IMG/VR virus record: IMGVR_UViG_3300021475_000034
Coordinates: 1-41,442 of that record
Source of the DNA: a virus
Direction: 5' to 3' (one strand)
Length of the DNA stretch: 41,442 nucleotides
Part shown: in pieces, positions 1 to 41,442 of the stretch
Numbering within the stretch: the stretch's first letter is position 1
How the letters are laid out: every line of letters starts with the position of its first letter
Translations under genes and position numbers: made by a program
Notes under the pieces: generated by a model
Databases searched by the model: none
Told to the model about the DNA's origin: nothing
What the model saw: the letters and a program-made list of their open reading frames with translations, nothing else

Positions 1-60
1 ATGCTGTCGTCGTCAGTTTTGAGTACGTTGTGGCAACGCTTCCCAAGGCTTCAGGTGCGA

Positions 61-357
61 TTAGTTCGGCTTTGGACCATCTACCGCACCCTGAGAGGCT
101 TCCGGTCGCTTGTGGGACGCGTCAGCGTCATAAACCTTCACAACCTGCGGAACGGCGTCCATGATCGCATCCACCGGGAGCGAAAGCGCACAGGTCACGA
201 TGACGTGGCCTGGAGCCGTGTCCGCCCCGCCGCCGCGTACTCGCGCCACAAGTCCCGTTTCCTTCAGATCCGCGATGAAGCCGAAGATTGCCGACTCCGG
301 CAACTGCACCGCAACCTTGTCGCCTACCGCCAACTTGTTCCCAATCCGGTCTTTCAT
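61..357 (-). CDS. Small phage protein, possible SH3/KOW-like fold
   Basis: A 98-residue protein with a clear Shine-Dalgarno sequence (GCGGAGGATGC then ATG). The N-terminus has short alternating hydrophobic strands with a pattern like IGNKLAVGDKVAVQLPES, followed by GLVARVRGGG; this resembles small beta-barrel (KOW/SH3-like) phage proteins, but no family is recognised with certainty. The C-terminal 25 residues are polar and probably disordered. It is transcribed leftward, away from the iteron origin that lies directly upstream, and stands apart from the rep operon. A plus-strand reading of the same stretch has no credible ribosome site. Function unknown. Confidence 0.7.
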   Translation of the reverse strand: MKDRIGNKLAVGDKVAVQLPESAIFGFIADLKETGLVARVRGGGADTAPGHVIVTCALSLPVDAIMDAVPQVVKVYDADASHKRPEASQGAVDGPKPN

Positions 358-511
358 GCATCCTCCGCTTCACTACGATACCCCATTGCTGAGCCGCTAG
401 GGTGGGTACAAGGCGTTGCCGACGCTTAGGTTAGGGCTGAGTACCCCAAAACTCTCCGCAGCACGTTGTTGCTGTTGCGTTTCGGTTTTATCCTCGTCGC
501 CCGGCTTCACC

Positions 512-543
512 GACTAACGGTAAGGTTTCTAAGAGACTAACGG
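512..543. repeat. Direct repeat GACTAACGG upstream of the iterons
   Basis: GACTAACGG occurs at 512-520 and again at 535-543, with the related TTAACGG at 563-569 just before the first iteron. The block sits between the 61-357 gene and the iteron array in a region with no gene (358-758). It could be a second protein-binding motif of the origin, but two short copies can also arise by chance. Confidence 0.35.
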
Positions 544-569
544 CTTAACTACCGGCTTCTTATTAACGG

Positions 570-794
570 CAGGGCGATTATGCGTGGAAAACAGGGCGAT
601 TATGCGTGGGAAATTCAAAAACCCGCAATTTCATTGACAGGGCGATTATGCGTGGAAAAAAGGCGATATCCACAGGATATATGTGGAAAACTCCCCAGCC
701 TAGTGATTATGCGTGGGGAGTTCAGGGCTTTTATGCGTGACTTATGTAAATAAATCAATTACTTAGGAGTTCTATCCAAGGCGATTATGCGTGG
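570..794. repeat. Iteron array of a RepA-type replication origin
   Basis: Three perfect copies of the 18-mer CAGGGCGATTATGCGTGG start at 570, 592 and 638. Three or four imperfect copies follow: GTGATTATGCGTGG (703-716), CAGGGCTTTTATGCGTGA (723-740), AGGCGATTATGCGTGG (779-794), and a weak one ending at 686. All point the same way. The first two start 22 bp apart, about two helical turns, as in plasmid iterons. The last copy lies inside the 3' end of repA. An A+T-rich stretch (740-762) between copies is a candidate unwinding site. The neighbouring gene encodes a RepA-like initiator, which makes binding-site iterons much more likely than any other repeat class. The gene-free stretch 430-569 shows nothing else except the GACTAACGG pair. 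Confidence 0.85.
666..690. promoter_or_regulatory. DnaA-box-like dyad inside the origin
   Basis: ATATCCACA (666-674) differs from the DnaA consensus TTATCCACA at one base. TGTGGAAAA (682-690) differs from the inverted consensus TGTGGATAA at one base. The two form an inverted repeat, TCCACA-7 nt-TGTGGA, between the strong and weak iterons. Placement of DnaA boxes beside iterons is usual for plasmid origins; actual DnaA binding is inferred. Confidence 0.5.
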
Positions 795-1853
795 TTTTAT
801 GTTGATTGTTTTGACCGCTCTGCGCCGTTCGTTGGCTGGCATGTATGGATCATCAAAAGCGACTGGCTCCGGCATCGGTTCAGGGAACACAAGCGGCTGT
901 TGCGTAGGTTCAGAGAACCCTTTCCAGTAGCGTTGCTTGACCGCCAACTTTGAGTGTCCAAGGTTCCATCCCCCCGTAACCTCATCCATTTTCAAATCGC
1001 GGTAGATATAGAGTTTTAGGTGTCGAAGAGACGAGCGAAATTCCTTTTTGAAATCGTCAATATTTCCGAACCCCTTACCAAATTGATCCTTCATTGCACC
1101 CCAAGAGATGAATTTAGGTTTAGTGCCAGCACCGATGGTGAAAACCCGTCGCGTCACCCAGGAATAAATATCGTGCTCCATAGCGCCTTCAATTTGCATC
1201 ATCGCGTCCATGTCGATTGGTGCAGCTCCACCCTCGGCGCAAATACTATCGCGGTAAGGAGCCGACACAATGAGCGACGTTGGCCACCAGTCTTGACCGT
1301 CACCGAAGTAAACGCCGCAACGTTCTATCATCGGAGCCGGATTGTACATCTCCCCAATTTTTCCGGCGATCATGTAATAGCGATAGGTCGCGCAATTCAT
1401 CCGCATAAATTGAACCTTGGCCCTAGCGATGTTCCCAGTCTTACCCCCAGTCATATTGATATTTCCAAGCTGTTTGCGAAAGAACGGCGTGAATCCCATA
1501 CCGATGTAAATTTGTCGTTCTCCTCCACTTCGGAGGATCAACGTGTTTATCACAGCTTGCATTCGACGCGGCCAGATCCCGAATGGATAACCCTGTAACA
1601 CAAATTCGTTAGTCTCAGGGTGAATAGCGTGACCATTACGGCAGGTAAAAATCAGCTTGCCATCTCTGCGTTCCCACAGATCAATATTGCCGGGATCACG
1701 AGTGGGAAGACCGCAGGATGTATGCCAGTAGTGATTGAAACCGATGCGCGGATTGTCGAGAACTTCACGCCCCCACAACTGCTCTATGCGGTCATACATC
1801 TCCTGATCCGGCGTACCGAGAGGCGATGGTGCGGGTTGATCGAAAATCGACAT
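759..1853 (-). CDS. repA: Plasmid-type replication initiator protein (RepA_C-like)
   Basis: A 364-residue protein. Its central part, YPFGIWPRRMQ (about 89-99) followed by a helix with LILRSGGERQIYIG and then FFRKQLG..MTGGKTGNI, matches the pattern I associate with plasmid-encoded RepA proteins of the RepA_C family, where a [LY]P[FY]G-PR motif precedes a winged-helix region. The family binds iterons and starts replication with host factors. Iterons lie directly downstream, and one overlaps the last codons (residues PRIIA). The start chosen is ATG 1853, with GAGG just upstream; GTG 1856 is the alternative. It is the last gene of a leftward operon headed by an RHH protein. No other replication initiator, polymerase or helicase is seen in the window, so this is probably the replication protein of the element. 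Confidence 0.82.
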   Translation of the reverse strand: MSIFDQPAPSPLGTPDQEMYDRIEQLWGREVLDNPRIGFNHYWHTSCGLPTRDPGNIDLWERRDGKLIFTCRNGHAIHPETNEFVLQGYPFGIWPRRMQAVINTLILRSGGERQIYIGMGFTPFFRKQLGNINMTGGKTGNIARAKVQFMRMNCATYRYYMIAGKIGEMYNPAPMIERCGVYFGDGQDWWPTSLIVSAPYRDSICAEGGAAPIDMDAMMQIEGAMEHDIYSWVTRRVFTIGAGTKPKFISWGAMKDQFGKGFGNIDDFKKEFRSSLRHLKLYIYRDLKMDEVTGGWNLGHSKLAVKQRYWKGFSEPTQQPLVFPEPMPEPVAFDDPYMPANERRRAVKTINIKPRIIALDRTPK

Positions 1854-1874
1854 CACTCCTCTTTTCTGGAACAG

Positions 1875-2114
1875 CTATAGGTTCGCATAGTTCGTTTTCA
1901 TGTGTTGATAGCGGTCGCACTCAACTAATGAAAGCGTTGTCGTTATACGCATCATTAAATCTTCGTCAGGCTGCTCTATAGAACTAGCAGCCCCGACGAA
2001 GAAACATAATTCAAACAGCCTCAAAAGATGCAGATTGTTTTTGGGAACAAACTCTTTCTCAAAAGCATCAAACTCGGCGCAAATTTGAGGATACGACCGA
2101 CGAACCCTAGGCAT
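1875..2114 (-). CDS. Small hypothetical protein in the rep operon
   Basis: About 79 residues, unrecognised. Three ATG codons stand in tandem (2120, 2117, 2114) right after GGGGAGG; the third gives the best ribosome-site spacing and was chosen. The start overlaps the end of the DUF3846 gene, so translation is probably coupled. The protein is helical, with a hydrophobic central stretch (LRLFELCFFVGAAS) too polar at its edges to call a membrane segment. It lies just upstream of repA and is presumably co-transcribed with it. Confidence 0.6.
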   Translation of the reverse strand: MPRVRRSYPQICAEFDAFEKEFVPKNNLHLLRLFELCFFVGAASSIEQPDEDLMMRITTTLSLVECDRYQHMKTNYANL

Positions 2115-2409
2115 CATCATCCTCCCCAGGCTCTTTCAATTCAGAGAGACTATCAACTACGACCGCAGGGCCGACAATCGGATCGACGCGGCCATGCTGA
2201 TAGATGCGTGTTGCCATAACATTTAGCGGCAACATCGGCGTAACAACCTTGCCCAGTTCGTTGACGATCATAATTCGACCGTCGATGGTGCAACACTGTT
2301 CGATGTAGCCGCCGACTAGCCCCTGCAACTCCGGCAGCGTCCAGTGGACGCCGTTGGCCGGAGCGACAGGGACAATGGTTCCGTCTGTTCTGTAGAGCGA
2401 TGAAGACAT
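2107..2409 (-). CDS. DUF3846-like protein
   Basis: 100 residues from the ATG at 2409, which follows GGGAAGAGATAAA; an in-frame upstream start at 2460 lies inside the preceding gene and has no better site. The arrangement LPELQGLVGGYIEQ - GRIMIVNELGK - PLNVMATRIY - IVGPAVVVDS is the DUF3846 pattern: LQ..VGG.IE, then a NE.GK strand, N..AT, then a G-VVV strand. The family is common in phages and mobile elements and has no established function. The C-terminus is a short acidic tail. It sits in the rep operon between two small genes and overlaps the next start. Confidence 0.75.
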   Translation of the reverse strand: MSSSLYRTDGTIVPVAPANGVHWTLPELQGLVGGYIEQCCTIDGRIMIVNELGKVVTPMLPLNVMATRIYQHGRVDPIVGPAVVVDSLSELKEPGEDDDA

Positions 2410-2410
2410 T

Positions 2411-2578
2411 TTATCTCTTCCCTTTCTCAAGTTTGGTGATGCGTTTATTGTGATCCGCACCGATGAGACGAACGAATTTACCTAAACGGTCAAGTTCTTT
2501 CTCGGTCTGCAACTGCATACGCGCGACCAATTCGAGAGTGTGCGTGATAGCTTCCAATCTTTCGTCGATGGTCGCCAT
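2411..2578 (-). CDS. Short coiled-coil protein
   Basis: A 55-residue ORF. It starts one base after the stop of the upstream gene, with GGAGG eight bases before the ATG, and its stop is one base from the DUF3846 start, so it is tightly packed in the operon. The sequence is one long amphipathic helix (MATIDERLEAITHTLELVAR, then QTEKELDRLGKFVRL). It resembles the 65-residue protein at 31560-31757, which also follows an RHH gene; the two may be distant paralogues. Function unknown. Confidence 0.6.
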   Translation of the reverse strand: MATIDERLEAITHTLELVARMQLQTEKELDRLGKFVRLIGADHNKRITKLEKGKR

Positions 2579-2764
2579 TTATTCAACCTCCTCCGGCTGG
2601 GGTGCGGTCAGATCGATTACAAGTTCCGTGATGCGCGAAGCGGATTCGATGCCGAGTCCCTTCAGATGGCCAAGGTAGAAAAAAAGTTCGGCGCGCGGAT
2701 CAGTGGTTTTAGGGATTAGAGTTCCATTGACTTGAGTGCTTGCTTTAGGAGCTGGCTTTGCCAT
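2579..2764 (-). CDS. Small hypothetical protein
   Basis: 61 residues with a GAGGACAACGAAG ribosome site. The start overlaps the end of the RHH gene by 20 bases and the stop abuts the next ATG, so the gene is part of the leftward rep operon. The N-terminus is basic and polar; the middle (RAELFFYLGHLKGLG) and the following helix look folded. No family recognised. Confidence 0.6.
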   Translation of the reverse strand: MAKPAPKASTQVNGTLIPKTTDPRAELFFYLGHLKGLGIESASRITELVIDLTAPQPEEVE

Positions 2765-2984
2765 TCTTCGTTGTCCTCTTCTTTTTGAGTGCTACGGTTG
2801 CGGCTTCGCGGAGAGTTGCGACAACCCAGGAGTTTATCGACATACCAGCCTTATCCGCTGCCATGCGAACATCGTTGTTATCGTCTACGTTCATGCGAAT
2901 GGACTGAACAATATAGCCTTCAGTTCTCAGGCTCACTTGCCCCGTCCCATGTCCTGCTTTTTTAGGTGCGGTTCGATGATTCAT
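2745..2984 (-). CDS. Ribbon-helix-helix (CopG/Arc-like) DNA-binding protein
   Basis: About 79 residues from the ATG at 2984. The segment YIVQSIRMNVDDNNDVRM followed by AADKAGMSINSWVVATLREA has the RHH form: one beta strand, a helix, then a turn (GMS) and a second helix with the S.N.W/L pattern. The basic C-terminus (KKKRTTKNGK) is typical of small DNA-binding regulators. It heads the operon that ends in repA and faces rusA. There is no Shine-Dalgarno sequence. A TTGACA box lies about 30 bp upstream, so the mRNA may begin at or near this ATG; an upstream in-frame ATG at 3002 would then be untranscribed. It may repress the rep operon as CopG does for RepB (inference). Confidence 0.7.
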   Translation of the reverse strand: MNHRTAPKKAGHGTGQVSLRTEGYIVQSIRMNVDDNNDVRMAADKAGMSINSWVVATLREAATVALKKKRTTKNGKASS

Positions 2985-2987
2985 AAT

Positions 2988-3019
2988 GTTATAGTTATTC
3001 AAGAATATGGTTATGTCAA
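2988..3019. promoter_or_regulatory. Divergent control region between the RHH gene and rusA
   Basis: On the minus strand TTGACA (3019-3014) is followed by AT-rich sequence with TAACTA (2997-2992) at a 16-bp spacing. On the plus strand CATAAT (2982-2987) and TATAGT (2990-2995) are -10-like. A perfect 12-bp palindrome TATTCAAGAATA (2996-3007) overlaps both and the rusA start, and GTTAT recurs at 2988, 2994 and 3010. This is the right place for an operator of the RHH protein. GTTATAGTTATT recurs as a -10 region upstream of two genes in the 38-41 kb operon. Confidence 0.45.
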
Positions 3020-3441
3020 ACGAAATCGAAGACGTGGTTTGCTTTACGGTTCCCTACCTCACGCCACCGAGCGGGAATCACTACAAAAAGCCGACCATGT
3101 ACACAGGCAAAGACGGATACGCGCATCGCGGCTTCAAGGTGACGCCGGAGGCCAAGGCGTTCAAGGATGCCGTCGCCATCTTCGCCAGAGGCCGCACCGT
3201 GGCTCCGGCCACAAAGAAGGAACGCGATCAAGTGCGCTACAGGGTTGGCGTTCATGTGGTGTTAGGCGCGAAGGCGCGGATGGATTGCGACAACTCCGCA
3301 AAGGTGGCGATTGATGCGCTCCAGGCAGCGGGTGTCCTGCACAGCGATGCGAAGGTGATTGAATGCGCGTTGACGATTGACCGCGACGACAGGGCCAATC
3401 CACGAACAGAGTTTTTTGTAAGCCGAATGGAGGACAAGTGA
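3007..3441 (+). CDS. rusA: RusA-family Holliday-junction resolvase
   Basis: 144 residues (142 if the second ATG at 3013 is used). The motif RMDCDNSAKVAIDAL (about 91-105) is the RusA active-site pattern: D-x-D-N, then K, then D three residues before the LQAAGV helix, followed by SDAKV where most family members have DD..V. The aspartates bind Mg2+ for cleavage of four-way junctions. The length fits the family. Phages use RusA to resolve branched DNA before packaging or in recombination. It is the first gene of the rightward operon leading to the terminase and overlaps the next start by GTGA. No good ribosome site is visible, so the mRNA leader may be very short. Confidence 0.88.
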   Translation: MVMSNEIEDVVCFTVPYLTPPSGNHYKKPTMYTGKDGYAHRGFKVTPEAKAFKDAVAIFARGRTVAPATKKERDQVRYRVGVHVVLGAKARMDCDNSAKVAIDALQAAGVLHSDAKVIECALTIDRDDRANPRTEFFVSRMEDK

Positions 3442-3596
3442 TAGATAGCATTTGGTGGCTCCGGCTCAGGTTGACATGGGGCCGGATCAAGATGGCCTAT
3501 TACGTTCGCAAATATGAAGCGGAGGTGCTATCCGCTACCACGTTGCTAGATCGAGTGAAAGCAAAATATCCAGAACTTTTTAAGGAGGATGAGTGA
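3438..3596 (+). CDS. Small basic protein
   Basis: A 52-residue ORF starting with GTG, coupled to the rusA stop (GTGA) and overlapping the next gene's start in the same way. The N-terminal half is aromatic and basic (IDSIWWLRLRLTWGRIKMAY); the C-terminal half is an amphipathic helix. The tight overlaps on both sides support it as a real gene. No family recognised. Confidence 0.5.
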   Translation: MIDSIWWLRLRLTWGRIKMAYYVRKYEAEVLSATTLLDRVKAKYPELFKEDE

Positions 3597-3973
3597 GACA
3601 AGACGATTACAGCGGGACGCAGATGCATTGCGTGGTATGCAGGAAGAACATCCCATCAGATCGAAAGTGGGACGCGGTGACTTGCAGTAAGGAATGCACC
3701 CTTGAGCGAAAGAAGTACGGACGCAGCCGCCGCGATCATGTGGTATGCCGCTACTGCTACAAGCCCAGCACACCGGAGCAACGCGCATCCTACCAGCAGT
3801 GGAGACGCCGACCGCAGAACGCCGAAGAGGAACAACTGTTCCGCCAATGGCGCGAGGATCAGGCGAAAGTTGAGATGGTGGAGACCCGCAGGGCCAACAG
3901 GAAAGCGAAGGCGGAAGAAGCCGAAAGCGAGGAGCCGAATGATAGCAGCAATGTTGAACATACACGAGCTTAA
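3593..3973 (+). CDS. Zinc-finger protein
   Basis: 126 residues, GTG start, with a strong AAGGAGGATGA ribosome site. Two CxxC pairs near the N-terminus (CVVCRKN and, after a basic loop, CSKEC) form a probable zinc knuckle, and a second one (CRYCYKPSTPEQ) follows. The C-terminal half is an extended, highly charged helix. Zinc knuckles followed by a basic helix suggest nucleic-acid binding, but no named family is recognised. It is part of the packed early rightward operon. Confidence 0.65.
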   Translation: MRQDDYSGTQMHCVVCRKNIPSDRKWDAVTCSKECTLERKKYGRSRRDHVVCRYCYKPSTPEQRASYQQWRRRPQNAEEEQLFRQWREDQAKVEMVETRRANRKAKAEEAESEEPNDSSNVEHTRA

Positions 3974-4289
3974 GCAGAGCATCTTACTTGTCGTGATCGA
4001 GAGCGGCAACCTTCGCCGGATGGAACTTGGCGATCCGGCTACGCTGGAATCGACCAACAACGGAGGCATACTGACGCCACCGCTATACCCGCTAAATTTC
4101 AATATGCTGCTGGCATACGAAACGGACGAAAAAAAGCTGTACGAAATGGCGCAAGGCGAAGCCATTGAATTTCTCCGGTATCTGGAGCGAGGACGCAAAT
4201 TCTACAAAGAGATTGACGGCGTAGAGAACGTTATCAAGATGGAGAGACAGAGAAAACCCGCCGAGGTGAAAGATGTCGAGCGAACGTGA
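3939..4289 (+). CDS. Hypothetical phage protein
   Basis: 116 residues from the ATG at 3939, chosen because GAGGAGCCGA precedes it; the open frame extends further upstream but only through the zinc-finger gene. The N-terminus overlaps that gene by 35 bases. The protein has a mixed alpha/beta character with a central YPLNFNMLLAYETDEKK and a charged C-terminal helix. No motif recognised. It is coupled to the next gene by a 17-base overlap. Confidence 0.55.
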   Translation: MIAAMLNIHELKQSILLVVIESGNLRRMELGDPATLESTNNGGILTPPLYPLNFNMLLAYETDEKKLYEMAQGEAIEFLRYLERGRKFYKEIDGVENVIKMERQRKPAEVKDVERT

Positions 4290-4587
4290 GGCTATGCGGA
4301 AGATCCTGCGGGAGAATCCCGAACTGTGTGACGCGCTGGCAAAAGCCCTCTATGAGGGGCGACTGACCAGCATCGAAGATATGCCGGAGGAAGGGGAGGA
4401 GTTTATCTTCGTCTGCGGCCCCGACCACGGAGGAGTCGAAGGCTCCAAACAGGTCAAATGCGGGTGCGGAGCGAAGGTTTGGATGTCACCATCCACACAG
4501 GAGGCGTGGAAGTCGCGGCAAGCGTTCCCAACGCGCATAGTTTGCCCTATATGCGTTATGAGGGGAGTCAAAGAACCCAAACAATGA
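4273..4587 (+). CDS. Zinc-binding hypothetical protein
   Basis: 104 residues, with GAGGTGAAAG before the ATG. An N-terminal acidic helical part is followed by CGCGAKVWMSPST and, 25 residues on, CPICVMRG. CxC plus CxxC in this arrangement suggests one zinc ribbon. Similar zinc-ribbon proteins are frequent in phage early regions; function unknown. It overlaps the following gene by ATGA. Confidence 0.6.
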   Translation: MSSEREAMRKILRENPELCDALAKALYEGRLTSIEDMPEEGEEFIFVCGPDHGGVEGSKQVKCGCGAKVWMSPSTQEAWKSRQAFPTRIVCPICVMRGVKEPKQ

Positions 4588-4853
4588 GACTAATGCGACG
4601 GAAAGACCGGACTAGCGAAGAGAAGCAGGCAGACCGTATAGTAAAAGGCGGTTTGTTACGGCTGGGAGCGGAACCCTCAACCGAAAACACTCCTAAACCC
4701 TTCCCGCACTACCTCTTTTGGGGCGTGTTGGGGCGCAAAGGGCAGCGATGCCGTGTTATCAACCCAGATCACACGGCATCCTCCAGAATCCAGGTCGAAT
4801 TTGAGGATGGCGCTATCGCTGTGATCGACAGGAGAGCCATCCGCCGAATCTAG
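4584..4853 (+). CDS. Small basic hypothetical protein
   Basis: 89 residues from ATG 4584, which overlaps the preceding TGA. The open frame extends 126 bases upstream, but that part is the out-of-frame reading of the previous gene. The first 25 residues are very basic (RLMRRKDRTSEEKQADRI); the C-terminal 45 residues look like a small beta barrel (RCRVINPDHTASSRIQVEFE, then VIDRRAIRR). Not recognised. Confidence 0.55.
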   Translation: MRLMRRKDRTSEEKQADRIVKGGLLRLGAEPSTENTPKPFPHYLFWGVLGRKGQRCRVINPDHTASSRIQVEFEDGAIAVIDRRAIRRI

Positions 4854-4861
4854 GAGGCTCT

Positions 4862-5077
4862 ATGCGCTGGTTAGCGTCCTACACCGTCCTTGCAAAGATT
4901 GTTGCCGTAGTCTGGATCGGCCTAACCCTGCTCTACAACCACAACGCCGAGTTTCACCACACCATCTACTCCAATTTCAACCATCTCCCCGCTTTAGTCG
5001 AAGAAATCATAGAAATCATCGTTATCCCGCTGGCAATCGCCATAGGGCATCAATGGGTGCGGCCAACCGTACATTAA
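4862..5077 (+). CDS. Small protein with two membrane segments
   Basis: 71 residues, with GGAGGCTCT before the ATG. Residues about 8-25 (TVLAKIVAVVWIGLTLLY) and about 47-63 (EIIEIIVIPLAIAIG) are predicted membrane helices joined by a polar, His/Asn-rich loop. Two short membrane helices are compatible with a holin, but the gene is 21 kb from the lysozyme in the early operon, so a membrane role during takeover or superinfection control is equally possible. Confidence 0.6.
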   Translation: MRWLASYTVLAKIVAVVWIGLTLLYNHNAEFHHTIYSNFNHLPALVEEIIEIIVIPLAIAIGHQWVRPTVH

Positions 5078-5325
5078 AAATGGCGTATACGCTGGAGATC
5101 CGTGGAATAGGTTTTGTCCGAGAAGGCTCACCAGGAGGAATTGTGAAAAGGGCGACCGTTCAGTTTGAAGACGACGCGCTTATTATCGACGGGATGCGCG
5201 TGACCTTTGAGGTGATTCCGCAATTCCTCTATGAACTTGCCAACCCCGATCCGCGAAAGTGGTATCGGCTGGAGCGCGTGGGCGACCGATGCATAATCCA
5301 CGTCAAAATTGACCCCAACGAGTAG
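5053..5325 (+). CDS. Hypothetical protein, beta-rich
   Basis: Up to 90 residues. Start ATG 5053 has AGGG five bases upstream and overlaps the preceding gene; ATG 5080 is the alternative without a ribosome site. Alternating hydrophobic residues (TLEIRGIGFV, ATVQFEDDALIIDGMRVTFEV) suggest a small beta sheet. No family recognised. Confidence 0.55.
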   Translation: MGAANRTLKMAYTLEIRGIGFVREGSPGGIVKRATVQFEDDALIIDGMRVTFEVIPQFLYELANPDPRKWYRLERVGDRCIIHVKIDPNE

Positions 5326-5333
5326 AGGCTCCA

Positions 5334-5516
5334 ATGATTGAAGTATTCGTAGTAACGCGGCCAGATTTTGGAAAGCAGTTTTGCGTCTACCGCACATGGG
5401 AGGACGTGAAGGATGGAGAATTTGACGGTGCGGAAGACGGCGAAACGATCTACGTCACCATGAAGATGATGACGCCGGAGGAACTTGATGCGCTACCAGA
5501 CTTCGAGGGTTGGTGA
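5334..5516 (+). CDS. Small acidic hypothetical protein
   Basis: 60 residues, net negative, with GAGGCTCCA before the ATG. The pattern FVVTRPDFGKQFCVYRTWED then ETIYVTMKMMTPEELDALP suggests a short beta hairpin and a C-terminal helix. Packed nine bases after the previous stop and four before the next start. Function unknown. Confidence 0.55.
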   Translation: MIEVFVVTRPDFGKQFCVYRTWEDVKDGEFDGAEDGETIYVTMKMMTPEELDALPDFEGW

Positions 5517-5519
5517 GAG

Positions 5520-5783
5520 ATGCCCGATGCGATTGAACTCCACTGCGGGAAATGTGGAGCAATAAGTCTAGATGGTGAGGTTATATGCAGACAAGGAGGA
5601 TGCCCATTGATGCCTAAATCCCGTGCCTCATGGGTAATCTTTGACTCCGATGGAAAGGGGCAAATTGGCCGCTGTACCCGCTGCGGCGATATCCTGAAAC
5701 TTGAGTTGCCCATGAATTTAAAAGCTGCGGTTCTATACATGAGAGCTTTTGTTGAAGATCACTTATATTGCACCGAGGCGTGA
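5520..5783 (+). CDS. Zinc-ribbon protein upstream of terminase
   Basis: 87 residues. Cysteines at CGKCG, CRQGGC and CTRCG are arranged like one or two zinc ribbons; the C-terminal half is helical. Its stop overlaps the terminase start (TGATG), so the two are translationally coupled. The position directly before the large terminase is where a small terminase often lies, but the protein is short and lacks a visible helix-turn-helix, so this is not claimed. Confidence 0.55.
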   Translation: MPDAIELHCGKCGAISLDGEVICRQGGCPLMPKSRASWVIFDSDGKGQIGRCTRCGDILKLELPMNLKAAVLYMRAFVEDHLYCTEA

Positions 5784-7516
5784 TGCATTTCAACTGGCGC
5801 AAACTACGCGATCCGACGCAGGAGAAAGCCGACAACAAGGCTTGGAGAGCGGAGCTTACTGTGCTAGTGCAGGAAGACGACGAGCTGCGCGAGGACGGGA
5901 GGCGGCTATGCAAATTCAATCTTCTCGCACTCTGCTACGTTCTCGGATACTGCCAGATTACCGAGGACGTTCACCATGAAGCCATCGCGTTCTTTCCTGA
6001 AAAAGATCCGAACAAATCCGTCGCGCAACTGAGCCAGGGCGAGACCCGGCGCAATTCCCTGCTCTATCCACGCGGGACTTTTAAGACGACGCTCGACGCC
6101 GCCAACATCATCCAGTACATCCTTCACTACTTCTTCACCATCGCCATCCTGATCATGTGCGCGTCGAAGCCCCTAGCCTTTGCGCTGGTGGATGAGATAT
6201 CGGCGCACTTCTACAAGCCCAAAAATCGACCGCCGACCCTGTTCCAAGCCCTGTTCCCTGAGTTGTGCGTTGACGTGGAGCCGGAGAGCGGCAATTTCAC
6301 CGCAGCGATACGACAGACGGAGCCGACCATCAAGGAGCCGTTGTTGTGGGGAAACTCGATAGGATCGTCAACGACAGGATGGCATCCAGACGTTTTGGTG
6401 ATCGATGACATCCACGACAACCGCAACTCTGAAACCTACGAGGCGCGGATAAAGATATCGAAGCGATACCGCATGAGTCGCAAGATCCTGAAGCCCACAG
6501 GCATCGAACTAAAGATAGGAACCTGCTACGGGCCGGGAGATGTTTTCGCGGAGGAGGTGTTGAACTCGCGCCCAGGCACTTACCGCCGCGTCTACAAACC
6601 CGCGATGAGGCTGAAGAGTGGCGAACGGCTCGACCCCAACGGATTCCCCGACGAGGAAGACGTGGAGCTTTTGTTTCCGTCGATCCTGCCATACGACTAT
6701 CTTCGCGAGGAGTACGAAGGCGGGTATGAATCGTTTATGTCCCAACTGATGCTCGATACCTACGGTTCAGCCGAGGTGGTGTTTTCCGAGATGCAGATGT
6801 TGGAGGCGATGATGGATGAGGAGCATTTGCCCGTCGAAGGCGAAATCTTCATTCACTGGAGAATGGAATGCCGCAAGATGCGATGGAAGACGACTAACGG
6901 AGCCGTGGGCATTATGCACCGCAATCGCATGACAATCGCGGAGGTTATGCACGGCCACTTCAAACCCTCAGAACTAGCGCGGATGATCGTCACCAGCGCA
7001 CGGAAGTACGGCCAACACGAAGTCTCCATCGAGGAAAGCCCAGGTGCGCGGCTGATGCAGCCGACCATCAACAACTACGCGCTGACCGTGGGGTGGGATG
7101 TTCATATCAACTGGACGCCGTTTGTGGAGGACTCGGGAGAGCGTGACATCTTCATCCGCAACATCGAGGCCGACATCGCATCGTCACGGCTGAACTTCTC
7201 CAACGGCATCGTTAAGCTAAAGCCGCTGATTCAAGGATTCGTGCAATACGGAATGATCGATGAGAACGGATTGCCGGATGTGGTCGCGCAAGTGGCCGGG
7301 AACCTGCCGCAGTCCATCGCAGCAGAGAACGCCGAGGAAGACAGCGCATGGGAGACGATGCGCGAGCGTGACAAGTACAACATGATTTACGGACGCGGAG
7401 CCTATGCCCGACCGGAGCCGGAGCCGGAGGAGATTGCCGTGGAGGAGCCGGGAATTGAAGATGAAACTATGACCTCACAAGGGCTGGAAGTTTGGATTCC
7501 AGGTCTGGAGCATTAG
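5783..7516 (+). CDS. terL: Terminase large subunit
   Basis: 577 residues from ATG 5783, with GAGGCGTG just upstream; a TTG at 5768 is the less likely alternative. The ATPase domain has LLYPRGTFKTTLD (Walker A variant with R..GT.KT, about 96-104) and DVLVIDDIHD (Walker B followed by acidic residues, about 204-212). A GTCYGPGDVF strand follows in the place of the coupling motif. The C-terminal half holds scattered acidic residues as expected for the packaging nuclease, but I cannot assign the metal ligands. The protein cuts concatemers and pumps DNA into proheads through the portal. It is the last gene of the first rightward operon, and its stop overlaps by four bases with a convergent gene, leaving no room for a terminator. 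Confidence 0.85.
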   Translation: MHFNWRKLRDPTQEKADNKAWRAELTVLVQEDDELREDGRRLCKFNLLALCYVLGYCQITEDVHHEAIAFFPEKDPNKSVAQLSQGETRRNSLLYPRGTFKTTLDAANIIQYILHYFFTIAILIMCASKPLAFALVDEISAHFYKPKNRPPTLFQALFPELCVDVEPESGNFTAAIRQTEPTIKEPLLWGNSIGSSTTGWHPDVLVIDDIHDNRNSETYEARIKISKRYRMSRKILKPTGIELKIGTCYGPGDVFAEEVLNSRPGTYRRVYKPAMRLKSGERLDPNGFPDEEDVELLFPSILPYDYLREEYEGGYESFMSQLMLDTYGSAEVVFSEMQMLEAMMDEEHLPVEGEIFIHWRMECRKMRWKTTNGAVGIMHRNRMTIAEVMHGHFKPSELARMIVTSARKYGQHEVSIEESPGARLMQPTINNYALTVGWDVHINWTPFVEDSGERDIFIRNIEADIASSRLNFSNGIVKLKPLIQGFVQYGMIDENGLPDVVAQVAGNLPQSIAAENAEEDSAWETMRERDKYNMIYGRGAYARPEPEPEEIAVEEPGIEDETMTSQGLEVWIPGLEH

Positions 7517-7728
7517 CGCGACCTATAGCGATGCTCTTTTTTGATTTTACGAAAAACCTTGCTGTGAATATGGACAGAACCAACATGAAATCCCTTACAA
7601 AACTCACAGGCATAGTGCTTCATTTCAACCCCTGTTTTTATCTGAGTGAATTTTGCAGCATCGATGGCTTTTCGTTCTGATGGATAGCGTTTTTTTCGGT
7701 TGCAGCTACTCGCGGCGTACTGACTCAT
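7513..7728 (-). CDS. Small CxxC protein next to the HNH endonuclease
   Basis: 71 very basic residues. A single CEFCKGFHVG knuckle follows the helix YPSERKAIDAAKFTQ, and an N-terminal cysteine (SSCNRKKRYPS) could complete a zinc site, a combination seen in small phage zinc-finger proteins. The start overlaps the stop of the HNH gene (ATGA), so it is the second gene of a two-gene leftward cassette. It meets the terminase tail-to-tail with a four-base overlap. Confidence 0.65.
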   Translation of the reverse strand: MSQYAASSCNRKKRYPSERKAIDAAKFTQIKTGVEMKHYACEFCKGFHVGSVHIHSKVFRKIKKEHRYRSR

Positions 7729-8615
7729 ATTTCAAACTCTTTACTTATAGATTTAGACAGCGAGAGGATGCGCTCTTTGTCGATGGAACAGCCTAAACGC
7801 TGCAAACGTTCAATAAATTCATCCAGCGTCCAATCGTCCTTTGCGCGATTGCAAAAAGCACAACAGGGCAACACATTGTTGGAAACGTACCCATTAGAGG
7901 AATCAACTCGATCAATTCCAGAAAAGATTAAAAGGTTGTCGAGGTCAGTGATACGCCTAGCGCCAGAGCCGTTATTAATTGTGATTTTTCGTCCATAGAA
8001 GTTGGCCGGGGGTGAAGAACAATAAGCACATGGCAAGCCGGAAATATATTGAAATTGGGGCAGTGTCAATGTGCATGGAACGCCGCGTTTACGAGCGCGA
8101 TGCCGTAGTTGAGAAAGAAGGCATCGCCACTCCGTATCCAATACTTTGCGCCCAACTCTTTTGCACCCACATCCCCCACTATTACCGCTTTTGAGATTCA
8201 TGTATGCGACTACACGCTCAGTTTTATCCTTACAATCACAACGAACGAGACAGGCGCGAAATTTAAATTCACCGACCTCTAAGATGCGCTCGTTATCTAT
8301 GACAGTGTATTGGTCAAAGCGATAACCAATTGGAATCTGATAGCGCAATTTCTTACACTGAGCACATCCACGTTCACCATCACGTTTACGCATCTTGCCG
8401 CCACGAATCAGGCGCTCGAATCCGCAATCACAGCGAACCTGATAGTAGTACGACCGATCAGCCCTATCTAGTAGGCGTATTTGGCTCCCAATGATGGTGT
8501 TGCTACCCCATCGAGTGCCAATCTCTAACGGAGGAGTCTTAGTTCCACATCGTCGGTCAATTTTTATATAGGATTGGGGAGACGGCACAACATCCTGTTC
8601 AAGCAGGTTGGTCAT
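7725..8615 (-). CDS. HNH endonuclease (free-standing homing type)
   Basis: 296 residues. Two cysteine modules (CDCG..CAQC at about 62-87; CDCK..CGCK at about 126-152) precede a C-terminal HNH region: CAYCSSPP (196-203), SGIDRVDSSNGY (232-243) and CCAFCNRAKDDWTLDEF (251-267). The D-R-x-D-x..GY then C..CN.AK pattern is that of HNH nucleases in phage genomes, with the zinc knuckles probably giving DNA-target specificity. It lies on the strand opposite to all flanking virion genes, between terminase and portal, and has its own promoter and a GGAGGGCTGAAA ribosome site. This is the usual look of a mobile homing cassette. A terminase-associated HNH protein aiding cos cleavage is a less likely alternative, because such proteins are normally co-directional with terL. 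Confidence 0.8.
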   Translation of the reverse strand: MTNLLEQDVVPSPQSYIKIDRRCGTKTPPLEIGTRWGSNTIIGSQIRLLDRADRSYYYQVRCDCGFERLIRGGKMRKRDGERGCAQCKKLRYQIPIGYRFDQYTVIDNERILEVGEFKFRACLVRCDCKDKTERVVAYMNLKSGNSGGCGCKRVGRKVLDTEWRCLLSQLRHRARKRGVPCTLTLPQFQYISGLPCAYCSSPPANFYGRKITINNGSGARRITDLDNLLIFSGIDRVDSSNGYVSNNVLPCCAFCNRAKDDWTLDEFIERLQRLGCSIDKERILSLSKSISKEFEI

Positions 8616-8650
8616 TTTCAGCCCTCCACGGCTGGACTTGATGTGTCGTC

Positions 8651-8680
8651 ATTTTAGCAAAACAAAAGCGAAAGCCTCAA
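8651..8680 (-). promoter_or_regulatory. Probable sigma70-type promoter for the HNH cassette
   Basis: Minus strand TTGAGG (8680-8675), an 18-bp spacer and TAAAAT (8656-8651), 36 bp before the HNH start codon. The rest of the 210-bp gap up to the portal holds an 11-bp palindrome TACACGGTGTA (8703-8713) and a small hairpin GCATCG-TAAGT-CGATGC (8740-8756). No rightward promoter is obvious there. Confidence 0.5.
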
Positions 8681-8825
8681 TAACCGACTTCCAAACTTTA
8701 GTTACACGGTGTACATTACGCCTTATTGCTTTGCCGAAAGCATCGTAAGTCGATGCCAGCTATCACGCGGAAGTGGCCGATGTCCGACCCGAACCCGACT
8801 CCCCTAATCGGTTTGAGGCGCAGCG

Positions 8826-10949
8826 ATGGCGACGGCAACGCTGGTATCCGATGGTGTTTGGAGCAGCCCGGTACTCCAACGCGACATCACCACCACGCCA
8901 GACCCCGCCATAGATCCGAAGTACACCGATCAAGCCGTTCTCTCAATCGTTGTTCAGGATTTTGAACGCTCCTCCACTTGGCTGAATGATCGGCGGTGGC
9001 CGCTGATGTGGACGGAGAGCGATTTACTCTACCAATCGCCACGCAGCCTGAGCGTCTTTGAAGGCTCCTCGGTTACAAGAGCGAACGCTAGTCGATTTAC
9101 GGTTGCCAAGCAAACCAACAGTATCGCGCCTCAAATTGCGGGGGCAGTCTTCTCCGACGCTACGCCGTTCGAGATCCGGCCCCGGCCCTCGGTGAAGCAG
9201 GACACGGCGCGAGCGTGGAAGGAGCTGATTGCGGAACTGATTGACGACATCCACATGAAGCAGGAAGCCAGCTATGGCATACAGGGGATGGTGAATCAGG
9301 GAACCGTAATCTTCATGGGTGGATGGGAGACCATAACCCGCGTCGAGAGCCGCTACCAGAGGAAACAAGCCCCGGCCCAGGTGAATATGCCGTTGGGCGA
9401 TCCGATGACGGTATTTACCAAACAGTCGGATGAGTTCCAGGTTGTCGATGTGGAGATAACCAAAAATCGGCCGATTTTTGAAAAATGCGAACTGGGTACG
9501 GTTTTTGTCGATCCAACATGGAACAGCCCCAATCAAATTTGGAAGGCGCGATTTATCATCCGCCGCCGTTACGTCAATTACGACGACCTGACCAAACTCC
9601 GCGACAACCCCAGCTATGACATCCCATCGGATGATGTTCTCCGCGCCATCTTCAGGCCCGACAGCACCGAGCAGACCGAAGGCATCGACGGCGCGGAAGA
9701 GGCGATGCTATCGAACTCCAGCATTCACCATGCCGCGCGGGAAGACTTCGACTATTCCGAAGATCCGCTATTGCAGCCGATGGAGATTTTGGAATGGTGG
9801 AGCGAGACCGATGTGCGCGTTGTCCTGCAAAAGAAAGTTGTTCTCCGCAACGGCCCCCACCGGATGCCGGACAAGCCGTTTTTCGCCGCGAACTACTGGG
9901 ACATCGACAACGCCGGGTATGGCATAGGCGTAGGCCGCATCGCCGGAGCCGACCAGCGCATTGAACAGGGCATGTTAAACGCCATCCTCGATATTTTGGC
10001 GTATGCCGTGAATCCCGAATACACGATTTTGCGTGGCGCGCAGGTGCCTACGCAGGATCAGCGGAGGAGGCTAGGCGGCATCCGCGTTGTGGATGGACCG
10101 GATGCCAGCCGCGCCATCTCACTTGTGCCGCAACCGCAAGTGCCAGCGGACGCATGGCGAGCGATTCAAGCCGCCATCTCAAGTTCCGAAGGCGCGACCG
10201 GAGCGGACCAAGCCAGTGTGCAAGGTACTCTCCCCGGTAGAGGCTCCAGCATTGGACGCTCCGGTACTGGAGCCGGAATGATAAGTGCCGCATCCAGCGG
10301 ACGACTACAAAGCCCCGTCGAACGATTTATCGACGGGGTTTTTATTCCCTACCTGAAATTCCTGTGGGCGATGGTGAAGGAGTTTATGCCCATATCGGAA
10401 ATCCGCGCGATCCTTGGCGACCGTGCAGAGGATTTAGTAGTGGACTTTGGCGACTTCATGGAGGCTCCGGTTAAGTTCGACACGTTGGCCGGAACCCGGC
10501 TCGCAGCGCGGAACCGCATGGCGCAAGCCCTTCCCTTCTTACTCGAAGTGCTAGGCAATCAGGCTTTGGTGCAGCAGCTTGGACAAACAGGCTGGAAGGT
10601 AAACGCGCTGGAGCTGGTGAACATGGTGCTCGACATGAGCGAGTGGAAGAACCAGAAAGATTTAATCGTGCAGATGACGCCGCAGGAACAGCAAATGATG
10701 ATGGCGCAGAACCCCGGCGTAGTCAAGGCCCAGGCAGCGAGCGCAGCACAACAGCAGGATCAACAATTCCAGATGGCTTTGGAAGACAAAAAGATTGCCG
10801 GACGTATCGCCGTCGATGCCGTGGACAAGACGCACAAAACGGTTATCGAATCGCCGCTGGAACGCGCGGCCAGCTTTGCCGAGCGCACCGCCGACACTCA
10901 CGCGATTAACTCCAGCCAGTATTTCGGCCCGTCTGGAGGTGGACAGTGA
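8826..10949 (+). CDS. Portal (head-tail connector) protein
   Basis: 707 residues, with GAGGCGCAGCG before the ATG. The size, the position after terL and before scaffold and capsid, and the sequence character all fit a podovirus portal of the P22/N4-like size class: mostly alpha helical, with a stem-like region (PVERFIDGVFIPYLKFLWAM), a Gly/Ser-rich segment before it and a long Gln-rich C-terminal helix (about 610-670). The portal forms the dodecameric ring through which DNA enters and leaves and to which terminase and tail attach. No enzymatic motif is expected. Assignment rests on context and overall features rather than on a signature. Confidence 0.75.
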   Translation: MATATLVSDGVWSSPVLQRDITTTPDPAIDPKYTDQAVLSIVVQDFERSSTWLNDRRWPLMWTESDLLYQSPRSLSVFEGSSVTRANASRFTVAKQTNSIAPQIAGAVFSDATPFEIRPRPSVKQDTARAWKELIAELIDDIHMKQEASYGIQGMVNQGTVIFMGGWETITRVESRYQRKQAPAQVNMPLGDPMTVFTKQSDEFQVVDVEITKNRPIFEKCELGTVFVDPTWNSPNQIWKARFIIRRRYVNYDDLTKLRDNPSYDIPSDDVLRAIFRPDSTEQTEGIDGAEEAMLSNSSIHHAAREDFDYSEDPLLQPMEILEWWSETDVRVVLQKKVVLRNGPHRMPDKPFFAANYWDIDNAGYGIGVGRIAGADQRIEQGMLNAILDILAYAVNPEYTILRGAQVPTQDQRRRLGGIRVVDGPDASRAISLVPQPQVPADAWRAIQAAISSSEGATGADQASVQGTLPGRGSSIGRSGTGAGMISAASSGRLQSPVERFIDGVFIPYLKFLWAMVKEFMPISEIRAILGDRAEDLVVDFGDFMEAPVKFDTLAGTRLAARNRMAQALPFLLEVLGNQALVQQLGQTGWKVNALELVNMVLDMSEWKNQKDLIVQMTPQEQQMMMAQNPGVVKAQAASAAQQQDQQFQMALEDKKIAGRIAVDAVDKTHKTVIESPLERAASFAERTADTHAINSSQYFGPSGGGQ

Positions 10950-10994
10950 GAATGTTTTACAAAATCGCGACACAGTTTTACCCCGATGGAGGAC

Positions 10995-11135
10995 ATGATG
11001 AAACCCGACCCTAAATACGATCCCAACCAGACCGCCGAACCGAAGAAGAAGGATGACGAGGAGAAGAAGAAAAAGCCGGAGGACGAAGACGAGGAAGAGG
11101 AAGAGACCGAGCAGAGACAGGAGCAAAACGCGTGA
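10995..11135 (+). CDS. Short, extremely charged protein
   Basis: 46 residues, half of them Asp, Glu or Lys (for example KKKDDEEKKKKPEDEDEEEE). The ATG follows a good GGAGGAC ribosome site and the stop overlaps the next start. Such short charged proteins occur beside portal genes, but no function can be given. ATG 10998 is an alternative start. Confidence 0.45.
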   Translation: MMKPDPKYDPNQTAEPKKKDDEEKKKKPEDEDEEEEETEQRQEQNA

Positions 11136-11446
11136 TGAGATGCGAGCTTAACGACTGGGTGGGATACGAAAAACGGCGCGACGAAATCAACGCCGCGATT
11201 CTCGGTGAGCTTGCGACGGAAGGCAAGACCCACACAGAACTCGCAATCAAACTGCGTTTAATCGGCGTGGGAGATGCACGGTCGGACGAACCCGCAGAAC
11301 TCGCCTATAGCTCCACAGGCGCGATCCTTCGCAGCGCCCTTAACTGGCTTCGCTGGACGGGCAGAATCTACGACTCATGGGACACGGCGACCGACCGCAA
11401 CTATGCCAAGCCGTTCCGCTATTTTAGGCACTCAGAGGCAGCATGA
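11135..11446 (+). CDS. Hypothetical protein, possible winged helix
   Basis: 103 residues; GTG 11132 directly before the ATG is an equal choice, with AGGAG seven bases upstream. The part INAAILGELATEGKTHTELA, then ALNWLRWTGRIYDSW, resembles a small winged-helix domain (helix, THTELA helix, recognition helix, wing). Its role among head genes is unclear. The stop overlaps the next ATG (ATGA). Confidence 0.55.
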   Translation: MRCELNDWVGYEKRRDEINAAILGELATEGKTHTELAIKLRLIGVGDARSDEPAELAYSSTGAILRSALNWLRWTGRIYDSWDTATDRNYAKPFRYFRHSEAA

Positions 11447-11832
11447 ACGAGATCCGCACAGAACGACGATTCGGAGTGACCGCAGAGCTGAAGCCTGTAC
11501 AGCGGATGCGGTTGGCATCGCTCTACAACAGCGATGTTTGGCCGGATGCGTTGGATGTGATGGAGCAATGCTGTATCGAAATCGAGACCGAGCTTTTGAA
11601 CACGTCAGTTTCCGAAAAGGCCGCAGTGTTGGCGAGACATCAATCGGCGCAAAATGCATGGAAAATCTTCACCCATTTTCAGGAAAAAATTAAGACTGAA
11701 ACCTTCCTCTATCTGGAAAGTGTTGCACCTAAAACCCCTGTACCGGAGATGTCGGCAGCAGAGAAATGGGCCGAGAACGTTCTCGATCCACTGAAAACTC
11801 CGCCGACAGATGAAGACTACATGGGCATCTAG
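11443..11832 (+). CDS. Hypothetical head-region protein
   Basis: 129 residues, helical, rich in Glu and Ala, start coupled to the previous gene. The C-terminal 35 residues are Pro-rich and probably flexible. Lying between portal and probable scaffold, it may act in head assembly, but no family is recognised. Confidence 0.55.
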   Translation: MNEIRTERRFGVTAELKPVQRMRLASLYNSDVWPDALDVMEQCCIEIETELLNTSVSEKAAVLARHQSAQNAWKIFTHFQEKIKTETFLYLESVAPKTPVPEMSAAEKWAENVLDPLKTPPTDEDYMGI

Positions 11833-11851
11833 CACCACCGGAGAAGACATT

Positions 11852-12730
11852 ATGCAATCCAGATGGCTAAACGATAAGCAGCCCGACGAAAACGGTGATA
11901 TCACCGCAGTTGTAGAAAACCAGGATGGCAGCCCCGTATCAGTCTTCAAGGGTAAGACGATTGATGACGTTGCCGAAAAACTGCTTATTGGCCAAACCCA
12001 GGCCAATCGAGAAATATCCCGGCTCTTTAAGAAACTCCGTCCCGACAACGGAAGGAAAACGCTGACGGCGCGGAGCAAGGTGTTAACCGCAGATGATAAA
12101 TTTCGTCTCGCCTCAGAGATGAGCGACCCCGAAAAAGTTGTAGGCGCAGTACAGGAAATCGTGAACTCCACGACCAAGGTTCCGCTGGAGGACATAGCAG
12201 AGAGAGCCTTAGAAGACGATAAAAAGCAATCGGATGAATTTATCCGCACCGAGGCTTTTGCGTTCCGCGATGAGGTTCCCGAATACTATCCCACCGACAA
12301 GAATATGTATGCCCTGTTCGATGAACTGAAAGCCAACGGTTGGCCCATCACCCGCAACAATCTCGCTATCGCGTATAGCACCCTTAAGGAGCGTGGTGAC
12401 ATGGAGCCGTGGCCAATAGAAGGAGCAGCACCGCGCACGTCCGAATCCGACCCTGAAGAAGGCGGAAGCAGCAGCAACAACGCACCAGCAGAAGCCGTAC
12501 CACCCGCACCAGCGAACGGAAAGCCGGAGCCAACGCCGCCCCCCTCTCCTAGACCTAGAAGCATTGCGACGGGATTACGCAACTCGGATGCATCCGCGCT
12601 TCCACCCCCGCCGCCTCGTAAAAAGCAGTACACACGAGCCGAGATAGAGCTGATGTCTAGGACGGAATTTACTCGAAGACTGCAAGAGGAACCGGGCTTT
12701 AGGCAGCAGGTCGATGCTATGGGTTCGTGA
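11852..12730 (+). CDS. Probable scaffolding protein
   Basis: 292 residues from ATG 11852, with GGAG eight bases upstream; the open frame extends 42 bases further. The N-terminal two thirds are charged and helical. Residues about 190-250 form a Pro/Ser/Asn-rich linker (NAPAEAVPPAPANGKPEPTP). The last 40 residues contain a basic helical segment (KKQYTRAEIELMSRTEFTRR). Long charged helices, a disordered linker and a small basic C-terminus, located immediately before the major capsid gene, are typical of podovirus scaffolds that chaperone prohead assembly. Named by context only. Confidence 0.55.
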   Translation: MQSRWLNDKQPDENGDITAVVENQDGSPVSVFKGKTIDDVAEKLLIGQTQANREISRLFKKLRPDNGRKTLTARSKVLTADDKFRLASEMSDPEKVVGAVQEIVNSTTKVPLEDIAERALEDDKKQSDEFIRTEAFAFRDEVPEYYPTDKNMYALFDELKANGWPITRNNLAIAYSTLKERGDMEPWPIEGAAPRTSESDPEEGGSSSNNAPAEAVPPAPANGKPEPTPPPSPRPRSIATGLRNSDASALPPPPPRKKQYTRAEIELMSRTEFTRRLQEEPGFRQQVDAMGS

Positions 12731-12753
12731 TCTTTCCCGCAGGGGGATAGGTC

Positions 12754-13914
12754 ATGCGATCAACTACGGTTGCAGCCGAACGCGGCAGAGCGTTCTTTCG
12801 TAAATACGTCGTCCCGTTTATCGAGTTTGTGTGCGCCCTTGGCGGCTCCGCATACTTCTATACGGGCAACGTGGGCAAGGTTCATGCTCACGGCGCGTTG
12901 TGTGTCGGCGTCAGTCCGGCGTCGAACCTCACAACTAATTTGCCTCAGTCCGTAGTGACAACCTACGACAAAATTTTCGTTGAAAATTTAAAAGCTGAGA
13001 CCCCCTGGGTCAGATGCACGTCCCGACGTGCCATCGATGAGAACGCAGGTAATCGGCTGGTTCTGTATATGTACCAGAATTTACCCGCGCCACCTCTCAC
13101 CCAGGCGCCCGAAGGAACGATCCAAACAGGCTTGACTGCGACCGTAGTTTCCAACACGTCAATAATGGGAAATTATGCCGACTACATGAACATAAGTACG
13201 TACGCTCTCCAGACGGCAATCGACCCCGCTTTGGAGGCACTTGGCGTACAGATGGCGTATCGCATGGCCCAAATTATAAACCTCATCCTCCAGAACACGG
13301 CGGATGGTGCGGCCATTGTCGATCCGTCAACCCTGATAGAGAAACCCGCCGCCGATCCGATGACCTCAGATGATGTCATTATCGCGTCGCAATCTCTCAC
13401 AGGCGTCAATGCCCTTCCCTTTGAGGATGGACGCTTCACCGGAGTAATCCACCCTCACATAGTTGGCGATATTCTCCTCGACAAGACCAACAACTCTTTA
13501 ACGGATGTGCTGAAGCGCACAACGCAGGGCAACGAGCGGTTGATGAATCTCCCGTCAACCGATGGCCAGACCGTTCCCCTGATCGACTGGGGAGGCGTGA
13601 GCTTCTTCCAGAGCACACTCGTCCACCAAACCCCCAACTACGACACCACGACATTCACGGCGTTGCGAACCTACGTTGTAGGCCGCGACGGTTTGATTGG
13701 AGTCTCTTTCGGAGCGCGGGAGAACACGCAAATAGGTAACGGTGATTGGCGCAATTTAGCGATATGGGTACGGAGGTTAAGCGAGCCGAGCGGTTACGAT
13801 CCGTCAAAAATGATTGGCGGGTTCGCTAGCTATAACTGCATGTATACGGCAACCCTTCCACCCGATCCGGTACAGCGCATCCGCATGATCGATGCGGTAT
13901 CCGCCATCACCTAA
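12754..13914 (+). CDS. Major capsid protein (N4-gp56-like)
   Basis: 386 residues, with GGGGGATAGGTC before the ATG. From about residue 68 the order VTTYDKIFVENLKAETPWVR - NRLVLYMYQNLP - APEGTIQTGLTATVVSNTSI - MGNYADYMNISTYALQTAID - ALGVQMAYRMAQIINLIL follows the HK97-fold N4-gp56 capsid family, in which an E-loop strand is followed by an EGT motif, a G-Y-D strand and the spine helix. The later part (FTGVIHPHIVGDILLD, then VLIDWGG-like strand and GLIGVSFG) also fits. Residues 1-50 are an unusual extension with a hydrophobic segment; it may be processed or be an N-arm. The preceding gene is the likely scaffold. Confidence 0.78.
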   Translation: MRSTTVAAERGRAFFRKYVVPFIEFVCALGGSAYFYTGNVGKVHAHGALCVGVSPASNLTTNLPQSVVTTYDKIFVENLKAETPWVRCTSRRAIDENAGNRLVLYMYQNLPAPPLTQAPEGTIQTGLTATVVSNTSIMGNYADYMNISTYALQTAIDPALEALGVQMAYRMAQIINLILQNTADGAAIVDPSTLIEKPAADPMTSDDVIIASQSLTGVNALPFEDGRFTGVIHPHIVGDILLDKTNNSLTDVLKRTTQGNERLMNLPSTDGQTVPLIDWGGVSFFQSTLVHQTPNYDTTTFTALRTYVVGRDGLIGVSFGARENTQIGNGDWRNLAIWVRRLSEPSGYDPSKMIGGFASYNCMYTATLPPDPVQRIRMIDAVSAIT

Positions 13915-13944
13915 AGCTGGAGGCCGCTTTTCGAGCAAACGGCA

Positions 13945-13968
13945 GGGACGGGCTTTGCCCCCCGTCCC
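13945..13968 (+). terminator. Strong hairpin after the capsid gene
   Basis: GGGACGGG (13945-13952) pairs perfectly with CCCGTCCC (13961-13968) around an 8-base loop, in the 87-bp gap after the capsid stop. No T-run follows, so it is not a classical intrinsic terminator. It may block 3' exonucleases and stabilise the capsid message, or partly lower downstream expression. Confidence 0.5.
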
Positions 13969-14001
13969 ACTCCACCCTCAACCGAACGGAAGGAGACCGA
14001 G

Positions 14002-14466
14002 ATGGCCGAACGATTGGATAAGAAGCAAATCAACGACGAGCTGGAGCAGCTACAGCTTGAAGAGTCGAGAGAGCGCGTGGCGCAGATCCGGCGTCTACAC
14101 GCAGCGCGGGAAAACCGGATGAGGACGCGACAGACGGCGTTGGAGAAGAACAACGCCATCCAGAAAGCGTCAGAGGAAGGTTGCGCCCACCGCAAAGGCG
14201 GCAAGGGTAAAGAGATGTGGTTCAGCGGCAACGATCATAACCACTCCGTAGTGAAACACATTCTCAGCCACGGCCCGATGATCGTCCTTTGCCAACGTTG
14301 CAGCAAACTCTGGCAACCGCCGCCGATAGAACTCCGCAGCGGAACCTCCGAAGAGAGGCGCGAATACAAACGCCTCTATGCCGAGTATCAAGTCGCCGTC
14401 AATATGCCCACCGACAACGAGACCAGTGGAGCGCGTCTCTTTGAATTTACCCAACAGGTCGCCTAA
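14002..14466 (+). CDS. Coiled-coil / zinc-binding hypothetical protein
   Basis: 154 residues, with AAGGAGACCGAG before the ATG. The first 55 residues form a charged coiled coil (LDKKQINDELEQLQLEE and on). The second part has CAHRKGG, two histidines in DHNHSVVKHILSHG and VLCQRCSKLW, a probable zinc-ribbon. Proteins of this make-up occur after capsid genes in several podoviruses, but the role is not known to me. Confidence 0.6.
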   Translation: MAERLDKKQINDELEQLQLEESRERVAQIRRLHAARENRMRTRQTALEKNNAIQKASEEGCAHRKGGKGKEMWFSGNDHNHSVVKHILSHGPMIVLCQRCSKLWQPPPIELRSGTSEERREYKRLYAEYQVAVNMPTDNETSGARLFEFTQQVA

Positions 14467-14501
14467 CCCAAAAAAGTCCGTAGCAGAAAGCGAGATCCGA
14501 C

Positions 14502-15101
14502 ATGACCGCAGACGAAGTAAAAGCCCCCGCCAGAGAACAGCGCGGAGCAGGTTCAGGCGAGAACGCCGTAGCCTATCGCAGCCGCCGCAGCAAAGACGAT
14601 CCAGCCCAGGCGAACGACCTCAACAAAATGGTGCAGGAAGCGCAAGCGGAAGCGGTAAAGAACAATCAGAAGTTCGCCAACGATACCGAGAAGGAACTAG
14701 AGCGAACCGCACCGGAGCTGCCAGAGCCGGGAGAGGTTACGGAGTATCCCGAAGGCGATCCCGACAAAGGCGCACTGGACCTCAGTACGCAAACCCCGCA
14801 GCTTATAGCCCAGCGCGACCGTCGCGCTTACCTGATACGTCAGGCCGAGCGCAACGAAGCCGCCAATGACCAACTCAACGCCATACAGGTAGCGCAGAAC
14901 AGACGCGTAGCCGCCTTACCGAGTCTGTTGCAAGATCCCGACTACCTACGCGAAGTCTCGATGCAAACCGCACAGGCCGCGCTGATGACGCATGATCCCG
15001 AAAATCTGCGGCAAAGACGCGAAGAAGCTGCGGAGCTACAGAAACGGCGCACGGCCCAGGCAGAAAAGGAAAACAAGCAAAATCAGGCCGCAGCGAAGTA
15101 G
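14502..15101 (+). CDS. Hypothetical virion-region protein, highly charged
   Basis: 199 residues, mostly charged and Gln/Ala-rich; the N-terminal 50 residues look disordered and the C-terminal third is a long helix (DPENLRQRREEAAELQKRR). The start codon has only a weak purine stretch (GAAAGCGAG). It is co-directional with head genes and precedes the connector genes. Unrecognised. Confidence 0.55.
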   Translation: MTADEVKAPAREQRGAGSGENAVAYRSRRSKDDPAQANDLNKMVQEAQAEAVKNNQKFANDTEKELERTAPELPEPGEVTEYPEGDPDKGALDLSTQTPQLIAQRDRRAYLIRQAERNEAANDQLNAIQVAQNRRVAALPSLLQDPDYLREVSMQTAQAALMTHDPENLRQRREEAAELQKRRTAQAEKENKQNQAAAK

Positions 15102-15113
15102 CGGAGGTGTGAA

Positions 15114-16142
15114 GTGGGCAACAGCACGATCACGCTGCAAGCCGTGATGGATGGGGTCTCTGCCATCGGAGACCTCAATCCAATTTTTAATAACACCGGA
15201 GGCTTCGCGGACGAACCCGCTTTGACCATCGCTAACGATGTGATGAGCGAGTTTATCTCCGTCCGTTTTCCGTGGAAGTGGAACCGAATCAAAATTCCAC
15301 CCTTCCCGCTGACCAGCTACCAGCAAGACTATGCAATGAATCTCTACAACATCGGATGGGTAGAGAATGGCCGTCGCGTCGATATCAACAACAGCACCGT
15401 TCCCCCGCCCGATGCACCTGTTTTCGCTGTGCGCGACTTAGCCGAATCGAGCGCGTTGGGAGGTTGGCCGTTTCAATACTGCTGGCATTACAACCGCCTG
15501 CTGGAACAGCATCTATGGCCAGGGCCGGGTGTTGTCTATACCGATCCGATTGGAACCTTTCTCCCCAATCCGCAAAACCCCTATACCAACATTCTCGACG
15601 TGTACGGCAACATCCTTGTATTGGTCGAATGGGGTACGACCGGACTAGTCGAACCCGTAGCCGTCTATCCGCCGATTGATCCCACAGACCCGAACTCGCC
15701 TCCAGACTTCGACGCCGACATTAGCGGCCAAATCATTCCAGATGGAACATGCGCGTGGATGGTTGTCGCGCCCAACGCCCAGGGCATCCGTATCAATCCG
15801 CGACCACCGCAGACGGGCAACGTCTGGCTGATGCGCCTCTACGCACAGAAGAGTGCGCCCACCTTCACCTCCATGCAGCAAAAGCTAGATCCGATCCCCG
15901 ACGATCACGCGAAATGGTTCCGCGACGGATGCGTTGCCTACTCCCACCGCTACAGCACCAACCCCGTAGTCAAGCAACGATTCGAGCCGATGAAGGCGGA
16001 TTGGATAAACGCCGTCGATGCCGCCGCGCGGCAGAACGACCGCGAAGACGAGAGCAAAGGATTTTTCCCCGACCGTGGCGTTATGGCTCCCATGCAATCG
16101 TGGGATACCGGGCCTATCCCCTATCGATGGGGGTGGAGATGA
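15114..16142 (+). CDS. Head-tail connector / tail-tube-like protein, copy 1
   Basis: 342 residues, GTG start with GGAGGTGTGAA upstream. It shares a common plan with the protein at 16567-17277: an N-terminal helix (ALTIANDVMSEFIS), then PWKWNR, a Q.DY strand (SYQQDYAMNLYNIGWVENGR), and a C-terminal IPDDHAKWFRDGC followed by a long helix ending in a polar tail. This plan resembles podovirus tail tubular protein A (T7 gp11-like) and connector adaptors, which join the portal to the nozzle. A Pro-rich insertion (about 135-210) is absent from the second copy. Family assignment is by pattern and position. Confidence 0.55.
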   Translation: MGNSTITLQAVMDGVSAIGDLNPIFNNTGGFADEPALTIANDVMSEFISVRFPWKWNRIKIPPFPLTSYQQDYAMNLYNIGWVENGRRVDINNSTVPPPDAPVFAVRDLAESSALGGWPFQYCWHYNRLLEQHLWPGPGVVYTDPIGTFLPNPQNPYTNILDVYGNILVLVEWGTTGLVEPVAVYPPIDPTDPNSPPDFDADISGQIIPDGTCAWMVVAPNAQGIRINPRPPQTGNVWLMRLYAQKSAPTFTSMQQKLDPIPDDHAKWFRDGCVAYSHRYSTNPVVKQRFEPMKADWINAVDAAARQNDREDESKGFFPDRGVMAPMQSWDTGPIPYRWGWR

Positions 16143-16570
16143 AACGCCTATGGTGGCTGACTAAAGACGGGGATAGGACATGCCTCAGTTTGTATGAAAG
16201 GCATTATTCATGCCGACAGTACAGAGATGGCAGAGTACGACGTTTGTTTGTCGGCCCCGGCGAAAAAGTAATTCTCCGCACATGGGAGGGAGACGCTTGT
16301 TTCGCGTGGAGGGATTTTATCGATGATAGCGACCAAGCTGGAATCAGTTGCAGTTTCTTTCGTAATGAATCAGCTTTCGTCAGTTCAGAACTCATTCGAC
16401 AGGCGGATGAAATTGCTGACTGCCTATGGCCTAATCGCAGGCACTATACCCAAGTCGATGCGGCAAAAATCAGGTCAACGAATCCTGGCTTTTGCTTCAT
16501 CGCAGCGGGTTGGAAAAGGTGCGGAGTAACTAAGGGCGGTCTCGTAGTCCTAGAACGGGAGGCCGCATGA
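16139..16570 (+). CDS. Conserved phage protein of unknown function (moron-like)
   Basis: 143 residues from ATG 16139, overlapping the stop of the preceding gene; the open frame runs further upstream but only as a shadow. Features: WWLTKDGDRTCLSLYERHYS, RRLFVGPGEKVILRT, FFRNESAFVSSELIRQAD, and a C-terminal NPGFCFIAAGWKRCGVTKGG. I recognise the last pattern as one common in phage and mobile-element hypothetical proteins, without known function. It splits two related tail genes, overlapping both by four bases, and so looks like a later insertion that kept translational coupling. Confidence 0.65.
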   Translation: MKRLWWLTKDGDRTCLSLYERHYSCRQYRDGRVRRLFVGPGEKVILRTWEGDACFAWRDFIDDSDQAGISCSFFRNESAFVSSELIRQADEIADCLWPNRRHYTQVDAAKIRSTNPGFCFIAAGWKRCGVTKGGLVVLEREAA

Positions 16571-17277
16571 GCGTCACACGCAATCTGCAAGCGAGTGCGT
16601 TGTTTTCGATGCCGTTTCTTGGCTATCAGCCAGTGAACATATCGAACAGCGAACCCGCCGTCACCGCCGCCAACCTCACCAAACAAACCATCCTTGGCCC
16701 ACCGTTCAAATGGAATTACAACCGTGGTGAATTTACGTTTCCGACCGAGCCGCAGGACCAGGATTATTACCTTCCCCTAACCGACTTCGGATTTCTGGAG
16801 CGGGTGACGCTGACCGACAGCAAAGGCGTGGTGAAAGAGATTGAGATAGTGCAGAGCCTTTCCGCCGAGAGCGTACAGAAAAGACCCGGCAGCATCGCCG
16901 CGAACGTGATGGACGAGAGCGGAGGCGTGACGTTCCGATTGAACGCGATTCCGCCGATAGGTGAGACCTACCAGATAGACGGCTTCTATCAGAAGGCTCC
17001 AGTGCTGATGTCGTCGATGGCGAACACATGGGGCCCGATCCCCGATCATCACGCCTTTATCTACGACTGGGGCTTTCTCTCCTTCGTCAGCCTGCTTACG
17101 AAAGACGCTCGATTCCCCATCTTTGGCCAGCGATTTACAGCCCATTTGCTAGGCGCACAGGAAGGCTTGACCGCGCTTGAACGCAACATCTTCCTTGGCA
17201 ACTGGCTCCAGGTTATGACGGCACAGGAACGCGCACAGCTTACGACGCAACAAGGCGTCACCGCGAGGCAACAGTAA
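16567..17277 (+). CDS. Head-tail connector / tail-tube-like protein, copy 2
   Basis: 236 residues. AVTAANLTKQTILG, PPFKWNYNRGEFTFPTEPQ, DQDYYLPLTDFGFLERVTL and IPDHHAFIYDWGFLSFVSLL align in order with the protein encoded at 15114-16142. It lacks that protein's central Pro-rich insertion. The C-terminus is Gln-rich (AQERAQLTTQQGVTARQQ). It lies immediately before the nozzle-like gene, the normal place of tail tubular protein A. The two copies probably form neighbouring rings between portal and nozzle, or one is an adaptor (inference). Confidence 0.55.
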   Translation: MSVTRNLQASALFSMPFLGYQPVNISNSEPAVTAANLTKQTILGPPFKWNYNRGEFTFPTEPQDQDYYLPLTDFGFLERVTLTDSKGVVKEIEIVQSLSAESVQKRPGSIAANVMDESGGVTFRLNAIPPIGETYQIDGFYQKAPVLMSSMANTWGPIPDHHAFIYDWGFLSFVSLLTKDARFPIFGQRFTAHLLGAQEGLTALERNIFLGNWLQVMTAQERAQLTTQQGVTARQQ

Positions 17278-19902
17278 ATGGCGAACGCGATCCAACAGGC
17301 CGGAGGCGCAGCAGAGCCTAGTAGCTTCGCGCCACTCCACACCAATCGCATGTTCACCGGATTGTGGACGAACCGCAATCCACTCAGCGATGCGTCGGTT
17401 TCGACCAACATGGAGAAGTATGGACTTGGCCTGCAAGACTCCATCATCGCCGGACTCAACACCGAGCTATCGTCACAGCTCACCCTGAGACGGAGACGCG
17501 GAACCAGCGTTTACAACGCTCTAAGTTTTCCGCCGATCAATCGTTTTTACCCGTTCAATACCTTCACTCTGACCAGTGAACTTATCCGCGTGATGGCTGA
17601 TACGGGCATGGGAGGAGGCGTTGTTTACGACGCGACAGGCGCGACCTCAACGACGCCGGACACGAAGAACGCAATATGGACGAAATCCGCCGGAGCAGGG
17701 CCGACCTTTTTTCTCGGTCTCGGAAACACGCTCTACTTCACCAATGGCGTAGACAACAAGCAATGGGTTTATAACCCGGCCACAGGCACAGGCCCGGTTT
17801 ACAACTGGGGTATCGTCGCGCCGACGACAGCGCCGAACGTATCGCAGGTTCCGCGACCGAATCCGTATCCCGCATGGGCCGGGAGTACGGGACATGCGGC
17901 ATGGATACCGATGTCTGATGGAGTGCATTTTTTTAACTATCTGGTACTCATCGACCCGAACAACAACATACAGGCGTGGGGCTATCAACTCAACAACGCT
18001 CCACCGTTGCTACAGGTGAAGACTGGGGTACTTGGAACATCGGCATCGTTGCCGTGGAGCACTGTGCTAAACGGTACGACACTCGACGGAACAGTGTCAT
18101 GGACGAACCTTGGAACAAAACTCCGACAGCCGGGCTTTGGCTATGCCGCAGGGCAAATAATAAGCGTTCCAATCGCTAACCCAGCCGGGACACCAGACCA
18201 GCTATTTGTGTCGATCACCGGAGGCAATGCAGGAGGAGGCACAATAACAAGTTGGCCGATAGGCTTAGGCCAGCAGATAAGCGATGGAACCAACGGCCTG
18301 ATATGGCAGAACGCAGGGCCAGCGTTGAACTGGAGCAGTATCGGCAGCACAACAGCAGGCGTTTCGGTGACGACGCAACCGCACATCGTAGATCCGAACG
18401 GCTATCTTCAGACCGTAAACCAGCAGGGCAAAACAGCAACCTCGCCTCCGGCAACATGGGTGCAACAGACAGGCGCACTCACGACAGACGGAACAATGAT
18501 ATGGCTGAACTCCGGCCCTTACGCCGTACCGGGAACAGCACCCATTCAATACGGCTATGCCTACAAAAACGCCAGTGGCGACATAAGCAACATGAGTCCG
18601 GCATCTGTTCCGATCACCGTTATTCAAGGCAACCAAGTAACCGTATCGGGAGCAGGTTCTACCGATCCCCAGGTAACGACCGTCTACATCTACCGCACCG
18701 CGCAAGGCGGATCAACGTTTCTCTATCTGGATCAAGTTCCAAACCCAGCCGGAGCAACGTGGACATATACCGATAACACACCGGACAGCGGTTTGAACGT
18801 GACAATTCAGGCACAGGTTAACGGAGAAGGTACGCCGCTGCCAGCCGGAGCTACCTGCATGGCCTACCATCTGCAACGCTTCTTCGTTGCCGTGGGCAAT
18901 GTGACGTATGTATCGAGCGGACCCGATGCCATCGCCAGCACCAGCAGCGGAAACGCGGGATTCAATACCGTCTTTACATCGCAATCGAAGATCATCCGCT
19001 ATTGGGTTTCGCCGCTAGGTCTCGTCATTCTGACCGTGCGCGACAGCTACATCATCCTTGGCACCGGAACCGCCGACGATCCCCTGTACCAGACCACCTT
19101 TATCGATGGCATCCCGCTACTGCATTACGACGCTTTCACCACTCATCTGACCACGCCCTACATGCTGACAGGGACCAACATGCTTATCGCAATGGACCCT
19201 TCAGCCGGGATTACGGAGGTTGGATTCCCCATTGCCGACCGTCTGGAAGAGGAGTTTAACGCGGCCACCGCATACGTCACCTACCACTCGCAATCGAGCA
19301 AAGAGAACGCCCTTTATGTCGATGACGGGATAGGTTCATGGTATCGAATGAGCGCCACAACCGCGCCCGAAACGGGCCTGAATTGGTCGCCAAAAGCGAC
19401 CCTTGGGATACCGTCCAGCGCCGTCCAATCGGTCGAAGTTTTGCCGGGAACCAACCGTCTTTTGATAGGTCCACCACCCCAAGGCGGACAGATAAGAATG
19501 CGCGATTTAACCGTCAATACAGATACGGGTACGCCCTTCTCTTGTCACACAACTTTTGGCTCGATTGTGTTAGCTCACCCAGGCGAATTAGCCGCCCTCG
19601 CGTTCATCACTTTAGAGGCTAAAAAGATCGGTTCCCGCGCGGCATTATCCGTGCTTTTGGGAGAGATTTACAGCACCCCAACATCCCCCTTTGAACCCCT
19701 TGGAAGAACCCGGCAAGACCCCCCGAATTTACCTCCCAGCGACACCCTTTACAGCGACCGATATCACTTCTTGCAGAGCCAGAATCCGGCATGGTGCAGA
19801 CACTTCCAAATGGACATCGCATGGCCAGCCGAAGACGCTGCAAACGAGTTGCTAACCTTCACCGTTTTTGGTCAGACGTGGAGCGAGTACAGGAGTCAAT
19901 AA
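17278..19902 (+). CDS. Tail nozzle / tubular protein B-like protein
   Basis: 874 residues, the largest gene in the window. It starts directly after the preceding stop. It is almost wholly beta, rich in Gly, Thr, Asn and Pro, with repeated strand-turn units such as GNTLYFTNGVDNKQWVYNPA, YTDNTPDSGLNVTI and LVILTVRDSYIILGTGT. The size, composition and position after tail-tube proteins fit the beta-propeller nozzle of podoviruses (T7 gp12, P22 gp10 type), which closes the tail and binds fibers. No enzymatic motif is visible. Identification is by architecture and context. Confidence 0.6.
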   Translation: MANAIQQAGGAAEPSSFAPLHTNRMFTGLWTNRNPLSDASVSTNMEKYGLGLQDSIIAGLNTELSSQLTLRRRRGTSVYNALSFPPINRFYPFNTFTLTSELIRVMADTGMGGGVVYDATGATSTTPDTKNAIWTKSAGAGPTFFLGLGNTLYFTNGVDNKQWVYNPATGTGPVYNWGIVAPTTAPNVSQVPRPNPYPAWAGSTGHAAWIPMSDGVHFFNYLVLIDPNNNIQAWGYQLNNAPPLLQVKTGVLGTSASLPWSTVLNGTTLDGTVSWTNLGTKLRQPGFGYAAGQIISVPIANPAGTPDQLFVSITGGNAGGGTITSWPIGLGQQISDGTNGLIWQNAGPALNWSSIGSTTAGVSVTTQPHIVDPNGYLQTVNQQGKTATSPPATWVQQTGALTTDGTMIWLNSGPYAVPGTAPIQYGYAYKNASGDISNMSPASVPITVIQGNQVTVSGAGSTDPQVTTVYIYRTAQGGSTFLYLDQVPNPAGATWTYTDNTPDSGLNVTIQAQVNGEGTPLPAGATCMAYHLQRFFVAVGNVTYVSSGPDAIASTSSGNAGFNTVFTSQSKIIRYWVSPLGLVILTVRDSYIILGTGTADDPLYQTTFIDGIPLLHYDAFTTHLTTPYMLTGTNMLIAMDPSAGITEVGFPIADRLEEEFNAATAYVTYHSQSSKENALYVDDGIGSWYRMSATTAPETGLNWSPKATLGIPSSAVQSVEVLPGTNRLLIGPPPQGGQIRMRDLTVNTDTGTPFSCHTTFGSIVLAHPGELAALAFITLEAKKIGSRAALSVLLGEIYSTPTSPFEPLGRTRQDPPNLPPSDTLYSDRYHFLQSQNPAWCRHFQMDIAWPAEDAANELLTFTVFGQTWSEYRSQ

Positions 19903-20162
19903 TGCCCAGCATAAAAGCATCCTCAAATCCGAGCATGAACGGGTGGCAACCGAACCCACCAAAGACGGATGCGCCGGACCTCCAGCAGCCGGATAAACCG
20001 AGTGAACCGCCAGCCGCAGGAGGCTATCCGAATATGAGTCCGTTCATGCTCGCATCGATGCCCCTGATGGCATCCACCAACGACGCACTTACACAGTTTT
20101 ATGGGAACTGGAGCATCCCGCAGTTCAGGACCGTCCCGGTTCAGCATGGGGGGAACTCCTAA
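19902..20162 (+). CDS. Small Pro-rich virion-region protein
   Basis: 86 residues from ATG 19902, which overlaps the previous TAA; AGGAGTCAATA is the ribosome site. The N-terminal half is Pro/Asn-rich and disordered (NPSMNGWQPNPPKTDAPD); the middle is Met-rich (MSPFMLASMPLMAS), possibly an amphipathic or membrane-touching helix. Coupled to the next gene by TAATG. Unrecognised. Confidence 0.5.
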   Translation: MPSIKASSNPSMNGWQPNPPKTDAPDLQQPDKPSEPPAAGGYPNMSPFMLASMPLMASTNDALTQFYGNWSIPQFRTVPVQHGGNS

Positions 20163-20704
20163 TGACCAGCCAACACTTCCATTTTGATGAATACGTAGTC
20201 AGGCCCATGAACGAGGGCGACCGCGCTTATCTGGAGTCTCTTATAGAGGCAGACGCCTACCACAAGGGCCGGATGACGGCTGATTACTTCCTTAAGTTGG
20301 TGCCGGGAGAGGATGCGTGGGCCTTGGAGGACTTGCAGGGCAACGTGGAACTCTATTTCAAGACCCAGGTTGCCGTCCGGTTAAGCATCCAGTTTGCCCA
20401 CTCGAAAACCAGCGAGGAACGGAGCCGAAACCGGACGGCTTTGATGAAGGGTTTTGCGTGGATTGAATCGATGTTCCGGCAAAACCGTTTCCGGCAGATC
20501 ATTTTTGACACCGCCGGGCCGGAACTGACCGCCTTTGCCAAAAGACGGCTTGGCTTCAGGACGAGCCAGCAGGAACTTCTACGAGAGATAACCCCACTTA
20601 TGCCTGTCGGACGCCACACAGAGGATTGGGAAGCGTTGCCACAGCCTACAAGGGGGAGAGGGGGAGTGCCATGTGCGGCTCAAATCAGCAGCAGACAGAC
20701 ATAA
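20162..20704 (+). CDS. GNAT-like (N-acetyltransferase fold) protein
   Basis: 180 residues. YVVRPMNEGDRAYLESLIE at the N-terminus, a central NVELYFKTQVAVRLSIQF strand pair, the helix RNRTALMKGFAWIESMFRQ and then IIFDTAGPELTAFAKRRLGFR match the order of a GNAT domain: strand, helices, core sheet, CoA-binding helix, and the late segment where the protein ends in L.GF. The Q/R-x-x-G-x-G/A CoA loop is not well kept, so catalysis is doubtful. GNAT-like proteins occur among tail and internal virion genes of several podoviruses. The 3' end overlaps the next gene by 34 bases. Confidence 0.5.
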   Translation: MTSQHFHFDEYVVRPMNEGDRAYLESLIEADAYHKGRMTADYFLKLVPGEDAWALEDLQGNVELYFKTQVAVRLSIQFAHSKTSEERSRNRTALMKGFAWIESMFRQNRFRQIIFDTAGPELTAFAKRRLGFRTSQQELLREITPLMPVGRHTEDWEALPQPTRGRGGVPCAAQISSRQT

Positions 20705-21486
20705 CGAATGAGCAGCAGGAGTTTTATCAGAACCTCACCCAGCAATACAGCACCATCTTTGGGGAGAATCAGGCCATCACCGGAGCCTTGACCTCTGCCT
20801 TTACCCCGATCCTTCAGGCAGGCCCAAGCCAGACCGGATTCTCGCCTTCCGAGGAGAACGCTTTACAAACTCAAAATACCGAGAACGTGGCGACCGACTA
20901 TGCACAGGCTCAGAAAGCAACCGCAGACGTTCTTGCAGCTCGCGGAGGCGGCAATACGCTCTTACCTTCAAGCGTTGATTCCACCCTTCTCGCGCAAAAT
21001 GCGAACCAAGCCGCAGCGCAAAGGGCGGCGGGTCAAAACACGATTACCCAAGCGAACTACGCGCAAGGGTATTCCAACTGGCAACAGGCGGCGGGGATTC
21101 TAGGTTCCACAGCCGGACTTTTGAACCCCACCAGCTACAGCACCAGCGCGACCGGAGCCGGGAGCGCAGCGTCTACATCCGCCTACCAAGTGGCCGAGGC
21201 AGCGAACAGCCCTTGGAATGCCGCCTTTGGTGCGTTGGGCAATGTGGCCGGGTTAGCAGCCGGAGGAAAAATTTGCTGGATAGCAGCGGAACTCTATGGC
21301 GGATGGTACGACCCGCGCACGGTATTAGTCCGCAAATGGCTGACGGAGAACTTTGAAGGACATTGGTTATTGAACCTCTATATACGGTTTGGTAAACGCG
21401 CCGCCGTTATGGTGCGGAAGCATCGTCCGATACGTTGGTTTTTCACCCACGTCTTCAATTATTTTCTGCGGCAAGCAACGGTTTAG
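20671..21486 (+). CDS. Internal virion protein with CFI-box-like C-terminus
   Basis: 271 residues from ATG 20671, with GGGGGAGTGCC upstream; the frame is open from 20626. The first 190 residues are Gln/Ala/Ser/Thr-rich and helical (NEQQEFYQNLTQQYSTIFG; AQAQKATADVLAARGGGNTL), like ejection proteins that leave the head with DNA. The last 70 residues differ sharply: CWIAAELYGG at 202-211, then basic, aromatic helices (NLYIRFGKRAAVMVRKHRP). This resembles the CFI-box C-terminal domain (CFIA.A.YG followed by LR.FRD..L and a Y..GP..A helix), seen at the ends of many bacterial and phage proteins. Roles are inferred. Confidence 0.55.
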   Translation: MCGSNQQQTDITNEQQEFYQNLTQQYSTIFGENQAITGALTSAFTPILQAGPSQTGFSPSEENALQTQNTENVATDYAQAQKATADVLAARGGGNTLLPSSVDSTLLAQNANQAAAQRAAGQNTITQANYAQGYSNWQQAAGILGSTAGLLNPTSYSTSATGAGSAASTSAYQVAEAANSPWNAAFGALGNVAGLAAGGKICWIAAELYGGWYDPRTVLVRKWLTENFEGHWLLNLYIRFGKRAAVMVRKHRPIRWFFTHVFNYFLRQATV

Positions 21487-21498
21487 CAGGGGGATTTT

Positions 21499-23484
21499 AT
21501 GGCAGACACAGCAGCGGCCCCGGCATTGGGAACTCCAGATCCGACCGCGATACCACCCGACATTGCGGCAGTAGCCCCAGCGGGAACCCCGGCAGCGATC
21601 CCGGCGACCATAGCCGCACCCGCCGCAGGTACGGACATGCCGACCCCGATGGGAACTACACCGGGAACGACACTCCCGCCAGATCCCGCAACCGATCCCG
21701 AAGTTGCAGCCGGAGCTGTCCATCAAAACTGGCTGTCAAAGATCCTCGATACCGTGGGAACAATCCTTGGCGGCGACAAGACGATTGTTGCGACCAAACA
21801 CCCCGACGGAACGGTAACGGTCGAACACAATCCATCGACTACAGGAGAGAAGTGGGGGCGCATCGCACAGGCAGCACTCGGAGGAGCCGCGCGAGGCATG
21901 GCCGCAGGACAAGGCCCAGGGGGAGCAGCAAAAGCCTTTGGCGCGGGAGCCGAGGCCGGAATCCAGATGCCCCAGCAAGCCCTTGACGCGGCCAACAAAG
22001 AAGCCGCAGCAATGAACGCACAACAGCTTGCGATTGCTCAGAGAGCACTCCTCAATCAACAAATAACGCGTAATGGATGGGATATTGCACATCTCTCTCG
22101 TGACGATCAGCAGAACCAAGCAAGCATCTCCCTAGCCCACGCCAAGACCCTGCAAGACATGGGCGCAATTCCCGTTGCCATGAACGTAAAAAGTGGAACG
22201 GAACTTGCGGGATATGGGAAAGCCGACCCTCTGTCTGTCGGAGCGCATGTGGGCGTCAACGGCGACATGATTTACAACGAAGGCGATGGCCAGGGAGGAG
22301 TGAACTTCTATCGCATCCCCGCCGATGTAGCCAAGCAGCGAACAAAGACCGATGACCATTGGCTAGAGGTTAAGGTTGATCCCGACCACCCTACACAGAC
22401 CATAAAGATTGAGCATGTGACCGAAGCCGGACAGGATCTAAACGGCGAACGGCTGACAAAACACATGGCGCAGAATGTGGCCAACGATGCCGCTATCAAA
22501 CAGGCCCAGCAAGCCAAGGTTGCCGAGCAGGAGGCCAATACCAAAGCGACCGAGGCGCAAGGTAAGCCAGCACTCACCGCAGCAGAGACCCGCAAAGCCA
22601 ATGCTGAGGCAGCAAAGGCGGGAGCAGAGACCGCTCTTGCCAATAAACAAACCGCAGCAATAGGCGCGAACTATGTACCGGGACAAAACCCCGTACTTGA
22701 TGACACCGCCGAAGGTCTAGCCAGTGGACGCTATCTCCAATCCACACTTCCCAAGCGCACAGGCAAGGGCCAGCCCACCCCGCAAGAGCAGAACTATGCG
22801 GCCAACCTCATATCGCAGCAGAAGTATGGGTTGCCTTACAACCCCACCATCATCGATCAGGAAAATACATTCGCCAAAGCACCCAAGACCCAGGCATATC
22901 TGGAAGGCATCGACCGCATGACCGGAGCGCATGGAGACCCCGGCCAGCTAAACCAACTCCTCAACCTTGCACAGGCGGCAGGAATCGGCGGAAATGCCCC
23001 GCTCAACGACATCAAGCAAGCGGTAAGAACAAAATTAGGCAGCGCAGCCGCCGACAACTTCGCCACCTTATTGACGGAGACGCAGAGCAACCTTGGAACG
23101 CTTATTGGAAATCCTTTGCTAGGCAGTGGCGAATCCGATCAAAAGCTACGAACGGCACAAAGCGCGTTTGGACAAAACCCCACACTCGACAGTTTGCGAG
23201 GACAAGTAGCCACGGTTACAGATGTATTGAATCGTTCCCGCGCAAACATGGCAGCAAACAACCGATACATTCAGCAGCGGTACGGCAATCGGCTATCGCC
23301 ACAGGCAGCACCCGCAGCAACCGGAGGGACAGCTAATCCGGCAAATACGGGAGGAGCAGCAGCAACCGGAGGCGGATCGAATCTACCCACAGGATTTACG
23401 CCAGCCACGCCACCAACGGGACAGACGCGGCCAGGATACAGCTACGGCGTAGGGCCACAGGGAAGGGGATGGTATAGGCAATGA
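21499..23484 (+). CDS. Internal virion (DNA ejection) protein
   Basis: 661 residues, with GGGGGATTTT before the ATG. Residues 1-75 are Ala/Pro/Thr-rich and unstructured. A hydrophobic helix (NWLSKILDTVGTILGG), then Ala/Gly-rich helices (AALGGAARGMAAGQ) and a long charged Ala/Gln/Lys coiled coil (about 320-400, NVANDAAIKQAQQAKVAEQE) follow. The C-terminal 80 residues are again Gly/Pro/Ala-rich. Low complexity, coiled coils and the place between tail and lysis genes fit podovirus ejection proteins. No lytic transglycosylase motif is visible. It overlaps the next gene by ATGA. Confidence 0.5.
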   Translation: MADTAAAPALGTPDPTAIPPDIAAVAPAGTPAAIPATIAAPAAGTDMPTPMGTTPGTTLPPDPATDPEVAAGAVHQNWLSKILDTVGTILGGDKTIVATKHPDGTVTVEHNPSTTGEKWGRIAQAALGGAARGMAAGQGPGGAAKAFGAGAEAGIQMPQQALDAANKEAAAMNAQQLAIAQRALLNQQITRNGWDIAHLSRDDQQNQASISLAHAKTLQDMGAIPVAMNVKSGTELAGYGKADPLSVGAHVGVNGDMIYNEGDGQGGVNFYRIPADVAKQRTKTDDHWLEVKVDPDHPTQTIKIEHVTEAGQDLNGERLTKHMAQNVANDAAIKQAQQAKVAEQEANTKATEAQGKPALTAAETRKANAEAAKAGAETALANKQTAAIGANYVPGQNPVLDDTAEGLASGRYLQSTLPKRTGKGQPTPQEQNYAANLISQQKYGLPYNPTIIDQENTFAKAPKTQAYLEGIDRMTGAHGDPGQLNQLLNLAQAAGIGGNAPLNDIKQAVRTKLGSAAADNFATLLTETQSNLGTLIGNPLLGSGESDQKLRTAQSAFGQNPTLDSLRGQVATVTDVLNRSRANMAANNRYIQQRYGNRLSPQAAPAATGGTANPANTGGAAATGGGSNLPTGFTPATPPTGQTRPGYSYGVGPQGRGWYRQ

Positions 23485-25190
23485 CGCCAGCGACAACACA
23501 ACCCGACTTCATCCCCGACACCGCACCGCCGCCAGCAGCTACCAGCGGAGCAGGGAGCAGTCCCGACTTTATCCCCGACTTCATCCCCGACACCGCACCG
23601 CCGCCAGCAGCACCGCGACCGGATGAAGTTATGCCGACCGTGGCGCAATCCACTTTGCAGGCAGCGCCACCGGGAACCGTAGTAGAAGGTGCGTGGAAAA
23701 AAGTAAAACAGCTCGCAGCGGGATTGATGGACTTGGCGAATGCTCCACTTATCCCAGGACTAGCAACCGATCCGGCAAGAAACACCGCATTGTCTCCAGA
23801 GGTGCAAGCTCTAGCGACACACATCCGCCAGAACTCCGCACCAACAACCCCGCAAGAGAAGGCTGGAGGATTCGGCGTCGATGCACTCGCGCTTGCAGAT
23901 CCGGCCCTATGGGGAGAAGAAGGCGCAACAGCCGGAATGTCCCTAGCGGATCACGTTGCAGCTATCGCCAGAAACCTTAAAACATTAGAAAAAAATCCCG
24001 GCCTATTGAACAGGCTAAAAAACATCGCAGTGGATACAGCAGCAGGAGCCACAAATGCAGCCGTGCCAAATGCAACGCTCGCAGCCGTCGAAAGCGGCGG
24101 CGATCCCGAAGCGACCGCGCAGGCAGGTCTGACCGGAGCCGCAGTAGGAGGAATTTTAGGAGGTGGAGCATCCGCGTTGCGCGAAGCAGGACAAGCCGCA
24201 GTGTCGAAGATCGAAAGCATACTTGCTTCTAGCGCCGCCAACGAAGCAGCTCCATCGAACTTCGCAGCCGGAGCCACCAACACATTGCAACGCGCACTCG
24301 ACCGCATGGGACTGAGCAGAATTGCCGATCCAGTAGCCGACTATGGGCAAGCGGCAAGCCAACTAGAGCAACATGCAAGTTCCATATATGACGAGGCCGA
24401 CCGATTGACTGACGGTAAATGGCGAAGCGCAAACGCAGCCGTGCAAGCCGCCAAGGACACAGGCAATGCCGATGCTATCGCCAGAGCGCAATCAAGACTC
24501 GATGCACTATCAACAGGCTTCGATGATGCCAACTTTGGGCAAGCCGTAAAAGAGGCAACCGATAGAGCGCGTGACGCCTTCCATGACAAGTTCACATTGG
24601 AAAACATTCACGACAGCCTTGTTAAATCTTTCGACTTTGGAACGCCGGAGACCGCAGCGATGCGGGGAAGCGATAACACTTTCACCGGAGCGGATCTTGG
24701 CAAACAACTTAAAAATCTGGAGACAAACCCCCAGGTTGGCCGTCAACGAATGGTTGACTTAATGGGAGAGGACGGATTGAACAGCCTCTATGACCTTGCA
24801 CAGACCGCGAAAAACCCCGCCCAAAATCAACGCCTCATCGATGTATTGAAGGAAATCGCCACCCGCGCACATGCCACCGGATCTAAAGCATCGTGGGCCG
24901 GAGGCATGTTGGGCATGTTCTTACCCGCAGGATGGAAGGCAGGAGCCGGAGTGGGATATGGCGCTGGAGCAGCAGCGGGAGCAGCCGACGCCACCGCCGC
25001 AAACCTTATGAAGTATGTCGCGACAAAGCCGCGACTCGTGAATCTTGCGAACTACGCAGCCAAGAACAATGTATCCACCCGCTACGCCGCAACGCTGATA
25101 GGCGCGGCGATCAGTCACGAGATGGAGCGCGACCAAGCCAGCACAGCACCACCAGCGGCAACGCTACCAGCCGGAGTATGGCGCAGATAA
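23481..25190 (+). CDS. Internal virion (DNA ejection) protein
   Basis: 569 residues. The N-terminus repeats PDFIPDTAPPPAA twice. Ala/Gly-rich hydrophobic stretches (TGAAVGGILGGGASAL; GYGAGAAAGAADATAA) that could insert into a membrane alternate with charged helices (AVKEATDRARDAFHDKFTLE). This pattern, next to a similar large protein, is that of ejection proteins that form a channel across the cell envelope. No catalytic motif was found. The start is coupled to the previous stop. Confidence 0.5.
   Translation: MTPATTQPDFIPDTAPPPAATSGAGSSPDFIPDFIPDTAPPPAAPRPDEVMPTVAQSTLQAAPPGTVVEGAWKKVKQLAAGLMDLANAPLIPGLATDPARNTALSPEVQALATHIRQNSAPTTPQEKAGGFGVDALALADPALWGEEGATAGMSLADHVAAIARNLKTLEKNPGLLNRLKNIAVDTAAGATNAAVPNATLAAVESGGDPEATAQAGLTGAAVGGILGGGASALREAGQAAVSKIESILASSAANEAAPSNFAAGATNTLQRALDRMGLSRIADPVADYGQAASQLEQHASSIYDEADRLTDGKWRSANAAVQAAKDTGNADAIARAQSRLDALSTGFDDANFGQAVKEATDRARDAFHDKFTLENIHDSLVKSFDFGTPETAAMRGSDNTFTGADLGKQLKNLETNPQVGRQRMVDLMGEDGLNSLYDLAQTAKNPAQNQRLIDVLKEIATRAHATGSKASWAGGMLGMFLPAGWKAGAGVGYGAGAAAGAADATAANLMKYVATKPRLVNLANYAAKNNVSTRYAATLIGAAISHEMERDQASTAPPAATLPAGVWRR
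23502..23610 (+). repeat. 37-bp perfect direct repeat within a coding region
   Basis: Bases 23502-23538 recur at 23574-23610, a 72-bp (24-codon) offset, encoding the doubled PDFIPDTAPPPAA. A partial third unit (CCCGACTTTATCC) lies in front of the second copy. Probably slipped-strand expansion in a disordered N-terminus. Confidence 0.8.
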
Positions 25191-25212
25191 GGCAGAAAGA
25201 GGAGGTAACACG

Positions 25213-25350
25213 ATGGCACGGATCACGAGAGCGAAACCGAGAAAGCAGAAAGTTCGCGCAGTTAAACCGGAACCCAACGGCAAGAGCATTGGCGGAACAG
25301 GGATGGCGCTGCACAGAGTAGGACTCAAGCCGGGACGCAGGAGAAGCTAA
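25213..25350 (+). CDS. Short, highly basic protein
   Basis: 45 residues, about one third Arg/Lys (ARITRAKPRKQKVRAVKPEP, and KPGRRRS at the end). GGAGGTAACACG precedes the ATG and its stop overlaps the next start, so it is well placed as a gene. It could bind DNA inside the head or simply be a small arginine-rich virion protein; no family is recognised. Confidence 0.5.
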   Translation: MARITRAKPRKQKVRAVKPEPNGKSIGGTGMALHRVGLKPGRRRS

Positions 25351-26078
25351 TGCCAGAAGCCGGACAGATCTACTCCAACCTGAAACGCGTGACCACCAGC
25401 TACGACGAGGAGTTAGCCGTCCAACAGGACGCGATTGATTATTACAACTCGCTTCCCAAAGACGGCGACTCCACGCCGGAGATGGAAGAGATGGTAGATA
25501 TGGCTTACGCGAGAGCCTACACCGCAGCCGAGGGGAGCCGATGGAAAGGCCAGGAGCGATGGCAGGGCCGGGAGAACATCGAGCGCCGTGTCGTCAACAT
25601 CATGCACCCGCATGATGTGATGCGGAAGCTACAGAGGGCCGGAGTCGATGCACGGATTGAAGCCCCGGTTTACTACGTCACGATGCCCGACGACAAGACA
25701 GGCAAACCCGTACTAGTGAAGAAGCCCCGCGCCGTTGGCCGCATCTGGTTAGGCGATGAAGCCGTACAGGGACGGATCGGCATCTTCGGATGGGTGAACG
25801 ACGCCAGGACAGAGACCCGCAGAGTGAAGCTTTTGACATCGCTTCAATATCCGTGCGGACCTGAGTGGAGCGTGATGAATTTCAACGAGTGGGACGTGCC
25901 GACTTCAGAGAGATATCGAGGCTGGAGGACGGCACTGTTGCAAATGATTCTCAAAGACATCATCACCGAGGAAGAAGTAGACCGCGCCTTCGGCCCAGTT
26001 GTGTTGAACCCGGCCAGTGAACTTTACCGACAGCAGCTACAGAGCCACCGCGCCATACGAAGAGGACTAGCGCAATGA
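25350..26078 (+). CDS. Hypothetical virion-region protein
   Basis: 242 residues. The N-terminal third is helical and acidic; the middle (VVNIMHPHDVMRKLQRAGVD, then VYYVTMPDDKTGKPVLVKKP and RIGIFGWVNDARTETRRVKL) has mixed alpha/beta character; the end is a helix with an acidic face. The pattern recalls conserved proteins near podovirus tail genes, but no function can be named. It is coupled to both neighbours by 4- or 1-base overlaps. Confidence 0.55.
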   Translation: MPEAGQIYSNLKRVTTSYDEELAVQQDAIDYYNSLPKDGDSTPEMEEMVDMAYARAYTAAEGSRWKGQERWQGRENIERRVVNIMHPHDVMRKLQRAGVDARIEAPVYYVTMPDDKTGKPVLVKKPRAVGRIWLGDEAVQGRIGIFGWVNDARTETRRVKLLTSLQYPCGPEWSVMNFNEWDVPTSERYRGWRTALLQMILKDIITEEEVDRAFGPVVLNPASELYRQQLQSHRAIRRGLAQ

Positions 26079-26299
26079 AACCTACGGCAATGATGGGACT
26101 GATGCTGATGATCGGATGCAGCCCACGCTTACGCGTAGGTTCGCCACAGTTCCAACATGCGCCGGAGCTAATTTGCATCATCGTGATAAACGAGCAGCCC
26201 GACAAAATCAGCGCGGAGGTTGCGGAGGCAGCTATCAGCGCGTGTAGAGGAGCCGCCGCAGAGCAGCGGAAGGAACAAGCGGACGCGAAAAAACTATGA
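26075..26299 (+). CDS. Small putative lipoprotein (spanin candidate)
   Basis: 74 residues beginning MKPTAMMGLMLMIGCSPRLR: a short charged N-terminus, a hydrophobic core and a cysteine at residue 15 within MIGC, which fits a lipobox. The rest is polar with a C-terminal charged helix (AAAEQRKEQADAKKL). It overlaps the lysozyme start by four bases. A short lipoprotein just before an endolysin is reminiscent of an outer-membrane spanin (Rz1-like), though no partner inner-membrane spanin is adjacent. If true, the host has an outer membrane. Confidence 0.5.
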   Translation: MKPTAMMGLMLMIGCSPRLRVGSPQFQHAPELICIIVINEQPDKISAEVAEAAISACRGAAAEQRKEQADAKKL

Positions 26300-26829
26300 C
26301 GCTAGAAGACATCATCGAGGGCATTCTTGGAAAAGAAGGCGGATACGTTGACCATCCCAACGACCGGGGAGGCTCGACCAACTGGGGCATCACCGAGCGC
26401 GTGGCGCGGGAGCATGGCTATCAAGGCCACATGCGCGACCTTCCACGCGACGAAGCTATCCGAATCATCAAGGCCGACTACTGGCATAAGCCGCGATTCG
26501 CGGAACTGGCAATCGTCTCCATGCCCATCGCTGTGAAGCTGACCGATATGGGAGTCAATATGGGACCAGCCTTCGGAGCGCGAACGCTGCAACGTTGGCT
26601 CAACGCCTTCAATCGAAGAGAGCCGGAACTTGCGGTCGATGGAATCGTAGGGCCACGTACACGCCAAGCCCTTGACATCTTCATCAAGGCGCGAGGTAAA
26701 GACGGCGAAGAGGTTTTGCTGAAGGCGATCAATTGCACACAGGGCGAACGCTATCTCGCGATCACCGAGAGCCGCCGCGCCAATGAGAGCTTCATCTTTG
26801 GTTGGGTGAAGAACCGGGTGCAGCTATGA
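26296..26829 (+). CDS. Endolysin, glycoside hydrolase 108 N-acetylmuramidase
   Basis: 177 residues. KEGGYVDHPNDRGGSTNWGI near the N-terminus is the GH108 signature, with the catalytic glutamate in EGGY (residue 14). The helical middle (LPRDEAIRIIKADYWHKPRF, PIAVKLTDMGVNMGPAFGAR) and the later peptidoglycan-binding motif LAVDGIVGPRTRQALD (about 115-130) complete the family's two-part structure. Length is normal for the family. It cleaves the glycan strand of peptidoglycan at lysis. There is no signal peptide, so it would depend on a holin. It overlaps the genes on both sides. Confidence 0.92.
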   Translation: MTLEDIIEGILGKEGGYVDHPNDRGGSTNWGITERVAREHGYQGHMRDLPRDEAIRIIKADYWHKPRFAELAIVSMPIAVKLTDMGVNMGPAFGARTLQRWLNAFNRREPELAVDGIVGPRTRQALDIFIKARGKDGEEVLLKAINCTQGERYLAITESRRANESFIFGWVKNRVQL

Positions 26830-27251
26830 CGTATGAGAACTACATCAAGGCCCAGCTTGTTCGCTTCTGCGTCGATGAGGCGTACCACGAAGGCTCATCC
26901 ATCCTTGTGCTCGCCATAGCCCAGGTGCTAAAGAATCGCGTCGATGCAGGTTGGCACGGAGGCGATTGGATGAAGGTGATAGACACCGCGCCGGAGTACG
27001 TTGGGACCATCCGCGAAAATCGGCCGCAGATTGAACCGCGTGATGTTCTGTTTCGCAAGATCCTGCTAGGCATCGATGACGTTTACTACGGAACCGCCGA
27101 CGATGGCGACGTGAACAACGACGAATACAAATCGCTCTACTATGCCGAACTGCACAAAGTTAACAGGCAATGGTTTCTGGACAACGTTGTGAATGACCTT
27201 GAAAGCCACCCGCGCATAGCCAAGGTGGGACAGTTTGATTTCTTCGCGTGA
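26826..27251 (+). CDS. Hypothetical lysis-region protein, weakly SleB-like
   Basis: 141 residues from ATG 26826, overlapping the lysozyme stop. CVDEAYHEGSSILVLAIAQV followed by LKNRVDAGWHGGDWMKVID recalls the cell-wall hydrolase SleB/CwlJ pattern: an E-A-x-x-E segment, then A.V.LNRV and V...P..., but the rest of that family's domain is not evident. It may therefore be a second wall-active enzyme, or an unrelated protein that shares a helix pattern. Function uncertain. Confidence 0.45.
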   Translation: MTYENYIKAQLVRFCVDEAYHEGSSILVLAIAQVLKNRVDAGWHGGDWMKVIDTAPEYVGTIRENRPQIEPRDVLFRKILLGIDDVYYGTADDGDVNNDEYKSLYYAELHKVNRQWFLDNVVNDLESHPRIAKVGQFDFFA

Positions 27252-27260
27252 GGTGCAGCG

Positions 27261-27938
27261 ATGGCGGGACCGATCACGATAACAGGAACCATCTCAGCAG
27301 CAGCCAACGATGCAACGGTGCAGGGAAGCGTGGATGTGATGCTGTGCGGATACGGGAGCCAAGTGCCGCGCGTCAATGGCTTTGCTTTAGTGGGACGCAT
27401 CACCACAGAAGGCATCCTTGCAAAAACCGATGGAACGTTTGAAATTCAACTCGCGGGGAATGACCAGATTGTTCCGGCAGGCACCTACTACACCGTCACG
27501 ATCCGAGATGAGAACGGCGACATCGCGCAGGTAAACGCCTATCGCTTTCTCAGCTCCACATCCAGCTACGACCTCAATCTCATCGATCCCTACGACCCCA
27601 ACCAGCCGCCGCCGCCGTTGCCGCCGCTGATTACCAATCTCCTGCAAATCGTTGCACCCGCCGACGACATGGTATTCGACGGCTCAATCTATATGAGTTT
27701 TCAAACCACGCTTCCCGGCGACGTAACCCAGCCCGTCTTTGAAAACATGGTGCCGGGAAATCTCTACACCTTCATCATCATTCAGGACGCGACCGGAGGC
27801 CACAATTTTGCGTGGGCAGCGAACGTGTACAACGCCATGCCTGTCAACCCAGCGCCTAACGGGAGATTGATTCAAACCTTTGTAGCGGAGAGCGATGAAA
27901 GCCTATGGGCCATCGCAGCGGGAACCTATTGGCCATGA
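27261..27938 (+). CDS. Fiber-like / receptor-region protein
   Basis: 225 residues, beta-rich. The first half (ITITGTISAAANDATVQG, VPAGTYYTVTIRDENGDIAQ) looks like an Ig-like or carbohydrate-binding sandwich. A Pro-rich hinge (DPYDPNQPPPPLPPLITN) separates it from a second domain ending PGNLYTFIIIQDATGGHNFAWA then NGRLIQTFVAESDESLWAIA. That second domain is repeated in the next gene. Position and build suit an accessory fiber or decoration protein; the receptor role is inferred. Confidence 0.5.
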   Translation: MAGPITITGTISAAANDATVQGSVDVMLCGYGSQVPRVNGFALVGRITTEGILAKTDGTFEIQLAGNDQIVPAGTYYTVTIRDENGDIAQVNAYRFLSSTSSYDLNLIDPYDPNQPPPPLPPLITNLLQIVAPADDMVFDGSIYMSFQTTLPGDVTQPVFENMVPGNLYTFIIIQDATGGHNFAWAANVYNAMPVNPAPNGRLIQTFVAESDESLWAIAAGTYWP

Positions 27939-28246
27939 CGAGACCAACACAACATATCGTATCGGGCGGAGCCATCTCATTCGATGGCCTGAAGGCCGTT
28001 TGCTGGTACATCGCGATGAACTCGGATATTACGGCTTCGCGCGTCACCAACATTGCACCAGGGCAGCTTTACAGCTTTGTCTTTACGCAGAACGCCGCAG
28101 GCAACCATAGAATGACGTGGCCGCTGAACTGTATCAACGCGGCAGCGATAAATCCAAAGCCCAACTCTACGACCGTGCAGCATTTTGTGGGACTCACGGG
28201 CGGGACTCTATATGCCAACATCCCACCAACCGGAAGTGTGACATGA
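27935..28246 (+). CDS. Single-domain fiber-like protein, paralogue of the preceding C-terminal domain
   Basis: 103 residues, ATG overlapping the previous stop. PGQLYSFVFTQNAAGNHRMT followed by NPKPNSTTVQHFVGLTGGTL lines up with the second domain of the protein before it (PG.LY.F...Q.A.G.H......N..A..NP.PN...Q.FV). A tandem duplication of one domain as a separate gene is likely. Probably a virion surface protein. Confidence 0.55.
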   Translation: MTRPTQHIVSGGAISFDGLKAVCWYIAMNSDITASRVTNIAPGQLYSFVFTQNAAGNHRMTWPLNCINAAAINPKPNSTTVQHFVGLTGGTLYANIPPTGSVT

Positions 28247-28341
28247 CGCGACACCAGACTTTATTCGAGGGAATTTGTTGGTTCATGTTTGGCCTGTTGC
28301 TAATGAGCATTATCGGCAGACTCGCCTATATGTATCGCTAG
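28243..28341 (+). CDS. 32-residue membrane protein
   Basis: A short ORF whose ATG overlaps the previous stop. Residues about 8-28 (FEGICWFMFGLLLMSIIG) are a strong membrane helix with a charged N-terminus and a basic end (RLAYMYR). Similar single-helix mini-proteins occur at 30350 and 33487. A pinholin-like or lysis-timing role is possible but unsupported beyond topology. Confidence 0.45.
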   Translation: MTRHQTLFEGICWFMFGLLLMSIIGRLAYMYR

Positions 28342-28355
28342 AAAAGGAGTACACA

Positions 28356-30101
28356 ATGGCCACAGTGACCTCTATAGGCCCAATCGGAGCGCGGCAGATT
28401 AACAACAACCTCTATGTGGGACGGAGCGACCTCACCACGATCCAGAGCGCAGTAACCGCAGCCATGGCGATAGGGAGCAGTTGTGTCGTCATCCCAGCCG
28501 GGTACACCGGAGCCGATGCCATCTCCGCAATCACCGGAGGCAACGCAGCCGTCTATCTATCCGACCAGCGCGGCACAAGTCCGCAGAATTACACATGGAA
28601 CGGGGCGAACTATGTCCCGGCAGATTTCGTGCAGGCCCAGGGATTCGTGACAAAGGGAGTGCCGAGTTTGCCCCAAGGGTCAGCAGCGTTTTACTTCAAC
28701 CCCGCCGGGACCGCCGGAGCTGGGACCGCACACATCGACGTCACAGCAGTTGCAGGAATGGGAATGCCAGCACTCAACATCAACGGCGTACCCTCGGACG
28801 GCACCCCCGTTGTAACGTTCATGCGCCTGCAAGCCGCAACATCGGCACCCGGTATCAATGCGGGGGCTCCCGAAGTTGAGATGCCGAGTCAGCTATCGCT
28901 ATTCAACGGAGGTTTTGATAGTTGGAACGCATGGATAGGAGACTTCTATCTACCCAGCAACAAGGGCATGACGATATGGGCCAGGGCCGACGAGAACGCA
29001 ATCGACTTCCAGGGCGAGACCATCGGAGGAGCCTACGACCAGACGATACGGCTGAATTATCTTGGCGGAAACGTGCAGATTGGGCCGATCATCTTCAGCG
29101 CAATCGGAGACATCGTTGGCGTGGGCGATATAGCCGTGAGCAGCATAGCCGCCGATGACGCTGACTTCGACACATGCGAAGTAAACAACTCGCCAGTACG
29201 CACCTTTGCGAACACTCCAGATGGGCCAGGGCAGGGCATGGTGTGGCCACCAGACGGCATACCCGTCTCGCTGGGCGATCACTGGCAGAATCCCTCTATC
29301 GATCCCGCCACGCTCGCCACATGGCCAACCGCAGGCATCCCGGTATCGACCGGAAACGGATGGGGTACATCCATCGCACCCGCTAGTCTAGCCACTTATC
29401 CAGCCGCAGGTATCCCGGTATCGACAGGTAGCGCGTGGGGAACGCCGATCAATCCCGCCGACCTACCCCGCTTGAGTTTGGCAAATATCTTTACGGGCAG
29501 CACACAGACCATGCAGGACATAATTTCTAATTCGATAGAGACGGATGGAACTTCAAATCAGCCAGCGAGGACGGGAGCCAGGCTTGATTTCTTGACGGAT
29601 CACGCCCGTCACATATCTATCTCCAGTGGAACGACCGCGCCGGGTGGACTGCGATTTATCGGGTTGAAAAGCGACGGCACAGCTTACACCGAATACATGA
29701 CGCTCGATAGCACCGGAGCTTATCTCACCACCCCCGCAGGAACAGCCTTCAATATCACCGCACCCGCAGGCTTGAATCTCACAGGCCCGTTTACTGCGTC
29801 GGGCAATATCGTTGCGAACAGCAGCACAGCCTATCTAGCCAATGCAGCCACACCCAGCGCCGCCCGTGTAGTCGCAGGATTCACAACTCTGGTAAATGGA
29901 ACCGCGACGGTGACTTTTGCCAAACCGTTTGCAGCCGGACAGGTTTATGTTTTTCTTTCGGTCATCGGAGCGGGTGCAGTAGGAGCGACAACGACCCCGC
30001 AGGTTTGGGTATTCGGTGCGAGCAACACAGCGATCACGATTAATGCCTCATCCGCAACCGCGAACAATACCGTGTTCTATACCGTTTATGGCAACCCGTA
30101 A
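28356..30101 (+). CDS. Tail fiber / spike protein
   Basis: 581 residues from ATG 28356, with AAAAGGAGT upstream; the frame is open from 28275 but earlier codons overlap the small membrane gene. Beta-rich, with Gly/Ala/Thr/Asn-rich turns. Residues about 290-370 carry three imperfect copies of a unit like YPAAGIPVSTGSAWGTPI, found in many phage fibers. The C-terminal part (FTTLVNGTATVTFAKPFAAG, TPQVWVFGASNTAITI) resembles a trimer-forming or receptor-binding head domain. It probably mediates host attachment; the short coiled-coil gene that follows could assist folding. Confidence 0.65.
   Translation: MATVTSIGPIGARQINNNLYVGRSDLTTIQSAVTAAMAIGSSCVVIPAGYTGADAISAITGGNAAVYLSDQRGTSPQNYTWNGANYVPADFVQAQGFVTKGVPSLPQGSAAFYFNPAGTAGAGTAHIDVTAVAGMGMPALNINGVPSDGTPVVTFMRLQAATSAPGINAGAPEVEMPSQLSLFNGGFDSWNAWIGDFYLPSNKGMTIWARADENAIDFQGETIGGAYDQTIRLNYLGGNVQIGPIIFSAIGDIVGVGDIAVSSIAADDADFDTCEVNNSPVRTFANTPDGPGQGMVWPPDGIPVSLGDHWQNPSIDPATLATWPTAGIPVSTGNGWGTSIAPASLATYPAAGIPVSTGSAWGTPINPADLPRLSLANIFTGSTQTMQDIISNSIETDGTSNQPARTGARLDFLTDHARHISISSGTTAPGGLRFIGLKSDGTAYTEYMTLDSTGAYLTTPAGTAFNITAPAGLNLTGPFTASGNIVANSSTAYLANAATPSAARVVAGFTTLVNGTATVTFAKPFAAGQVYVFLSVIGAGAVGATTTPQVWVFGASNTAITINASSATANNTVFYTVYGNP
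29238..29460 (+). repeat. Three imperfect ~23-residue fiber repeats
   Basis: Units PDGIPVSLGDHWQNPSIDPA, PTAGIPVSTGNGWGTSIAPA and PAAGIPVSTGSAWGTPINPA follow one another. At DNA level CCCGGTATCGAC is identical in the last two. Such AGIPVSTG units form shaft segments in other phage fibers. Confidence 0.7.
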
Positions 30102-30115
30102 AAAAGGAGAAATCG

Positions 30116-30307
30116 ATGAGCGAATTGGAACGGCTAAAGATGGAGAACAACACCCTAAAACTCGCCCTGTTGCAGCAGCAGCTACAACAGGTGCAGAACG
30201 AACGCAAAATGCTCATCTATCAGATGGAAGCCACGCACCCCGGTTATGAGTGGGATGAGCAGCATGGATTCGTGCAGAAGGAAGAACTGGAAGAAGTTTT
30301 AACCTAG
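30116..30307 (+). CDS. Short coiled-coil protein after the fiber gene
   Basis: 63 residues, with AAAAAGGAGAAATCG before the ATG. A clear leucine heptad helix (LERLKMENNTLKLALLQQQL, then QVQNERKMLIYQM) fills the first 38 residues; the tail is polar and acidic. Similar small coiled-coil proteins after fiber genes act as fiber chaperones in some phages, which is a possible role here, not a recognised homology. Confidence 0.55.
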   Translation: MSELERLKMENNTLKLALLQQQLQQVQNERKMLIYQMEATHPGYEWDEQHGFVQKEELEEVLT

Positions 30308-30349
30308 CCAGCGTTATACTTCCCCCGCAGATCAAAACGAGGGACCATA

Positions 30350-30436
30350 TTGGCACAATTCATAGGCGGGATAGCGGTGGGCATCGTCTTTTGTCTCTTA
30401 GTTCGTTTCTATATGGCTATCTGGAAAAATCGGTAA
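30350..30436 (+). CDS. 28-residue membrane protein
   Basis: TTG start with GAGGGACCATA upstream. AQFIGGIAVGIVFCLLVRFY is one membrane helix, followed by a basic end (AIWKNR). It fits the gap between two accepted genes exactly and resembles the other mini membrane proteins, but the TTG start and small size keep confidence low. Confidence 0.4.
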   Translation: MAQFIGGIAVGIVFCLLVRFYMAIWKNR

Positions 30437-30449
30437 ACGTGGAGGAACG

Positions 30450-30659
30450 ATGCTAAATGCAACATTCCAACAAAGGTGCGAACTGGCAAGCGAGGAAGGA
30501 CAACACAGGCTTGAAATCAGTAGAAAGATAGAGGCTTTGCAGCCCGTCGAAATTATCGGCTCGCATTGGATTCACAGACCACCCGAAGACGCCGACGCAA
30601 CTTTCTACCGCCGTAATGAAGTGGACGAAATTCTGAAAATGATAAAGAAAGCAGGGTAG
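30450..30659 (+). CDS. Small hypothetical protein
   Basis: 69 residues, with GGAGGAACG before the ATG. Helical N-terminus (QQRCELASEEGQHRLEISRK), then VEIIGSHWIHRPPEDADATF and a basic C-terminal helix. No family recognised. It belongs to the end of the late operon. Confidence 0.5.
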   Translation: MLNATFQQRCELASEEGQHRLEISRKIEALQPVEIIGSHWIHRPPEDADATFYRRNEVDEILKMIKKAG

Positions 30660-30664
30660 CCGCC

Positions 30665-31249
30665 ATGTCAACCGTTGTCGATCAAGCTAGAAGCACAGCC
30701 CCGCTTGAACTCAAGGACGAACTGCCAGCAATGTTTCTCGGAGAGGGAGAAGATCCCTGCACCGTCACATTGCCAGGAGGCACGAATCTAGGTCTCAGCC
30801 TGTTTGAAGTGACCGCGACCGGAGTGGCCAAGCCGTCAGGCCCAGGGATGCTCACACTGACGCTCTATGGCCGCGCCACACTTGCGGGAGCGTCACAGAA
30901 CCCCGATACATGGCTACCCCTCTCTTCGGCCCCGCCAGAGCCGATAGGAGGGCCAACAGACCTGAAGGAAGCAATGTTTATGATTCAAGCGACCGACCTG
31001 TTGGCTTATCCCGGCACAGGCAAGATGCAAGGTACGTTCAAATCGAACGTGGCCAGCAATCCGCAACCCGCCGCCGACCTAATGCATCATCCCGGCGACA
31101 TCACCGAGGCCGACCCTATCTATGTCTTCGCCGTGGGAGCCAGCTTCAGCCCCAGCGTCGGACGCTCCGGCAAGAGTAGCGGCAGAGTTGCGGACGATTC
31201 GCCAACGCTTTGCAGCCTCACTCTTGCCAGTTTCACACTGAGCGCGTAG
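30665..31249 (+). CDS. Hypothetical, possibly structural, protein at the end of the late operon
   Basis: 194 residues, beta-rich, with strands VTLPGGTNLGLSLFEVTATG, MLTLTLYGRATLAGASQN and IYVFAVGASFSP, and many Gly/Pro turns. No motif recognised. As the last gene before a strong terminator in an operon of virion genes it may be a decoration or minor structural protein. The ribosome site is weak (GGGTAGCCGCC). Confidence 0.5.
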   Translation: MSTVVDQARSTAPLELKDELPAMFLGEGEDPCTVTLPGGTNLGLSLFEVTATGVAKPSGPGMLTLTLYGRATLAGASQNPDTWLPLSSAPPEPIGGPTDLKEAMFMIQATDLLAYPGTGKMQGTFKSNVASNPQPAADLMHHPGDITEADPIYVFAVGASFSPSVGRSGKSSGRVADDSPTLCSLTLASFTLSA

Positions 31250-31288
31250 AACTATCGGCAGCAAGAGTTACTCCAAAAAAAGAGTGTA

Positions 31289-31318
31289 GCCGGGGTTCAG
31301 CGCCCCGGCCTTTTTTTT
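31289..31318 (+). terminator. Intrinsic terminator of the late operon
   Basis: GCCGGGG (31289-31295) pairs with CCCCGGC (31303-31309) around a 7-base loop, followed by eight T residues (31311-31318). This is the best terminator in the window and lies 39 bases after the last late gene. Confidence 0.92.
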
Positions 31319-31322
31319 GCAC

Positions 31323-31351
31323 TTGACACGACTAATAGTTGCTAATAGGTT
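31323..31351 (+). promoter_or_regulatory. Promoter with tandem CTAATAG sites ahead of an RHH gene
   Basis: TTGACA (31323-31328) with a 17-bp spacer to TAGGTT (31346-31351). CTAATAG occurs at 31332-31338 and 31342-31348, exactly 10 bp (one helical turn) apart, within the spacer and -10. RHH repressors such as Arc and MetJ bind such paired short sites, and the first gene downstream encodes an RHH protein, so autorepression is likely. The RHH gene has an AGGGGGAT ribosome site. Confidence 0.65.
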
Positions 31352-31359
31352 AGGGGGAT

Positions 31360-31563
31360 ATGGAAACCAGAATCATATCGATCCACACCAGCAAAGCACT
31401 TGTTGAGCGATTGGATGCAGAAGCGAAATTGCTAGAGCGTAGCCGCAATTGGGTTATTAACGAAGCCATCGAAACGCTTCTGGAACATCACGCCAGCGTG
31501 AGGCTAAAAGAACTTGACGAAAGAGTAGCCGCCATGAAGAAGAAGAAAGCAGGGACACGATGA
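31360..31563 (+). CDS. Ribbon-helix-helix (CopG-family) regulator
   Basis: 67 residues. RIISIHTSKALVERLDAEAK followed by LLERSRNWVINEAIETLLEH is a classic RHH: strand RIISIHTS, helix A, the SRNWVINEA helix B. The basic C-terminal tail (KKKKAGTR) is common in such regulators. It could be an autoregulator of this operon or an antitoxin; no toxin-like gene follows, since the next gene encodes a coiled coil. It overlaps that gene by ATGA. Confidence 0.85.
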   Translation: METRIISIHTSKALVERLDAEAKLLERSRNWVINEAIETLLEHHASVRLKELDERVAAMKKKKAGTR

Positions 31564-31757
31564 CACCAGATGAGCGAATCGATTCCTTAGCAGCCGCAAT
31601 GAAAGACCTCACCGTAGCACACACCGAAACCGAAAAGATGGTTAGGCGTATGGGCCGCTACGCAATGGTGATTGCTCGCATTCACGAAAACGACCTAGCC
31701 GACCATCACCGCCGCTTGCTCGCACTGGAAGAGGATTTTGAAGAGGGAACACTATGA
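31560..31757 (+). CDS. Short coiled-coil protein
   Basis: 65 residues, one long amphipathic helix (DERIDSLAAAMKDLTVAHTE, then ADHHRRLLALEEDFEEG). It follows an RHH gene, as the similar 55-residue coiled coil at 2411-2578 does in the rep operon, suggesting a recurring small module. Function unknown. ATGA overlaps on both sides. Confidence 0.6.
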   Translation: MTPDERIDSLAAAMKDLTVAHTETEKMVRRMGRYAMVIARIHENDLADHHRRLLALEEDFEEGTL

Positions 31758-32050
31758 GCGACCAAGCCGCCAATATCATCCTCACCGCATTTGCCAGCCC
31801 GGTAGTTTGTTTCGCGGTGTATGTCTTCTGGAAAAGCCACCATTCGATGAAGAAGATTATGCGACGCAACGAAGTAGTGGAGGCGATTAAAGAAAATGGG
31901 GAGGTAAGGCGCGCCATCATTGGACTCGTCACCGAGAAGATGAAGGACGACTATTTGTTTCAACAAGCCGTCGTCACCCTTGTCATCGAACAACTCCAGA
32001 AGGATTGGAAGTTGGAAAAAGCAGTTATCTCAATAGCAAAGAAGGCTTAA
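31754..32050 (+). CDS. Membrane-anchored helical protein
   Basis: 98 residues: an N-terminal membrane helix (ILTAFASPVVCFAVYVFW, about 9-26), then a basic patch (KSHHSMKKIMRR) and a long amphipathic helical region. The topology (helix in the membrane, the rest in the cytoplasm) is clear. A holin or superinfection protein is possible but unproven. It lies between the coiled-coil gene and the ATPase gene. Confidence 0.6.
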   Translation: MSDQAANIILTAFASPVVCFAVYVFWKSHHSMKKIMRRNEVVEAIKENGEVRRAIIGLVTEKMKDDYLFQQAVVTLVIEQLQKDWKLEKAVISIAKKA

Positions 32051-32055
32051 GAAAA

Positions 32056-33444
32056 ATGGCGATGCGAGTAATAGGTTTGAAAGTTCAGGATTTTAAGCGG
32101 ATACGCGTTATGGATATAACGCCGAACGAGTTTGTAAACCGGATCAGCGGAGCCAACGGCAGCGGCAAGACGAGCGCACTAGACGCCATAGAAGTATGTT
32201 TGCGCGGAACCCGCAACGTGCCATCGAAGCCCGTCCGTAAAGGCGCACAGAAATCCATCATCGAGGTTGGCATAGGCAGCGATGGGAAAGCGGAGTGGAT
32301 TGTCCGCCGCAGCTTCACCGAAGGGGGATCGAAAAACGGATTCCTCACCGTGGAGCCGACAGACGGCAAGAGCCGCCTGCAAGGGCCGCAGGAGTTTCTT
32401 AACAAACTCGTCGGACCCAACAGCTTCGACCCGCTGGAGTTTATTCGGATGTCGTCGGACAAGCAGTTTGAAGCACTCTACAAAATTGTGTTGCCGGACG
32501 TTGACCCGAAATCGCTGGACATCGAGAAGAACCCCGACTATCTGAAGCGCCGCGAACTGAAGAAGGAGATAAAGGCGCTGGAGACCCGCCGCGATGCGAT
32601 CCAGATCCCCGACAACCTACCGATGGAGAAACGCGACGAGACCAAGTTACTAAAAGAACTTGGCGAAGTGGGCGAATATAACGCGCGAATCGAACGCGAG
32701 AAGCGGCAGCGCGAGGAGATTCAACGCAAGACCGATGAGATGGCCAAGGACGTAGCAGCCAAGGAAGAAAAAATTCAGGAGCTTCGCGCGGAGATTGCGC
32801 GGCTACAGGCTGAAGTAAAAGAAGACAAGGCGATCCATGTTGGCACGATGAATACCATCGCCAAGTGGGAGCCGCTTGCAGCACCGAAAGACCCCGCCCA
32901 CTACACCCAGGCGATCAACGAAGCGCGGATTTTAAATGCAGCGATCGACAGACGTGGCCAGCGCGACGAGCTACAGAAAGAGATTGACGGAATCAGCAAG
33001 CGCGTCGATACCATCTCCGATCAGCTAGACGAACTGGAGGCCAAGCAGACCAAGGCCATCGAGGAGGCAAAGTTTCCCATTCCCGGCCTAGCATTCGGCA
33101 ATGAGGAAGTGATTTTTGAAGGCATCCCGTTTGCCCAGGTATCGAACGCCGACCAGATCCGCGCCAGTGTAGCCATCGGCATGGCCGACAATCCAGAACT
33201 TCGCGTTATGCGAATCAAGGATGGTAGCTTGCTCGACGACGCCAGCATGAAAATCATCGCGGATATGTGCGTCAAAGAAGACTTCCAGTTGTTCTGTGAA
33301 ATCGTGGACACCAGCGGAGACGTTGGAGTGTACTTGGAAGAGGGCGAAGTAAAAGCCGTAAACGATGAGCCGGAGCCACAGCACGGAGGCGACGACACGC
33401 CCAAGACGAAGAAGCGCAGCAAGAAAATCACCGCTGGAAAGTAA
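32056..33444 (+). CDS. SMC/RecF/Rad50-like ATPase
   Basis: 462 residues from ATG 32056; the frame is open from 32005 but the added part overlaps the membrane gene. GLKVQDFKRIRVMDI then SGANGSGKTSALDAIEVCLR (Walker A at 32-40) is the N-terminal half of an ABC-type SMC/RecF ATPase. A long charged coiled coil (about 165-330) follows, then a short C-terminal lobe with SNADQIRASVAIGMA in the signature position and ELRVMRIKDGSLLDD as the Walker B/D-loop. The signature is degenerate compared with LSGGE. Rad50/SbcC-like ATPases of this size occur in phages near recombination genes. No nuclease subunit is adjacent. The tail is Lys-rich (KTKKRSKKITAGK). Confidence 0.75.
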   Translation: MAMRVIGLKVQDFKRIRVMDITPNEFVNRISGANGSGKTSALDAIEVCLRGTRNVPSKPVRKGAQKSIIEVGIGSDGKAEWIVRRSFTEGGSKNGFLTVEPTDGKSRLQGPQEFLNKLVGPNSFDPLEFIRMSSDKQFEALYKIVLPDVDPKSLDIEKNPDYLKRRELKKEIKALETRRDAIQIPDNLPMEKRDETKLLKELGEVGEYNARIEREKRQREEIQRKTDEMAKDVAAKEEKIQELRAEIARLQAEVKEDKAIHVGTMNTIAKWEPLAAPKDPAHYTQAINEARILNAAIDRRGQRDELQKEIDGISKRVDTISDQLDELEAKQTKAIEEAKFPIPGLAFGNEEVIFEGIPFAQVSNADQIRASVAIGMADNPELRVMRIKDGSLLDDASMKIIADMCVKEDFQLFCEIVDTSGDVGVYLEEGEVKAVNDEPEPQHGGDDTPKTKKRSKKITAGK

Positions 33445-33486
33445 CCACTGCTTCACTTTTTTTAACCTCTGCCATTGGAGAAATAG

Positions 33487-33615
33487 ATGCTTTTTGTTTT
33501 TGAGGGATTTATTGCATTGGGCCTTATTGCTTTGGTTTACCTGCTTTATATGGTGCTGTCAGGAGCCGCAAGCGTGAACGAACCGGGTGACATCACAGGA
33601 GGAAGGGACACCTAA
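33487..33615 (+). CDS. 42-residue membrane protein
   Basis: GGAGAAATAG precedes the ATG. LFVFEGFIALGLIALVYLLY is a membrane helix near the N-terminus; the C-terminus is polar (NEPGDITGGRDT). It fills the gap between the ATPase gene and the next gene. Role unknown. Confidence 0.5.
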   Translation: MLFVFEGFIALGLIALVYLLYMVLSGAASVNEPGDITGGRDT

Positions 33616-33616
33616 A

Positions 33617-34192
33617 ATGATGGAAGAGGATTTCGGATTCCGCGAGAGCCTAGAAGAGATGTTGAGCGATCCGAATTACCAGCGCATCAAGCGCGATATT
33701 GGGCCGCAGTTTTTTCACCGTGACGGCAAGCCTATCGTCAGCACCGAATTGATGCCTGATTTTTTGCAGTGGGCATTGTTGTTTGAAACCGAAAACAGGA
33801 CAGTCGCCGTAGATAAAACCATCTACGGCGAACGCCTTTCTACAGTTTTTTTGGGCATGGATCATAGTTTTACCTTTAGCCCAGGCCACAGGCCGATTCT
33901 GTTTGAGACGATGTTGTTCGCACCCCGCAACGACGAACTCCGAAAGAAGAAGCGCGACCAGATCCGCAACATGGCCGAAGAAGGTTTTGAAAAAGCGTTG
34001 GAGAACTGGCAGGAACTACCGGAGGAGGAGGATATAAAGAAACGCTACCCCCACGATCAGCTGCAAATCCGCTATGCGACCGAACGCGCAGCCAAGGACA
34101 AGCACGAGGAACTAAAGTTGCAATGCCTCATCCCGCCCAGGTGGAGGCGTTTTTTGCTGTACACGATTGGAGAAGACGACACATGGGAATAA
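33617..34192 (+). CDS. Conserved phage protein of unknown function
   Basis: 191 residues. The middle part TIYGERLSTVFLGMDHSFTF followed by RPILFETMLFA is a pattern I recognise from phage hypothetical proteins (STVFLG.DH.F...P.LFETM), a family without known function. N- and C-terminal parts are helical and charged. The AGGAGG ribosome site is 13 bases before the ATG; the frame is open from 33587. Its 3' end overlaps the next gene by ten bases. Confidence 0.65.
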   Translation: MMEEDFGFRESLEEMLSDPNYQRIKRDIGPQFFHRDGKPIVSTELMPDFLQWALLFETENRTVAVDKTIYGERLSTVFLGMDHSFTFSPGHRPILFETMLFAPRNDELRKKKRDQIRNMAEEGFEKALENWQELPEEEDIKKRYPHDQLQIRYATERAAKDKHEELKLQCLIPPRWRRFLLYTIGEDDTWE

Positions 34193-34728
34193 CCACCGAG
34201 GACGCCAAGGCGCTGACACAGAGAATGATGGATCAGGCAAAAGATATCCGCTCCAGCTATAAATTCAGCGAAGACGAGAAGATGATACCCGTCGCGTTGA
34301 TTAACGCCGACGAGTTGACCATAGTGGCGATGAACTGGAACAACGACAAAGAAAAATACCAGATGGCAGCGGCAATAAAAACGATGGCACGGATGCAGAA
34401 CGCAACGTCCCTAACTTTTGTCACCGATGGCCGCACCGTAAAGAACCCTGATTTCATGCACTATTTTGGGATACCCAAAGACACGCCATACGCAGCCTAT
34501 GTAAGCATCTATCACCAAATTCTGAGAGACCACGGAGGGAGCGTAAAAGACCTACCGCGTCAACTCTGGCATGACATTCTCATGGTAATGACCAACGGGC
34601 CGGAGATTCCGCTAACCGTCCAGGTACAGAACTACATCGAGGGAGAGAACGACACGGTTAAATACGTGGACAGACTCCGAAACCCCGACCGTTTTAAATC
34701 CGACCTGCTAACCGATTGGTGGAACTGA
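34183..34728 (+). CDS. Hypothetical phage protein
   Basis: 181 residues from ATG 34183, with GGAG ten bases upstream. Alpha/beta in character: a charged N-terminal helix, strands MIPVALINADELTIVAM, a central TSLTFVTDGRTVKNPDF, and a C-terminal helical part ending in Trp-Trp. No motif recognised. Confidence 0.55.
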   Translation: MGITTEDAKALTQRMMDQAKDIRSSYKFSEDEKMIPVALINADELTIVAMNWNNDKEKYQMAAAIKTMARMQNATSLTFVTDGRTVKNPDFMHYFGIPKDTPYAAYVSIYHQILRDHGGSVKDLPRQLWHDILMVMTNGPEIPLTVQVQNYIEGENDTVKYVDRLRNPDRFKSDLLTDWWN

Positions 34729-34729
34729 T

Positions 34730-34960
34730 ATGGGAATGATGAGCGAAGACGAACATCTGGATTGGGCGAAGAAACGCGCATTGGAATATCTTGACGCCGG
34801 AGATACCAGAAATGCGTTTACATCGATGATGAGTGACCTAAGTAAACATCCCGATACGAAGCACCATATCGGGATGGAACTAGGAGCGAATTTCATGTTG
34901 TTACCGGGATGGATCGACAACCCAACAGAGGTTCGACGCTGGATTGTAGGATTCCGCTAA
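34730..34960 (+). CDS. Small conserved phage protein
   Basis: 76 residues. WAKKRALEYLDAGDTRNAFT followed by SMMSDLSKHPDTKHH matches a small helical phage protein family in which a two-helix unit (ALEYLD.GD..NA..SM.SDL.KHP.T) is conserved; its function is not known to me. ATGs at 34730, 34736 and 34739 are possible starts. Confidence 0.6.
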   Translation: MGMMSEDEHLDWAKKRALEYLDAGDTRNAFTSMMSDLSKHPDTKHHIGMELGANFMLLPGWIDNPTEVRRWIVGFR

Positions 34961-35169
34961 TGCCGTTCCCCGCGACCAAAGCCGACATGCTGGAGGATGG
35001 TTACACCTTCGCCGCGATGAAGGTTTGCCCATGCGGAGCGCGGATGGAACTTTGGAACACACCGCGCGGAGCACTGATGCCGATGAACCCGATGGAGACG
35101 ATGGAGAGCGCCGCCGTTGTTCACTGGGCCACCTGTCCTAAAGCCGAGCAATTCAGGAGAAAAAAGTGA
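34960..35169 (+). CDS. Small cysteine-rich protein
   Basis: 69 residues from ATG 34960, overlapping the preceding TAA. CPCGARMELWNTPRGALMPM and later AVVHWATCPKAEQF give a C-x-C...H...C set that could hold one zinc. No family recognised. Coupled to the next gene. Confidence 0.55.
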   Translation: MPFPATKADMLEDGYTFAAMKVCPCGARMELWNTPRGALMPMNPMETMESAAVVHWATCPKAEQFRRKK

Positions 35170-35357
35170 ATCCGATCCGAATTTTCTACAGTGAGCTTTC
35201 ACAACGGTTTTATGCGTCGAGAGCCTACAAGCAAATAAAACCGGGCATTGTAGAAATAACTGGACAGAAATTCGACGTCACGAATGACATCGCGCGTATC
35301 GTTCTAAAGCACGATATAGAGTTTACGAAAGTTGAGAAACCAGATGCGAAGCCTTGA
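35166..35357 (+). CDS. Small hypothetical protein
   Basis: 63 residues with a GTG start and AGGAGAAAAAA upstream. Beta-rich: IRIFYSELSQRFYASRAYKQ, then GIVEITGQKFDVTNDIARIV. Unrecognised. It overlaps the following gene by 14 bases. Confidence 0.5.
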   Translation: MNPIRIFYSELSQRFYASRAYKQIKPGIVEITGQKFDVTNDIARIVLKHDIEFTKVEKPDAKP

Positions 35358-35694
35358 GCAAATTATGAATCTAGCCCAGGCCGAGGACTTCACCAAAGCC
35401 AACGCCGAGGCCATCGTGAAGGAGCAGGTTGAAGAGATGGTAAGCGTCCTGCACTACCAGCCGGAGGAAGCGCGGAGACTCATCCTGCACAATATCGGCT
35501 ATTACTGCGGTTACTATCCCGCCGAACTAGCCGACAAGGTTTATGAGATGTTCGACACCGAGCACCCCGTTTTTGGAAAGACGCACCCGACGCCGGAGGA
35601 GGCTTTCAGACTGGGGCAGGAGTGGGGGCAACGCGCCAAAGAGAAAGCACAAAAGGAGAACGCGGAGATATGGGGAACGAACGCAAAGGCATAA
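35344..35694 (+). CDS. Hypothetical helical phage protein
   Basis: 116 residues from ATG 35344; ATG 35365 with TTGAGCAAATT upstream is an alternative. Helical throughout, with TKANAEAIVKEQVEEMVSVL and a Tyr-rich centre (NIGYYCGYYPAELADKVYEM). The C-terminal third is charged. No family recognised; it overlaps the next gene by 25 bases. Confidence 0.55.
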   Translation: MRSLEQIMNLAQAEDFTKANAEAIVKEQVEEMVSVLHYQPEEARRLILHNIGYYCGYYPAELADKVYEMFDTEHPVFGKTHPTPEEAFRLGQEWGQRAKEKAQKENAEIWGTNAKA

Positions 35695-35990
35695 GCATCG
35701 AGGGCATCGTAGCGGCCAGAGACAGACAGCCGTATGTCATTGTGTACTTCAACGGACAGAGAGCGCAGTTATCAATCGCGGATGCGAAGAATGTAGCCTT
35801 AGACCTTTTGCAGATGGCATCACGAACAGAAGCCGACGCGATGATCCTTAAATTCTTCGACCGGGCCGAGTTTCCAGCCGGAGCAGCCGCCGCGATCATG
35901 CGGGACTTCAGAGACTTTCGCCTAGAGCTGGACGCGGAGCCAGTGGAGAAGTTTACCGAGGAACCGACCGGAGGCGGACAGGTGCAATGA
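35670..35990 (+). CDS. Hypothetical phage protein
   Basis: 106 residues from ATG 35670, with GCGGAGAT just upstream. ISIEGIVAARDRQPYVIVYF forms a beta hairpin, then SIADAKNVALDLLQMASRTE and a charged helical end. The last residues are Gly/Gln-rich. Unrecognised. Its stop overlaps the next ATG. Confidence 0.55.
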   Translation: MGNERKGISIEGIVAARDRQPYVIVYFNGQRAQLSIADAKNVALDLLQMASRTEADAMILKFFDRAEFPAGAAAAIMRDFRDFRLELDAEPVEKFTEEPTGGGQVQ

Positions 35991-36196
35991 AAATCCAGAT
36001 GGAACCGACCGAGAATATCGTGAAGATTGACGGAGTGGAATGCCGCCTCTGGAATGCAGTGACAGAAAAAGGTTCGCGGCTATGCGTCTTGGTGCATAGC
36101 ATCGCAGCACTCCACGGAGAAGTGGACCCCGCCGACCAAAAAGAACTAAACGATCAATTCGAGGAAAGATACCCGCTGGAGATAACCAGAATATGA
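35987..36196 (+). CDS. Small hypothetical protein
   Basis: 69 residues, coupled by ATGA overlaps at both ends. Short beta hairpin (IVKIDGVECRLWNAVTEKGS) followed by hydrophobic LCVLVHSIAALHG and an acidic helix. No motif recognised. Confidence 0.5.
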   Translation: MKIQMEPTENIVKIDGVECRLWNAVTEKGSRLCVLVHSIAALHGEVDPADQKELNDQFEERYPLEITRI

Positions 36197-36405
36197 CAGG
36201 CACAGAGATGCTTATAAACGTGATGGAGAAATTCGGCCAACATGGAGAGCCGGAAGCCGTCTTAGTTGTGTGGACGGACACCAACGGCGACGTATGCATT
36301 AAGACGAACTGCGGCCACACACACACCGTGGGGATGGCCGAATATGCCAAGAACTTCGCGTTGCAGGTGCTATTCCAGCCGGACGAAGAGGAGCCGCCAG
36401 CATGA
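36193..36405 (+). CDS. Small hypothetical protein
   Basis: 70 residues, ATGA-coupled. EAVLVVWTDTNGDVCIKTNC then GHTHTVGMAEYAKNF gives a strand-strand-helix pattern with two cysteines or histidines that might bind metal. It recalls short phage proteins of the same layout, without known function. Acidic Pro-rich end. Confidence 0.5.
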   Translation: MTGTEMLINVMEKFGQHGEPEAVLVVWTDTNGDVCIKTNCGHTHTVGMAEYAKNFALQVLFQPDEEEPPA

Positions 36406-36626
36406 GCGAAAAACTTGAGATGTATGTAATCTATCGCCGCCCCTCAGACCATCCGGCCCCATATGCGATGCGAAAGTGGCACATCGGAGATGAAGGCGCA
36501 ACGCCGGATGATGAGCTGGCAACAGGGGAAACGCTGGACGAAATCAGAAGCCTAATCCCACATAATTTTGTAAGGTTTGAACGAAGCCCCAGCGATGATC
36601 CGGTAATTGTCGAGTCTTGGCTATGA
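36402..36626 (+). CDS. Small hypothetical protein
   Basis: 74 residues, ATGA-coupled on both sides. Begins MSEKLEMYVIYRRPSDHPAP and continues with KWHIGDEGATPDDELATGET, a pattern like small conserved phage proteins with a YVIYR.PSD.P strand. Function unknown. Confidence 0.55.
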   Translation: MSEKLEMYVIYRRPSDHPAPYAMRKWHIGDEGATPDDELATGETLDEIRSLIPHNFVRFERSPSDDPVIVESWL

Positions 36627-37255
36627 GCTATACATGCCCGAAGTGTGGAGCGACCAGCTACAACCCCAACGATGAGTTTTACGGCTACTGTGGGAACTGT
36701 CACCAATTTACAAGAGGGGTTCGCTATGGAGACCAGCGACATCGCAGCAGCAGCTTTACAGCCGGACAAGAGAGGGAAATGCGGATGCAGCCGGACAACG
36801 AAGAACCTGAAGCCCAGCCCGAAGTGTCCCAAGTGCAAGGGGAAGGGAATAGTGGAGGCTTGCGAGACGTGCGGAGGCAGCGGATGGAACCCCAGGACGA
36901 ATCACTCATGCAACTTTTGCAACGGGAACGGCTACCGGACGCCGCCGATCCCAAGCCACTAGAATCGACGCCGGAGTATCCAAGCCGCTTTCGCTTCTAC
37001 AGCGGAGCACTTGGACTAGGCGCAGCAATGGGGATATCGTGGACAGCCTTTGCATTAGGCCCGTTTGTTCTCCGGTACATCACCAGAGGCCACGCTTTAA
37101 TAATCCTGTACGGAATGGTAGCGGCCCTATTCGCTGCACAAACATGGATGCTCTATCGATGGCATAAACAACTCAAGGAACGCCGCGCAAAATTGGAGAA
37201 ATTTTGGGATCAGTATTTCGAGCCGGGTAAAAACCCATTCAAAGGAAAAATCTGA
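36623..37255 (+). CDS. Zinc-ribbon plus two-membrane-helix protein (possibly two genes in one frame)
   Basis: 210 residues if read as one gene. Residues 2-30 are a zinc ribbon (YTCPKCGATSYNPNDEFYG, YCGNCH), a type usually found in proteins of about 30-80 residues. Residues 35-85 are low-complexity and are the out-of-frame reading of a second gene (36726-36962). Residues about 130-175 hold two membrane helices (LGAAMGISWTAFALGPFVL; LIILYGMVAALFAAQ) and the end is basic. A strong internal start exists at 36884 (GGAGGCAGCGG then ATG), which would give a 123-residue membrane protein. One fused protein or two separate products are both possible. Confidence 0.55.
   Translation: MSYTCPKCGATSYNPNDEFYGYCGNCHQFTRGVRYGDQRHRSSSFTAGQEREMRMQPDNEEPEAQPEVSQVQGEGNSGGLRDVRRQRMEPQDESLMQLLQRERLPDAADPKPLESTPEYPSRFRFYSGALGLGAAMGISWTAFALGPFVLRYITRGHALIILYGMVAALFAAQTWMLYRWHKQLKERRAKLEKFWDQYFEPGKNPFKGKI
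36726..36962 (+). CDS. DnaJ-type CxxCxGxG zinc-finger protein
   Basis: 78 residues with a strong AGAGGGG ribosome site six bases before the ATG. Three repeats CPKCKGKG (34-41), CETCGGSG (46-53) and CNFCNGNG (62-69), plus CGC at 19-21, form the DnaJ central zinc-finger pattern, here without J domain or substrate-binding domain. Such stand-alone modules bind unfolded protein or nucleic acid in other systems; the role here is unknown. The whole gene lies inside another open frame (36623-37255). The conserved cysteines show that this frame is the constrained one in the shared stretch. Confidence 0.7.
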   Translation: METSDIAAAALQPDKRGKCGCSRTTKNLKPSPKCPKCKGKGIVEACETCGGSGWNPRTNHSCNFCNGNGYRTPPIPSH

Positions 37256-37476
37256 TGCGACTAGAGTGCGATCAGTGCAACGGGACCGGAACCGCCAACG
37301 GCCACAGATGCCCATGCCGCGAAGAAGACGACAAGGCCCAGGCATTGAGGAGCCGGATGGGGATAGTCAGGAAACCGCCCACAGCCGCGCCAGCGGATGC
37401 CGGAGGATACAAACCCACGCCCCAAACGCGCGGAAGCCTTGGCAAGCGTCGCCAAGGCCAAACCGTGCAGGATTAG
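37255..37476 (+). CDS. Small protein with a single CxxCxGxG-like finger
   Basis: 73 residues; the ATG overlaps the previous TGA. LECDQCNGTGTANGHRCPCR resembles one DnaJ-type finger followed by a C-x-C pair; the remainder is basic, Pro-rich and probably disordered. It is the last gene of the rightward operon and converges on the leftward one. No terminator is evident in 37477-37583. Confidence 0.6.
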   Translation: MRLECDQCNGTGTANGHRCPCREEDDKAQALRSRMGIVRKPPTAAPADAGGYKPTPQTRGSLGKRRQGQTVQD

Positions 37477-37483
37477 GACCGGA

Positions 37484-37579
37484 TTAGTCGAGCATTTTAC
37501 GAGCAAAATTGACGACCGAGACCACAAGCAGAAAAACCAAACCCGCCAGCGACGGATAAAGCCAGAGTTTAAAGAGCAT
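37484..37579 (-). CDS. 31-residue membrane protein (tentative)
   Basis: Starts five bases after the stop of the upstream gene. LFKLWLYPSLAGLVFLLVVS is one membrane helix followed by a basic end. The AAGGAG box is 13 bases from the ATG, too far for a good ribosome site. It resembles the other mini membrane proteins of this element, which is the main reason to list it. Confidence 0.35.
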   Translation of the reverse strand: MLFKLWLYPSLAGLVFLLVVSVVNFARKMLD

Positions 37580-37584
37580 TGAGT

Positions 37585-37764
37585 CTATTTCTCTCCTTGT
37601 TTGCCTGATTCCAGATAGGAGTAGTAAGCATGACACTCGGCACCCCGAACCAAGCCGCAGAGGATACATTTTCCTAATGGATCGACTGAAAAAACATGGG
37701 CTTTCTTGCGTAGGGCGATGGTGTAGTCAGGCTTATAAATCTCAGTGGACATTTTTAGCGTCAT
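37585..37764 (-). CDS. Small CxxC protein
   Basis: 59 residues from the ATG at 37764, with AAAGGTTTGATT upstream (37752 is an alternative start). TEIYKPDYTIALRKKAHVFS followed by CILCGLVRGAECHAYY gives a CxxC...C.H set that may hold one zinc. Hypothetical. Confidence 0.55.
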   Translation of the reverse strand: MTLKMSTEIYKPDYTIALRKKAHVFSVDPLGKCILCGLVRGAECHAYYSYLESGKQGEK

Positions 37765-37766
37765 AA

Positions 37767-38075
37767 TCAAACCTTTCTATTTCCAGGAACATATTCGTTA
37801 AGCGCGTTTGCGATCCGCCGCGCCATTGTCTTAGACCGCGTGATTGCCACAGTCTCTTCGCCCTCAATTACGTTGTAGTCGGACGCTACAAAGATGGTGT
37901 TTGGCGGATTGTTTGCAGAGAGAAATCCGCCAGCCTCAAGAGCCGCTTCGATGGAAGCGCCAGAGCTGACGAGCCGCGTCCGAGTGAAGACGTGGAACCC
38001 GCCAGCGTAGCGGACAATTGCAGGAGCAAACAAACGCGCGTCGCGTAGCACTTGCATACCTTCGCGCCAATCCAT
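37767..38075 (-). CDS. Hypothetical protein
   Basis: 102 residues from ATG 38075, with AAGGAGTTTT upstream; the frame is open from 38120 without a site. Alpha/beta pattern: AIVRYAGGFHVFTRTRLV, IEAALEAGGFLSANN, then ITRSKTMARRIANALNEYVP. The last segment looks like a helix that might bind nucleic acid. Unrecognised. Unlike the five genes upstream in the same direction it lacks the GNRA leader; a different hairpin occupies that place. Confidence 0.55.
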   Translation of the reverse strand: MDWREGMQVLRDARLFAPAIVRYAGGFHVFTRTRLVSSGASIEAALEAGGFLSANNPPNTIFVASDYNVIEGEETVAITRSKTMARRIANALNEYVPGNRKV

Positions 38076-38092
38076 AAAACTCCTTCGGGCCG

Positions 38093-38118
38093 GATAACGC
38101 GCCGACCGCGCGGTTATC
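38093..38118 (-). promoter_or_regulatory. Leader hairpin upstream of the 37767-38075 gene
   Basis: GATAA-CGCGC (38093-38102) pairs with GCGCG-TTATC (38108-38118, one bulged G) around a 5-base loop. It sits between the stop of the upstream gene and the ribosome site of the next, the position the GNRA hairpin takes for the other genes. It could be a regulatory or stabilising structure; there is no T-run for termination. Confidence 0.45.
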
Positions 38119-38120
38119 AT

Positions 38121-38447
38121 TTATGCAAAAAATTCAAAAATCTCCGCATAGCGTGGATCAGTTAGCCAAATTGTTTCGTGCTGGAATTTCATATCACCCC
38201 GCATGATGGAGATGAAGCCATAAGCCGTAAACTCCGCGATGTAGGTCCGCCCGTCGTCACCGTCTACGATGCGAGCCATCTTTGCGAAGGTTAGCTTTTT
38301 AGGCGCTCCGTCTGTAATGCGGACGGCCCTCTCCCCCCTGCTAGTTTGTTCAATTTGAAAACGAGCCGTTACGCGCTTCGTTCTCCCACTTGGCCAATTC
38401 TCGATTGTGGCGGACATGCGTGGATTGCTGTATTTGATGGCTGACAT
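38121..38447 (-). CDS. Hypothetical protein
   Basis: 108 residues, with AAAGGAATATCCGA before the ATG. Beta-rich: MSATIENWPSGRTKRVTARF, RAVRITDGAPKKLTFAKMAR, then GRTYIAEFTAYGFISIM. No motif recognised. Its leader carries the GNRA hairpin (38467-38487), but no clear promoter, so it may be expressed by read-through. Confidence 0.6.
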   Translation of the reverse strand: MSAIKYSNPRMSATIENWPSGRTKRVTARFQIEQTSRGERAVRITDGAPKKLTFAKMARIVDGDDGRTYIAEFTAYGFISIMRGDMKFQHETIWLTDPRYAEIFEFFA

Positions 38448-38466
38448 TCGGATATTCCTTTCGCAG

Positions 38467-38487
38467 GTTGGGGGCTTTCGCCCGTCT
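38467..38487 (-). promoter_or_regulatory. GNRA leader hairpin, copy 1
   Basis: In the mRNA AGAC-GGGC-GAAA-GCCC-CCAAC: a 4-bp stem capped by a GAAA tetraloop, 19 nt before the start codon of the 108-residue gene. No good promoter is placed as for copies 2 and 5; it begins four bases after the stop of the preceding gene. Confidence 0.75.
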
Positions 38488-38491
38488 ATGG

Positions 38492-38710
38492 TTAGAAAGA
38501 TGTAGCAGAGAGACCGTTAAGAGTCTTGTGTGGCGTAGGCTGATTGATTACGCGACCGTCAGCCAGGACAGAGAAACCGCAGAACTCCGCAGCTTCTACC
38601 GCTTCACGCAGGGATGAGAAAAGCATAGGCGAGCCAATCATGCGATACGGTCGCCCGTCGTCTACAAAGATGAATTGTTCGGTTTGGGGTACAAGGATTA
38701 GATTGAGCAT
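38492..38710 (-). CDS. Small hypothetical protein
   Basis: 72 residues, with GGGAGATTTCAAA before the ATG. Strand-rich N-terminus (LNLILVPQTEQFIFVDDGRP) then SLREAVEAAEFCGFSVLADG, a small alpha/beta unit that recalls short phage proteins of similar layout; no family named. It has its own strong promoter and GNRA leader. Confidence 0.6.
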   Translation of the reverse strand: MLNLILVPQTEQFIFVDDGRPYRMIGSPMLFSSLREAVEAAEFCGFSVLADGRVINQPTPHKTLNGLSATSF

Positions 38711-38730
38711 TTTGAAATCTCCCGTTAGAA

Positions 38731-38751
38731 GTTGGGGGCTTTCGCCCGTCT
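38731..38751 (-). promoter_or_regulatory. GNRA leader hairpin, copy 2
   Basis: GGGC-GAAA-GCCC hairpin, 20 nt before the start codon of the 72-residue gene. It begins seven bases after a TATAGT -10 box, so the RNA should start at or next to the first base of the element. Confidence 0.8.
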
Positions 38752-38758
38752 GTAAATA

Positions 38759-38787
38759 ACTATAACTATACTATGCTGCGGAGTCAA
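38759..38787 (-). promoter_or_regulatory. Sigma70-type promoter of the 72-residue gene
   Basis: TTGACT (38787-38782), a 17-bp spacer, TATAGT (38764-38759). The -35 box and most of the spacer lie in the last codons of the upstream gene. The predicted start, about seven bases downstream, coincides with the leader hairpin. Confidence 0.7.
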
Positions 38788-39496
38788 TGGAGGAACCCGC
38801 TTTATTTCGCGCGGATTCCTCAGTGTAATATTCGATGATCGACTTGGCGCAGCGCATCTCACGTGCCGCCGAGCAGATATAACGGCAGGCATTCAACGCA
38901 TTACGAAGGTTATAAAGCGCACGATGTTCACCACCTAAAAAGGTAGGCCAATTCTCACCCGCAGCGATGCGATGCTTTTGAGCATCGCAAAACTCGCGCA
39001 CAGCCTCAGAAATTTGAAAGAGCTTAAAGCCGTCAGCATATTCTGGTGCAAGCATCCGATAAGTTGCAGCTCTGGAGCCATCATGCCAATCCCGCAATTC
39101 GGTGTAACGTTTGTCGTACTCAAATTTGCGGCCCCCAATTTTCTTCAGTTGCACGGAGAAGTAACGACGCTTTGACCAGTCTTTATCAGATTCCTTGTAG
39201 ACGACCGATGCAGCAAACGCCAACTCATCCGCATCCGGCCCTTGTGACATTTCGTAATCCGCAGCCTCTACCAACTCCGCGTTTGTGAGCATAGCGGCCC
39301 CCAGGGATTGAAGATAGTCCGTTAGTAGATCCCACGTTACCGCGCGATCATTTGAATGTTGAATGGAGCCGTCACCATAGGTTTCAAAGACGAGGAACTT
39401 GCGCGAGACTCCGCTTTTAGTGTCCCAGTTAGAAGAGTCGAACTTATAGCCGTATTTGTCGGAATGAGCGATGGATGCAAAAGTGAAGACTGGCAT
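38771..39496 (-). CDS. Hypothetical protein of the leader-hairpin operon
   Basis: 241 residues, with AAAGGAGATTTACAA before the ATG. The N-terminal half mixes strands (SRKFLVFETYGDGSIQHSND) and helices; the C-terminal half is helical with several Cys/His (EAVREFCDAQKHRIAAGENW; LNACRYICSAAREMRCAKSI). No known family is recognised. It lies between the DUF932 gene and the small 72-residue gene, carries the GNRA leader (GAGA version), and is therefore likely controlled with them. Confidence 0.65.
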   Translation of the reverse strand: MPVFTFASIAHSDKYGYKFDSSNWDTKSGVSRKFLVFETYGDGSIQHSNDRAVTWDLLTDYLQSLGAAMLTNAELVEAADYEMSQGPDADELAFAASVVYKESDKDWSKRRYFSVQLKKIGGRKFEYDKRYTELRDWHDGSRAATYRMLAPEYADGFKLFQISEAVREFCDAQKHRIAAGENWPTFLGGEHRALYNLRNALNACRYICSAAREMRCAKSIIEYYTEESARNKAGSSIDSAA

Positions 39497-39515
39497 TTGT
39501 AAATCTCCTTTGTTG

Positions 39516-39536
39516 GTTGGGGGCTCTCGCCCGTCT
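39516..39536 (-). promoter_or_regulatory. GNRA leader hairpin, copy 3
   Basis: GGGC-GAGA-GCCC version of the element, 19 nt before the start codon of the 241-residue gene. A -10-like TACACT (39550-39545) lies eight bases upstream without a recognisable -35; a 6-bp hairpin GTATCG/CGATAC (39548-39567) overlaps that place and may matter for control. Confidence 0.75.
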
Positions 39537-39580
39537 AGTTTTGGAGTGTATCGGCTTTGGACGATACATGCCGCATTAAA

Positions 39581-39602
39581 GCGGAGACCTTTCGGCCCCC
39601 GC
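39581..39602 (-). terminator. Hairpin after the DUF932 gene
   Basis: On the minus strand GCGGGGGCC-GAAA-GGTCTCCGC: nine pairs including two G-T pairs, closed by a GAAA loop and followed by TTTAAT. It starts 12 bases after the DUF932 stop. A weak intrinsic terminator or a 3'-end stabiliser. Confidence 0.5.
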
Positions 39603-39613
39603 TCCCATCTGCG

Positions 39614-40480
39614 TTAAGCTGCGGCTTTGACTCCTTTCAATTCCGCCATCTTTTCCGCCAGTTGCCAGAGCGCACGATTCAGACGGACATCTTGATCTAT
39701 ACCCTTAACTTCGCGCGTAGTGACCATACGACCGCGCGACCGATTAGTGCCAGGATTACGCGCGGACAGTCCGCCCTTGATTACGTTTTCTTGTACAACG
39801 TTCATGGTTCGATATAGGTCTGGAGCTGGACGCGACCAACTGGAGCCGTTCTCCGCGCGATCCGCAGAACGTCGCGGAGTTAAGAGCTGAGCTGCGGTAA
39901 TCGGAGTCTCGACTTTACCGTCCGGATCGGAGAAGCGGAGAGTGTGGGCAGCTTCAGCAAACGCGTTTTGCTCCCCCGCAGTTAGTTGCAATGCGCTCCA
40001 GTTTTCAATCGTTCCAAGCGCTTTCTGCGATTGTCCGATAATTTCAAAGCTACCTTCGATTACTTGGTTAACGATGTTTCCTTTATGGTGGACTGAAATT
40101 TCGCCCATGTTGCGCTCACATGCAACTAGACCATTAGTGCAAACAACGCGAAAGATACCAGAGAGCAATTTGTAAGAGGATGTCCCATCGTGAGAATTGA
40201 TTAAGACAACTTCAGGTACGTTACCGCCTTTAGCAGTTGCCAAAAAATCCGCATGGCGAAATCGAATCATGTGTTTTGTATATTCCGTTTTGCCTTCGAT
40301 GCGCGACCGTGATTGCACGGCCCTAAATGGAACGAAGCCTTCGCCCATTAGGTCGGAAATAATCTCGGATGTTGGAATGTGAGCGTAACGCGACGACCGT
40401 GAAGAATGGGCTTCAGTTGCGAAGGCTGAAGGAACAAGCTGACGGAGAGCATCGATTGTAAGAGCGTTTGAGAATTGCAT
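39614..40480 (-). CDS. DUF932-family phage/plasmid-like protein
   Basis: 288 residues, with AATAGGAGATTACAAA before the ATG. The motif order RSSRYAHIPTSEIISDLMGE - GFVPFRAVQSRSR - KHMIRFRH - PEVVLINSHDGTSSYKLLSG - IFRVVCTNGLVACERNMGEI is that of DUF932: SxRY..I.T..ii..L...Gf.p......R, then .R.R......EivL.NSHDG...y.l..G.fR.vC.NGl. The family is widespread on phages and plasmids; its biochemical role is not established. The end has RLNRALWQLAEKMAELK. It shares the GNRA leader with its neighbours and has its own promoter. Confidence 0.9.
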   Translation of the reverse strand: MQFSNALTIDALRQLVPSAFATEAHSSRSSRYAHIPTSEIISDLMGEGFVPFRAVQSRSRIEGKTEYTKHMIRFRHADFLATAKGGNVPEVVLINSHDGTSSYKLLSGIFRVVCTNGLVACERNMGEISVHHKGNIVNQVIEGSFEIIGQSQKALGTIENWSALQLTAGEQNAFAEAAHTLRFSDPDGKVETPITAAQLLTPRRSADRAENGSSWSRPAPDLYRTMNVVQENVIKGGLSARNPGTNRSRGRMVTTREVKGIDQDVRLNRALWQLAEKMAELKGVKAAA

Positions 40481-40502
40481 TTTGTAATCTCCTATTGCTG
40501 AA

Positions 40503-40523
40503 GTTGGGGGCTTTCGCCCGTCT
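40503..40523 (-). promoter_or_regulatory. GNRA leader hairpin, copy 4
   Basis: GGGC-GAAA-GCCC version, 22 nt before the DUF932 start codon. Unlike copies 2 and 5, the predicted transcript start is some 20 bases further upstream. Confidence 0.78.
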
Positions 40524-40548
40524 GGTGTTGAACTACTGAATAACTATA

Positions 40549-40577
40549 ACTATACATAACTATACCGCGTGATGCAA
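40549..40577 (-). promoter_or_regulatory. Sigma70-type promoter of the DUF932 gene
   Basis: TTGCAT (40577-40572), a 17-bp spacer, TATAGT (40554-40549). A second TATAGT follows directly, six bases on, and a third lies within the spacer, so GTATAGTTAT is repeated three times. Repeats of this motif could be alternative -10 boxes or a repressor site. The related GTTATAGTTATT lies before rusA. Confidence 0.6.
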
Positions 40578-40582
40578 TACCA

Positions 40583-41236
40583 TTAATCCTTAACCAGTGT
40601 TAATTCTTGCTGGAGTGCATTCAGCGCCATACGGATGTTGGAATTAGAGTCTTTTACGATACGCGCGAAGTTTGGCGCTTCAGCTCCTTCAGGCGCTTCA
40701 GCTTTCCAGACTCGCGCGAGTAGTGCGGCAGAATCCTTTTGTGTGGCTTGCGAACTGAAGTTGTAGGACTGGCAGCGAGAGATAAATCGATCTTCGAATT
40801 TCTCCACGTCATTTGATGTCATTACTATGATTGTGTTGGGAGCTGGTCTCGTTCCATCCATCATAGAGAGCAGGCAATCGCGCGAAGCTTTTGTCATTAA
40901 ATCCGCTTCATCGATGATTATCATGTGGCAGCGTTTACCCTGCGAAGGCATATAGAAACACGCGCTATAGTGACGCTCCAGTTCCGCTTCAGTGCAATAC
41001 TTTGACGGAATGTGATGCACGTCAGCGCCAATCTCTTCAGCCATAGCGAATGCAAATGTAGTTTTGCCGATACCGGACGGACCACGAAAAATGTAATAAG
41101 AGCTGAAAGGCTTTTTAGCGAGTGCGACCGCTAGACGTTTGGGCTTTTCTAGTCCGACAAATTCCGCCGTAGTTTTGGGTTTATAGATGTCTGTCAGTAG
41201 AAGCGAGTCTTGATTGTCTGGAGTGAAGTCGAACAT
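40583..41236 (-). CDS. AAA+ ATPase, clamp-loader (RFC/DnaX)-like
   Basis: 217 residues, with GGAGAATAACGCTT before the ATG. IYKPKTTAEFVGLEK at the N-terminus, Walker A GPSGIGKTT (52-60), Walker B MIIIDEAD (105-112), sensor 1 VMTSND (138-143) and SRC (153-155) follow the clamp-loader pattern; SRC carries the trans-acting arginine finger of RFC and DnaX subunits. The C-terminal part has a sensor-2-like NSNIRMALNALQQE. The collar domain is missing, so the protein is shorter than RFC small subunits (about 320). No sliding clamp or polymerase is seen in the window. It is the first gene of the leftward operon and has its own strong promoter and GNRA leader. Confidence 0.85.
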   Translation of the reverse strand: MFDFTPDNQDSLLLTDIYKPKTTAEFVGLEKPKRLAVALAKKPFSSYYIFRGPSGIGKTTFAFAMAEEIGADVHHIPSKYCTEAELERHYSACFYMPSQGKRCHMIIIDEADLMTKASRDCLLSMMDGTRPAPNTIIVMTSNDVEKFEDRFISRCQSYNFSSQATQKDSAALLARVWKAEAPEGAEAPNFARIVKDSNSNIRMALNALQQELTLVKD

Positions 41237-41258
41237 AAGCGTTATTCTCCGCGTTGAA

Positions 41259-41279
41259 GTTGGGGGCTCTCGCCCGTCT
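41259..41279 (-). promoter_or_regulatory. GNRA leader hairpin, copy 5
   Basis: GGGC-GAGA-GCCC version, 22 nt before the start codon of the AAA+ gene. The -10 box TATTCT ends seven bases before the element, so this hairpin too should form the very 5' end of the mRNA. Confidence 0.8.
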
Positions 41280-41286
41280 GTAATTG

Positions 41287-41315
41287 AGAATAGGGAAACG
41301 GTCGCAAGATGTCAA
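41287..41315 (-). promoter_or_regulatory. Strong sigma70-type promoter of the AAA+ gene
   Basis: TTGACA (41315-41310), a 17-bp spacer and TATTCT (41292-41287): a full consensus -35, ideal spacing and a moderate -10. This is the best minus-strand promoter in the window and drives the first gene of the leftward operon. Confidence 0.8.
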
Positions 41316-41348
41316 CTGAAGGCTTGGGAATAGTTGCCAAACCTTATC

Positions 41349-41442
41349 CAAGCCACCTGCAAACCGTCCGCTAACGGCTGGATGATAGCAGCATGGGACG
41401 CGATGCAAGCCACCCGCAAACCGTCCGCAAGCCACCCGCAGA
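41349..41442. repeat. Direct repeats at the right end of the window
   Basis: CAAGCCACCTGCAAACCGTC (extending to 41371) recurs with one change at 41406-41428, and a third copy begins at 41428 and runs to the last bases of the window, where it diverges. The second and third copies are 22 bp apart, the same period as the RepA iterons, but the sequence is different. The array lies upstream of the AAA+ operon promoter and no gene is supported in 41316-41442. It may be a second protein-binding array or an origin element. Confidence 0.65.

Follow-up and report, generated by a model that had tools for sequence, protein, structure and literature searches.

Five consecutive leftward genes of a viral contig are each preceded by the same 21-nt hairpin. 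In our reading, on which our confidence is evenly balanced, this element would be a modular stem-loop in the 5' leaders of an early-type block of phage genes, acting by structure rather than by sequence. Its repetition, its placement, its covariation and its turnover between phages are seen directly in the sequences, as are the promoters upstream of some copies and the twister ribozymes upstream of others. The window, i.e. the whole stretch of DNA analysed (41,442 nt), is a 41-kb contig from a phage of the SU10-portal type. The genes of the block and their hairpins are:

40583..41236, minus strand: AAA+ clamp-loader-like ATPase, 217 aa
39614..40480, minus strand: DUF932 protein (PF06067), 288 aa
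38771..39496, minus strand: protein without assigned function, 241 aa, homologues in G002, G004 and G009
38492..38710, minus strand: protein without assigned function, 72 aa
38121..38447, minus strand: protein without assigned function, 108 aa, conserved across many phages
38467..38487, minus strand: hairpin copy 1, GAAA loop, 19 nt before the ATG at 38447
38731..38751, minus strand: hairpin copy 2, GAAA loop, 20 nt before the ATG at 38710
39516..39536, minus strand: hairpin copy 3, GAGA loop, 19 nt before the ATG at 39496, stem 17 nt past a twister ribozyme
40503..40523, minus strand: hairpin copy 4, GAAA loop, 22 nt before the ATG of the DUF932 gene at 40480
41259..41279, minus strand: hairpin copy 5, GAGA loop, 22 nt before the ATG of the clamp-loader gene at 41236

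The core AGACGGGC-GNRA-GCCCCCAAC, a tetraloop on a 4-bp stem, has exactly five exact matches within the window, every one on the minus strand (38472-38483, 38736-38747, 39521-39532, 40508-40519 and 41264-41275). In dinucleotide shuffles of the window the mean was 0.10 matches and five were never reached; an origin of the five-copy core by chance is excluded. The first-pass annotation had placed one copy 19-22 nt ahead of each of five leftward start codons in a row, with a single variable base in the tetraloop. Both statements held when all five copies were compared, the loop being GAAA in three copies and GAGA in two within an otherwise invariant element, and a Shine-Dalgarno-like site is present in all five gaps between element and ATG. 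Adjoining the hairpin block, a second covarying leader was observed:

38088..38112, minus strand: H-type pseudoknot, a second leader type, preceding the next gene (start codon near 38075)

Three promoter candidates of the sigma70 type lie upstream of hairpin copies:

41287..41315, minus strand: predicted promoter TTGACA-17-TATTCT, 7 nt before copy 5
38759..38787, minus strand: predicted promoter TTGACT-17-TATAGT, 7 nt before copy 2
40549..40577, minus strand: weaker candidate TTGCAT-17-TATAGT, with 29 nt between its -10 box and the stem of copy 4

The promoters of copies 2 and 5 are the two top-scoring ones of the gene block, in agreement with the earlier observation that the element begins exactly 7 nt after a -10 box at these two copies; upstream of copies 1 and 3 no convincing promoter was found. 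In the related phage G008, a -10 box lies 8-9 nt upstream of all nine listed copies and a -35 box accompanies eight of the nine. The earlier proposal that the element forms the 5' terminus of the mRNA agrees, on promoter prediction, with copies 2 and 5 and with the nine G008 copies, while the remaining copies sit internally or downstream of a ribozyme. Since neither a promoter nor a twister is found close upstream of copy 1 and of many copies in relatives, these are probably internal to longer mRNAs, barring processing of other kinds. The distance from hairpin to start codon (sd 5.1) varies less than that from the -10 box to the hairpin (sd 9.5), and by this measure hairpin placement tracks the start codon more tightly than the predicted promoter.

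Upstream of copy 3 lies a ribozyme that had been missed in the first-pass annotation:

39550..39613, minus strand: type-P5 twister self-cleaving ribozyme (RF02684), Rfam match of 53.7 bits, flush with the stop codon of the DUF932 gene

The score exceeds the gathering cut-off of 37.6 and makes the ribozyme a member of RF02684 by covariance-model match, cleavage itself being predicted; the hairpin lies outside the twister fold. Twister cleavage leaves a 5'-hydroxyl on the downstream RNA. The twister and hairpin module of copy 3 is conserved in five relatives, and the order ribozyme, hairpin, ribosome-binding site is seen at copy 3 and at its equivalents in G001, G002, G006 (twice) and G009. The gap between twister and stop codon is 0 or -1 nt in seven of seven cases and that between twister and hairpin 15-17 nt in five of six. 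G003 has retained the twister and lacks the hairpin after it.

The exact element has no match in IMG/VR outside the window's own record, and no DNA similarity of the window to phage records was found. In structure, by contrast, equivalents occur in ten related phages, so that the search for copies elsewhere, proposed in the earlier annotation, failed for the sequence and succeeded for the fold, with compensating stem changes. Across these 11 phages, the window included, 60 copies were listed. They stand on the coding strand before start codons, both of the same genes and of many unrelated gene families, they are usually followed by NCAAC, and in the contigs scanned whole they are confined to the gene block. 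Because a MAFFT alignment put some short hairpins out of register, a script was used to tally the pairs at each stem position. The hairpin's four pairs hold too little information for a discriminating covariance model. By this count 59 of 60 cells pair, compared with a mean of 43 when arms were permuted (p<=5e-5). Twelve elements, most of which were detected only by being repeated, have better predicted folds than their shuffled versions (combined p 1.6e-11). The stem of G001 has only 3 bp and its folding alone is not significant (p=0.12), and when a longer context is folded, poor pairing is predicted for 15 of the 60 copies. Hairpins at homologous positions with compensating stem changes support the RNA-level role suggested earlier. 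The GNRA loop from which that role had been argued is itself not the conserved feature, as judged from relatives with UCCG, CUCG, UUUG, GAC, CAUAGC, GGAU and other loops; this range of GNRA, UNCG and unrelated classes suggests that a stable hairpin is kept and not a loop sequence.

Similar units were also found farther afield. A pattern scan of the whole of IMG/VR gave multi-copy matches only in G005, G006 and G010, the last an unrelated siphophage contig with about ten similar units, built on other stems and comprising six stem-loop sequences, most of the units having matching promoters. Single pattern matches in Mycobacterium and Streptomyces phages were indistinguishable from chance or coding overlap and were left uncounted. 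Wider DUF932 relatives, Acidobacteriales and Acetobacteraceae contigs among them, yielded no convincing case of a leader hairpin that is repeated; several have one hairpin before DUF932.

According to the explanation that we prefer, each gene would carry a standard front end in which a GC-rich stem of 3-8 bp is followed by NCAAC and the ribosome-binding site, the stem sitting just outside the likely ribosome footprint. The hairpin would fold in the mRNA and act through its structure, not its sequence. It may hinder 5'-end-dependent decay, the 5' end being set by a promoter or by twister cleavage, and may stop upstream RNA from pairing with the ribosome site; expression of each gene would then be independent of upstream context. 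In favour of this, predicted openness of the ribosome site is 0.57 in hairpin genes versus 0.49 (p about 0.01); against it, the predicted folding of that site is no less dependent on context in these genes.

There are precedents. With a hairpin at its 5' end, bla mRNA is stabilised and RppH is impeded (PMC3997798), and the ompA, papA and bla constructs have a stem-loop at or near the mRNA 5' end before the ribosome site. Here, promoter prediction would put the stem-loops of copies 2 and 5 and those of G008 only a few nt from the 5' end of the transcript, but not the stem-loop of copy 1. Those leaders serve single genes, whereas here one hairpin type is used across a whole block, internal positions included. 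The synthetic insulator RiboJ, a self-cleaving ribozyme and a 23-nt hairpin before a ribosome-binding site, raises expression (PMC6206723) and has the same order of parts; it is engineered from the sTRSV ribozyme, whereas the window has a natural type-P5 twister abutting the previous gene's stop codon.

Membership in a described class is very improbable. Short GC hairpins in leaders, a GNRA-like loop and the association with starts give a superficial likeness, yet tests for radC RNA, boxA, SAS and terminators were all negative, refuting this reading at the sequence level. The radC RNA motif, a leader motif of mobile-element genes that had been suggested for comparison, gave no Rfam covariance-model match at E<=10 on 37900-41442. 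A lambda-type nut site (with boxB) was rejected, as boxA-like sequence is neither enriched nor near the copies, and so was an intrinsic terminator, since terminator prediction picked up none of the five hairpins and no T-run follows the stems. The SAS of Cluster K mycobacteriophages (GGGATAGGAGCCC) had 0 matches with up to 2 mismatches. SAS and ESAS are similar in being short one-orientation repeats before start codons of many non-structural phage genes, of unproven function, and the ESAS consensus (17-bp inverted repeats) likewise differs between subclusters. SAS is bound to the translation start itself, however, whereas the hairpin, 12-14 nt long, in most cases stops some 20-25 nt short of the start codon with the ribosome site outside it, and is accompanied by twister ribozymes and sigma70-type promoters. 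A role mainly as a DNA-level recombination linker between gene cassettes, the hairpin travelling with modular genes, is unlikely, although it can coexist with the structural role. The model for it would be the promoter-stem-loop (PeSL) cassettes, whose stem-loops serve as terminators. In T4-type phages these cassettes consist of an early sigma70-like promoter and a stem-loop and recur between genes in variable regions (PMC4503421). In favour of a linker, promoter and hairpin cassettes precede genes that are largely non-homologous, good promoters in the window being limited to copies 2 and 5, and the homogeneity of the copies points to exchange among repeats. Against this, the hairpins have no T-run, lie inside the leader and in several cases lack a promoter; their placement tracks the ribosome site, always on the coding strand, and the stems covary, while a linker needs no base pairing.

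Copy identity is 86% within and 59% between phages: most phages have near-identical copies, and relatives with proteins up to 90% identical have another stem in every copy. This concerted change is not required of a purely generic hairpin and counts against our main reading. It would fit a minority possibility that we take seriously, namely that a phage-specific factor acting in trans, be it a protein or an RNA, binds the hairpin and governs the whole block as one regulon at the level of translation or decay. Factor and site would co-evolve, giving each phage a stem and loop of its own. Gene conversion could also homogenise the copies, however, loop bases differ among copies of one phage, and a search of the rest of the phage for an antisense partner gave matches of no greater length than shuffled elements did. 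The earlier suggestion of an RNA-binding protein is possible, but a dedicated one is not favoured because two relatives (G008, with four different stems each 8-9 nt past a -10 box, and G007) and the unrelated G010 use several stems per genome. Slightly more doubtful still, the hairpins may be the address tag of a phage-encoded RNA regulon, in which a fast-evolving factor would read its own hairpin on all mRNAs of the block and set their translation or decay, tag and factor being replaced together between close relatives and twisters dividing the mRNA into units under separate control. An operator in the DNA, bound by a dimeric phage repressor and overlapping transcription starts, would be a palindrome that likewise covaries, is homogeneous within and changes between phages, and the fixed distance after the -10 box in G008 would suit it. 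We consider it quite improbable: many copies have no promoter, the hairpin is spaced less regularly from the -10 box than from the start codon, several unrelated palindromes occur within one phage, G007 and the GGGGUUGA stem of G008 have G-U pairs, and coding-strand GNRA and UNCG loops are RNA features.

If the structural explanation is right, the virus would have a natural, gene-by-gene version of a design that synthetic biologists arrived at independently, with a ribozyme cut, a hairpin and a ribosome site in succession. It also hints at a task for twister ribozymes, about whose role in bacterial biology little is known as far as we are aware. Some 60-70 natural variants provide a ready set for asking how a leader hairpin serves its mRNA and what makes all the copies of one genome change in concert.

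The window phage, a complete IMG/VR record of 41,442 bases, encodes an SU10-type portal protein (PF23899). Its structural set is found among the rightward genes, and a short leftward block at the right end codes for an AAA+ clamp-loader-like ATPase, a DUF932 protein and small proteins without known function. DNA similar to the window was not found in the phage collection. Since relatives of the DUF932 protein were located on cellular contigs of an Acidobacteriales MAG (56% identity) and of Acetobacteraceae, an acidobacterial host is a guess and not a result.

As described in the first-pass annotation, the same 21-nt element is located 19-22 nt upstream of five consecutive start codons of this block, and the copies differ in a single loop base. 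Exact matches to its core, GGGC-GNRA-GCCC, occur five times in the window, all within the block and on the coding strand, compared to 0.10 expected. Copies 2 and 5 start 7 nt past a -10 box, as had also been noted, and these boxes belong to the two best predicted sigma70-type promoters of the block. No copy of the exact element was found in the rest of IMG/VR, the hairpin matched no Rfam family, and radC RNA, the comparison proposed in that annotation, had no match at E<=10 over positions 37900-41442.

Close relatives of 40-44 kb (G001-G009 and L115) were gathered by searching with the DUF932 and 108-aa proteins of the block. Nearly all of them carry a repeated leader hairpin of their own, mostly detected by repetition alone, and every credible copy in G001-G009 lies within the block, on the coding strand and upstream of a start codon.

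Leader hairpins of related phages
G003 and G009: GGGU-GCAA-ACCC
G004: GGAGC-GAC-GCUCC
G005: GGGC-UCCG-GCCC
G006: GGGC-CUCG or UUUG or UUAG-GCCC
G002: GGCC-CAUAGC-GGCC
G001: GGG-CUAGU-CCC

Leaders with compensating stem changes, part of the support named in that annotation, were obtained in this way; together with those of the window, 60 copies in 11 phages are listed. Over 15 distinct hairpins, 59/60 arm cells were paired versus 43 with permuted arms, in a test that leans towards pairing as its arms had been chosen as hairpins. Stem pair 3 was seen as G-C, A-U, G-U, C-G and U-A, and pair 4 as C-G, G-C, U-A and A-U. Folding of the elements against shuffles gave a combined p of 1.6e-11, with G001, G004, G006 and L115 individually not significant. 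Most block leaders of G005 (L010/L026) contain two tandem hairpins, GCGGGCC-UCCG-GGCCCGC followed by GGGC-UCCG-GCCC, with a UCCG loop in both. A single hairpin just upstream of the ribosome site was also observed at more distant DUF932 genes (L030-L038, L014/L016, L071/L074; e.g. GGAAC-AUA-GUUCC or GAAGC-AUGAC-GCUUC-AAAC), where it is not repeated at other genes.

The hairpin precedes many unrelated gene families, and among homologous genes some have it and some do not. Copies are 86% identical within a phage versus 59% between phages, and the clamp loaders of the window and G002 are 90% identical, yet all hairpins differ between these two phages. Exceptions to this homogeneity are G007 and G008; the latter has four different stems, each 8-9 nt downstream of a -10 box, so that the hairpins would form the extreme 5' end of the transcript. 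About ten leader-hairpin units were found in G010 (IMGVR_UViG_3300021197_001349), an unrelated siphophage-like contig without DUF932, e.g. at 8023, 9371, 10603, 11912 and 33427 (minus strand). It was detected by a pattern resembling the element, although that pattern misses the majority of its copies. Its units have the stems GAGCC, GGGC and GGGGCCCC, carry in most cases a near-identical promoter, and share the CAAC-hairpin-NCAAC-AAGGA layout. The G010 promoter spacer additionally contains a TTGAC-n-GTCAA inverted repeat, which may be an operator. In several core phages, block promoters have repeated TATAGTTAT units about their -10 region (e.g. window 40540-40570 and 38755-38775, minus strand), where an activator or repressor common to these promoters may bind.

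Nearest in kind among described phenomena are the SAS/ESAS of Cluster K phages (PMC3203893); the SAS sequence was absent from the window. PeSL cassettes likewise combine a promoter with a stem-loop, as do copies 2 and 5 with their predicted promoters, but PeSL stem-loops act as terminators and none of the five window hairpins was called as one.

Two further RNA elements lie beside the hairpins.

Window features
39550-39613, minus strand: type-P5 twister ribozyme (53.7 bits), after the stop codon of the DUF932 gene and ahead of copy 3
38088-38112, minus strand: H-type pseudoknot leader, ending a few nt upstream of the ribosome site of the gene next to the hairpin genes

The twister genuinely belongs to its family and is also present in G001, G002, G003, G009 and, twice, in G006. 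The preceding stop codon lies 0 or -1 nt from it in 7/7 cases, and terminating ribosomes could therefore gate its folding or cleavage. The gap to the hairpin is 15-17 nt in 5/6 cases and 7 nt in G009; in G003 no hairpin follows. Cleavage is predicted before AAUGCGG, presumably leaving a 5'-hydroxyl behind.

The pseudoknot follows the pattern AAC-CGCN-n-S2-NGCG-n3-4-S2' and immediately precedes the ribosome site of differing genes. Covariation is strong, with CGCG:CGCG or CGCU:AGCG in stem 1 and GGUCGG:CCGGCC, GGACGG:CCGUCC, GCUGGG:CCCAGC, GCCCGG:CCGGGC and others in stem 2. It has no Rfam family. When 1.1 Mb were scanned for this structure, 14 matches were obtained versus 3 in reversed sequence. 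Of the 14, nine are the element itself, placed ahead of a start codon and belonging to phages of the window's kind.

Pseudoknot elements in relatives (locus, position)
L006, 2945
L007, 4134
L008, 3029
L011, 3842
L012, 2125
L019, 2961
L117, 5957
L119, 5855

According to a 2010 review, translational autoregulation by a viral pseudoknot was perhaps limited to T4-type gene 32 (PMC3014915).

Concerning the role of the hairpin, core copies that have a -10-like box are spaced less evenly from that box (sd 9.5) than from the start codon (sd 5.1), which points to a function in translation or in the mature leader, rather than in transcription control. Since loops switch among stable classes and stems change freely, the sequence comparison points to structure, rather than letters, as what matters. 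That the hairpin insulates the ribosome site from upstream sequence is weakly supported by folding predictions, because openness of the site was slightly greater in hairpin genes (0.57 vs 0.49), but its predicted dependence on upstream sequence was not reduced. In E. coli a 5' hairpin stabilises mRNA and impedes RppH (PMC3997798), and RiboJ, which couples a ribozyme to a downstream hairpin, increases expression (PMC6206723). Based on the distances, the loop and stem turnover, the openness and these precedents, we favor, with even confidence, a structural leader module that would shield the 5' region of the mRNA and would keep the ribosome site clear. The main fact that such a module leaves unexplained is the concerted turnover of the hairpins, which could be due to gene conversion among the copies or to a co-evolving factor.
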